Part shown: piece after piece, positions 1-37,617 of the stretch | Layout: the number at the start of each line of letters is the position of its first letter | Numbering within the stretch: position 1 is the stretch's first letter | IMG/VR virus record: IMGVR_UViG_3300018026_000026 | Span: 1 to 37,617 of that record | Origin: a virus | Length of the DNA stretch: 37,617 bases | Reading direction: 5' to 3' (one strand) | The notes under the pieces: generated by a model | Seen by the model: the letters and a program-made list of their open reading frames with translations, nothing else | Told to the model about the DNA's origin: nothing | Databases searched by the model: none | Made by a program: the position numbers and the translations under genes

Positions 1-260
1 ATTGACTTCACGGCTTTTTCTGTCATAGGGATAATCTCAATAACCCCATTAATCAAAATCTCTGAAACGCTTTCGGGAAATTTGCAATTTTCTGGCTTGC
101 TTACGCCATCAACTGCAATTTGAGAGATAGATGCCGCACCGTCCCAATACCACAACCGACGGGCATTTTTTAAAACAACCTCACCGTCTTTATGCGATAC
201 CAATATCCCCACAAACACTCCCGCCCTATCTGCTCTAATCAAAACTGATTTGCCTTTCAT
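1..260 (-). CDS. DUF6948-like phage protein, truncated by the left edge
   Basis: The ATG at 260 follows GGAGG with a 5-base gap. The 86 complete codons include the segment NARRLWYWDGAASISQ and, later, EILINGVIEIIP. From memory these are the hallmarks of a widespread small phage protein family (DUF6948) of unknown function. The frame is still open at base 1, so the C-terminus is missing here. If the molecule is circular, the frame continues without a break into the Gly-x repeat frame at 37617-37428, giving 149 residues in total. An in-frame GTG at 335, overlapping the upstream stop as GTGA, would add 25 residues. The strong ribosome site at 260 argues for the shorter form. The region is more AT-rich than the structural genes. 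Family assignment is by recognition only. Confidence 0.75.
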   Translation of the reverse strand, partial: MKGKSVLIRADRAGVFVGILVSHKDGEVVLKNARRLWYWDGAASISQIAVDGVSKPENCKFPESVSEILINGVIEIIPMTEKAVKS

Positions 261-335
261 AACGACCTCCTTCTGGTGTTGGTCACCACCCATTTTTGTT
301 TCAAACCCGCCCACCGCCTTACGAGTTGTTTTCAC
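261..335 (-). other. In-frame upstream extension resembling the repeated leader peptide
   Basis: A GTG at 335 overlaps the stop of the upstream gene (GTGA) and opens 25 codons that run in frame into the ATG at 260. Its early residues KAVGG match the leader peptides at 37138 and 37413. Bases 306-322 are identical to 17 bp of those leaders. It is either a decayed leader fused to its downstream gene or simply a longer N-terminus. The match is seen; the interpretation is inference. Confidence 0.45.
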
Positions 336-655
336 TTTCCCTTCTCCCCGCTCTCGGAAAGCGAGGTTAAGATTTCACGGGCCACATCACCTTCATCAAC
401 TTGCATAACTCCCGTTCTTTCTACTGCTGGAATGTATGGTTTTTTCTTTGCGTAAAATTTCAACCCCTCAACCGCCTTCTCTGCCAACCCTTTCCACTTA
501 TCCAACTCCGCAGACAGCGAGATGAGGGCGTGGGCAAGGATTTCTATGTCAACCATTTCCCCACAAGTTCCTTGTGAAGCCTGAACACAATCAGCATAAT
601 AATCTAATCGCTTATGTGCCAACTCCAAAGCATCCTTACGCTCGGATGATGTCAT
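332..655 (-). CDS. Hypothetical early protein, 107 aa
   Basis: This is a mostly helical, charged protein with no membrane segment and no motif I can assign. The central segment (roughly residues 40-70) has alternating hydrophobics typical of a short amphipathic helical bundle. The ATG at 655 overlaps the stop of the upstream zinc-finger protein as ATGA. Its own TGA overlaps a GTG that reads into the DUF6948-like gene. This tight coupling and the clean frame support a real gene. It sits at the distal end of the early operon among other small proteins, a position where phages often carry dispensable genes. Function unknown. Confidence 0.7.
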   Translation of the reverse strand: MTSSERKDALELAHKRLDYYADCVQASQGTCGEMVDIEILAHALISLSAELDKWKGLAEKAVEGLKFYAKKKPYIPAVERTGVMQVDEGDVAREILTSLSESGEKGK

Positions 656-855
656 GATGCCTCCTCTGGTTTCTTTTTAAATTCATTCGCCAGCGGACAT
701 GTCGCAAAATGGTTAACCATGGCCACGGACCGGACCGCATGGCCCTCCGGATCCACCACGTATGTCGGAGGCGCAGGGTCCAGCGGTATCTTGTTTCCCT
801 TTGGGCCGGTCGCCCACACGATCATCTTGCCGCACTTGCAGACCGACTGGCTCAT
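652..855 (-). CDS. Small zinc-finger-like protein, 67 aa
   Basis: The N-terminus has a CKCGK knuckle at residues 6-10. A later His-Phe-Ala-Thr-Cys segment, near residues 49-53, could complete a Cys/His zinc site. Between them lies KGNKIPLDPAPPTYVV, a loop-strand layout seen in many small phage proteins in which a Cys pair precedes a I-x-L-D-P stretch. The upstream protein (858-1259) has the same plan at its N-terminus (CKLCGK then ERIELDMHVPIYRV), so the two may be related. The ATG at 855 lies 2 bases after the upstream stop, and the 3' end overlaps the next gene as ATGA. Zinc binding is inferred from Cys spacing; role unknown. Confidence 0.7.
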   Translation of the reverse strand: MSQSVCKCGKMIVWATGPKGNKIPLDPAPPTYVVDPEGHAVRSVAMVNHFATCPLANEFKKKPEEAS

Positions 856-857
856 GG

Positions 858-1259
858 CTATGCCTCCTCTTTAGGGATAAATTTCATGCACTCGCATCGA
901 ATCGGTCCTCGTTCAGTCAGCGTATAGTGAAGGCAATGGCCCACCTCACATTTGTGATCGGTCGTCAGATGCCCACAATAAAAACATCGCCCTGCATCGT
1001 TTTGTGGCTTTTTTGTCTGTGCATCTATCCCTTGCGGCGAAGAGGTTTCTGCCTCATTGCGGCCCTGGCAGGCGTTTTTGTGGTCCACGTAGTACCACTC
1101 GATGATCTTGCAGGCGACCTCTTTGCCTACCTGGCCGCCTGGCTTCTCGCGGATCTCGACACGGTAAATCGGCACGTGCATGTCCAGCTCGATCCGCTCG
1201 CCCTGCTCGGTCTCCACCACCGCGACCTCCTTGCCGCACAGCTTGCAGTTCTCGATCAT
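858..1259 (-). CDS. Two-part Cys-rich zinc-binding protein, 133 aa
   Basis: The N-terminal part carries CKLCGK at residues 5-10 followed by ERIELDMHVPIY, resembling the 67-residue protein downstream. The C-terminal part has a second cluster (CFYCGH, then HKCEVGHC, then CECMKF), enough ligands for one or two more zinc sites. The start overlaps the stop of the upstream gene as ATGA at 1259. The duplication of the N-terminal plan in adjacent genes suggests an old tandem duplication followed by fusion to another zinc module. Such proteins often bind nucleic acid or host proteins, but nothing here decides that. Confidence 0.7.
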   Translation of the reverse strand: MIENCKLCGKEVAVVETEQGERIELDMHVPIYRVEIREKPGGQVGKEVACKIIEWYYVDHKNACQGRNEAETSSPQGIDAQTKKPQNDAGRCFYCGHLTTDHKCEVGHCLHYTLTERGPIRCECMKFIPKEEA

Positions 1260-1762
1260 GACTTGCTCATTTCTTTAACGTCGTGAACGGTCTGGCATTT
1301 CGGGCAGGTGCATTTTACAGGATCCGCTTTTTTCTTTTTCCCATCCGATAAGTAGTTTTTCACCAGCTTGGACCAGCTGGCATTTTTCCCGTCCGGGATC
1401 TTTGTTAAGTCAGGGTATTTCCTGGCAAAGGCCAGCGCGTAGTAAAGATCGCGCTTGTTGATCTCCGTGCTTTTTTCCAGGCGCTCGATGTATTTTTCGC
1501 CATACTGCGGCTTCAAAGACGCCTCATTCATTAAAATAGTGGCGCCGAGCTTGTGGTATGTCTTTATTAAAAGCCAGCGGCTCGCGTGGACGCCCTCCGT
1601 CACGATCCCTTTTAGTTCGTCCACCAGCGCGTCGTAATCCTGGGGCGTTATAACTCGCAATGCCAGGGCCCGGCCTGTTGCCGCCTGCTGCGCCTGCGTC
1701 GACACCTGCTGCGCCTGCGTCGACACCTGGTGCGCCTGTCCTCCCGTTTTATTTATGCCCAT
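1256..1762 (-). CDS. DUF1016-N-like protein with Gln-rich repeat and C-terminal zinc knuckle, 168 aa
   Basis: The ATG at 1762 is chosen because a GGGAGGAGG ribosome site lies just upstream. The frame is open further upstream but has no such site there. Residues about 8-30 are a Gln-rich tandem repeat (unit QAQQVST). The middle, about 40-135, has the layout of the helical N-terminal domain of DUF1016 proteins: SRWLLIKTYHKLG, then YGEKYIERLEK, then LYYALAFARKYP. The C-terminus ends in CTCPKCQTVH, a zinc knuckle. DUF1016 proteins usually also carry a PD-(D/E)XK nuclease domain, which is absent here, so a regulatory or DNA-binding role is more likely. The family resemblance is by eye and moderate. 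Confidence 0.65.
   Translation of the reverse strand: MGINKTGGQAHQVSTQAQQVSTQAQQAATGRALALRVITPQDYDALVDELKGIVTEGVHASRWLLIKTYHKLGATILMNEASLKPQYGEKYIERLEKSTEINKRDLYYALAFARKYPDLTKIPDGKNASWSKLVKNYLSDGKKKKADPVKCTCPKCQTVHDVKEMSKS
1685..1738 (-). repeat. 21-bp tandem repeat inside the DUF1016-N-like gene
   Basis: Two identical 21-bp units (1685-1705 and 1706-1726) are followed by a partial third unit with one mismatch. They encode the heptapeptide QAQQVST. Being a multiple of 3, copy-number change would not break the frame. Confidence 0.85.
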
Positions 1763-1782
1763 CCTTCTTTCCTCCTCCCGTT

Positions 1783-2208
1783 TTATTTTACTAGCAAATT
1801 GCAATTACCGGCATTAATTAATCTGTCGTTATATTCTGCTATCGATTGCGCTTCTGTAAAGTATTCTATAAAAAACTCCCAGCGTGGCGCCTCGCGGTCC
1901 AGTAGCTTTACGGCCCGGACGTCGTGTATCTGGCTGTCGTCGTCATATATTATACCGTTTGCGGCGTCCTCAAAGGCCTTTAAGTAATTATCGGTATCCC
2001 CGGCCAAGGTCTTGCGGTAAATAAGCAAAGTCAGGCGCAACTTGAACTCCGCCGGGATCGGCTTTTTAAAAAATTGCTTGAGCACGAGCCGGAGCTCTTT
2101 TTGTTTTTTGTTGCTCGGGACAAACGTCATGATGCGGCCGCCCAGGTTTATGGTAACCGGGCGTTTTTGGACGTATGGCTGAATGGGTGCTATGTAGCCC
2201 TTAAGCAT
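1783..2208 (-). CDS. rusA: RusA-family Holliday junction endonuclease
   Basis: RusA resolves Holliday junctions and branched DNA by paired metal-dependent nicks. In phages it helps process replication or recombination intermediates before packaging. The diagnostic segment is GDTDNYLKAFEDAANGIIYD: acids D71 and D73, N74 and K77, followed by D90/D91 near DDSQI, which matches the conserved acidic and DNxxK positions of the family. At 141 residues it is close to the usual 120-140. It overlaps the upstream gene by 8 bases and is followed 20 bases on by the next gene. Its place beside a probable replication initiator fits DNA metabolism. The call is strong; specificity is assumed from the family. 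Confidence 0.9.
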   Translation of the reverse strand: MLKGYIAPIQPYVQKRPVTINLGGRIMTFVPSNKKQKELRLVLKQFFKKPIPAEFKLRLTLLIYRKTLAGDTDNYLKAFEDAANGIIYDDDSQIHDVRAVKLLDREAPRWEFFIEYFTEAQSIAEYNDRLINAGNCNLLVK

Positions 2209-2572
2209 CGGCGTTGGCCAGTTCCGAGCCGCTGGGCTGTTGCGTCTCCGTGTAGTGGTAGCCCGCGGGCCGGGCCGACGCCTGGCCGATCTCCGGTTCC
2301 TTGGCTTTCATTAGCTCCGCGTAATCCTGGACTCTGCGCGGCCGCTCCCGGTAATAATAGCGCTTCCACGCCTCGTCCTCGCCGTATTTTTTGACCTCCG
2401 CTATATAAAGCAGATTAGTAGTAACCGGCAGGATCCGGCCGCTTTTCACGTATATCTTTTCCTTTGGTCTCCAGGAATAAGTATAAAAAAAATAGTCGAC
2501 GCCCACGGCTTTTAAAAGGCTGGGGCGCTCGTCCAGAACGTCGTCGATTGTCAAATCCTCGTTTTTACTCAC
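2201..2572 (-). CDS. Hypothetical early protein, 123 aa
   Basis: The start is a GTG that overlaps the stop of the replication gene (GTGA at 2572). The protein has an acidic N-terminus (about residues 1-20), an aromatic-rich stretch (VDYFFYTYSWRP, about residues 25-36), a charged segment with YYYRERPRR, and a polar, probably disordered tail. I see no catalytic motif. It lies between the putative initiator and RusA and is translationally coupled to both, so a replication-associated accessory role is plausible but unproven. Confidence 0.65.
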   Translation of the reverse strand: MSKNEDLTIDDVLDERPSLLKAVGVDYFFYTYSWRPKEKIYVKSGRILPVTTNLLYIAEVKKYGEDEAWKRYYYRERPRRVQDYAELMKAKEPEIGQASARPAGYHYTETQQPSGSELANADA

Positions 2573-3438
2573 GCGCTTTTCCTCCCTTTTGTTTTATATA
2601 GCCTGGTCCAATCTGCTACGTCATGGATCAGGCCTATAAAATTCTTAAATTTCGGCGGCTCTCCAGTCCACCATGCCTTTTTGACGTCCCGCGTCTCGGG
2701 CTCCGGCGGCTTGCAATAGGTACGCGCCAGGGCCAGCATGTTTTTAGCGTTATATCTGCGCGGATCCTGGTCCTCTGGACCTCGCTCCAGCTTGTCCCTG
2801 GTCATGCCGCAATCCGGGCCCTCCTCCATGGGCTCGGGAGGTAATCCTAGGTTTTCTCTCGCTGCGTTTAAAACTGCATGTAGCTCCATGGTAAGGGTCC
2901 AGACCGGGCTTTTTGGTGTGTCCTTGATCTTGGTATGCGGTTTATATTCCTGCGGGGCGCCCTCTCCTGAGTCTTGTTCAACTGAGTCTTGTTTATGATT
3001 AATAATAGGCGTTTGCACCGGAAGATCGCCACCTTGCACCTGTATCTGTCTTTCCGGTGCAAATCTTGCACCGGTTTGATTTTTTTTATCCTTTAATTTA
3101 AAAGCTTTTCCAAGTTTTAAAAGAGTGTAAACCTTGCGAACGCGAACGCCACGGAGGCCCCTTATTTTCTCTTTAGTTATTTTTACAATCCTATACTCGA
3201 CGAACTTGTCGTCTAGGTTAAAAATATTCCTCAAAGATATTCCAGTTTCTTTAACGATCTCGCTATTTAAGGGCAACGCTCTTTGTGTTGAATTATTTGC
3301 TATGCGACAAAGGTAGCAATAAAGTAAAAAAGCAGATTCCCCGCATTGCCTTGCTATTCCAAAAGCTTCATTGTCCGCCCACCACCACCCACCCCCGCGG
3401 CGATCTCGGACGCCTATTTGTTCGTCTTGGTCTGCCAT
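2569..3438 (-). CDS. Putative replication initiation protein with helix-turn-helix domain, 289 aa
   Basis: The N-terminal 100 or so residues read as a winged helix typical of phage replication proteins: aromatic start (GGGWWWADNEAF), helix ESAFLLYCYLCRIAN, then PLNSEIVKETGISLRNIFN, a turn-helix with recognition-helix character. A charged linker with several acidic and Pro-rich stretches (about 120-190) leads to a C-terminal region rich in Trp and Lys. The layout (N-terminal HTH, linker, small C-terminal domain) fits DnaD/O-protein type initiators that recruit host DnaC/DnaB, although no DnaD motif is clear. ATG at 3438 is preferred over GTG at 3441; it overlaps the small upstream ORF as TGATG. 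It follows promoter 3616-3588 and precedes RusA. Function is inferred. Confidence 0.6.
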   Translation of the reverse strand: MADQDEQIGVRDRRGGGWWWADNEAFGIARQCGESAFLLYCYLCRIANNSTQRALPLNSEIVKETGISLRNIFNLDDKFVEYRIVKITKEKIRGLRGVRVRKVYTLLKLGKAFKLKDKKNQTGARFAPERQIQVQGGDLPVQTPIINHKQDSVEQDSGEGAPQEYKPHTKIKDTPKSPVWTLTMELHAVLNAARENLGLPPEPMEEGPDCGMTRDKLERGPEDQDPRRYNAKNMLALARTYCKPPEPETRDVKKAWWTGEPPKFKNFIGLIHDVADWTRLYKTKGRKSA

Positions 3439-3548
3439 CACGCCTCCATAAAAATAAAACCGGCCTGGGTTCCTGGGCGCGGACGGAGCCCCGAAGGGTT
3501 TAAACCGCGTGATCCTGGTCCATGGCCGGTCATTGTTTTTTTATCCAT
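3438..3548 (-). CDS. Small coupled ORF upstream of the replication gene, 36 aa
   Basis: The ATG at 3548 has GGAG 9 bases upstream and lies about 33 bases after the predicted start of the 3616-3588 promoter. Its TGA overlaps the ATG of the replication gene (TGATG). The peptide is Gly/Pro/Arg-rich with no membrane segment or recognisable domain. Position and coupling suggest either a real small protein or a leader that sets translation of the initiator. Too short for homology by eye. Confidence 0.45.
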   Translation of the reverse strand: MDKKTMTGHGPGSRGLNPSGLRPRPGTQAGFIFMEA

Positions 3549-3587
3549 TTTTTAGGGCTCCGTTTTGCTATCTTTTTCGTAAGGTGA

Positions 3588-3616
3588 AATATAGCACCGA
3601 TCCTGTCTCCAATCAA
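3588..3616 (-). promoter_or_regulatory. Predicted sigma70 promoter with extended -10
   Basis: On the minus strand TTGATT (3616-3611), a 17-base spacer and TATATT (3593-3588) form a promoter. A TG one base upstream of the -10 makes it an extended -10. Transcription would start near 3581 and serve the 36-aa ORF, the replication gene and RusA. It lies just downstream of the lipoprotein gene. Confidence 0.6.
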
Positions 3617-3626
3617 TAGCTTAAAT

Positions 3627-3746
3627 TTACTGCCAGAGCGTGGGAGTTGTCGTTTCCTTCACTTGCGATGCTGCCGGGTTTCCGGCGGTCTCGCAGCCGC
3701 CAATAAATAGCGCGGCCAAGATTAAAAGAATGATGATTTTTTTCAT
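3627..3746 (-). CDS. Tiny lipoprotein, 39 aa
   Basis: MKK is followed by a 13-residue hydrophobic stretch and the lipobox FIGGC with the lipid-accepting Cys at residue 18, leaving a 21-residue polar mature peptide. An AGGAGG site lies 7 bases upstream, and the ATG overlaps the upstream stop as ATGA. Signal peptidase II lipoproteins of this size in phages are usually outer spanins (Rz1-like) or surface-exclusion/immunity factors. This one is in the early operon, far from the lysis genes, which makes an exclusion role at least as likely. The lipobox is clear; the role is inference. Confidence 0.7.
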   Translation of the reverse strand: MKKIIILLILAALFIGGCETAGNPAASQVKETTTPTLWQ

Positions 3747-4120
3747 GATTTTTCCTCCTCTCTTTGCTTAATTTGTGCGGTGTTCCGCACAATTGAAACA
3801 AGATATAGTTGGCCGCTGGGCAGTGGCGGCTGGACTTGGTATTCGTTCAGGCCGTCGGATCCGTCCCGGTGCCGACGGTAGACCTGGTAGCTGCCAAATC
3901 GCTCTTTTCGTAAATGCCGCAGCTGCGCGGAGACGGACGGGCCCGGGGCGACGGTCTCGCCGCCCAGGGCCTCCGTGATCTCCGTCAGGGTCCGCCATCT
4001 GCCATCTAGCATAAGCTGGCGGATCCGGTCGTGCTGGTGCATAAGGCGCCCATGGTCTCGGGCTGGTATATAATCCGGCCCGTTAAATTTTGGAAAGGGT
4101 TCCCTTGCCAGCGCGCCCAC
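3743..4120 (-). CDS. Winged-helix DNA-binding protein, 125 aa
   Basis: Residues about 25-85 form a winged helix: RIRQLMLDGRWRTLTEITEA (helix 1 and 2), then PSVSAQLRHLRKERFG as the recognition helix and YQVYRRHR as the wing. This HDRIRQLMLDGRWRTL type of domain is common in phage early regions. The N-terminal 25 residues are Pro-rich; the C-terminus is a short tail. It ends in an ATGA overlap with the lipoprotein gene and starts 2 bases after the upstream gene. It may be a transcription regulator or a replication accessory protein; no target is visible, though the palindrome near 7162-7171 is a candidate. Confidence 0.7.
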   Translation of the reverse strand: MGALAREPFPKFNGPDYIPARDHGRLMHQHDRIRQLMLDGRWRTLTEITEALGGETVAPGPSVSAQLRHLRKERFGSYQVYRRHRDGSDGLNEYQVQPPLPSGQLYLVSIVRNTAQIKQREEEKS

Positions 4121-4122
4121 GG

Positions 4123-4674
4123 TTACGCCTCCGCCTTAATAATTTTGTGGCTATCATCCAGTTTGTATTTAACGCCAGGCTCCAGACCACCCTCGCCTAT
4201 GTATCCAATGGCCACGCGGTAGCGGTCGCCATCCCAGTAACGCAGCTGGATAATAGCCTTATCCCCGGCGGTCGCTGTGCCTTCATCCCCGGCGGTCGCT
4301 GTGCCTTCATCCCCGGCGGTCGCTGTATATCCCACAATTCGTTGCGCTTTGGTTTTTTTATAAATTAAATCCGTTGCGCCCTTGCGATCTCCGGAAAAAA
4401 TAACGCTGCATTTTGGAAATTTTACCTTTCCAATAAGATCAATAATTTTAACCGTATCTGGTATAGCTAGGACCAGCCACACCGAATCAAGTTCCCAGCT
4501 TAATAGTCCTGCGTCGCCCTCTCCGTTAAGCAGGGCATGGAGACCGCCTCCGCATTCTTGGCGATCATTCCAATCTTTACAGGCCACGCGTCCCCTTTTG
4601 GGCCACTTGAACCCGTTGGCGTTTACAGCAAATGATGTCATGTTTTTGCTAACTGTTTTAAGCGCGTATTTCAT
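4123..4674 (-). CDS. DUF7666-like protein with TATAGDEG repeats, 183 aa
   Basis: An N-terminal domain contains CKDWNDRQECGGGLHALLNG, and the middle has KVKFPKCSVIFSGDRKGATDLI. Three 8-residue repeats (TATAGDEG, 24-bp units) follow, then a conserved-looking end: IQLRYWDGDRYRVAIGYIGEGG. From memory this layout is a recurrent phage/bacterial family (DUF7666) in which the TATAGD array varies widely in copy number and probably builds a beta-solenoid. Three copies is at the short end. The start overlaps the upstream stop as ATGA. Function unknown; the family match is by recognition. Confidence 0.7.
   Translation of the reverse strand: MKYALKTVSKNMTSFAVNANGFKWPKRGRVACKDWNDRQECGGGLHALLNGEGDAGLLSWELDSVWLVLAIPDTVKIIDLIGKVKFPKCSVIFSGDRKGATDLIYKKTKAQRIVGYTATAGDEGTATAGDEGTATAGDKAIIQLRYWDGDRYRVAIGYIGEGGLEPGVKYKLDDSHKIIKAEA
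4261..4332 (-). repeat. Three 24-bp tandem repeats in the DUF7666-like gene
   Basis: Units at 4261-4284 and 4285-4308 are identical; the unit at 4309-4332 diverges only at its last bases. They encode the TATAGDEG array. The length keeps the frame. Confidence 0.9.
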
Positions 4675-4856
4675 CGGCTGCCCTCCTGTTTTTCTTTATA
4701 GCGCGGCACGAGCGCCGGGTGTTGTTTGTAAAGCGCTCCACGGATCACGGCTGCTCGATCCGTGCCTTCCATCCTGGCTATATTGTCAATGGCTCGAGCC
4801 TGCCAGATCTGGACCTGAAAAGTTAAAATTTCTTTTCCTTTTTTAGCCTTTGCCAT
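4671..4856 (-). CDS. Ribbon-helix-helix-like protein, 61 aa
   Basis: The basic start is followed by a short strand (ILTFQVQIW), helix QARAIDNIARMEG and a second helix beginning TDRAAVIRGALYKQH. This is the plan of an Arc/CopG ribbon-helix-helix repressor, with the strand providing base contacts in a dimer. It overlaps the upstream gene by 14 bases and the downstream gene as ATGA. In a genome without a visible CI-type repressor it is one of two candidate early regulators. The fold call is moderate; the target is unknown. Confidence 0.6.
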   Translation of the reverse strand: MAKAKKGKEILTFQVQIWQARAIDNIARMEGTDRAAVIRGALYKQHPALVPRYKEKQEGSR

Positions 4857-5088
4857 GTTCCTGCGCCTCCCTTGTGTATTTTAATCTGGTTTCCCGACGC
4901 TGTTTTTCTTTTATGTCCTCCGCGACCTGGTTCGCCCTGATCGTCGCCTGGCGGACCTTCTGGTGCTCCTTCTCCGTATGCTTCAACTGTTTCATGCATA
5001 ACGGACAATTGGGATCCGGAAGCCCGTCGGCCTCCGGAATCCTGTGGTTCACTGGTGCCGGCGTTGCTGGCGTCTTTTTTGCTGTCAT
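4843..5088 (-). CDS. Hypothetical protein with Cys pair and charged helix, 81 aa
   Basis: A Pro/Ala-rich N-terminus is followed by a PNCPLC pair (about residues 27-32), then a long Lys/Glu/Arg/Gln-rich helix to the end. One Cys pair with a nearby His could be half of a zinc site or a dimer site. The ATG overlaps the upstream stop as ATGA. It follows the coiled-coil protein and the SSB-like protein, so a DNA-metabolism accessory role is possible. No family recognised. Confidence 0.6.
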   Translation of the reverse strand: MTAKKTPATPAPVNHRIPEADGLPDPNCPLCMKQLKHTEKEHQKVRQATIRANQVAEDIKEKQRRETRLKYTREAQEHGKG

Positions 5089-5804
5089 GATTTCACCGCC
5101 AGGCTTTCCTCGTAGTAAAAGCGCACGCCCGGAATCGTCATCCCGCCCTGGCTGCCGCGTGCCATGGAGCCCAGCAGCTTGTCGTTAGCCTGGATCAGCG
5201 CCAGATCAGCCGTGCCAGCTACGCAGGCCGCGGCCAGAGCCTTAAGATCCTGGACCTCGGCCTTCCAGATCTTGCGGGTCGACTCCGCCCGGTTGCGGGC
5301 AAAGGTAGGCGCAGCTAGCACCGTGGCCTCGCTGTTTTTCTTTTCCAGCTCCGCGGCCTTGATCTCTGCGTTGCGGGCCGCCTCCTCCGATCCATTTTTA
5401 CGGGCCTCCTCCGCGATCCGCGCCAGCTCCGCCTGCTGGGCCCGGCGCTTTTGTTCCTGCTCCGCCTCAAGGCGCTTTTGCTCCGCGTCCCGCTTGGCCT
5501 GCTCGATCTGTTTCCAGGTCGTCACGGCCTTTTTGACGGTTGTCTCCGCCTGCTCTAATGTCGCCAGCGTTGGCTTGTAAAGGTCGTTTATGTCCCGGAT
5601 CTGTTGATTTAGCGGGGCGGTCTGCTTTGTTCGTTCCTCGTCCAGGAATTTATAGGCCTGCTTGACTTCCTGGATCAGCGCGACGCCGTAATCGTAATCT
5701 CGCTGCGTCTCGATCTTGCTATGGCTCAAAGCCCACAAATGCAGCTCGGTCGTCTTTGCCTTAATCTCGATTGCTTGTCTTGTCAGTACTAGTGTTGTTT
5801 CCAT
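5085..5804 (-). CDS. Coiled-coil early protein, possible recombination accessory (DUF1351/Gam-like plan), 239 aa
   Basis: The N-terminal part (about 1-85) includes RDYDYGVALIQEVKQAYKFL and EERTKQTAPLNQQIRDINDLY. A long Ala/Glu/Arg/Lys coiled coil spans about 85-160, and the C-terminal globular part ends near GVRFYYEESL. Phage proteins with this plan sit beside SSB or annealing proteins; their role is unclear, and some are treated as Gam- or DUF1351-like. The start shares an A with the SSB stop (TAATG). No separate annealing protein or exonuclease is visible, so it could also stand alone as a filament or scaffold protein. Family assignment is tentative. Confidence 0.6.
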   Translation of the reverse strand: METTLVLTRQAIEIKAKTTELHLWALSHSKIETQRDYDYGVALIQEVKQAYKFLDEERTKQTAPLNQQIRDINDLYKPTLATLEQAETTVKKAVTTWKQIEQAKRDAEQKRLEAEQEQKRRAQQAELARIAEEARKNGSEEAARNAEIKAAELEKKNSEATVLAAPTFARNRAESTRKIWKAEVQDLKALAAACVAGTADLALIQANDKLLGSMARGSQGGMTIPGVRFYYEESLAVKS

Positions 5805-6751
5805 TAAAAGGGTACCTCCTCTCCGGCGAGTTGTTTGTCGGCCTGGACCGTCCGGGCTGCCAGGTAATCCTTAATAGCGCGGCCCAGCATCTCGGTATCG
5901 CTTTTTGTTTTTGAGGCCACGGCCAGGCCAGCGCCGAACCTGGTCCAATCCTGTTTTGTCCAGTTCTCCTCTGTGCGTTTGAAAATAACGTCGCAGTAGT
6001 AGGCGACCACGTTCTCAAACGGCAGCTCCATTGTTTTGCAATAGCTGATCGCCTTGTCTACCCAGGCTGTTGGCGGCTCCCAGGCGTGCGCTTTTGTTTC
6101 CTCCGCGGGGACCGGGTCTGGATCCGTGTCTTTTCCGGTATCCTCATTGTGAAACTTGCGGTCATATTCGCCGCTCAATACCTCGCGCAGCGATTCCTCG
6201 GTGCGGGCGCTCTTGGCGATCTCCGCCTTAAGGTCGATAAGTTTTAAATCCTTTGGCAAAAGAAATTTAGGATCCGCCGGCGCCTGGATCGCATAATAAA
6301 CCGTGTGCAGCTTCTCGCCCTCGCGGCTAATGATCAGGTCCGTATGTTCAAAGGCCGGCCCCAGGGTGTCCTCTATTTTTTCGACCGCCTTTTGCAGCTT
6401 GGTCCCCATCTCCAAGATCTTGACCGCCTTGTCCTCGTAGCTGTAGCAGTTGCATATAAATTTAAGCTGGAAAGGGTACAGCCGGTCCTTGTTCGCGATC
6501 TTTTGGCCTGGCTTCAAGCTCTCGTTCATCTCCGCGCAAAGAGGGCAGCCGGCCCGGCTGCCTATGCAAAGCCAGCGATGACGCAGCCTGTTAATAGCTG
6601 GATCCGGCTCGATCTGATGCCAGTAGATCGGCAGGATCTCGTTATTGTCCGATGTAAATAAAAGCCGGACGCGCTTGCCTGGCTTGTCTGCCTCAATTTT
6701 TAAATAGCTCGAAGCTGATCTGGCGCTTTTTGGCACGCTTGTATGTCCCAT
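5804..6751 (-). CDS. Single-stranded DNA-binding-like protein with zinc site, 315 aa
   Basis: ATG 6751 is used because GGGAGGA lies just upstream; the longer frame would need a TTG. Residues about 15-75 resemble the phage SSB plan with an embedded zinc site: H58, C62, C69 and C72 in HRWLCIGSRAGCPLC, like the zinc module of T4 gp32-type proteins. The C-terminus ends GEEVPF, very like the acidic tip (DDDIPF) of bacterial SSB that recruits replication partners. The region before the tail is charged and probably flexible. It is the second gene of the early operon behind a strong promoter, as expected for an abundant SSB. The combined zinc site and acidic tip make SSB the best call. Confidence 0.65.
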   Translation of the reverse strand: MGHTSVPKSARSASSYLKIEADKPGKRVRLLFTSDNNEILPIYWHQIEPDPAINRLRHRWLCIGSRAGCPLCAEMNESLKPGQKIANKDRLYPFQLKFICNCYSYEDKAVKILEMGTKLQKAVEKIEDTLGPAFEHTDLIISREGEKLHTVYYAIQAPADPKFLLPKDLKLIDLKAEIAKSARTEESLREVLSGEYDRKFHNEDTGKDTDPDPVPAEETKAHAWEPPTAWVDKAISYCKTMELPFENVVAYYCDVIFKRTEENWTKQDWTRFGAGLAVASKTKSDTEMLGRAIKDYLAARTVQADKQLAGEEVPF

Positions 6752-6784
6752 CTTTTCTTCCTCCCGTTTCAAATTTTAGGCGGC

Positions 6785-7039
6785 CTAGCTCTTCGCCCCT
6801 GTGCTTGGTTTAAAAATCCTGCATACAAAGGAACCGAAGTCCTCCGCCTGCGGTCCCTGCTCGATCTCGTCGGCCTCTTTGACGCGCTCAATAGCACGCG
6901 CCAGCCCGACGCATACGCCGCTTGCGCGGTCCAGTCCGCCGGCGTCTTGCTTTACAACCATGGCCAGGCAGCGCTCATTTGCGTTCTCGGCCTCTAGCTC
7001 CAGGGCTTTTAAAAGGTCCTCCTTGCTTATTAATGCCAT
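6785..7039 (-). CDS. First gene of the early operon, hypothetical, 84 aa
   Basis: The ATG at 7039 lies 8 bases after a near-perfect anti-Shine-Dalgarno match (AGGAGGTGATC), so it is the start rather than the GTG at 7048, which lies within that site. The protein is a helical, Ala/Leu/Glu-rich polypeptide with a segment GVCVGLARAIERVKEADEIE typical of small helical-hairpin phage proteins. No motif gives a function. The strongest promoter and ribosome site in the genome both serve it, so it should be made early and abundantly, as host take-over factors often are. That role is inference. Confidence 0.75.
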   Translation of the reverse strand: MALISKEDLLKALELEAENANERCLAMVVKQDAGGLDRASGVCVGLARAIERVKEADEIEQGPQAEDFGSFVCRIFKPSTGAKS

Positions 7040-7074
7040 CTCGATCACCTCCTCCCCTTTTTTCTGTCTTAATA

Positions 7075-7102
7075 ATTATCCTGCTTTTTTATGTTTTGTC
7101 AA
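7075..7102 (-). promoter_or_regulatory. Early promoter, near-consensus sigma70
   Basis: On the minus strand a perfect TTGACA (7102-7097), a 16-base spacer and GATAAT (7080-7075, 5 of 6 match) lie 36 bases upstream of the first early gene. It is the clearest promoter in the window. Confidence 0.85.
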
Positions 7103-7422
7103 TGGTAAAAAATAAGAAATTAAAAAGGCGCTCCTGGGCTGGTCAGTGGGTCCCGGGGCCCGCGGATCCGCTCCGGGGCCATTTTGGCGTGTTTTGTCCT
7201 TATTATATAACGGTTTTATGCGGGTTTTTATGAAAAGCCGAAATCGCTCCACGTTGCGCCAGTTTAAGCGCAGGCCGTGGGAATGGGTAAAGCCCCTACC
7301 GGTCCCTTAATCGTCCTTAAAACGCGATATTTTGATTTTAAAAATTAACGCCCCGGGGTCGGTTGCGGGGTCCCCGGGGCGCGGGAGGAAGGACTCGGGC
7401 TCTGGCCGCCCGGTGCGCTTCC
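7103..7422. other. Control region between lysis cassette and early operon
   Basis: About 320 bases have no supportable gene on either strand. They hold the late terminator at its upper end, then an AT-rich stretch around 7181-7235. Next comes a GC-rich cluster at 7151-7180 in which two direct repeats (TCCCGGGGCC and CTCCGGGGCC) flank the perfect palindrome GCGGATCCGC (7162-7171), about 50-80 bases upstream of the early -35. It is a candidate operator or activator site and a possible origin location; neither is shown. Confidence 0.4.
7345..7381 (-). terminator. Late-operon intrinsic terminator
   Basis: A perfect 10-bp inverted repeat (7372-7381 and 7349-7358, CGCCCCGGGG) with a 13-base loop is followed on the minus strand by a U-rich run (TTAATTTTT). 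It lies 42 bases after the last late gene and insulates the early promoter. Confidence 0.75.
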
Positions 7423-8181
7423 TTAAAAGGTCTGGCCTATCAGTGTAAAGCTGTCATCAAAAAAACTGCTGTTCGCGTAATGCGCCGGCGTGATCTCCTC
7501 GATCGCAACAAAACCCTGCGCGTTAAAAGAACCGACGACGGCCTGGCCCATCGGCGTTGCCTTGTATAAGTTCGCCAGGTTACCGATGAATTTTTCGGGC
7601 TTAATTTTAGAGAATAAATTAGGGTATGATGCGTTTGTCAGCTGTTTGTATTTCTCAAAAAAAGTTGCAGTGGCCACGCTGCAGACTATATGATCCTTTC
7701 CTCCACCCAGCAGCTCGTACGATTCCTGGCAGGGCTTCCCCAGCTGGCCCGCGATAAGTATGTCGGCACACTGGTCATAGTCATAGGCCGATCCGATCAG
7801 CGTGTAGGTCTGTTGTGCACCATCGGTGTCCGTGTATGTCGACGGGCTTTCAAAGGTCTTGATCATCAGTGCCGCGTCCTCCGGCGTAAAGCTGTAAAAT
7901 GTCGGCCTGAATATTTTCAGCTTTGCCGAGGCCAGCTCGTCCACGGTGCTCCATTTAACGCAGGGCGGCACGGCGTTTAAAATATGCTGGTCATCTATGT
8001 ATAGCATCACGTGATCCGCGGCCGTGTCGGCGTTTTGTCCGAAATATTTTTCTTGATACCTTGTTATTCCCAGCCATGCCACGACCCAGGGCAGGTTAAA
8101 CCATGACGCCCATCCGCTATTAAAAGGGCTGTCATATTGGACCAGCGCGTCGCCGGTTTTTAAGTTTCCCTTTAGTTGCAT
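7423..8181 (-). CDS. Permuted NlpC/P60-like (YiiX-type) papain-fold protein, 252 aa
   Basis: The order of motifs is that of circularly permuted papain-like enzymes (YiiX/YebB group): GDALVQYDSPF near the start, then His57 in DHVMLYIDD, later Cys167 in HIVCSVATATFFEKY. The Cys lies after the His, which defines the permuted class. Known relatives are amidases, thioesterases or peptidases acting on cell-wall or lipid substrates. No signal peptide is seen, so access to the wall would need a holin or the virion. It is the last late gene, next to a muramidase and a small membrane protein, so a second lytic enzyme is a good guess. Catalytic residues are assigned by eye. Confidence 0.6.
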   Translation of the reverse strand: MQLKGNLKTGDALVQYDSPFNSGWASWFNLPWVVAWLGITRYQEKYFGQNADTAADHVMLYIDDQHILNAVPPCVKWSTVDELASAKLKIFRPTFYSFTPEDAALMIKTFESPSTYTDTDGAQQTYTLIGSAYDYDQCADILIAGQLGKPCQESYELLGGGKDHIVCSVATATFFEKYKQLTNASYPNLFSKIKPEKFIGNLANLYKATPMGQAVVGSFNAQGFVAIEEITPAHYANSSFFDDSFTLIGQTF

Positions 8182-8193
8182 TGTCTCGCCCTC

Positions 8194-8316
8194 CTATTTA
8201 AAATAAATAATTGTTATGGCCAAGCCGACCATCATGGCAAAAATAAAAAATATAACCATGCCCTCGAAAAATATATTTAAAAAAGCGTCTGCATCTTTTT
8301 TGTTTTTTATTTTCAT
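8194..8316 (-). CDS. Small one-helix membrane protein, candidate holin, 40 aa
   Basis: After a Lys-rich N-terminus (MKIKNKK) and an acidic bend comes one hydrophobic segment of about 20 residues (VIFFIFAMMVGLAITIIYF). GAGG lies 7 bases upstream, and the start is 1 base after the muramidase stop. Location between two probable wall-degrading enzymes and a single transmembrane segment fit a small class III holin or pinholin. Absence of a second hydrophobic segment fits neither class I nor II. It could also be a spanin-like or antiholin peptide. The gene is clear from its coupling; the holin role is inference. Confidence 0.6.
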   Translation of the reverse strand: MKIKNKKDADAFLNIFFEGMVIFFIFAMMVGLAITIIYFK

Positions 8317-8317
8317 T

Positions 8318-8908
8318 TTACGGCCTCAAAAAATCCCGGTTTATCCATCCCCTGGTGTCGTCCAGGTCGTTAGGATCTGCCAAGGCTATACTTTCATGAC
8401 CGACCAGGCGCCACGCCCGCAGGCTTATTAAAACGAACCACGGGTCCTCTGTTTGTAAATAAATATTAAGCGTGTCTATTATGGCGGATGTCACCACTCC
8501 ATTATTAAGGCTCAAGGCAGGATAAAGCACGCCCTTTTGTCCCAGGCTCAAAGAATCCAGGGTTTTTTTAAGCCATTCGAGCGCGTTGCCGTCTCCCTGG
8601 TTTACGGCAATATCAAACATAAGGTTCGCGATGTCCTGGTTTGAAATATCGTCGCCATGGATCTGCGACCAGTAATTATTTTTAAAATATTCCTGCGCCA
8701 GATTCAATAATATTTCATCGCCTTTCATGTTCGACGGAAAAATAGGTTGAGTTTTCCAATGGTCAACGCGGGCCCAGCCTGCCCACTTGCTGTCATCACG
8801 CCGGCACAAGCCGTAAACGGTTTCTCCTCCTGCGTCTGTCGGATCACAACTGTAAATTCCCTCGTAGCCTATTGTGTTATTAAAAGCTGGTAGAAATTGC
8901 GCGCCCAC
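8318..8908 (-). CDS. Glycoside hydrolase family 108 muramidase (endolysin), 196 aa
   Basis: The start of the protein has the GH108 signature: GYEGIYSCDPTDAGGETVYG, with catalytic Glu16, then Asp22 and the Gly-Gly-Glu-Thr-x-Tyr-Gly block. The second half contains FDIAVNQGDGNALEWLKK, matching the C-terminal peptidoglycan-binding part (PG_binding_3) usually paired with this domain, and ends with helices. Family enzymes cleave the N-acetylmuramic acid to N-acetylglucosamine bond. About 180-200 residues is the usual size. There is no signal peptide, so release depends on a holin, and a candidate lies immediately downstream. Strong call. Confidence 0.88.
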   Translation of the reverse strand: MGAQFLPAFNNTIGYEGIYSCDPTDAGGETVYGLCRRDDSKWAGWARVDHWKTQPIFPSNMKGDEILLNLAQEYFKNNYWSQIHGDDISNQDIANLMFDIAVNQGDGNALEWLKKTLDSLSLGQKGVLYPALSLNNGVVTSAIIDTLNIYLQTEDPWFVLISLRAWRLVGHESIALADPNDLDDTRGWINRDFLRP

Positions 8909-8917
8909 GATTTCCTC

Positions 8918-11900
8918 CTATGGTGTCGGTGTTTTTGTTGCGGTGTTTGTTACTGTGGCCGTCCTGGTGCTGGTCCTGGTAGCCGTTGCCGTTGCAGTGG
9001 CTGTCTTTGTCGCTGTGCCTGTGCTTGTCGTCGTGGCTGTCATGGTAACTGTAGCCGTGGCCGTGACGGTGATCGTCCCCGTTTGCGTTGCCGTTGCGGT
9101 TGCGCTGCAGGCTGGTCCTATCGCGTCAAAAGAAAAAGCCGCGATCTCCTGCTGGGCTGCGCTCTGCCGGTATAACGCGAATCCGTATTTTGTGGCCGCG
9201 GTAAAAGTTTGGTCAATCTCGGTGTCGACCAGTATGCCGTTTACGTAGATTGAAATATAAGGGCCCACGGCTTGCGCTGTGACGGTGTCATAAAGGGCCG
9301 GGGCCCGCGGAATTATTTTCCTTAAAATGTAATTTCCGTTTAATTCGCATTGCACGACGTAGCAGGCCGGGACCGCCTCCACGCTCCAGGTGTCGGCGCC
9401 GTCCTTATATCTAAAAAATAGCCATATGTTACCGTCAGGATGAAAAGCTGTTATTTGCAGCGACGCGGTTCCATTGGCGACCAGGGCGTCAATGTATGCC
9501 TCGCCAAAATTCGGGATCGTTGGGTTGTATGCGTTGCCTGCCACGGTCGCCAGCGTTCCGAAATATTGCGTCCAGATCTGCCCGCTGTCGGCCGTTCCCA
9601 GGGTTGCACCGGTCCTGAAAAAAGTGTCAAAGATAGCAGGCCCGCAGCTGGCAGGAGTGAAGCTCGGGCTTGCTGTGGCCGTGGTTGTGCCGGTGCTGGT
9701 GTAAGTCACCGACGGTGTCAATGTCTGCGACGACGTCCTGGTCAGAGACGACGTCAATGTCTGCGTTATGGTGCCGGTCCTGGTGCTGGTTGCGGATCCG
9801 GTACCGGTCGCCGTGGCCGTCCTGGTCGGGATCTTGGTCTGCGTCCAGGTCGGAGTCCAGGTGTTCGTCCAGGTCCATGTTTGCGTTGCCGTTCCTGTAA
9901 AATCCCTGGTATTGGTAGCCGTGGCCGTCCTGGTCTGCGTTGCGGAGGCCGTGGGCGTTGCGGTCCAGGTCCTCGTCCTGGTGACCGTATAAGTAAAAGT
10001 CACGGATCCGGTTGCCGTTGCGGTTGCTGTCGCGGTCTGCGTCCAGGTCTTTGTCCTGGTAAAAATAGCGGTCCAGGTGTTTGTCAGTATAGGCGTGGCC
10101 GTTAAAGCGGTGTATGTCGGCGTTGCCGTCCTGGTCCTCGTCGGGATCGTGGTCCAGGTGACGCTTGGAATTGCCGTCACGGTTGGCGTCGGTGTTTGGG
10201 TTGCCGTCCTGGTTTGCGTCCTGGTCGCGGATGCTGTGGCGGTCTTGGATCCGGTCACGGTTGCCGTGGCTGTTCCCGTGGCCGTGGCGGTCGGGAGCGC
10301 AGTTCTTGTCCCTGTTGCCGTAACCGTTGCGGTCCTGGTAGATGTACGCGATCCCGTTATAGTAGCGGTTTGGGTTGCCGTGTTCGTTGTCGTGACCGTC
10401 GTCGTGTATCTGGACGTTTTGGTTGACGTAGCCGTCACGGTAGATGTTTTGCTTGTCGTCTGCGTTGCCGTTGCGGTCGCGGTCGCGGTCGCCGTGAACG
10501 TCTCGGTCTGTGTCGCCGTTACGGTAGACGACGGGCTCAAAGTCGGCGTGACCGTTGGCGTAAAAGTTGATGTTGGGAGCGGCGTGCTGGTAGGGTAGCA
10601 GCCCGGGCCAAAAGCATTAAAGTTAAAACTTTTGATCGTTGTCGACGTCCCTACGCCAATATTGTTAATTAAGAATCCCATCTGTGTATTGTTTGACGTC
10701 CAATTGTCGGTTTCATTGTCGACCGGCGCGCCATTAATAAAAAAGTTTACAGACGTTCCAATAAACCAGGCCTGAATCAAATCGTTAGTGGCGCCCACGT
10801 TGCTTATATAATGGTTAATCTCCACGGTGCCGTTATAAATGCAGTAAATATGATATTGATAACTGTTCGCTGCGTCTGGTCCAAAAAACCAATATGTATT
10901 AAATGTCCCAGGCGCTACCCTGAAAATTATCCCCGTTGTAGCCGTGGTGTCCGCGGTTCCCAGTTGCATGGAAACAAATCCATTGGCGACCAGGCTGTCT
11001 ATGGTCGCGTAATTTAAATATCCCGTATAAGATAAATACGCCTGGTTTCCTGCCGTGATCCCGATCCCTGTGCCTCCGTTCGCGCTCTGGCTCCACGACT
11101 GGCCGGTATTGGGAGGCAGTGGCAGGGCCCAGCCCAGGGTCGAGGCTGGTCCGCGATCAAAATTATCTGCTATGGCTGGGCCACACGCCACGATGGTTGT
11201 CGTCGGCGTCGCCGTATTGGTAGCCGTGGCCGTTTGTGTCGCCGTTGCGGTTGTCGTGGCTGTCACGGACGATGTCAAGGTTTGCGATGACGTCAAAGTT
11301 TGTGTTTCCGTAGCTGTTTGGGTTGCGGTTGCCGTCGGTGTTGCCGTGGCCGTGGCCGTGGCCGTAGCGGTGTTCGTGTAGGTATCCGTCGTGTTTGGGG
11401 TCGCCGTAACGTAATTAAATTTTAGCTCCCAGTCATAGGTCGCGCCAAACACGTCAAAAACCATGGCCGAACAGTTCTCGGTAACGCAGGGATCGGGGAA
11501 TCCAATGATTCCGGAATTGCTATTCAGGAGCTCCTGGGTTTCTGCTGGGTCAAAATTAATGGTGTGTGTTCCGGAAGCAAGAGCGCCGCCAAAAAGAGCG
11601 CTGACACCGGTATAAAAAAAATCCGTGTCAGGAACCCCTCCACCGCCATCCGGGAAAGTCATCCCGCCCAGGGTATAGGTGCCAGAGTTCCCTCCCAGCC
11701 AAGCAGTCGTACTGGCTTGATTTTGGTAATTCCAGGTAGCGTGATCTGAACCCCCGGCGAACCATCCATTGTCGCCGCTTTTAAATCGGTAAAAATAAAC
11801 GGTAGTGTCCGGGTAATATGCATATGTCAAATTGTAGGTCAGAGTCGGCGTGCCGGTGATGACCGCGTTCGCGGGTAAGCCGGAAAAATCCCAATAGAGC

Positions 11901-12085
11901 CAGGTGTAGTTTATTTCGGTGCCGTATATGTAGCCCCTGGAGATGTTCGTATAGGAAGGGTAGACCGTGGTTGGTGCGTAAGGGTCGCACGTCCCAGCCA
12001 CCGAAGGGGTCGCGTCAAAAGTCTGGCTCCAGAGCGCAGCCGGCGCCAGCAGAAAAAATAAAAATAGCGCGATCCATTTTTTCAT
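8918..12085 (-). CDS. Giant exported Thr-x repeat protein with three carbohydrate-binding-like domains, 1055 aa
   Basis: A Sec signal peptide (MKKWIALFLFFLLAPAALWS) starts the protein. Residues about 25-228 look like a DNRLRE/CBM96-type beta-sandwich (TWLYWDFSGLPANAVITGT). Thr-x dipeptide block 1 spans 228-298. LamG/DUF1080-like domain A spans 299-498 (YATIDSLVANGF, then FFINGAPVDNETD, ending FNFNAFGPGC). Block 2 spans 499-812. Homologous domain B spans 813-996 (YIDALVANGTAS, then IYVNGILVDTEID, ending FSFDAIGPAC). A final block runs to the end. In the blocks nearly every second residue is Thr; the partners are Ala, Gln, Arg, Trp, Asn and others. There is no C-terminal anchor. The ATG overlaps the upstream stop as ATGA. 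It could be a secreted adhesin or a Sec-exported fibre; virion proteins normally lack signal peptides. Domain calls are by eye. Confidence 0.75.
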   Translation of the reverse strand: MKKWIALFLFFLLAPAALWSQTFDATPSVAGTCDPYAPTTVYPSYTNISRGYIYGTEINYTWLYWDFSGLPANAVITGTPTLTYNLTYAYYPDTTVYFYRFKSGDNGWFAGGSDHATWNYQNQASTTAWLGGNSGTYTLGGMTFPDGGGGVPDTDFFYTGVSALFGGALASGTHTINFDPAETQELLNSNSGIIGFPDPCVTENCSAMVFDVFGATYDWELKFNYVTATPNTTDTYTNTATATATATATPTATATQTATETQTLTSSQTLTSSVTATTTATATQTATATNTATPTTTIVACGPAIADNFDRGPASTLGWALPLPPNTGQSWSQSANGGTGIGITAGNQAYLSYTGYLNYATIDSLVANGFVSMQLGTADTTATTGIIFRVAPGTFNTYWFFGPDAANSYQYHIYCIYNGTVEINHYISNVGATNDLIQAWFIGTSVNFFINGAPVDNETDNWTSNNTQMGFLINNIGVGTSTTIKSFNFNAFGPGCYPTSTPLPTSTFTPTVTPTLSPSSTVTATQTETFTATATATATATQTTSKTSTVTATSTKTSRYTTTVTTTNTATQTATITGSRTSTRTATVTATGTRTALPTATATGTATATVTGSKTATASATRTQTRTATQTPTPTVTAIPSVTWTTIPTRTRTATPTYTALTATPILTNTWTAIFTRTKTWTQTATATATATGSVTFTYTVTRTRTWTATPTASATQTRTATATNTRDFTGTATQTWTWTNTWTPTWTQTKIPTRTATATGTGSATSTRTGTITQTLTSSLTRTSSQTLTPSVTYTSTGTTTATASPSFTPASCGPAIFDTFFRTGATLGTADSGQIWTQYFGTLATVAGNAYNPTIPNFGEAYIDALVANGTASLQITAFHPDGNIWLFFRYKDGADTWSVEAVPACYVVQCELNGNYILRKIIPRAPALYDTVTAQAVGPYISIYVNGILVDTEIDQTFTAATKYGFALYRQSAAQQEIAAFSFDAIGPACSATATATQTGTITVTATATVTMTATTTSTGTATKTATATATATRTSTRTATVTNTATKTPTP
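11247..11353 (-). repeat. Exact 107-bp direct repeat, copy 1 (in the 1055-aa gene)
   Basis: It is identical base for base to 12383-12489, at an offset of 1136 bases and in the same reading frame. It encodes the end of block 1, including ETQTLTSSQTLTSSVTATTT. Confidence 0.95.
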
Positions 12086-12612
12086 TTGATCCCCGCCGTC
12101 TCAATGTCCTGGTCGTCTATAACGACCGGGGTCCCGCCAAAGTTAAAGATCAGGGTTTCCGGCTCCGTGTCCATGGCGCGCTGCTTTAGCGCGTCAACCT
12201 TTTCCGCGTAAGTCATATCCTCGTAGTCCATGCCCTCCGGATCGTTGTCAACCTCCTGCTTAAGTGCCGCCAGCATGTTTTTGTAAAAAAAAGGAGGGGC
12301 GTTTTTGCAAAGGATCCGCAACGACACCGGTGTCCAGCTGATCGTCACGGTGAGCGTGCAGGTTGCCGTTGCCGTTCCTGTAGCGGTTGTCGTGGCTGTC
12401 ACGGACGATGTCAAGGTTTGCGATGACGTCAAAGTTTGTGTTTCCGTAGCTGTTTGGGTTGCGGTTGCCGTCGGTGTTGCCGTGGCCGTTTGCGTTGATG
12501 TCGGCGCCTTGGTCGGTGACAGCGTGGGCGTTTGCTTGATCGCTGTTTGCGACAAAGCAAAGCCCACGCCATAACTAATAATCAGGAGCGATAAAAGAAA
12601 AACTTTTTTCAT
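12082..12612 (-). CDS. Exported Thr-x repeat protein with small C-terminal domain, 176 aa
   Basis: A signal peptide (about residues 1-21, MKKVFLLSLLIISYGVGFALS) is followed by a Thr-x block of about 70 residues, part of which is nucleotide-identical to the neighbouring 1055-aa gene. A charged C-terminal domain of about 80 residues starts at RILCKNAPPFFYKNMLAALK and contains EDMTYAEKVDALKQRAM. That domain has no recognisable family. The block would act as a stalk or linker between export signal and domain. It starts 10 bases after the 245-aa gene stop and ends in an ATGA overlap with the next gene, so the three repeat proteins are co-translated. Confidence 0.7.
   Translation of the reverse strand: MKKVFLLSLLIISYGVGFALSQTAIKQTPTLSPTKAPTSTQTATATPTATATQTATETQTLTSSQTLTSSVTATTTATGTATATCTLTVTISWTPVSLRILCKNAPPFFYKNMLAALKQEVDNDPEGMDYEDMTYAEKVDALKQRAMDTEPETLIFNFGGTPVVIDDQDIETAGIK
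12383..12489 (-). repeat. Exact 107-bp direct repeat, copy 2 (in the 176-aa gene)
   Basis: This is the partner of 11247-11353. Identity without a single third-position change indicates recent duplication or ongoing gene conversion rather than protein-level convergence. Confidence 0.95.
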
Positions 12613-12622
12613 TTTTGCCCCT

Positions 12623-13360
12623 TTAATGCGTGTAAAACTCGCCAGTCAAGCCAAACGTTGCCGTGGCTCCATTTAAAACCCTCAAAACTATATTGTCGCC
12701 AAATTTAGGTTTTCCAAGCACCGAGGAATTTGTCGGCACCAAGGGTATAAATCCATTTTTCAAATACAGCCAGCCCGTTAAGGTAGTTCCGGACGGCAAA
12801 GCCTCGAGCCATATAACGCTTGAATCGCTTGAAGAAATATAAGCCCAGTCTAAAAATGTTATCATGCTCGCTGTGCCAGTGACCATAATAGCGTAATCCC
12901 TAAAAGTTCCGGATTGGGTAAAATAAACCGGCTTATGTTTCCCGCCGGTGTTATCTTCAATCAATCCCTTTACGGTTATATTTGCGATCACAAGCGTAGA
13001 CACAAGCGTCGGCCCTGTCGTCGGCGTATTTGAAAAAGTAAAAGTAGCGGTGACCGTCGACGTTACCGTAGTGGTCCGCGTATTCGTACCCGTGACCGTG
13101 GCCGTTTGTGTTGCCGTGGTCGTGGACGTACTTGTCTTTGTTAGCGTTTGAGTTCTCGTTGCTGTTGCCGTTGCTGTAGCCGTAGCACTATGGATCCACC
13201 ATCCCGGCGTCCCGGTAGCCGTTGATGTATATGTATTTGACGGCACGGTAGCCGTGGCCGTGGTTGTAGCCGTGGCGATAGCCGTAAAAGTGCTGGTGTT
13301 CGCCCAGGCTGAACTAGTTGCCAGCGCTAAAAGCAGCACCAGCAGAAAATATTTTTTCAT
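12623..13360 (-). CDS. Exported Thr-x repeat protein with C-terminal structural domain, 245 aa
   Basis: The ATG at 13360 follows GAGGAGG and starts a clear signal peptide (MKKYFLLVLLLALATSSAWA, cleavage likely after Ala-Trp-Ala). The longer frame upstream has no ribosome site. Residues about 22-135 are a Thr-x array interrupted by TPGWWIHS. A beta-rich C-terminal domain follows (VKGLIEDNTGGKHKPVYFTQ, later GWLYLKNGFIPLVP and LTGEFYTH). It is the first of three adjacent repeat proteins of the same plan: signal peptide, Thr-x stalk, different end domain. Role unknown; surface display or secretion is the straightforward reading of the signal peptide. Confidence 0.7.
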   Translation of the reverse strand: MKKYFLLVLLLALATSSAWANTSTFTAIATATTTATATVPSNTYTSTATGTPGWWIHSATATATATATRTQTLTKTSTSTTTATQTATVTGTNTRTTTVTSTVTATFTFSNTPTTGPTLVSTLVIANITVKGLIEDNTGGKHKPVYFTQSGTFRDYAIMVTGTASMITFLDWAYISSSDSSVIWLEALPSGTTLTGWLYLKNGFIPLVPTNSSVLGKPKFGDNIVLRVLNGATATFGLTGEFYTH

Positions 13361-13376
13361 CTGTTTTCCTCCTCTT

Positions 13377-13709
13377 TTATTTTGTAGCTGGCGCGATCGG
13401 AGGCGCATATCCTGGCCTCGGTCCCGCTGCTGCTAGTGCCGAAGGAGATCCCGGCGCCGGCGTGGCGTCTGTTCCCCATGGGCTCTGGTGTTTTAATTCC
13501 TGGTACACGACTGTTGCGACGGTAGTGGCGACCGCTTGTTTCCAATCTCCGCCGGCGGCCGCGTTCATCCCGATTCCATATGCCGCGGCAGCGATCCAAG
13601 CGACCGCTGGTTTTAATGCGTCTGGAACGTGGTTTATTACGGCGTGCTCCAGCATGGGCTCAATACCGATCCCGCCCGCTCCTATAATTCCCGCTTGTGT
13701 TAAATCCAT
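13377..13709 (-). CDS. Hypothetical hydrophobic protein, 110 aa
   Basis: The N-terminal half is Gly/Ala/Ile-rich with two moderately hydrophobic stretches (QAGIIGAGGIGIEPM and AVAWIAAAAYGIGMNAAAGG). Then comes ATTVATVVYQELKH and a Pro/Ala-rich tail. It resembles small phage holin-adjacent or tail-region proteins of unknown function and might be membrane-active, but Gly/Asp interruptions make a true transmembrane call uncertain. A GGAGG-type site precedes the ATG at 13709. It lies between a probable membrane protein and the exported repeat proteins. Confidence 0.6.
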   Translation of the reverse strand: MDLTQAGIIGAGGIGIEPMLEHAVINHVPDALKPAVAWIAAAAYGIGMNAAAGGDWKQAVATTVATVVYQELKHQSPWGTDATPAPGSPSALAAAGPRPGYAPPIAPATK

Positions 13710-13718
13710 CCTACCCTC

Positions 13719-14102
13719 CTATACTCCTATTTTTAAAACCAAGTTTTTTACAATTACAAAAAATTGTTTTAATGTTTCCCACACGGCCATGCCAAAAGCG
13801 ACGATAAATATTGTTTGTATGGTATCGGGAAGGCTGTGCCAAAATTTCATTATAAAACTTGCCTCCTGGCGGAGCTGCTCTGCGGCCTGGATTTCTTTTG
13901 TCTTGCACGCCCCGTTGCCGTTCCCGTTGTTTCCAGATCGCAAAAGCTGGCATCCCTTTTTTAAAATAACAAACGCCGCGTCATGCCTCCTTACGGTCCT
14001 GGCTGTGTCCGAGCTGATCTTGACAAGGCCGTTGATCTGCGTCGCGGTCTTTGTCGTGATCCGTACCAGTTTCAAAATTTGATCGTTTTTCTGCACGCCC
14101 AT
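13719..14102 (-). CDS. Helical protein with C-terminal membrane segment, 127 aa
   Basis: A charged, helical N-terminus (about 1-45) leads to a Gly/Asn-rich turn with two Cys (about 50-66). A helix follows, then one probable transmembrane segment (TIFIVAFGMAVWETLKQFFVIV, about residues 97-118), and a short tail. GAGAGGAGGG lies directly upstream of the ATG. The position between the last tail gene and the exported protein genes allows a holin-like, spanin-like or membrane-anchor role. One helix near the C-terminus is unlike typical holins. Confidence 0.6.
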   Translation of the reverse strand: MGVQKNDQILKLVRITTKTATQINGLVKISSDTARTVRRHDAAFVILKKGCQLLRSGNNGNGNGACKTKEIQAAEQLRQEASFIMKFWHSLPDTIQTIFIVAFGMAVWETLKQFFVIVKNLVLKIGV

Positions 14103-14114
14103 CCCTCCTCTCGT

Positions 14115-14801
14115 TTAATAATATATCAGAATTACGCCCGCGCCACCCGCTCCGCCTGATGTCGGACCGGAGTATGCTCCGCCGCCGCCTCCCGCTCCCT
14201 GGGATCCCGCGTCAGCAGTATAAACCTGCGGTCCAAATACAGACGCTCCGCCATAACCTCCGCGATTTTGGGATCCTTGCTGGTAAGGTTGCCCGGCTTG
14301 CCCAGGAATGCCCCATAGATTTGTGCCGATCGAGGGCGCTCCGCCAGCGCCGCCCGCTCCTGAAATATTACCTCCCTGTCCAGGCATTGCAATTATAGAT
14401 CCGAACGACGTGTCTATTCCATCCGCTCCGTTTGTATTAACTCCACCGCCCCCGCCAGCTCCCACGTTATAGCCCACTGGCACACCTGGCGTCACTGAAT
14501 AATAAAACTCTTGATAAGCTCCGCCGCCGCCTCCTCCTCCGGTAGAGCCAAGGACTAAATTTGTGCCGGCTCCCCCACCGCCCCCACCTACCATTTTGAC
14601 CAAAATCTTATTACATCCTGCCGGCGGTATCCAATTACCAACCCCTGGTGTATTTAATATTAATAAATTTTGAAAATTCCCATTGTTTAAATAATTTAAA
14701 TCCGCGACGATGTCGGTCATCAAGTCAGTTGAAACCGGCGCATTGACCGCGACCCGCGTGCTGTCAATATTTATAAAATTGGTTCCTGAAACTACTGGCA
14801 T
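14115..14801 (-). CDS. Glycine-rich tail fibre-like protein, 228 aa
   Basis: The N-terminal 60 residues include NFINIDSTRVAVNAPVSTDL, a plausible virion-attachment piece. From residue about 65 there is a Gly_rich_2-type domain: GNWIPPAGCNKILVKMVGGG, then several runs of 4-6 Gly separated by short hydrophobic segments to the C-terminus (GAGVILIYY). Such domains form tightly packed polyglycine-II sheets at tips of phage receptor-binding proteins. The place directly after the tail tip genes supports a receptor-binding or tip protein. No chaperone domain was noticed. Confidence 0.7.
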   Translation of the reverse strand: MPVVSGTNFINIDSTRVAVNAPVSTDLMTDIVADLNYLNNGNFQNLLILNTPGVGNWIPPAGCNKILVKMVGGGGGGAGTNLVLGSTGGGGGGGAYQEFYYSVTPGVPVGYNVGAGGGGGVNTNGADGIDTSFGSIIAMPGQGGNISGAGGAGGAPSIGTNLWGIPGQAGQPYQQGSQNRGGYGGASVFGPQVYTADAGSQGAGGGGGAYSGPTSGGAGGAGVILIYY

Positions 14802-14811
14802 CTGATCCTCC

Positions 14812-16467
14812 TTATCCCGTTATATAATACCCATCTGTGCCGTCCAGCATTTTTCCTAGCGTCGGCGTCACTAATTCAGAAATAAAACAATAAAGTTTTT
14901 CCGATGTCGTGGCATTCTGAAATTGTGGAAAATTTACCGGCGGCTGCGCGGACGGTGATATGGCTCCATATTTTTTATTGTAGCTGAATTGCGTATTTAA
15001 AAGGTCAAAGGTAACCGAGCCCTCTTGGTAGTTTGGGACCGCGGCTATAACTTCCATTAAAACATTTTTTACACCGGCCGCGCCCCGGGCTATGTCCGGA
15101 AGCTTTGCGCTGGTCAAGTTCACGATGTCGCCGATCTCGATCAGGCGCTGGCTTAAAAATGTTTTAACGGTCACGATCGGCGTAGGATCTCCGAACCGAT
15201 TCATGATCCGGTTTATGATCCTATCGATTATGGTTTGCCCAGTTACGACCGATCTTATTCCGCGGCTTTGTAAAGTCAAACACTCCACCAGGTTAAAATA
15301 TTTTATTTGTGACGTGGCGTTTTCGTATAGCTCCTCGGATTCATATTGGTCGCTCAAAATGTCGTAATCGTAGCTTATATCAAATTCATTAAAAAAATAA
15401 TTCTTCAAAAGGTTTCCCTTCCATTTTGGCGACCCGACAATATTGTCGTCATTTAAAACCGGGAACTGGGCGTTGCCGTATGGCCCCGAATACGTATGAA
15501 GCGCCAGCTGGCCGTTAGCGTTTATAAAAGTATATGATCCAGTAAACTGGTAGATCTCGGACTCAAGGAAGCTGCTCGCCGTCTCCTGGCCGTTAAATTC
15601 AAATTGGAAAATATATGAGCCGAGCCAGATGTCCCGGCAGGCCTCAAAAGCCGCCACGTCGATCTGCGCCTGTGGTATACCAAGGCCCTGCGCCTGGGTG
15701 TAAACATCATATGGACCATTAGTCCCCTGGCCGGTTGACAGCATTATTTTTAAAGCGATGTTTATTGGGTTGTCCTGCAGAACAATATAATTATTAACTT
15801 GAACGCCGTTGTCGTGTGATGTATCCGTTGTGCCAAAAAGACCGCGGAGGCAGCCGTTAAAATAAGCCGGCGTCGTTGCGGTCCCAGGCGTGACGCTGGT
15901 ATAGCTGATTATTTCGTCGTCAATAACAATATAATCCTTAATCCCGCTAGCCGGCGCAAAGGCGCCCACGGTTGCGACTGCTATCACGGAATCGCCCGGG
16001 TTGACTGCGGCCATGGTTTCCGTAAAAGCATTAAAAATGTATTGTGTCGGCCGAACGCTCTGATCGTTCAATTGAAAAGCCCACGTGACGTTGTCGTCTT
16101 TTAGCGTGTAGTCAATTATATAGCCTACGAATATTTTAATAAATTCGTTTTCATTCATGCCCGCGAATCCCATGGTGACCGTGGCCTGCCTATTGGGAAA
16201 CGGGTAAGTGAAAAGCAGCTTTGTCATAACCAGGTTTTGATCCTCTATGTCAAACGAAAAGGTGCTTATGCAGGTTTTACCCTCGATGATCGTCGTCTGG
16301 CTGCCGGATCCCGTTATATTCCCGACCAGGTCATTGTAAGGCCCAATCGGATTTTGCAAAACATCCGTGCTGAATCTCATCGGTATTCCCGCAAAGGTCA
16401 CCACGTAGATCGGTTTTTTATTCAGCTGCTGGAGCTTTATGCTGTATCTTGTCCCGACGGCCTGCAT
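14812..16467 (-). CDS. Tail tip / hub-like protein, 551 aa
   Basis: A beta-rich protein starts YSIKLQQLNKKPIYVVTFAG and contains a domain near 160-215 with AVNPGDSVIAVATVG and YIVIDDEIISYTSVTPGTA. The latter resembles a repeated baseplate/tail motif in which an entity is called by IDDEIISYT. Later segments (LIEIGDIVNLTSAKLPD, about 455-471) recall the hub domains of siphovirus tail-tip proteins. The ATG shares an A with the upstream stop (TAATG). The order tape measure, distal tail, hub is the standard siphovirus order, which is the main evidence. No peptidase motif is seen. Confidence 0.6.
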   Translation of the reverse strand: MQAVGTRYSIKLQQLNKKPIYVVTFAGIPMRFSTDVLQNPIGPYNDLVGNITGSGSQTTIIEGKTCISTFSFDIEDQNLVMTKLLFTYPFPNRQATVTMGFAGMNENEFIKIFVGYIIDYTLKDDNVTWAFQLNDQSVRPTQYIFNAFTETMAAVNPGDSVIAVATVGAFAPASGIKDYIVIDDEIISYTSVTPGTATTPAYFNGCLRGLFGTTDTSHDNGVQVNNYIVLQDNPINIALKIMLSTGQGTNGPYDVYTQAQGLGIPQAQIDVAAFEACRDIWLGSYIFQFEFNGQETASSFLESEIYQFTGSYTFINANGQLALHTYSGPYGNAQFPVLNDDNIVGSPKWKGNLLKNYFFNEFDISYDYDILSDQYESEELYENATSQIKYFNLVECLTLQSRGIRSVVTGQTIIDRIINRIMNRFGDPTPIVTVKTFLSQRLIEIGDIVNLTSAKLPDIARGAAGVKNVLMEVIAAVPNYQEGSVTFDLLNTQFSYNKKYGAISPSAQPPVNFPQFQNATTSEKLYCFISELVTPTLGKMLDGTDGYYITG

Positions 16468-17936
16468 TAAAAAAGTGCCTCCTTGAATTTATGGGTCAGA
16501 TCCCAGCGCTTCAATTTTGCATTAGTTAATTTTACGTTTAATTGCTTATCGCTGGCTATTGCAAAAGGCGTGTATAAGGTCGATTGAACAATATCAAATG
16601 CCTGGTAAATGTTATGTATGGGGTCTTTAGTTGTGATCTGCGTTGCATCAAAACCAAATCCATGGATATTCACCTGCTCAACGGACGCCACGGTGATCTG
16701 TTCAAAGTTTAAATTATTTTGGTTTTTCAGGATCAGGACGTCGCCGGGCGCAATGTTAGGTATAACCGGGATCTCATTGTTTGCGGTCTCAATTAAAAAG
16801 GACGTTGCCATGGGCGCCGTTGCTGCAGCTAAAAAGAAAAACGACGCCTTGTCTGAATTTACGGCCACGGCGTATTCGTTGGCCTGTTGTGCAAATGACC
16901 ACCAGCGGTCCAAGGCCGTACGCTGCGCCTCGGTGATGTCGGTCATCGTAAAGGTCCAATTTTCCCGGGCGTTGAAAAAAACGGCTTCATTGACGCCGCT
17001 GTTGGATTCCTTATCTGTTCTCGTCACCGATTTTAAAACGTCGATCATGGTAGCCCGGCGCCCAAAATCCACCATGTCAAAAGTCCATATGTCGCCAATC
17101 GTAACCTGGCTCACCGGCGATATGTAGTTAATAATATATTCCTCGTCAGTCACGACAAAAAAACCATTTAAAGGGGATTGCATCCCAAGGTTGGCAATTA
17201 AGGAAGCCGGTCCAATAACGGGGACCTCCACTTGTGCTTTTAAATTATGGTAAGTATAAATTGGCGCGACGGATGTCGTCGTAGAATTATCAAAATCCAA
17301 AAGCCAGATCCATTGTCCTGGCTGCAAACCATAAACCTGGATCGCGAGTTGCTGGTAGATCTGGACCAGGTCAAAGTAATTAAACGGCACGTTGCCAGTC
17401 GTGGCCAGGGTTCCCAGGGTTAAATAGCGCCCAGCGATCGAGGTCCCATAGCTTAATTTTGATCCACCTATGTAACAGTAGTCCCCGCCGACGTCTGTAG
17501 TTATGTTTAAAAAAATATAACCAGCCTGGCGCGGGACGCCGGAATCCGATTTAATGCCGTTTTTATAAATGACATAGTTGGCAGTGCTTACGGCGTTGTC
17601 TACGCCAATCCCTATGCAGTTTGTGGCCCCAGGCGTCCCGGCCGTCGCAGAAACAAAAACATATGAAGCAGCGCCGGTTGTGTTTGTCGGATCGTCCCAT
17701 AGGCGAACATTAAAAACCTGCGGAGCCGTTGCTCCTCCGTCGATCTGCAGTAGCGGAAAGCTGCTGTCAATTGGCAGGGAATAAATACCATCATATGGAT
17801 TTATTAAGCCCTGAACGGGGTTTCCGTTTAAAACGTTCCATAATTGGTCGGTTATAAAGTTTGCGCTCTCGAATGATTCTAAAATTAATAGGCCCGTTGA
17901 AAGTTTTGGCATAAATCGGAACTGGCTTGTGCTCAT
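16467..17936 (-). CDS. Distal-tail-like protein, 489 aa
   Basis: It directly follows the tape measure (ATGA overlap), the usual slot of the distal tail protein (Dit). The first 200 residues include a LamG-like beta-sandwich (LWDDPTNTTGAASYVFVSAT, then YCYIGGSKLSYGTS). The middle, about 250-350, has EEYIINYISPVSQ and DMVDFGRRATMIDVL. The end is a mixed domain with RTALDRWWSFAQQANEYAVA. The size is larger than minimal Dit proteins (about 250), in line with an inserted carbohydrate-binding-like module. Homology is by position and fold impression only. Confidence 0.55.
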   Translation of the reverse strand: MSTSQFRFMPKLSTGLLILESFESANFITDQLWNVLNGNPVQGLINPYDGIYSLPIDSSFPLLQIDGGATAPQVFNVRLWDDPTNTTGAASYVFVSATAGTPGATNCIGIGVDNAVSTANYVIYKNGIKSDSGVPRQAGYIFLNITTDVGGDYCYIGGSKLSYGTSIAGRYLTLGTLATTGNVPFNYFDLVQIYQQLAIQVYGLQPGQWIWLLDFDNSTTTSVAPIYTYHNLKAQVEVPVIGPASLIANLGMQSPLNGFFVVTDEEYIINYISPVSQVTIGDIWTFDMVDFGRRATMIDVLKSVTRTDKESNSGVNEAVFFNARENWTFTMTDITEAQRTALDRWWSFAQQANEYAVAVNSDKASFFFLAAATAPMATSFLIETANNEIPVIPNIAPGDVLILKNQNNLNFEQITVASVEQVNIHGFGFDATQITTKDPIHNIYQAFDIVQSTLYTPFAIASDKQLNVKLTNAKLKRWDLTHKFKEALF

Positions 17937-19702
17937 CCGTTCACCGTCTGCTGCGCGACCAGCCTCACGTTTTGATTTTCGACCGCCGCGCTCAATTTTT
18001 CCGCCAGCCTATTAATAAAGGCCGGATCCCCGATATAGTCTCCCTGAATATTCACTGTTAAAGCTCCCGCCTGGCTCGCCGCGGATCCGGCCGCCGCTGG
18101 CGCCGCTGCCGTTGCCGGCGCGGCCGCGCCTCCCGTAGATCCTCCGGAGCTCGACGCGCCTCCGCCGCTGGCGCCGCCGACAACGCTCGCCAGCGCTTCT
18201 ATACCTGCGACCTGGGCCGCGCCCCAGGCCAGGGATGCAGCAGCTCCCGGCCAGTCTCCTATAGCGACCTGCTCGCTGGCTCCCTGGATCGCGTTCATCA
18301 TTGTGGCCGATTCCGTCTTTTTAGCGACCTGGTCCACGGTGTCTTTTGCCCAGCTTTTAAATGCCTCTTTATCGCCAGCGAGCGCCTTCCCGGTCATTTG
18401 CGCCATACCCTGGACGCCGCTGGAATATTCTTCTAATATTTTTTTATTTGCCTGGGCTCGGATTGCGATCTGCTGTTGCGCGAGCGCCTTGTCTGCTTTT
18501 TCCACGTCGTCATCGAACTCGCCGTCCTCGATCATATGGTTTTTATGGTATGCCTTAAGCTCGGAGATCAGTTTGTCATGCGTTGCCTGGGCTTCCTCCA
18601 GCTCGGATTTTTCTTTACCGGACGCCTTCTCGCCCTTCTTGACGTACTCGTCCAGCTCTGAATTAACCTTTTTAAGCGCATCCGTATAGTCCGCGGCCTC
18701 CGCAGTTTCTTTTTTTGTTGGTCCAGGCTTTGCCGTGGCCTCTATGCCGCCGGCCTTTTTCCCGGACCAAACGTCCGCGATCTTAACCGCCGTCTTTTCC
18801 GCGTCCTCGTCCAGCTCCTTAAGGGCTCCCTCCAGCTCGATAATATGCGCCTTTGCGTCCTTGCTCCCAAAAACTGCTAAAAATTTATAATATGCCAGCT
18901 CTACCTTTAGGGCATCCTGATAAATGGTGTTCATTGTAAAAGAAACGATGTCGGCGATCGACCGCATGGCTTTATCAAAAATGTCCGCCAGGTAAACGAC
19001 GGCTGGCGCCAGCCCTTCCCCGATCGCTATCTTGGCTTCATCGAACTGGTTTTTTGCTTTTTTCATGGATTCGTTCAGGGTGTCCTGGCCGGTTGTTAAA
19101 AGGGAAACGTTTTTATGCAGCGCTGCGAGCACGGCGTCCTGGTTTTTTGCCTCCGCGGCCGTGAGTCCCAGGTTGCGGCCGACCTGCAATAGGCCCCGCG
19201 CAAATCCCTGGTGCGCGCTGGCCACCATCTCGGTCGTCTCTGTTAGGTCCTTTCCGGTCCTCTTTGACAGGGCCATCGCCTCCTCGAGCGATGTCTCCGC
19301 GGTTCCAAGGTCGCCCAGGCGCCCGTACAATTTATTAAGGGCGTCCGTGGCCTCGGTTCGGCTGTACACGGTGTTTTGCTCCAGGCTCATTGTAAAGGCA
19401 TCAATCTGGCCCTTAACCTTGCTCCAGTTCACGCCGCCAGCCTCCAGCTTACGCTGTAAATCGGTTTCCGCTTGTTCTTGCTTTGCTGCGGCATCGACGC
19501 AGCTTTTATAAAATGCAACGATGCCCGCGCCCACCAGTGCCCCATAAATGTTTTTAAGACCGCTCACGGATCCGGCCAGGCTGTCCGTTTGGCCTCCGGC
19601 TTCGCCGGCAGCCTTTCCCATGTCCCGGACCGCCGCGGCCGCGTCTTTAAATCCCTGGCTGTCCAATTGTGCCGCAATTTTAAATTGTAGTGAGCTTGCC
19701 AT
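17933..19702 (-). CDS. Tail tape measure protein, 589 aa
   Basis: The N-terminus is the usual tape measure start: LQFKIAAQLDSQGFKDAAAAV, followed by GSVSGLKNIYGALVGAGIVAF. A long helical, Ala/Lys/Glu-rich body with membrane-active-looking stretches extends to about 480. The C-terminal Gly/Ser/Ala-rich linker and a small domain (LTVNIQGDYIGDPAFINRLAEK) resemble the ends of Mu-like and lambdoid tape measures. At about 0.15 nm per residue it predicts a tail near 90 nm. The gene follows the G/GT frameshift pair, as in siphoviruses. The ribosome site is weak (GATGGGACG) and the start is only 3 bases after the GT stop. Confidence 0.85.
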   Translation of the reverse strand: MASSLQFKIAAQLDSQGFKDAAAAVRDMGKAAGEAGGQTDSLAGSVSGLKNIYGALVGAGIVAFYKSCVDAAAKQEQAETDLQRKLEAGGVNWSKVKGQIDAFTMSLEQNTVYSRTEATDALNKLYGRLGDLGTAETSLEEAMALSKRTGKDLTETTEMVASAHQGFARGLLQVGRNLGLTAAEAKNQDAVLAALHKNVSLLTTGQDTLNESMKKAKNQFDEAKIAIGEGLAPAVVYLADIFDKAMRSIADIVSFTMNTIYQDALKVELAYYKFLAVFGSKDAKAHIIELEGALKELDEDAEKTAVKIADVWSGKKAGGIEATAKPGPTKKETAEAADYTDALKKVNSELDEYVKKGEKASGKEKSELEEAQATHDKLISELKAYHKNHMIEDGEFDDDVEKADKALAQQQIAIRAQANKKILEEYSSGVQGMAQMTGKALAGDKEAFKSWAKDTVDQVAKKTESATMMNAIQGASEQVAIGDWPGAAASLAWGAAQVAGIEALASVVGGASGGGASSSGGSTGGAAAPATAAAPAAAGSAASQAGALTVNIQGDYIGDPAFINRLAEKLSAAVENQNVRLVAQQTVNG

Positions 19703-19705
19703 GTT

Positions 19706-20478
19706 TTACGTCCCATCGCTTACCGTGTGGATCGTGGTGTCATCCGGCTTGGCTCTCCAGCGTTTGATCATAAGTATTAATCGGAAAAGCTGGACCGGCA
19801 TATCGCCCTGATCCCTGTATCCAGTTAAGGTTAAACCGTTTTCCGCGCCGACCGACAAGTGTGTCTCTAAAATTGACAGGTCTTTCATGTCCTCGACGCC
19901 GGTTATTTTTTTGCTTCTTCCTCCGTTAAAATAAAATTGGAAGCGTGATAATTCATTATATCCACCACCAGTTGCGGGCTTAAATTGCACGCCTCGTCAA
20001 AAGTAAAAAATTGCTCTAGGCCTCCCTGGGTTTTTTTCTTTAGAACCTGGGATAGGCTGGCGACCCTGAATATCATCTCGCCGGTGATGTCAATTGTCCT
20101 CTCATATGCTTTTTTGCGCGCCTCGGTCAGGCTCTTTGTCTCGGTCAAACGTTCCATCATTACGAGCCGGTGCGCCTCCATTTCGTTAAGGCATAAAAAC
20201 CGGTCCCGGACCGTTAGGGGCGTTAAAATTCCATCAATATAAACTTTTTCCAGCTCCTCGATCTGCCTCTTTGTCTGGCTGATCATGTCATCCAGGTGCG
20301 GTAGTTTTTTTCTTTTAAGCCAGCGCAGCAGGCCCGGGCCCGTCCGGGCTCCCTTGGCCGCCTCCAGCTCCACGAGTTTCTTTTTAAGTCCCTGGATCTC
20401 GTATTTATAGCGCCTGACGTGGATCTCGACCTGTTTATTTAAAATTTTCGTCATCCCGTTTAGTTCGTCCTTATCCAT
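19706..20478 (-). CDS. Tail assembly chaperone GT fusion made by -1 frameshift, 257 aa
   Basis: Ribosomes reading the G frame and slipping back one base at 19912-19906 continue into the -1 frame as ITGVEDMKDLSILETHL and stop at 19706. The product is 191 residues of G plus 66 of T, the usual G/GT size ratio. In lambda and its relatives the G and GT proteins coat the tape measure during tail assembly and the T part recruits tail tube protein. The T part has no ribosome site of its own, so it is made only as the fusion. Confidence 0.75.
19903..19924 (-). promoter_or_regulatory. Programmed -1 ribosomal frameshift site
   Basis: The zero-frame codons GCA AAA AAA TAA hold the slippery heptamer A_AAA_AAA (19912-19906), with the stop directly after it. 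A Shine-Dalgarno-like GGAGG (19924-19920) sits 7 bases upstream of the heptamer, the arrangement known to stimulate -1 slippage in E. coli dnaX. The -1 frame is open for 66 codons. Confidence 0.8.
19903..20478 (-). CDS. Tail assembly chaperone G, 191 aa
   Basis: The N-terminus is helical and basic (KQVEIHVRRYKYEIQGLKKK), followed by KRQIEELEKVYIDGILTPLT and helices up to the acidic end EEEAKK. Location between the tube protein and tape measure and the frameshift site at its 3' end identify it as the G-like chaperone. It starts with a clear GGAGG site just after a stem-loop that separates it from the tube gene. Confidence 0.75.
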   Translation of the reverse strand: MDKDELNGMTKILNKQVEIHVRRYKYEIQGLKKKLVELEAAKGARTGPGLLRWLKRKKLPHLDDMISQTKRQIEELEKVYIDGILTPLTVRDRFLCLNEMEAHRLVMMERLTETKSLTEARKKAYERTIDITGEMIFRVASLSQVLKKKTQGGLEQFFTFDEACNLSPQLVVDIMNYHASNFILTEEEAKK

Positions 20479-20496
20479 CTTTCCTCCTCGCGCGTA

Positions 20497-20566
20497 TTAA
20501 GGGGCCGGCTATTCCCGCGCGAGCGGAAAAGCTGGGTTACGGCGCAGCTTGTCGCCGGCCCTTTAA
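20497..20566 (-). promoter_or_regulatory. Stem-loop between tube gene and chaperone gene
   Basis: Arms 20554-20566 and 20497-20509 pair over 13 positions with one weak pair; the inner part can fold further. It lies just after the tube gene and just before the chaperone ribosome site, with no U tract. It could be a partial terminator, RNase barrier or processing site that lets the tube protein be made in excess. Confidence 0.5.
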
Positions 20567-20584
20567 TTGTTTCGCCGTTTTTCT

Positions 20585-21676
20585 TTATGGCTGGTATAAA
20601 GTGAAAATGTCCCACCAGTCAGTTGATGCTGGTGTGGTTCCGACGCCGAACTGGGTTCCTGCAGCGTTAAAATAAAAATTGTCAGTTGTGGCAGGGTTTA
20701 CGGGATCTGCCACGACCTGGCCGTTTTGCATGACCAAGGCATAGGGTAGCCCGTTTTGTGGCATCTGGTAAGCTGCTTTTGGCAGCGTGACCAGGTTGCC
20801 AGCGAACGTAAGATCGCCCGCGGCCTGGTACGCCCCGGTCGAGTCAATGTTCGGACAAATTGTAGCGCTGGCGACCGGCAGCTGCGTTATAACAAAGCTG
20901 CCAGATCCTGCGTCGTTTCCAATGTAGCGCTCACCGTTGCTCCGGTCGGAAACGTAAACGTTAAAACTCGTTATGGCTCCGCTTGGGCTGGGTGTCGTGA
21001 CGGTGATTAGGTTCGTGCTTGTTCCGGTAGGGACCACAACGTCCTGTTCTATAGATCCCTGGCTTTCGCCGGCGGCGGTGACTGCTGTAATCCGGACGTA
21101 GTATGTCTCGGGCGACAGTAATCCGCCGGTCGTAGTCGTCGCCAGTCCTAAAATTGAAGGCTGGCCGGCTGGTCCTACAGATCCGCGGGCCCTGCTGTAA
21201 AGTATGGCCAAGCCGCTAAACCAATGGGCATTTATAAACATAAAATCCAGCGTTTGCTTTGCCGCGTCTTTAACAGTGCTGGTGAACGGACTCCCGGTCG
21301 GTAAGCAGCCCTCAAGAATAAATGAGCCCTTAATTTTTCCGTCCAGGCCTTTTAAGTTCTCAAAAATCGTAAAAGGTTTTAAGCCCGCGGGGTTTACCCA
21401 CACCTGCTCGACGGTTGGATCGGTGTCCATCATCAGCGCCTCAAGCTGACCCTGGTTCGATTTTAAAAACGAAATTTTGCCGGAGCCTCCGTCAAAGGTT
21501 GTATAAATTAACGCGTTTTGCGGGTTGTCAAATTCCGGGACCTCTTTCCCCGTAATCTTTGGCGTCCAATCCACGCCATCGACCAAGTTTGGCCGGATTA
21601 TGCCGTGGCTTTGGCTTACCGCTCGGATCTGTGCCTGCTGCCCCGTAAAAATTGACAAGGGGTTTCTAGTGCTCAT
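20585..21676 (-). CDS. Major tail tube protein, 363 aa
   Basis: Beta-rich protein of suitable size and place: directly upstream of the tail chaperones and after the tail terminator. The first 150 residues (KITGKEVPEFDNPQNALIYT, then FTIFENLKGLDGKIKGSFIL) match the tail tube plan in phages. The C-terminal half has a Fibronectin III-like domain near 190-270 (SPETYYVRITAVTAAGESQG, then TSFNVYVSDRSNGERYIGND), a common surface decoration on tube proteins. The end (YFNAAGTQFGVG) may be a second small domain. It is bracketed downstream by a stem-loop. Confidence 0.75.
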   Translation of the reverse strand: MSTRNPLSIFTGQQAQIRAVSQSHGIIRPNLVDGVDWTPKITGKEVPEFDNPQNALIYTTFDGGSGKISFLKSNQGQLEALMMDTDPTVEQVWVNPAGLKPFTIFENLKGLDGKIKGSFILEGCLPTGSPFTSTVKDAAKQTLDFMFINAHWFSGLAILYSRARGSVGPAGQPSILGLATTTTGGLLSPETYYVRITAVTAAGESQGSIEQDVVVPTGTSTNLITVTTPSPSGAITSFNVYVSDRSNGERYIGNDAGSGSFVITQLPVASATICPNIDSTGAYQAAGDLTFAGNLVTLPKAAYQMPQNGLPYALVMQNGQVVADPVNPATTDNFYFNAAGTQFGVGTTPASTDWWDIFTLYQP

Positions 21677-21703
21677 AAAATTTGCCCTCCTCTTTTTTTA
21701 TTT

Positions 21704-22285
21704 TCAAAACATTTCAAAATATTGGATCTTTACCAGGAGCTGATAGCGATGCACGTCTGGCACGTCGGCGCTCGGCGGATAGTAGCGCTCGATGGCATAG
21801 TTTGCTTCTTCTATAGCGACCCTGGCCACGGTCCCGGTGTCTGCTGCTCCGTTGTCGTAGTCAAGGACGCTGATCGGCGGTGCCAGCTGGACGTTTGTGT
21901 CGTCGTCATAAAGCCCGGCCTTTGTTAGCCCACTAATTATGCGGTCGCGGATCCGCAGCATGTTCCGTTTAGCGTTTGGGTCCACGGCGTTGCTCGTATA
22001 AATATTTATATCAAGCATCAAATGGTTTATGCGGCCCTGGTCCGACGTATAATTTGCCGCATTAAAAAGCACGTTGCCCATGGCATTAAAACCTGGGTCA
22101 AAAAACGGGAACTCGGTCACCGTGACCATGGGAAAAACCACGGGCGCGACCTCGCTCGTAAAGATATATTTAAAATCCGCGTCATTGGCTGGCGGCACGT
22201 TGGCCTGCAGCCATTTATTAATAGACGTCAGGACGTTGTTTTTCCCGGTCGGCTCCGTGTAGCTGGGCAATATAGCGGGCATCAT
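21704..22285 (-). CDS. Tail terminator / completion-like protein, 193 aa
   Basis: The protein has a helical start (KNNVLTSINKWLQANVPPAN) followed by beta strands (VFPMVTVTEFPFF), MLDINIYTSNAV and MLRIRDRIISGLTKAGL, ending in LLVKIQYFEMF. This alpha-beta plan and position between the HK97 gp10-like protein and the tube protein match tail terminator (gpU/gp17-like) proteins. The start overlaps the upstream stop as ATGA. Homology is by position and topology, not motif. Confidence 0.65.
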   Translation of the reverse strand: MMPAILPSYTEPTGKNNVLTSINKWLQANVPPANDADFKYIFTSEVAPVVFPMVTVTEFPFFDPGFNAMGNVLFNAANYTSDQGRINHLMLDINIYTSNAVDPNAKRNMLRIRDRIISGLTKAGLYDDDTNVQLAPPISVLDYDNGAADTGTVARVAIEEANYAIERYYPPSADVPDVHRYQLLVKIQYFEMF

Positions 22286-22854
22286 ACACCGCCCTCGTCG
22301 GATTCCGCGCTCGGGTCCACGGCCGGGATCAAGCCTTTTTTTGCCGCGGCCTCAAGAAAATTAGAAAAGTTTTTATTATATTGGTTGTCCGCGTATGCCA
22401 TGAGCCGGCTTATGTAGCCGCTTTTTTTGTCGGCGTCCTCCGCGTAACTTACATTTGTCACGATCGTGGTGTCCATCGGCTGGTCAATAAATTGGCCCTG
22501 CGCTTTCCCATCCGCGACCGCCTCCTGGTTAAAACCCTTTTTAGGTGTTTTGCGCTGCGACGGCGCCATCGAGGCGTCGGCCATCCACTTGTTGTATGTC
22601 GTATCTCCGTATTTATCCATAAAGGGCGTAAAGGATCCGCGTAGCCGGCCGGTATCGACCGGGCAGATCCGGATCAGGTATCGCAAAATTTGAAAAAGGC
22701 TTTTTCTGTGGACCAGCTGCGCCTTGTCCACAAAATCCGCGTGCATGGTGTCAAAATATTTTGTGACGGTCTCCAGTGTGTTTGTGTTTAATGTTATATC
22801 CGCCTGGGTGAATTGATAATTTAAAATTACATTAAACGCCCGCGCTGTGCTCAT
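22282..22854 (-). CDS. HK97 gp10-like neck/tail completion protein, 190 aa
   Basis: ATG 22854 overlaps the upstream stop as ATGA and is favoured over an upstream TTG. The diagnostic segment is RICPVDTGRLRGSF, the P-V-D-T-G-x-L-R-x-S block of HK97 gp10-like proteins, after a helix that ends FQILRYLIRI. The middle and C-terminus are poorly conserved in the family; here a charged segment with NFLEAAAKKGL ends the protein. These proteins sit at the head-tail joint or link it to the tube. Confidence 0.8.
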   Translation of the reverse strand: MSTARAFNVILNYQFTQADITLNTNTLETVTKYFDTMHADFVDKAQLVHRKSLFQILRYLIRICPVDTGRLRGSFTPFMDKYGDTTYNKWMADASMAPSQRKTPKKGFNQEAVADGKAQGQFIDQPMDTTIVTNVSYAEDADKKSGYISRLMAYADNQYNKNFSNFLEAAAKKGLIPAVDPSAESDEGGV

Positions 22855-23291
22855 GTCGCCGCCACCTGTCTTAAGACGCCGCGCCAAAAGGTGCGCCGTG
22901 CTAAAAATTTGCGCTCGACATGACCAACAAACTTATATTCCCTGTTGCGGTATAGCACACGATCAGATCTGCGGCCCGCCGGCTGCCCGTCGCCCTGTCC
23001 TGTCTCCTCACCGTATACCGGCACGGTAAACTCTGCGGTCAGGTCGCCCTGCGCGTAAATGGTGTTTGGATAGTTGATCTCACGAGCGGCTAGGTTTTTA
23101 ATGCAGGCTTTTGTCGGTATTTTTACAAAAACATCCTGGGCAGCAATCCCGGCCGCGTCGTCTCCGCCGGTCGTCCCGGTCCAGCGCTTAAGGGTGACGG
23201 CTTCGTCAAATATTCCGCTGGTCTCCTTAAGCGCGTTTGTAAAAAATTCCTTGTCGAATTTATCCATTTTTAAAACCGGCCCGCTGCCCAT
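22851..23291 (-). CDS. Head closure / head-tail adaptor-like protein, 146 aa
   Basis: A helical start (KFDKEFFTNALKETSGIFDE) is followed by a beta barrel-like part with AVTLKRWTGTTGGDDAAGI and later YRNREYKFVGHVER. Head closure proteins such as SPP1 gp16 have a small barrel, and their genes lie exactly here, between the connector and the gp10-like gene. The start is 3 bases after the upstream stop. No motif secures the family. Confidence 0.6.
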   Translation of the reverse strand: MGSGPVLKMDKFDKEFFTNALKETSGIFDEAVTLKRWTGTTGGDDAAGIAAQDVFVKIPTKACIKNLAAREINYPNTIYAQGDLTAEFTVPVYGEETGQGDGQPAGRRSDRVLYRNREYKFVGHVERKFLARRTFWRGVLRQVAAT

Positions 23292-23294
23292 GGC

Positions 23295-23996
23295 TCACCG
23301 CCTCGGTTGCGGATCGATCTGCGGCCGCAAATTGCTTTGTCCCCAGGCTGGCGCCTCGCGCCGTCCTTGCCTGGTATATACTCCATCCCTGGAAAATTCC
23401 GCCTCATTCTTTAAATTGATCGCCATTTCTTTAAAGTGTTGGCTCACTGCGCCCTTGTCAAACGACTTGTCTCCGTCATTGGCCCGGTACCACCAGCCGC
23501 TTAAATTGGCCATTTGGTCCGCGGCCTTGCTGGCGACAAAATTCACGGCCGCGTCGGTGTATAGCGTCGGGATCGTGCTGCTGTTATCCGTGGGCCCGGT
23601 CCAGCGGCCGCTAGTGTTGGACGTAACGGCAAAACCTAAAAAGTTCTGGAGCCCCTGGGCATAAGTGACGTACTCGTCATCGGTCATAAGCTCAAAATAA
23701 TATTGCGCGACGACAAGGTCTCCCTGGTTCGGTGCTGTTGGAAAAGTCAATATCCCGTTTTGCTTGTCAAATGTCGCGCCGACCAAAACAACGTTATTCA
23801 CACGGACCAGCGGGTCCAGTGGCGCCCCGTCGTTTGCCTTGTCGACCAGATTGCGATTAGTCAGATAATAAACCAGGCTCACGCCGTCTATTAAATCGGA
23901 CAGCTCATCGCTGTAAAGATGGTGATCCAGGGCGTCGTTAATATGCTGCCGGGCTCCGGCGATCAGATCGGACAGTGCTAAAATTTCGTTACCCAT
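23295..23996 (-). CDS. Head-tail connector-like protein, 233 aa
   Basis: It begins with the helical bundle DLIAGARQHINDALDHHLYS, then SDLIDGVSLVYYLTNR, and has a middle strand region (PLVRVNNVVLVGATF). A second helical part follows (YTDAAVNFVASKAADQMANL), ending in a basic, Pro/Gln-rich tail. Helical start, position after the capsid gene and size all fit the gp6/gp15-like adaptor that docks under the portal. ATG 23996 is used rather than GTG 23999. Supported mainly by gene order. Confidence 0.6.
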   Translation of the reverse strand: MGNEILALSDLIAGARQHINDALDHHLYSDELSDLIDGVSLVYYLTNRNLVDKANDGAPLDPLVRVNNVVLVGATFDKQNGILTFPTAPNQGDLVVAQYYFELMTDDEYVTYAQGLQNFLGFAVTSNTSGRWTGPTDNSSTIPTLYTDAAVNFVASKAADQMANLSGWWYRANDGDKSFDKGAVSQHFKEMAINLKNEAEFSRDGVYTRQGRREAPAWGQSNLRPQIDPQPRR

Positions 23997-24050
23997 CACG
24001 CCTCCAGCTTCCTATTAGCGGGCTTTTTAATGTGGTGCCTCATTTTTAAT

Positions 24051-24575
24051 TTATTTGCGTGAACCCGGACGCCGCTTTTTCTTGCTTTGTGCGCTCGGGC
24101 GTGCCGCTCCCGTTGACTCATGTTCCTTGATCCTTTCGTGTAATCTGGCCTCTAGGTCGTCGCAATTTTCGCCGGGCATCGCCCAGCAGTAAATAAAGTT
24201 TTTAAACTGTTCCTGGCCAAAAGCCCGTTGCTTTGCCTCCAAGTCCGCCGGTGTAGCAGGATAGTCAATAAAGCAGGCGGCTTTTTTATAAAACCGTGTG
24301 CAAAGCTGCCGGCGGCGCGTTACGGGATCCACGAGCCCGGGAAGCGTTACGCGCGGGATCTCGCAGTAAATAGGCAGGGGCAATTTAAAAGCCTTTGCGA
24401 CAATAACATCGACCATGTCAGGCTTAAAAGCCTGGATGCGACGGTTCATATTATTTGCCATCTGCTCGTCGCGGATGTCCTCCTGGACCCATTTATCGAC
24501 GCTGGGCGGTCCTCCGGGTAGGTCTGCGGTCTGCGCTGGCTGGATCTGTTTGTGGAGCGGTGCTACTGGTGCCAT
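24051..24575 (-). CDS. Hypothetical head-region protein, 174 aa
   Basis: A Pro/Gln-rich N-terminus (about 1-30) is followed by a mixed helical region with NNMNRRIQAFKPDMVDVIVA. Then come RRRQLCTRFYKKAACFID and a helix with FKNFIYCWAMPGENCDDLEA, and a basic tail (SAQSKKKRRPGSRK). The basic tail could bind DNA or the acidic capsid interior. It lies between the capsid gene, with its stem-loop, and the connector genes. No family recognised. Confidence 0.6.
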   Translation of the reverse strand: MAPVAPLHKQIQPAQTADLPGGPPSVDKWVQEDIRDEQMANNMNRRIQAFKPDMVDVIVAKAFKLPLPIYCEIPRVTLPGLVDPVTRRRQLCTRFYKKAACFIDYPATPADLEAKQRAFGQEQFKNFIYCWAMPGENCDDLEARLHERIKEHESTGAARPSAQSKKKRRPGSRK

Positions 24576-24604
24576 GGCTGAACCTCCTATGATGAGCCGT
24601 ATCC

Positions 24605-24634
24605 GCCCCGGGGTCCATATAAGGGCCCCGGGGC
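24605..24634 (-). promoter_or_regulatory. GC-rich stem-loop after the major capsid gene
   Basis: Arms 24623-24634 and 24605-24616 pair over 12 bases with one mismatch around a 6-base loop. It has no U tract, so it is more likely a 3' stabiliser or partial terminator of capsid mRNA than a full terminator. Confidence 0.55.
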
Positions 24635-24659
24635 CGGTTCAAATTTTAAAGCTGGTGCT

Positions 24660-26000
24660 TTAGCTCTGTGCTACCGTTGCGCTGCCGTCATTGCCAAGGT
24701 AAGCAAAGCGCGGGTCGATCCACTCAACCTCCCAGCGGCTGCGCGACCTGAATTGCGTCAGGTCATTTTCAAAGCTCTTGCCGCTCAAGGGGTTTTCCTG
24801 GACGATCTGCATCGGCGTCCTGCGCTGGAAAACGATTCCTTTTTTGCCCTGTATTAATGCCCAGGCTCCGTTATTGAAAAAGGCATTTCCAACGGGCAGT
24901 AGCCGGCGGATCCACTGGCTGTTCTTTGAAAATACGCCCTGCGCGAGCCCGGTCGTGCTGCTCGGTGTCGCGGGATAGTATTCGCTATGAACAAAAGTGT
25001 CGGCGTTGACATAATCAAAAGTCGACACGACCAGGGTGTCCGGGACCACGGCCATCTTGACGCCATTTAGCCCGGTTGCGTTGGCCAGCTTTTGGATGCC
25101 CGTTTTTAATGCGGGCAGGGTCAGCTGGACAAATCCGCTGCCGTTTAGCGTGCTGCCGGTGCTCAATACAGCGCCATCGGGCACGTTGCCGTGATGGGTG
25201 TAATCGTCGCCGTACAGGTCATCGCTAAAAGGAACGGTGATCAGCGTGCCGCTGCTGTTATAGCCCTGCCAGATCGAGGCCGGTATGGAGACGCCGGCGA
25301 TCGTATTGGCAAAACCCATAAAGCGCGCGGCCACATAAACTTCCTCGAGCGTGGCTTGCGCCTCGCCCAGGGCCTGGCTGCGGTTCTGGATCTGGTTTGA
25401 TTGGTCATCCTCGACCAGCTCTTGCTCAAAAGACTCGCCGCCCATATATTTAAAGTTTTCTATGGTGACGACTAGCCCTTTGGGATAGCTCTGCGCGTAA
25501 GGTTCACCGGCTCCGGTGCGCTGGGGTAAATTAGCGCGGTGCAACGGAGGATAAATTTCAAACGGCCGGGTGCTGGAGACCTCTTTAATATATTGGGTCC
25601 ATTCACGCGGCGCGTTCTCATACCACATGTTAGCGTCTTGCTGAACGCCGGCACGGGTCAGAGCGGCAAAAGCAGAGGCTGGGCTGGCTTCCCCTACCTC
25701 ACGGTAATGGTCGCAGCACCAGGACTCCAGCGCCTGCAGTGTAAAGTCCGGGGCTTCCCAGTCAATAATATTCTCGACCGCGTTTATGACACCATCTGTG
25801 ATGTAAGTGCGGACCTCTTTGGATTCGTGCAGGTCGCGCAAGGTCGCCACGCGTTTAACGGGCCTGCCCATGCGTTGCGGCTGCTGCCCCATCTGCGCGG
25901 CAAAGACGGCGGTTAGGTTATTAAAAAACGCGTCCTTTGCCTCTGCAATTGCCCTGGGATCTTGCTGCAGCCTTAAATTAATATCGGTTCTTTTTTCCAT
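24660..26000 (-). CDS. Major capsid protein, HK97-fold, 446 aa
   Basis: Size, place after a decoration-like gene and protease, and beta-rich core support the call. The N-terminal 105 residues are helical and charged (FFNNLTAVFAAQMGQ, HESKEVRTYITDGVINAVEN), like the delta domain of HK97-type capsids that is removed on maturation. Residues 104-116 are EASPASAFAALTR, matching the protease at 11 of 13 positions. Mature-type features follow: YPKGLVVTIENFKYMGG (E-loop region) and VPDTLVVSTFDYVNADTF, which recalls Mu T-like capsids. It has an AGGAGG ribosome site. A clear Lys/Asn crosslink pair cannot be assigned. Confidence 0.85.
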   Translation of the reverse strand: MEKRTDINLRLQQDPRAIAEAKDAFFNNLTAVFAAQMGQQPQRMGRPVKRVATLRDLHESKEVRTYITDGVINAVENIIDWEAPDFTLQALESWCCDHYREVGEASPASAFAALTRAGVQQDANMWYENAPREWTQYIKEVSSTRPFEIYPPLHRANLPQRTGAGEPYAQSYPKGLVVTIENFKYMGGESFEQELVEDDQSNQIQNRSQALGEAQATLEEVYVAARFMGFANTIAGVSIPASIWQGYNSSGTLITVPFSDDLYGDDYTHHGNVPDGAVLSTGSTLNGSGFVQLTLPALKTGIQKLANATGLNGVKMAVVPDTLVVSTFDYVNADTFVHSEYYPATPSSTTGLAQGVFSKNSQWIRRLLPVGNAFFNNGAWALIQGKKGIVFQRRTPMQIVQENPLSGKSFENDLTQFRSRSRWEVEWIDPRFAYLGNDGSATVAQS

Positions 26001-26019
26001 GACTCTCTTTTCCTCCTCT

Positions 26020-26529
26020 CTACTTGGCTAGAAAAGGACTCGGGAAGTTGCTCCGAATCCTGATCGGGATTTTCGTGGTGCCGTCTCCGATAAAAGTTCC
26101 GCCGCCAGGGATCCAGGCGTATCCGATTGTCGTCGGTGCGGCCAGTGTATCAGCGCCGCCGTTAAGCGTAACGCTGGAGGCGTTGTTAATTGCCAGGGGC
26201 GAGCCATCTTCGACGGTGTCGCTTGCTTTTAAAGCAATCCCTGGGTAAAAAACGCCCGTTTGCTGGATCAACATCAAGGGCTCGGGTACGCTAGGTATTC
26301 CAGCGCCCGACGGGAACGGGTTGCTTTGTGGAGGCTGCTGCCCGGCGTAAAATCCGCCAAAATAAGCGGGACCCGTCACGTTCGAGTAAATGTCCCAATA
26401 GTGACCGCTGGTGTTATACATGGCAAAGTCGCCCGGGACGATCGTTAGCGTGCTTAAGGGCTGCACGGCCCGGGGATCTGCGTCCTTGGCGTAACCAAGG
26501 TTTGGTACGGTGCTGTTCGTTGTTCCCAT
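26020..26529 (-). CDS. Head decoration / head fibre-like protein, 169 aa
   Basis: A beta-rich, Gly/Pro-rich protein lies between the protease and the capsid gene, the usual slot of decoration proteins. Its sequence has GDFAMYNTSGHYWDIY, then TGVFYPGIALKASDTVEDG and GYAWIPGGGTFI. The last parts resemble the small barrel that binds HK97-type capsids. No signal peptide. It starts after GGAG-type sites upstream of 26529. Position is the main evidence. Confidence 0.65.
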   Translation of the reverse strand: MGTTNSTVPNLGYAKDADPRAVQPLSTLTIVPGDFAMYNTSGHYWDIYSNVTGPAYFGGFYAGQQPPQSNPFPSGAGIPSVPEPLMLIQQTGVFYPGIALKASDTVEDGSPLAINNASSVTLNGGADTLAAPTTIGYAWIPGGGTFIGDGTTKIPIRIRSNFPSPFLAK

Positions 26530-26556
26530 GTTCGTTTATCTCCTCTCTTTAGTATT

Positions 26557-27357
26557 TTAAGATTTTTTGACCGGCACGCCGGCGTTTTTAAAGCTGCTGA
26601 AAAGGTTGCCCTGGGATTCTTGCGTTTCGCTACCGCTTGCCTGATCTTTTTCCTCGGTAATCGCAAACGCGTAACTGGTGCCGCCTTCCATGGCCGCCTT
26701 GGTCCTGGCGATCGTGCGTTTCCACGCATTCTCGTCGGTGCCATCTTTGACCAGGTCCTCGGGCGTTAAAAATGCCGCAGGGATTCCGGCTTCCGTGATC
26801 AGTCGCAGCGCTTTGGTTTTCATCTTGACGATTCTTTCCTCGCGTTCCTTGTCTTTCTTGAACGCCCGCAGCTCCGCCAGCTCGCGGGATTCTTTTGATT
26901 CCTTGCCGTGTATATGAATATGGGTCGCGCCGGCTGCAGGAGCTCCGTCGCCATCCCCGTCTCCATCTTCTGGATCCTCGCCGTCCTCGGGCTGGGACGC
27001 TGTTGGCATCGCTGGTGTTGCCTCGCCCTCGGGGCAGGGTTCGCCGGCCTTGGACGCCTTGACCGCTTTAATAGCTTTAGCCAAACGCGCCTTGTAAGCC
27101 TCGTCCTCCTCGTCCTCATGCTGCGGGATCAGGGCTTTAATTGCCTCCATGCCTTCGGCCTCCATATCAAGGCCATCTTTGGAGTCCTTGTCCTCGCCTT
27201 CGTTCTTGTTCTCGCGAACGTGCAGCTGCAATTTAGCCTCGAGCGCTTTGATTGTTGCCCGCAGCTTTTTAATTATGCCGCCGTCTTTGGTCGTCTTAAG
27301 CTGCGCCTCTGCGGCGTTAAGCTGCGTTACGACTTTTTTCAGTTCGGTTGCTTTCAT
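26557..27357 (-). CDS. Probable nested scaffold protein (in-frame internal start), 266 aa
   Basis: Codon 315 of the protease gene is an ATG preceded by GAGGAGG with an 11-base gap. The frame from there is acidic, Lys/Ala/Gln-rich coiled coil (ATELKKVVTQLNAAEAQLKT) with strongly acidic stretches (GEDPEDGDGDGDG) and a HIHIHG turn. It ends in a charged C-terminus likely to contact the capsid protein. This is the plan of scaffold proteins, and nested scaffolds are known in lambda (C/Nu3) and Mu (I/Z). GAG GAG codons alone could explain the SD-like sequence. Confidence 0.55.
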   Translation of the reverse strand: MKATELKKVVTQLNAAEAQLKTTKDGGIIKKLRATIKALEAKLQLHVRENKNEGEDKDSKDGLDMEAEGMEAIKALIPQHEDEEDEAYKARLAKAIKAVKASKAGEPCPEGEATPAMPTASQPEDGEDPEDGDGDGDGAPAAGATHIHIHGKESKESRELAELRAFKKDKEREERIVKMKTKALRLITEAGIPAAFLTPEDLVKDGTDENAWKRTIARTKAAMEGGTSYAFAITEEKDQASGSETQESQGNLFSSFKNAGVPVKKS

Positions 27358-28299
27358 GATTACGCGTACCTCCTCTTTTGTTATTTTTCCGTCCGGCCAG
27401 GCTCTGCCCTCCGTGACGGCTTGCTCTATCGCCAAAAACTCACCACCGCGCGCCGGCTGGGTCACAATGTCGGCGCCCAGGCCGTCGGCGAACTCCACGC
27501 AGTAGTGCCAATCTTCAAAACCCGGAACGACTTTGGTTTCGTCCTCCAGCGTTTGCCCCTTGATGCTGATCCCCGCGTAGACCTCCGCGCTCGCCGGGAA
27601 AGATTTTCTAAAAAGCATTTGCGCCTGGACCTTGGCCAGTGCCTCCGAGCCCGCGTCCGATTGGTCCAGGACAAGGGTCGCCTCGCAGGCTTTGCCTTTA
27701 CGTCCCAGGTCCTTAATAAAATAATTTTCTAGCACGGTGCCGTCTTTCCAGAACCCGGACAGGTCCCGGATGTCGCCGACGGGCCGCAGCTGCGCCGATA
27801 ACTTATCAATATGATTAATAAAACATTTACCCTCGTTTATTTTGCGGGCCGCGTCCTCGATAGCCTCCGGGCCGTAATAATTTTTTGTTACCAGGTTGCC
27901 CGGTCCCTCGGTCAGGACTACGCACCGTATCTCGCGCTTCGAGGCATCCATGGTCGCCGCTTCATAAATGGGAACGAAATTTTTATAGGCTTGTTCGGAG
28001 GCGTATGCCTGGGACTGCAGATCCGGCCGCTTAACCTTTGGCCGCGTCAACGCTGCGAACGCGCTCGCGGAGGCGGCTTCTTTAGCTTTTGGCCGCGGCC
28101 GCTTGGCTTTAAAAGCCGTGATCAGCTTTTTAAGATCTGCAGGCTTGCCTGTTTTGTCGACCAGCGCCTCACCGGAAATATTAAAACCCTGGTTTGCCAT
28201 CCATTGCGCCAGGGCATACGGGTTATCAATTTCCGGGTGACTCGCCAGCTTGCCGGCCATTTTCCCGACCTGCGGATCTAGTTTTCTTTCCTTTGCCAT
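26557..28299 (-). CDS. Prohead protease-scaffold fusion, 580 aa
   Basis: The N-terminal 90 residues include a helical pro-part ending EAASASAFAALTR (74-86), then RPKVKRPDLQS. The protease domain spans about 95-290 and carries the probable catalytic His163 (CFINHIDKLSAQLRPVGDI) and Ser245 (VYAGISIKGQT), as in the Mu I/HK97 U35-type families. Residues from 315 form the scaffold. The protease would cut the scaffold and the capsid delta domain during maturation. The gene begins after an intrinsic terminator and GGAGG, so it should be made only if that terminator is passed. Catalytic residues are by eye. Confidence 0.75.
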   Translation of the reverse strand: MAKERKLDPQVGKMAGKLASHPEIDNPYALAQWMANQGFNISGEALVDKTGKPADLKKLITAFKAKRPRPKAKEAASASAFAALTRPKVKRPDLQSQAYASEQAYKNFVPIYEAATMDASKREIRCVVLTEGPGNLVTKNYYGPEAIEDAARKINEGKCFINHIDKLSAQLRPVGDIRDLSGFWKDGTVLENYFIKDLGRKGKACEATLVLDQSDAGSEALAKVQAQMLFRKSFPASAEVYAGISIKGQTLEDETKVVPGFEDWHYCVEFADGLGADIVTQPARGGEFLAIEQAVTEGRAWPDGKITKEEVRVIMKATELKKVVTQLNAAEAQLKTTKDGGIIKKLRATIKALEAKLQLHVRENKNEGEDKDSKDGLDMEAEGMEAIKALIPQHEDEEDEAYKARLAKAIKAVKASKAGEPCPEGEATPAMPTASQPEDGEDPEDGDGDGDGAPAAGATHIHIHGKESKESRELAELRAFKKDKEREERIVKMKTKALRLITEAGIPAAFLTPEDLVKDGTDENAWKRTIARTKAAMEGGTSYAFAITEEKDQASGSETQESQGNLFSSFKNAGVPVKKS

Positions 28300-28313
28300 C
28301 AGGGATCCTCCGT

Positions 28314-28363
28314 AAAAAAAAAGATCGAACCTTGCCGGCCTCTACGACCTTGCAAGTTCGACC
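28314..28363. terminator. Intrinsic terminator in the leader of the head operon (bidirectional form)
   Basis: A 12-bp stem with one bulge (28351-28363 with 28323-28335) is followed on the minus strand by nine U (28322-28314). On the plus strand it is followed by seven U. It ends only 15 bases before the protease ATG and about 60 bases after the predicted start of promoter 28460-28433, so it looks like an attenuator. A second 6-bp hairpin (28372-28378 with 28392-28398) precedes it. Confidence 0.8.
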
Positions 28364-28432
28364 TTTTTTTGTTGGGCGCGCTTCGTTGTAACGCCCAGCT
28401 TTTTAAATATTTAAACAGTTGCTTTCAATAAA

Positions 28433-28460
28433 AATATAACAGATTGCGCTTAAGTGTCAA
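28433..28460 (-). promoter_or_regulatory. Predicted late sigma70 promoter for the head operon
   Basis: On the minus strand a perfect TTGACA (28460-28455), a 16-base spacer and TATATT (28438-28433, 5 of 6) form the promoter. The -35 overlaps the stop of the upstream 65-aa gene. Start site near 28426. It lies upstream of two hairpins, the second an intrinsic terminator. Confidence 0.8.
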
Positions 28461-28654
28461 GCGCCGCGGGGCCCGGCATCCTGGACGACGCGGATTTTAG
28501 TAACGTTGACAATGGTTTCCGTCAAAACACGTTCAACCTTTACATGCTGTATTTTGCCGTATTCGTTGGTCCGGATCATAAATTGCGCGTTTGGCGTCCC
28601 GCGCAACGCGCGTAACAAATTTATTTCCTCGGGTAGCGGTACAAATTCGCTCAT
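28457..28654 (-). CDS. Hypothetical protein, 65 aa
   Basis: A short beta-strand-rich protein (RTNEYGKIQHVKVERVLTET, then NVTKIRVVQD) follows a helical N-terminus with LPEEINLLRALRG. It starts in an ATGA overlap with the upstream gene and ends inside the -35 of the late promoter. It could be a small DNA- or RNA-binding barrel, but no motif is clear. It is the last gene before the terminator-promoter segment. Confidence 0.6.
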   Translation of the reverse strand: MSEFVPLPEEINLLRALRGTPNAQFMIRTNEYGKIQHVKVERVLTETIVNVTKIRVVQDAGPRGA

Positions 28655-28842
28655 GCCTCTTTTGCCTCCGGCTCATGAAAAAAAGAGCAGTCTTTTTTAT
28701 CGTCAGTGACCAGCATGGGGCAATCTTCCTTAAAACAATAATTGCAAAGGGTCGGTCGCGGGAGCAGGGTTGCGTAAAGAATGTTTTTAAAAGTTTTTTT
28801 CAGCGTGGCCCTAGATAGCCTCGGCGCGTATCGGTGACTCAT
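28651..28842 (-). CDS. Small Cys-rich protein, 63 aa
   Basis: A basic N-terminus (HRYAPRLSRATLKKTFKN) is followed by CNYCFKEDCPM and CSFFH, a Cys/His set that could bind one zinc. Overlaps its neighbours by 4 bases at both ends (ATGA). Role unknown; a nucleic acid or packaging accessory is possible. Confidence 0.6.
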   Translation of the reverse strand: MSHRYAPRLSRATLKKTFKNILYATLLPRPTLCNYCFKEDCPMLVTDDKKDCSFFHEPEAKEA

Positions 28843-29336
28843 TGTAGGGTTATCATTTCTGGCCTTATGGTGTCCAGCCTGCCATTGTCGAGCTTGCGGT
28901 ATGCTTTAAATAAAATGGAATTATCTGGCAGCCATACGACCTTTGAAAAACTGATTTTACGGCCTTTTATTTTATGGGTCCGGACTCGCGGCATTAATTG
29001 GCCGGCTATAGCCTGGACCAGCTTGGCGACTTCTGGCATATCCGTTATGACGTCTTTTATTTGCGTAAATTCTGGCGGCAAAATTATAGGACTCGTGTCC
29101 GGGCCTTCCTCAAATTGCAGGGGCTCGATTTTCCACATTCCGTCCAGGGGAGCCCAGTAAATTGCGCCAAACGTTACCAGTGTTGGCTTTATGCCGCGGA
29201 ACCGGCTGTAGTTATAAACTCGGATCCCGATCTGGTCTGCCAGGTCCTTAAGCGCTGGGATCTCGCGTATGCAGTAAAATAGATCATGCAAGTAAGTGTC
29301 TATGCTTCGCTGTGCCTCGTCATCGGTCTGCTGCAT
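28839..29336 (-). CDS. Hypothetical head-region protein, 165 aa
   Basis: ATG 29336 is supported by GGGAGG 5 bases upstream; the longer frame needs a TTG. A helical start (QRSIDTYLHDLFYCIREIPAL) is followed by strands (IKPTLVTFGAIYWAPLDGMW). The middle is polar with ILPPEFTQIKDVI, and the C-terminal helix and strands end VWLPDNSILFKAYRKL. It lies among small genes between the Mu F-like protein and the protease. No family recognised; it could be an accessory head or packaging protein. Confidence 0.6.
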   Translation of the reverse strand: MQQTDDEAQRSIDTYLHDLFYCIREIPALKDLADQIGIRVYNYSRFRGIKPTLVTFGAIYWAPLDGMWKIEPLQFEEGPDTSPIILPPEFTQIKDVITDMPEVAKLVQAIAGQLMPRVRTHKIKGRKISFSKVVWLPDNSILFKAYRKLDNGRLDTIRPEMITLQ

Positions 29337-29337
29337 C

Positions 29338-29556
29338 CTATCCTCCCATTGCAAATAGTCTCTTGAAAAAACCTGGCCGGCGCCGCTCCAGTTTGGCGCC
29401 CTCCAGCTTTCCGTAATACTCCGTAAGCTGCCGATGTAGCTCTAGCCCCTGCTCATGCTGCAGGCTGATCACGGTCCTGTGTCCGTCCACCGTCTCGCCG
29501 CTGCCGTCAATGACAACGGTCAAGTATTTTTTGTTTTCCTGTTCGACCTCAATCAT
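29338..29556 (-). CDS. Hypothetical protein, 72 aa
   Basis: Strand-rich start (KKYLTVVIDGSGETVDGHRT), helix HEQGLELHRQLTEYYGKL and a basic C-terminus (ERRRPGFFKRLF). Its ATG overlaps the 27-aa ORF stop as ATGA. Possibly a small structural or membrane-associated protein; nothing decisive. Confidence 0.55.
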   Translation of the reverse strand: MIEVEQENKKYLTVVIDGSGETVDGHRTVISLQHEQGLELHRQLTEYYGKLEGAKLERRRPGFFKRLFAMGG

Positions 29557-29636
29557 TTTTTAGGCCTCTTTTTCTTTTTTGTCGGCTTCTTAAATAAAAA
29601 ATTAAATAAAAAATATCCCCACCATGGCGTCGCCAT
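29553..29636 (-). CDS. Basic micro-protein, 27 aa
   Basis: An aromatic N-terminus (MATPWWGYFLFNFLF) is followed by a Lys-rich tail (KKPTKKKKRPKK). It shares an A with the upstream stop (TAATG) and its stop overlaps the next ATG (ATGA), with GGAGG upstream. The perfect coupling at both ends argues that it is translated. The hydrophobic head plus basic tail suggests membrane or nucleic acid contact. Confidence 0.55.
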   Translation of the reverse strand: MATPWWGYFLFNFLFKKPTKKKKRPKK

Positions 29637-30625
29637 TACTCCCCACCTCCTCCCTGTTCTAAATACGGCAGCTTGTCCTGGCGCCAATCGTCAAAGTTTT
29701 GGACCGGGGCTATGCGCCACTTGCCTGTGTCCTCGTCCCTGTAGCCGCGGGCGTCGTCTGCCCAATCCTCCGGCATATCAACGCCAAGATCTCGCCAGCT
29801 TTTCAGCTTTGGCGCTTTAGTGCACCTGCAGTTAGGATGTAACGGCGTGTCAATGCTCCCGTCGAACTCGTCGTCCTCTATACCGGCCTGGATCTCCTCG
29901 TCGGTCTTGCCGTCGCGGCCTCCGCAGCTTGGGCACACGCGGTCGTCGCCAGTCGCGACCCACTCGGTCCCGTCCATAAGATCCGCGTTTTGTTCATAGG
30001 TAGCAGACCGGCCCAGGTTCTGCGCTCTCATGATCTCGGTGCGCGCGATCATCTCTGCCCTGTTGGCCCAGGTGCTGCCGTCGCCGATCACGGCATCCAC
30101 GCGATCCGCGGCCTGGCCCATGGTCTCGCCGCTAATCATAGACTGCAGGAGGCCGTCCTTTATGTCCTGGGCCATGCCGTCCGTTATTAATCCTATGCGC
30201 TCGGAAAACATGGCGCCCTGGAAACGTTCATTGACCAGTGCTCGAATCGCGGTGTCGGTCAGGATTGTTACTTTTGGGTTTATGGTGTCCGGGGTTACCT
30301 GGTCCAGCATGTAGCTAGACCACTGCTGGGCCTGTAAATATTGGTCGGCCATCCCGTTCTCCAGCAATAGGTTAGTTTTTTGGTTTAGCTTTCCGATCGT
30401 CTCGTCAATATGGGTTAAAAGCTGGGCGTCAAATTTTTGTGCCTTGACGTCGTCCAGGGTCCAGCTGCCCGCGGCGCCAAAACGCGACACGATCCGTGCC
30501 GCGATCGCGTCCTGGGCGGCTTGGTAGGCGGCCTGCAGCTGGTCCAGGTACTCATCCTCGGATCCGCGGAGCGCTGCCTGGCTCTGGTCCATGATCTTGG
30601 CGATCACCTGCTGCTGGGTGTTCAC
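29636..30625 (-). CDS. Mu F-like head morphogenesis protein, 329 aa
   Basis: The C-terminal half is the classical minor head protein (PF04233) plan: ISGETMGQAADRVDAVIGDG, then IARTEIMRAQNLGRSATYEQ, WVATGDDRVCPSCGGRDG and finally HPNCRCT. The Cys pair and the His-Pro-x-Cys-Arg-Cys block bind zinc. The N-terminal half is helical with Gln/Ala-rich stretches. Such proteins (Mu F, SPP1 gp7) join the portal to DNA or are ejected with it. It follows the portal gene directly, as in those phages. Strong call. Confidence 0.88.
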   Translation of the reverse strand: MNTQQQVIAKIMDQSQAALRGSEDEYLDQLQAAYQAAQDAIAARIVSRFGAAGSWTLDDVKAQKFDAQLLTHIDETIGKLNQKTNLLLENGMADQYLQAQQWSSYMLDQVTPDTINPKVTILTDTAIRALVNERFQGAMFSERIGLITDGMAQDIKDGLLQSMISGETMGQAADRVDAVIGDGSTWANRAEMIARTEIMRAQNLGRSATYEQNADLMDGTEWVATGDDRVCPSCGGRDGKTDEEIQAGIEDDEFDGSIDTPLHPNCRCTKAPKLKSWRDLGVDMPEDWADDARGYRDEDTGKWRIAPVQNFDDWRQDKLPYLEQGGGGE

Positions 30626-30628
30626 GCG

Positions 30629-32785
30629 TTATTTTCTCCGGGCGTCTTTTTTAAAATTAACCTTGTCTGCGCCGCTACCTGGCTTTGGCTTATCATCTTG
30701 GGGCCCAGGTGCCGGAGCTGCCTGGCTGGGCGCCATGGGCCGCGGCCTGGCCGGAGGCGCGCCCGCGTCATACATGGCCTGGACCTTTGGGTCGGTCTGC
30801 TGCTCCATTCTTATTTTTTCCTGCTCGGTGTCAAAATCATAGGTCGTGAAGCTCATCTCTTTACCGGCCGCGTTGCCTGCGGTTTCTTTGCTCCACCAGT
30901 TTTGCGCCTCTCCCAGCGCCAGCATGTTAAGTTTATCCTTGCGGTCCTCGCTCAATATCTCCGGGAAAGTCACCTCGTATGTCATCTCGATCGGCTCCTC
31001 GACGTCGGCCATGGTTAAAAGGCTGGCGGCTTCTTTCATAACGCCTTTAAAGTCGCGCCGGCGCAGTGCCTGCATAATTGATTTCATGCTGGCTTGCCGC
31101 GTCTGCGTTGCCGGGATCAATCCATTTTCGCGCGCGATGTTTATCGCCCAGTCCAGTTCCTTGCGGATCGCGTACTCCATCACGGTCTGTCGCATCTCTA
31201 AACTTTTGTGCGCGGGCTCCGCTTTCATGAGGCCGCTTTGCCGGCCGGAGCCGCCGGTGCCGCTATGAGCGCCCAGCATGTCCGGGCTCAAACCAATGCC
31301 CACGGCGCATTTTGCTTTTAAACTCTCGCCGACCTCGTCGGCTCCGCTGCTGCTGGTCCCCTTGGTCTCCAGGAACGTTGTGTCGACGGCCTCGTTCTCT
31401 ATTAGCTTGCTGCCGGGCACCGGGATCCTGTTGACCTCGGGATCCTCTTTATAGCGATTCACGTCGTCGTCGTCGCCCATTATTTTAGTTTTCATAACAA
31501 ACGACGCCTCGACAAAGGCCCGGAAGGCTTTGCTTTTTTGATAATCCTCCTCCAGCTTAAGCCATGGCAGCACCGGCTCCAGGTCCGCGCGGCCGCGCTT
31601 CTCGCCCTGGACCACGTTCACGCGCGTATGCAAAACCTCATTGGCCGGTATGTCATTGATAACATATTCCGACGCCTTGTCCTTGGGTTTCCAAGTTAGC
31701 TGATATTGTGTTTGCATTTGCTGGTGATAATAAAAAGGGTTATTTATATTTGTTAGCTCGGTTATTATTTCCCAAACGCTCGATGGGTCGATCGGTTGCG
31801 GTGTCGGGAATATTTTCCCGGCGTATTTTTCCGCCAGATCAATAAATTGGCTCACCAGTGGTATAGCCTCCCAGGGCGTTGTTTTTTTCCAGTCCATAAA
31901 CTCGCCGGCCCAAACTGTCGACGCGCAGTTGATCCACCAGTTTGTTTGTCTGTCATTCACGCGTATATAGTCTTGTATGAAATCGTCCAGGTCGTCGTTT
32001 AGCGCCGTGACGCTTACGCCCTTTCCCATAACGTAATTGGTTTTCGTATTGACAAGCGCCTGGGCTATCGCGCTGTGGTTTTTCATATAAAAACACCAGC
32101 CGTGCGCTTTTAAATAGTCGTACATATATTTTTGTTTATTGAAGGGCCCGGGCTGCACCGGTATAAATTCATTGTTTGGCGATCCAAAATATCCGCTGTC
32201 AAAAACATTTTGCAGTCCCTGGGTATCATTGTCATTATCTCCAAACGCCTCCGCGACCGGTGCCGCCTCCAGCATTTTGGAAATTTTCCAGGCTTTTGTT
32301 TTCATAAGGTCCGCGACGGTGTGCCTCTTTTCTTTTTTCCTGGACTTATCCTCCGCGGCGCTGCGCGCGCCCTTGGCGGCCTGGTCTTTCGTCTCCGCGG
32401 CCCTTGTCCAATCCGGATCCGTTATGCGCTCGCGTACTACTTCATAGCCGACGGCCTTCTTTGTGATCGGGTCAATTTTTCTCCGGACGAGGCAAAAAAT
32501 ACCGCTCACTCGCGTTGCCTCTGTCTTTGCCGCTTTGCCTTCGCCCACGGTGACGGTCTGCGGGATCCGGAATCGCTCGTAATATTCTTCGACTGGTACC
32601 ACGGCGTTAAATTGGTAACGCGGCTGCCCGGTGAGCGGATCTTCGCCGCGCAGGCTCTCATAAAATGTTTTAATCGGTCCCTCGGGCGTAAGCATCCTAG
32701 AAAATATTTTTTTAATCTTTGGAGTGGTGTCTGGCGGTTGCAGATCCGGCGGTAGTGGAGCGGGGGTGCTTTTTCTTTTTGCCAT
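30629..32785 (-). CDS. Portal protein, 718 aa
   Basis: ATG 32785 follows AGGAGG; the longer frame would use a TTG. Portal landmarks: YVINDIPANEVLHTRVN, then GRADLEPVLPWLKLEEDYQK, VEASFVMKTKIMGDDDD, and later GIGLSPDMLGAHSGTGGSG and REMS-like helical parts to ARENGLIPAT. It is long for a portal (usually 450-550). An N-terminal extension with a basic, Pro-rich start and a long C-terminal Pro/Asp/Gln-rich tail (PRPMAPSQAAPAPG) account for most of the excess. It follows TerL directly and precedes the Mu F-like gene. Confidence 0.88.
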   Translation of the reverse strand: MAKRKSTPAPLPPDLQPPDTTPKIKKIFSRMLTPEGPIKTFYESLRGEDPLTGQPRYQFNAVVPVEEYYERFRIPQTVTVGEGKAAKTEATRVSGIFCLVRRKIDPITKKAVGYEVVRERITDPDWTRAAETKDQAAKGARSAAEDKSRKKEKRHTVADLMKTKAWKISKMLEAAPVAEAFGDNDNDTQGLQNVFDSGYFGSPNNEFIPVQPGPFNKQKYMYDYLKAHGWCFYMKNHSAIAQALVNTKTNYVMGKGVSVTALNDDLDDFIQDYIRVNDRQTNWWINCASTVWAGEFMDWKKTTPWEAIPLVSQFIDLAEKYAGKIFPTPQPIDPSSVWEIITELTNINNPFYYHQQMQTQYQLTWKPKDKASEYVINDIPANEVLHTRVNVVQGEKRGRADLEPVLPWLKLEEDYQKSKAFRAFVEASFVMKTKIMGDDDDVNRYKEDPEVNRIPVPGSKLIENEAVDTTFLETKGTSSSGADEVGESLKAKCAVGIGLSPDMLGAHSGTGGSGRQSGLMKAEPAHKSLEMRQTVMEYAIRKELDWAINIARENGLIPATQTRQASMKSIMQALRRRDFKGVMKEAASLLTMADVEEPIEMTYEVTFPEILSEDRKDKLNMLALGEAQNWWSKETAGNAAGKEMSFTTYDFDTEQEKIRMEQQTDPKVQAMYDAGAPPARPRPMAPSQAAPAPGPQDDKPKPGSGADKVNFKKDARRK

Positions 32786-32799
32786 AGCTCGGGGCCTCC

Positions 32800-34545
32800 T
32801 CAATTAAAATATGCAGCTCTGCGATTCATTATAGCCGAGACCGGCCTGTTTACAATAGTTTTAGCCAGGGGCTGTCTTGTCGTCGATCGCATCTCGCCGA
32901 CCCAAAATAGGGCCCCGGCCACACCGTGGAAAATATCGTCGCTACTGTTTAATGCCGGCTCGACCTTTTTGCCGTCCAGCAGCTCCAGCTGGCGGCATTC
33001 ATCGGCCAGGGTAACGCCTCCGCCCTCCGCGGTCTCAAAGGTCCGGTCGTAAATGTCAAGCTGCGCCTGGTTTATAAGCGCGACAAAATTGTCAGCGGGC
33101 CCCATGCTGGAAACAATGGACAGCTTTTTCGTCTCTATTTTCTTTGATTTCAGCAGCTGCAGGCTGTCCTCGCTCTGGAAATTGTCATAAGAGACAACGT
33201 GTAGTTTAAATCCCATGCGCCGCAGCTCAAAAACGATCGCGCGGACCTTGGCGTAATCAAGGTGTTTTGTCGGCGTCGGTGCAAATCGCTCGTAATAAGG
33301 CACAATAGCCTTTTTCTGAACCCGGTCCCAGTATGCCAGGCCAAAACCGCAGCCGTGCCGGCTTACGCTTAAGTCAATATGCACGGCATAAAGCGCCCCG
33401 GGTATAGGTTTAAACCATTCGTGAAACGCCAGCGGGTAGCCGTCCTGATCATATTGTTTGACCGGGTGCCGCAGCTTGCTGGCCGCCAGGATCCGCTCCA
33501 GGGGCTCGACGTCCATATAGGGCGTAATTGCGTTGCTCGGCCGGGCCGCCAAGTCGCGCCTGGCTTTATGCTCGTTCGCTTCCCAATCTGCCTTTAATTC
33601 AATGGGCACGCGCATTTTAATAATAGGATCCCAAAAAGTCTTTGTGCCAAACGTGCCTTTTGGCTTTCCTTCCCATAGGGCCCGGCGGACCGCGTAAATC
33701 TTGCTATTGTGCCGCGCCTGCTTTGCCTTACGCTCTATAAAGTCATTAATGAGGCGCGGGCTGCTTATTATGACCATAAGCGGCTTAAGGTATTTCAAAA
33801 GTTTATAAAATGATTTTTTCTTAAGCGCAACAAAGCGGCTCCGGATCCTGCGCTGGCCGGCCGTGTAGATCTCCTCCGCCTGGTCCTTGACGTCTCGGCT
33901 GGTGTTTATGCCTGGCTGCCGCAAATAAGCGGCCTCGTCCATTGTAAAATTAAGGATGTCATAGCCAAGCGGAAAATTAGGCGAGCTGTTACCGGGTAAA
34001 ATATTTATGTCTTTAGGAAAACGCAAACGGCTGGCGATCTTTGGGTCATAGGGGCAATAGCGTTTAAACCACACGCTATTGTCAATTATTCCTTTTATTT
34101 TTCCGAAAACGATGTCTTTGGCCTGGCCGGCGCTTGTTGCCATATTCATAAGCGCGATACCCTGGTCCTTCATAACGCCCAGGCTGCGCTGCGGGTCCTT
34201 TAGCGTCTCCAGGTAGTAAATAAGCATAGCCGTTATGGTCCCGGCCTTTGTGCTTTTGCCGTCGCCGATTCCCTCAATAAAAACGGCTTCCTCAATCTGA
34301 TCGTTATTGAATATTTTAAGGATGTCCTCGCGGTGTGCCGGGTAAAGGCCCTGCTCTGTCTTTGGGTTCCACTTAAGGTTTAAATAGTCCTGGTGATCCA
34401 GCAGCATGTCAGGAGGCGCCGGGATCTCGTCAAATTCTGCCCACTCTGGCAGCGTGGCCGCGGCCAGCCTGCGGATTTCAGGCTCGGAGGCGCTCTCGAA
34501 TCCTTTGCTCAAGTAAAGCTCGAGCTCCTGGGTCGTTAATGACAA
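32800..34545 (-). CDS. terL: Terminase large subunit, 581 aa
   Basis: The ATPase has Walker A at 92-99 (GIGDGKST) and Walker B acids at 203-204 (ILNFTMDEAAYL). The nuclease domain has acidic blocks HIDLSVSRHGCG (about 390), SYDNFQSEDSL and SSDDIFHGVAGAL near the end, the RNase H-like set. It cuts and pumps DNA into the prohead with TerS and the portal. The start is a TTG at 34545, 9 bases after GGAGG and overlapping TerS by 68 bases; no better start exists near. Size is usual. Packaging type cannot be decided from sequence. Confidence 0.93.
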   Translation of the reverse strand: MSLTTQELELYLSKGFESASEPEIRRLAAATLPEWAEFDEIPAPPDMLLDHQDYLNLKWNPKTEQGLYPAHREDILKIFNNDQIEEAVFIEGIGDGKSTKAGTITAMLIYYLETLKDPQRSLGVMKDQGIALMNMATSAGQAKDIVFGKIKGIIDNSVWFKRYCPYDPKIASRLRFPKDINILPGNSSPNFPLGYDILNFTMDEAAYLRQPGINTSRDVKDQAEEIYTAGQRRIRSRFVALKKKSFYKLLKYLKPLMVIISSPRLINDFIERKAKQARHNSKIYAVRRALWEGKPKGTFGTKTFWDPIIKMRVPIELKADWEANEHKARRDLAARPSNAITPYMDVEPLERILAASKLRHPVKQYDQDGYPLAFHEWFKPIPGALYAVHIDLSVSRHGCGFGLAYWDRVQKKAIVPYYERFAPTPTKHLDYAKVRAIVFELRRMGFKLHVVSYDNFQSEDSLQLLKSKKIETKKLSIVSSMGPADNFVALINQAQLDIYDRTFETAEGGGVTLADECRQLELLDGKKVEPALNSSDDIFHGVAGALFWVGEMRSTTRQPLAKTIVNRPVSAIMNRRAAYFN

Positions 34546-34972
34546 GCTGTTGGACCTCCGTTATAAAATTATTATTCTGTATGTTTGTGGTGCCGCCCGG
34601 GGCCTCGTCAATGCCCAGGCCTTTGCGTTCTATATCAACGCCCGCCCTTATGGCCGTTATGGCCTGGCCAGCGTCCAAGTTTTCGGCCTTGGCCAAGCTG
34701 CGGAGTCCTTTATCCTGAAGGATCTCGCCGATCTTGACGTGCTTTTGCCGTGCTTTTGCTATGCGATCGGACACGCTCTCAATAAACTTTTGCTCTGCTT
34801 GTTCCTCGATTAAAATTGCCGCTTCTTTGCCTTTTTGTTTCCAGCGATGTTTTGCCGCGTATTTTTCGACGGTGCTTGCCGGCACCTTGACTGCCGCTGC
34901 AAATTCTAAAAGGGTTTGATGCCCTCCCTCCAGCCACTCCTGCTGTAATAGTCGCCAATTATGGCGCTTCAT
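34478..34972 (-). CDS. terS: Terminase small subunit, 164 aa
   Basis: The N-terminal domain is a helix-turn-helix (LEFAAAVKVPASTVEKYAAK) that would recognise the packaging start. A coiled, Lys/Glu/Ala-rich middle (QAEQKFIESVSDRIAKARQK) forms the oligomer ring, and the C-terminal part holds INDPGARALLEQRI, which should dock TerL. It directly precedes and overlaps TerL. The start overlaps the upstream stop as ATGA. Consistent with the family in size and plan. Confidence 0.8.
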   Translation of the reverse strand: MKRHNWRLLQQEWLEGGHQTLLEFAAAVKVPASTVEKYAAKHRWKQKGKEAAILIEEQAEQKFIESVSDRIAKARQKHVKIGEILQDKGLRSLAKAENLDAGQAITAIRAGVDIERKGLGIDEAPGGTTNIQNNNFITEVQQLVINDPGARALLEQRIRERLRA

Positions 34973-35181
34973 TTATTTTCCCTCGCGTCTACGCTGATTT
35001 CCTTTCGGATTTCCATGTCGACGACCTGCGCGGCCTGGCTGTAGCTCATGACGTCGGCCATCGCCCTGTCTGCCTTTTCGACACATGTCGCGCAAATTAA
35101 AACGTCCTTTAGTCCAAGGGATCCGCCACACTCTGGACACCAATGGCGTTTATTTGGTTTTCCGCTTGCTGGCTGGCTCAC
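34969..35181 (-). CDS. Small zinc-ribbon protein, 70 aa
   Basis: CPECGGSLGLKDVLICATCV (residues about 15-34) supplies two Cys pairs of a zinc ribbon. A helix (ADRAMADVMSYSQAAQVVD) and a charged tail follow. The start is a GTG after GGAGGAGG, directly adjacent to an upstream TGA. Small zinc ribbons before terminase genes are common in phages and may assist packaging or transcription; no role is proven. Confidence 0.65.
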   Translation of the reverse strand: MSQPASGKPNKRHWCPECGGSLGLKDVLICATCVEKADRAMADVMSYSQAAQVVDMEIRKEISVDARENK

Positions 35182-35241
35182 TCACACCTCCTCCACCCTA
35201 ACTTTGACTTTTTTCCCATTACTGTAATCAATAAATACTTT

Positions 35242-36096
35242 TTAAACAGCGTTAGATTCTTTCAAATATTTTTCGTGCGCTTTTATTTGTGAGTTCGCTA
35301 TTTTTACATAGTTAGCATCAATATCGGTTCCTATAAAATTGATTCCAAGTCGCACACATGCCATTGCGGTTGTTCCCAATCCAGTAAATGGGTCATATAC
35401 GAGCATATTTTTTTTAACACCATGAGCTTTAATACATAGATAAGGAAGTTTTTCTGGAAACTCTGAGGGGTGTTTAATCGGAATAAAAGCACCCTGTTTA
35501 TTCTCATAAGGGATAAACCAAACATTACCTCTATCTCTTGTTTTATTTTTTGTTTTCCATCTCACAAGATTGCTTGGATGAGCATAAGGAACACCGATAG
35601 CTAATTTGTCTAATTTATTATTTCCTGTTTTGGTGAAATGAAATATATATTCGTGACACTGATTAAAATACCTATCGCTATTAAGTGGCTTAAAGTGACC
35701 AACGGCGAGATCGCCATTCAATTCTTTTGTGGTTTTACCTTTGTGCTTTTGATTCAAAGCAATGCTTTTAACCCAATGAATTGTGTTTTGTAGCTGGAAA
35801 TATTTACAGAACTCCCTAACCACATCAAACGGTAATAGTGCGTCTGTCGGTCTTCCAACAATATTAAGAAAAAAAGAACCCTCCTGAACTAAAATGTTAT
35901 AACTATTTCTTGCTACTTCTCCCATCCAGTCAATATATTCCTGTCTCTTTTTGTTGTCTTTATATTTTGAATAATCTTTATCAAAATTATAAGGTGGCGA
36001 TGTAACTATAACGCTTATCTTATCTCCATTCCAGTTCTGCATAAAATTTATGCAATCTTCTGTGTATATTTTATTTACCCCATTAAAACTTTTCAT
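35242..36096 (-). CDS. DNA methyltransferase, SPPY type (probably m4C), 284 aa
   Basis: Motif IV TSPPYNFDKDYSKY lies at 32-45, and motif I DPFTGLGTTAMA at 235-246, followed by FIGTDID (binds the S-adenosylmethionine sugar). Motif IV before motif I gives the beta order; S-P-P-Y is typical of N4-cytosine enzymes. No restriction partner is nearby, so it is an orphan enzyme likely to protect phage DNA. It is more AT-rich than the packaging genes next to it, suggesting recent transfer. It follows a leader ORF with an ATGA overlap. Specificity cannot be told. Confidence 0.88.
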   Translation of the reverse strand: MKSFNGVNKIYTEDCINFMQNWNGDKISVIVTSPPYNFDKDYSKYKDNKKRQEYIDWMGEVARNSYNILVQEGSFFLNIVGRPTDALLPFDVVREFCKYFQLQNTIHWVKSIALNQKHKGKTTKELNGDLAVGHFKPLNSDRYFNQCHEYIFHFTKTGNNKLDKLAIGVPYAHPSNLVRWKTKNKTRDRGNVWFIPYENKQGAFIPIKHPSEFPEKLPYLCIKAHGVKKNMLVYDPFTGLGTTAMACVRLGINFIGTDIDANYVKIANSQIKAHEKYLKESNAV

Positions 36097-36158
36097 GATG
36101 TTGTCTCTTTCTTGATTAACTCTTTAAATACTTTTCTTTTTCCCGCAGACTTTTTCAT
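36093..36158 (-). CDS. Leader ORF upstream of the SPPY methyltransferase, 21 aa
   Basis: Starts with MKKS and has the same ribosome site and upstream 15 bases as the two 15-aa leaders (27-bp identical, 36148-36174), then diverges into a Lys-rich peptide. The TGA overlaps the methyltransferase ATG as ATGA. Confidence 0.6.
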   Translation of the reverse strand: MKKSAGKRKVFKELIKKETTS

Positions 36159-36174
36159 GGCTGGCTACCTCCCT

Positions 36175-36336
36175 TTACAAAATTATAATAAACAGATTTA
36201 TAGATGCCGCACTTGCCCAATATCCCCCATGCTTCCAATCCCCACATGTCAAACAAATCACACTAGCGCAGAGATTTAAAACCAAACTGATGCAGGGAAA
36301 TATCCTGGTCAAAATCGTTACTGTTTCTGGTCGCAT
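36175..36336 (-). CDS. Small two-helix membrane protein, 53 aa
   Basis: A basic start (MRPETVTILTRIF) is followed by the hydrophobic segment CISLVLNLCASVICL (about 15-29), a short turn with GDWKHGGYWA and a second hydrophobic end (about 41-53). The GDW..YW turn between two hydrophobic segments is a layout I recognise in small membrane proteins of many phages; function unknown. The ATG shares an A with the upstream methyltransferase stop (TAATG). Confidence 0.65.
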   Translation of the reverse strand: MRPETVTILTRIFPCISLVLNLCASVICLTCGDWKHGGYWASAASINLFIIIL

Positions 36337-37094
36337 TAAATCAAGACCTCTTGCCGGAGCCTCTTGACTGCTATCTCACAATACTTTTCTTCGATTTCTA
36401 TGCCAATGCTTTTCCGCTTTAAATCCTTTGCCGCTCGGAGCGTGGTTCCCGAACCCATGAAGGGGTCGAGAATGGTTTCACCGATTCTGCTGTGGAGCGG
36501 GATAAACCATTTCATAAGCCCAATAGGTTTTTCAGTGGGATGCTGTTCCGCAGATGGTATAATTTTATTCACTTCTAAATCCCCCGGCCTAATAATATTT
36601 TCAATATCTTTGGTTTCCGCATACCACTTACATGGGTTGCCATTCTGACCCACTAAAATAAACTCATAACTTCGCCTGTAATGATGCCCCATGCCCATTG
36701 GCCCCTTATCCCAAACGACAGCGTGCTTAAATCCAATCGCTTCTTCCATCCATAAAGACCAACGAGCGAATTGAGGGTCTGGCCCACCACCACCACAACA
36801 ACAACAACAACAACCTCCCACAACCAAAAGCTTCTTTGCCTCACAGAAAAACCACCGAACCAATTCGTTGGCCTCCTCCCCATCATTGGAAATTGGTCTG
36901 CGTTCTCGCTCAACTTTCTCACCACCAAATATTGTTTCCCGGCGGCTAATCATGTCGCCATTATTATTATTATGTCCATACGGCGGGTCAGTCAGCACCA
37001 AGTCCACCTTCGGCAAAAGCGGAAGTATCTCTCTGCAATCCCCGTGGTAAATGGTAGCCCAATCGTCCTGATAATATGGCTTTGGTAAACTCAT
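36336..37094 (-). CDS. DNA methyltransferase, DPPY type (probably m6A), 252 aa, with six-Cys run
   Basis: Motif IV TDPPYGHNNNNGDM lies at 35-48 and motif I DPFMGSGTTLRAAKDL at 210-225, then GIEIEEKYCEIAVKR. The order is the beta type; D-P-P-Y is typical of N6-adenine enzymes. Residues 93-104 are Gly-Gly, six Cys and four Gly, encoded by a TGT/GGT triplet run; this Cys-Gly stretch lies where related enzymes have a flexible loop. No nuclease partner is visible. It starts as ATGA after a 15-aa leader. Probably shields phage DNA from host restriction. Confidence 0.88.
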   Translation of the reverse strand: MSLPKPYYQDDWATIYHGDCREILPLLPKVDLVLTDPPYGHNNNNGDMISRRETIFGGEKVERERRPISNDGEEANELVRWFFCEAKKLLVVGGCCCCCCGGGGPDPQFARWSLWMEEAIGFKHAVVWDKGPMGMGHHYRRSYEFILVGQNGNPCKWYAETKDIENIIRPGDLEVNKIIPSAEQHPTEKPIGLMKWFIPLHSRIGETILDPFMGSGTTLRAAKDLKRKSIGIEIEEKYCEIAVKRLRQEVLI

Positions 37095-37138
37095 TTCCCC
37101 ACCCCCTTCCCGCCCACCGCCTTACTCGACTTTTTCAT
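37091..37138 (-). CDS. Leader peptide, 15 aa, copy 1
   Basis: MKKSSKAVGGKGVGK is preceded by GGGAGG and a 9-base gap. Its TGA overlaps the DPPY methyltransferase ATG (ATGA). It differs from copy 2 at only two residues. It may couple or tune translation of the downstream gene. Confidence 0.6.
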   Translation of the reverse strand: MKKSSKAVGGKGVGK

Positions 37139-37155
37139 GGCTGGCTACCTCCCTA
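37107..37155 (-). repeat. 49-bp leader cassette, copy A
   Basis: It matches 37382-37430 at 48 of 49 bases, including the ribosome site. A 27-bp part recurs at 36148-36174 and a 17-bp part at 306-322. Confidence 0.9.
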
Positions 37156-37369
37156 TTTTATTCATAAAATCTAAAACATCTTGAAGGCACGAATTATTAA
37201 AAACACATTCTGGTTGGGATGAAAAAACATATTGCTTCCACGGTTTATACCACGAAATAATCCCTAACTGTGCCTGTGACTTATTATTAAAAATCCTATA
37301 GCATGGTTTTTCTGCGAATATTTCTTGGTTAACATTCCGTATGTTTATAAACTTATAAACCTTATTCAT
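37145..37369 (-). CDS. Small phage protein of unknown function, 74 aa
   Basis: Contains NNKSQAQLGIISWYKPWKQY then VFSSQPECVFNNSCLQDVLD. The pattern of a Leu-Gly-x-Ile-x-W-Y-x-P-W-x-x-Y block followed by a V-F-N..C-L-x-D-V end recalls a small family that recurs in phage early regions; I know no function. The start overlaps the upstream leader peptide stop (ATGA). AT-rich. Confidence 0.7.
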   Translation of the reverse strand: MNKVYKFINIRNVNQEIFAEKPCYRIFNNKSQAQLGIISWYKPWKQYVFSSQPECVFNNSCLQDVLDFMNKIGR

Positions 37370-37413
37370 TTCCCCGCCCCTTTCCCGCCCACCGCCTTAC
37401 TCAACTTTTTCAT
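37366..37413 (-). CDS. Leader peptide, 15 aa, copy 2
   Basis: MKKLSKAVGGKGAGK follows the same GGGAGG ribosome site as the other leaders. Its TGA overlaps the ATG of the 74-aa gene (ATGA). The upstream ribosome site lies inside the 3' end of the Gly-x gene. Confidence 0.6.
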   Translation of the reverse strand: MKKLSKAVGGKGAGK

Positions 37414-37427
37414 GGCTGGCTACCTCC

Positions 37428-37430
<3 letters not shown>
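37382..37430 (-). repeat. 49-bp leader cassette, copy B
   Basis: Near-identical partner of 37107-37155 (one mismatch). Confidence 0.9.

Positions 37431-37617
<187 letters not shown>

Follow-up and report, generated by a model that had tools for sequence, protein, structure and literature searches.

Why should a phage head maturation protease carry, within its own chain, a near copy of a short stretch of the capsid protein that it is predicted to cut? How prohead proteases enter the prohead, and how they are kept quiescent until the head is finished, is described as a major gap even for gp21 of phage T4 (PMC9026906). The window analysed here is the whole stretch of 37,617 nt, positions 1 to 37,617 of IMG/VR record IMGVR_UViG_3300018026_000026, and the segment pair lies between positions 24,660 and 28,299. 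The features are as follows, with a slash marking a predicted cut.

24660..26000, minus strand: gene for the 446-aa major capsid protein, an HK97-fold member of the PF25209 family (PF25209, phrog_371, AF2 with Foldseek/VIA)
25653..25691, minus strand: capsid segment 104-116, EASPASAFAALTR, at the start of the N-arm helix 107-129 (sequence match, family motif, AF2)
25686..25697, minus strand: capsid V102-G103-E104/A105, putative maturation cut that conforms to [hydrophobic]-x-E/[AST] (E104 invariance, hydrophobic P3, loop position)
25689..26000, minus strand: helical extension at the capsid N-terminus (residues 1-104), a delta-type propeptide with predicted removal (AF2 helices; missing from homologues of about 300 aa)
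26020..26529, minus strand: ORF of 169 aa lying between the protease and capsid genes; on position alone, a probable decoration protein
26557..28299, minus strand: head maturation protease, 580 aa, with an acidic scaffold-like C-terminal part (phrog_15531 matches of relatives; gp21 likeness)
27448..27948, minus strand: gp21-like serine protease domain (residues 118-284), with almost no variation at H163 and S245 (conservation in relatives, AF2, VIA)
27958..27969, minus strand: protease I111-Y112-E113/A114, conserved [hydrophobic]-x-E-[AST] site, predicted autocleavage (E113 conservation, site excess)
28042..28080, minus strand: protease segment 74-86, EAASASAFAALTR, candidate capsid-arm mimic in a basic disordered linker (match, covariation, AF2)
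28102..28299, minus strand: protease residues 1-66, small folded N-domain (AF2 pLDDT about 90 over residues 11-60)

A preliminary description of this DNA, made from the letters alone, had reported that the two segments agree at 11 of 13 residues in mostly different codons, and a recount bears this out: 11 of 13 residues are identical, the final nine consecutively, with 2 of 13 codons (those for E and A) and 24 of 39 nucleotides in common. From the composition of both proteins, 6e-7 pairs of 13-residue stretches with at least 11 matches are expected by chance, and in 1500 double shuffles of protease and capsid the maximum never exceeded 10 of 13. BLASTP of the protease against the capsid gave this segment as the sole significant match, extended to 12 of 18. 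The segment alone is shared by the two proteins, since hhalign found no homology between the protease N-domain and the capsid extension (probability about 0). No further occurrence of the segment core was found in the six frames of the window, where a search for a third copy gave a low-complexity Ala-rich stretch and nothing else.

The capsid protein matches Pfam PF25209 (Phage_capsid_4) at 28.4 bits, above the gathering cut-off of 27, and also phrog_371. Its AF2 model (pLDDT 85.4) has the HK97 fold, with Foldseek E-values down to 4e-11 and VIA Z scores of 13-16 against HK97 capsids and encapsulins. Helices at residues 15-37, 54-59, 69-78 and 88-98 are followed by a loop containing E104 and by helix 107-129, in keeping with the helical N-terminal part of about 105 residues already suspected. 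E104 is invariant among 70 capsids, P3 is hydrophobic in 35 of 36 capsids of non-redundant capsid-protease pairs, and the family motif around the segment reads EA[DN][SA].[ST].F.Q.LRAG[VI]Q. Capsid homologues of about 300 aa that lack the extension begin just past the E104 position, and no protease homologue was found in their neighbouring DNA. The earlier placement of the segment at a delta-domain cut gains a definite point from this evidence: by sequence and model, E104/A105 is a very plausible delta-type maturation cleavage site, and loss of the extension is predicted. The site is of the T4 gp21 type and separates the helical extension from the HK97-fold core. The HK97 delta domain offers the same arrangement, a helical extension of about 104 residues ahead of the core with the protease gene just upstream; unlike here, the HK97 protease is not, to our knowledge, one that bears a copy of the capsid cut-site region.

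Relatives of the protease match phrog_15531, head maturation protease. Foldseek with the protease model returned no significant match and did not place gp21 among its best rows; gp21 surfaced only upon VIA realignment, in which residues 107-284 aligned with T4 gp21 (5jbl_B) at Z 10.4 over 140 residues and 3.3 A, the next best score being 5.6. H163 and S245 are conserved in at least 90% of 45 protease relatives and, by analogy with gp21, are the putative catalytic His and Ser. The modelled catalytic fold thus points to a protease of the T4 gp21 type. T4 gp21 shares with this system the catalytic fold, a hydrophobic-x-E consensus followed by A or S, which occurs in the capsid as well as next to the protease domain, and an N-terminal capsid propeptide, here a predicted one. 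E113 is likewise conserved in at least 90% of the 45 proteases, and a [hydrophobic]-x-E-[AST] site at the edge of the gp21-like domain is present in 29 of 39 lineages against 7.2 +- 2.3 expected, with the hydrophobic-x-E consensus kept in both capsid and protease across relatives. AF2 gives a pLDDT of about 40 over residues 70-107, with a short helix at 81-85, and no confident placement of segment 74-86 on the catalytic domain, although this is a weak test.

Single-protein scans for close relatives yielded one contig with identical genes and no other, and the terminase route gave 78 distant terminase loci with no recognisable capsid or protease of this type. A scan of viral contigs for A-[S..]-A-F-A-A-L-T-R produced seven unrelated chance matches besides this phage, so the heptamer in its exact form is not widespread. 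About 100 related capsids in IMG/VR came from a search with the conserved capsid core K[FY]x6ExELxxDDQ, and only from these did the family motif emerge. Applied to GTDB genomes, that core gave 8 stretches, all lacking this capsid, and among cultured phages the only capsids were of the Mu-like gpT or Mushu type, which have no extension. A segment resembling the capsid segment of the same phage was present in 37 of about 46 testable lineages, either in the protease or in a small ORF upstream of it. The copy is missing from about 7-9 lineages whose protease is complete, so it is common in the capsid family and not universal. Relatives with only one of the two segments, which had been named in advance as telling against a shared function, therefore do occur, as a minority.

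The copies change with their capsids. In 36 non-redundant pairs the protease segment has on average 8.1 of 17 identities to its own capsid and 6.1 to others (0 of 20000 permutations), and control ORFs reach a score of 25 in 4 of 225 cases. The preliminary description had proposed aligning the pairs in relatives to see whether both segments change together; disjoint sister pairs show 15 parallel residue differences versus 1 opposite (p=5e-4), random pairings averaging 33.3:1.6. With capsid-core distance taken into account, the partial Mantel test is no more than suggestive (r=0.17, 132 of 2000). Single lineages illustrate the pattern: STAQGQLLR in the capsid faces STAQGALLR in the protease of L123, and both proteins of one phage have FNALLR (L138), V in place of R (L117), EAVAES (L105) or EAVAETS (L147). 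Covariation extends to +12, that is, 12 residues beyond the E-A pair. The match is kept at the protein level, as had been supposed from one genome, with 157 identical codons among 401 identical residues where codon usage predicts 157.4.

Placement of the copy varies. It is internal, in the linker, in most phages; at the C-terminus of a separate small upstream protein in L198, L166 and L174 (that of L198 ends in ...VEADSGSAFPQLLRGKKK, the L198 capsid having ESDSGSNFPQLLRAG); and at the protease's own N-terminus in L153, L173, L104 and L165. The protease of three phages starts with MAN or MAI, in exact register with E/AN of the capsid. Enzyme and substrate segments do not share the same scissile-site determinants: P3 is hydrophobic in 5 of 36 protease copies, against nearly all capsids, and P1 is E in 27 of 36, E or Q in 34 of 36, and Q or the initiator Met in 9 of 36. 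In the protease copy the capsid arm's bulky F usually gives way to N, Q, M or H, which makes the mimic less than a complete copy of the arm.

In this large uncultured phage group the co-changing copies suggest, as far as sequence can tell, docking inside the growing head and not a self-cut mark. We consider it an evenly balanced proposition that the protease segment is a mimic of the capsid N-arm through which the protease module becomes docked in the prohead. A shared docking motif had been listed earlier as the alternative to shared cleavage, and it now fits better in respect of placement, covariation and the lost P3. That the copy can sit in a linker, end a separate protein or begin the protease is a freedom of placement typical of docking peptides. 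Docking is favoured further because the copy recurs and changes in parallel with the capsid, because covariation to +12 passes the few residues that a protease normally reads, because the copy has lost P3 and partly P1 while a separate E113 site stays by the catalytic domain, and because AF2 leaves the segment disordered. The E-A or Q-A pair kept in most copies would also be explicable by a pseudosubstrate or a slow cleavage site.

The mimic would serve as a short linear docking element for a module of N-domain, linker, gp21-like domain and acidic scaffold tail, taking the place of a capsid N-arm (residues 105-120) on the prohead inner face and so building the protease into the shell due for later processing. 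Once the prohead is complete the protease would cut the capsid after E104, removing the helical extension, and itself after E113, separating the docking part from the catalytic domain. The binding, its partner and both cuts are inferred. A more general docking code for this branch of the HK97 fold, in which an N-arm copy recruits or times the protease as a private co-evolving key in each lineage, on the protease or a separate adaptor, is a slightly doubtful extension.

Cargo peptides of encapsulins occupy a site between the N-terminal helix and the P-domain (PMC12140327). VIA aligns capsid helix 107-129 with encapsulin residues 7 onward, the N-terminal helix lining the peptide groove, which also favours docking. 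Encapsulin cargo-loading peptides are short, linear and often C-terminal, and they are believed to keep an enzyme within a shell of HK97 fold; here the binding is predicted. No encapsulin peptide known to us repeats the sequence of its shell protein. The capsid targeting sequences of T4 internal proteins and P1 DarB are also short, sit on an internal head protein, and are expected to direct prohead entry and to be separated by x-x-E cleavage, both of which are predictions here. They are N-terminal and bind the T4 core, whereas the present element is a capsid-arm copy that is mostly internal, C-terminal in three lineages and N-terminal in a few. Known cleavage sites span only 3-4 residues (L/I-x-E for T4 gp21, S/A-x-E for phiKZ gp175, A-x-E for SPN3US gp245), and in reports on these three we found none of a 12-17-residue protease stretch that copies and tracks the capsid.

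The reading first offered as simplest, that the protease cuts itself and the capsid at E/A in the shared segment, is plausible for the capsid site and fits the protease copy poorly, and as a whole we regard it as unlikely. The E-A pair is invariant in the capsid, E or Q stands at P1 of nearly all copies, gp21-type proteases cleave with E at P1, their autocleavage being either presumed or demonstrated (PMC9026906, PMC10052503), and the MAN/MAI starts fall at the capsid cut position. Yet the copy mostly lacks the hydrophobic P3, a better and distinct conserved site (E113/A114) follows just before the catalytic domain, a cut at the C-terminus of a stand-alone protein or the N-terminus of a protease has no obvious use, and covariation to +12 is unneeded for cleavage. 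Herpesvirus assemblin, whose fold is distantly similar to that of the protease here (VIA Z about 4-5.6), has a consensus common to protease and scaffold at its release (R) and maturation (M) sites, and both are cut. In contrast to the herpesvirus pair, the protease copy here is without the upstream recognition half.

A pseudosubstrate role is also improbable in our judgement. The copy would fill the substrate groove uncut and hold the protease in an inactive state, whether in cis or from the small protein in trans, until the N-arms of the finished prohead outcompete it. A retained P1' side and E-A or Q-A pair with a lost P3 and occasional Q or Met at P1 is the usual pseudosubstrate form, and the copy is linked to the protease or encoded directly beside it; against this, AF2 does not put the segment in the active site, weak as that test is, and the covariation runs beyond the normal reach of a groove into what is helical in the capsid model. 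Coincidence, to which alanine-rich segments are more prone than average, or duplication at the DNA level has a negligible probability and is refuted by the relatives, given the chance expectation, the parallel changes in dozens of lineages and the rarity of high-scoring control ORFs, gene conversion between the neighbouring genes being rejected on codon identity.

If the docking interpretation is true, a co-evolving capsid-arm mimic would be a directly testable answer, in a large uncultured phage group, to how the protease enters the head. It would also supply a sequence rule for matching proteases to capsids in metagenomes and a short tag with which proteins could be loaded into HK97-fold shells, and would link phage head assembly to encapsulin cargo loading.

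The 169-aa ORF between the two genes gave no match in family searches (Pfam, PHROG), and its position follows the gene order annotated in Gordonia phage Orchid. As a separate observation, [LF]xE[SA] sites are in mild excess in the C-terminal parts of the proteases, with 56 in 2700 residues compared with 281 in 21664.

The head maturation protease and the major capsid protein of the window share one segment, which is the sole significant BLASTP match between them:

26557-28299, minus strand: protease gene, 580 aa; residues 74-86 are EAASASAFAALTR
24660-26000, minus strand: capsid protein gene, 446 aa; residues 104-116 are EASPASAFAALTR

The 13-residue match in mostly different codons, as claimed in the preliminary description, is indeed present, with 11 of 13 residues identical. 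Only the codons for E and the first A are common to both segments, and 24 of 39 bases are identical. The number of such segment pairs expected by chance is 6e-7, and 1500 shuffles of the two sequences reached a maximum of 10/13.

Scans of IMG/VR with single proteins yielded nothing beyond one contig that has the same genes. Relatives were then sought at the DNA level with a degenerate pattern encoding the capsid core K[FY]x6ExELxxDDQ, based on the window and on known features of the family; it matched 102 stretches. The capsids of these loci match that of the window (phmmer E down to 2e-85), with protease homologues directly upstream, and HMM iteration brought the set to 103 capsids and about 90 protease ORFs. 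All family members found are uncultured; cultured phages gave only shorter gpT-like capsids, aligning from just past the segment. By hand count the copy is present in 37 (36 non-redundant pairs plus lineage L135) of about 46 lineages with an intact protease N-terminus; several proteases run off a contig end, and about 7-9 complete ones are without the copy.

When a profile is made from the capsids of other lineages, it detects the protease copy, in many cases at far higher scores than shuffled sequence. With the capsid-motif profile, 30 of 90 protease ORFs exceeded 10 bits versus 2 of 4531 other ORFs, one of these being a split-off protein of lineage L198. Across the 36 pairs, the protease copy matches its own capsid at 8.1 of 17 positions and other capsids at 6.1 (0/20000 permutations), the covarying positions being +1 to +12 past the E. 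The strongest test was symmetric, using cases in which the same pair of residues distinguishes two phages both in the capsid and in the protease copy. With disjoint nearest pairs the copy followed its own capsid 15 times and opposed it once (p=5e-4), so that the two segments do change together in relatives; random pairings averaged 33.3 following and 1.6 opposing, and as the pairs are related, counts represent independent events only in the sister-pair test. The signal was weaker in a partial Mantel test that took capsid-core distance into account (132/2000). Identical residues in copy pairs use the same codon 157 times, with 157.4 expected, from which it follows that the likeness is maintained on proteins and not DNA, as had been proposed.

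In extended family capsids the motif is [LMFIV]-x-E-[AST], then [DN][SA]x[ST]xFxQxLRAG[VI]Q or a variant. A capsid cut after E104 is very plausible, because E104 is invariant across the 70-sequence capsid alignment, homologues of about 300 aa without the N-terminal extension begin right past this point, and E104 lies in a loop of the single-chain AlphaFold2 model (pLDDT 85). In that model residues 1-98 are helical, in agreement with the preliminary description, and a helix at 107-129 follows the loop and runs into the HK97 fold. Where an extended capsid has 2.5 kb or more of upstream sequence, a protease homologue is present in 62 of 63 cases; none was found in the surrounding DNA available near the extensionless capsids. 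In the protease, a separate [hydrophobic]-x-E-[AST] site lies about 18-24 residues ahead of the EGxGN block, the start of the catalytic domain, in 29 of 39 lineages (7.2 ± 2.3 expected). In the window it is:

I111-Y112-E113-A114, protease: predicted cut site between E113 and A114, with E113 at least 90% conserved

The catalytic domain (107-284) realigns to T4 gp21 with Z 10.4, the next best being 5.6. gp21 cuts after L/I-x-E and its relatives after S/A-x-E or A-x-E (PMC9026906; PMC10052503), and because E104 and E113 fit this consensus both are expected cuts.

The copy usually lies in the protease linker. In L198, L166 and L174 it instead forms the end of an independent protein encoded immediately ahead of the protease; in L135 it starts a separate protein (RESQPTSAVAPMVR, capsid RESQPESAFAFLLR); and in L153, L173, L104 and L165 it is the extreme N-terminus of the protease itself, with the start Met in place of E. 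Such free placement, with likeness to the own capsid kept, would suit a docking peptide. In a single-chain AlphaFold2 model of the protease, 70-107 is disordered apart from a short helix (81-85) and has no confident placement on the enzyme.

In L198 (near 3742, minus strand) the 160-aa ORF meets the protease ORF at GGA AAA AAG AAA TGA, with an in-frame A-AAA-AAG, a classic slippery heptamer; the -1 frame is that of the protease, and a programmed frameshift could yield a fused form. The equivalent junction of L166 holds eight consecutive A, though in the other frame. The window and most relatives encode the protease and its acidic scaffold-like tail as one fused protein; in L109, L117, L136, L148, L175, L177 and L184 the two are separate ORFs that adjoin or overlap. 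In L116, the C-terminus of an ORF situated about 8.7 kb ahead of the capsid (2-310) reads KETNSMTTLAAMLMKRRR, similar to its own capsid's unusual ETNSVTTFGWLLRS, and may be an additional copy carried by another head protein.

Our preferred model is that the protease segment is a predicted mimic of the capsid N-arm that docks in the prohead. It would bind inside the prohead at the packing site of that arm, or of one from a neighbour, thereby recruiting the protease-scaffold, and later cuts at E104 and E113 would free mature capsid and enzyme. The N-terminal helix of encapsulins, to which capsid helix 107-129 is equivalent by structural alignment, helps form the cargo-peptide groove (PMC12140327). 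Internal proteins of T4 and P1 rely on targeting peptides, and a targeting role has been proposed for gp21 propeptides (PMC9026906; PMC9024508). No report of such a capsid-arm mimic on a protease was found in the open-access literature. The main rival to docking is a pseudosubstrate role, because the copies retain E/Q-A (27 of 36 have E at P1, 7 have Q and 2 the start Met) while losing the hydrophobic P3, which is found in 5 of 36 copies versus 35 of 36 capsids. Some cutting between E74 and A75 within the copy may also occur. The shared cleavage site favoured in the preliminary description is thus supported for the capsid half only: with P3 lost and a separate conserved site at E113, the protease copy does not look to be simply a cleavage site and would have another role.

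Elsewhere in the head module, the Mu F-like protein (29636-30625) is 100% identical in the close relatives L004 and L005, whereas the L004 terminase is only 87% identical to that of the window (32800-34545), a pattern indicating mosaic exchange. Within 30629-34545, the terminase shares about 25-28% identity with its counterparts in phages of Gordonia (Orchid, Jumbo), Vibrio and Streptomyces. In Orchid the genes likewise run portal, protease, decoration, capsid, but BLASTP detects no relationship between its capsid or protease and those of the window. Alternating repeats rich in threonine, such as TATATATATRTQTLTKTST, occur in two large ORFs and are probably tail-fibre-like low-complexity regions:

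8918-12085, minus strand: threonine-rich repeat ORF
12623-13408, minus strand: threonine-rich repeat ORF
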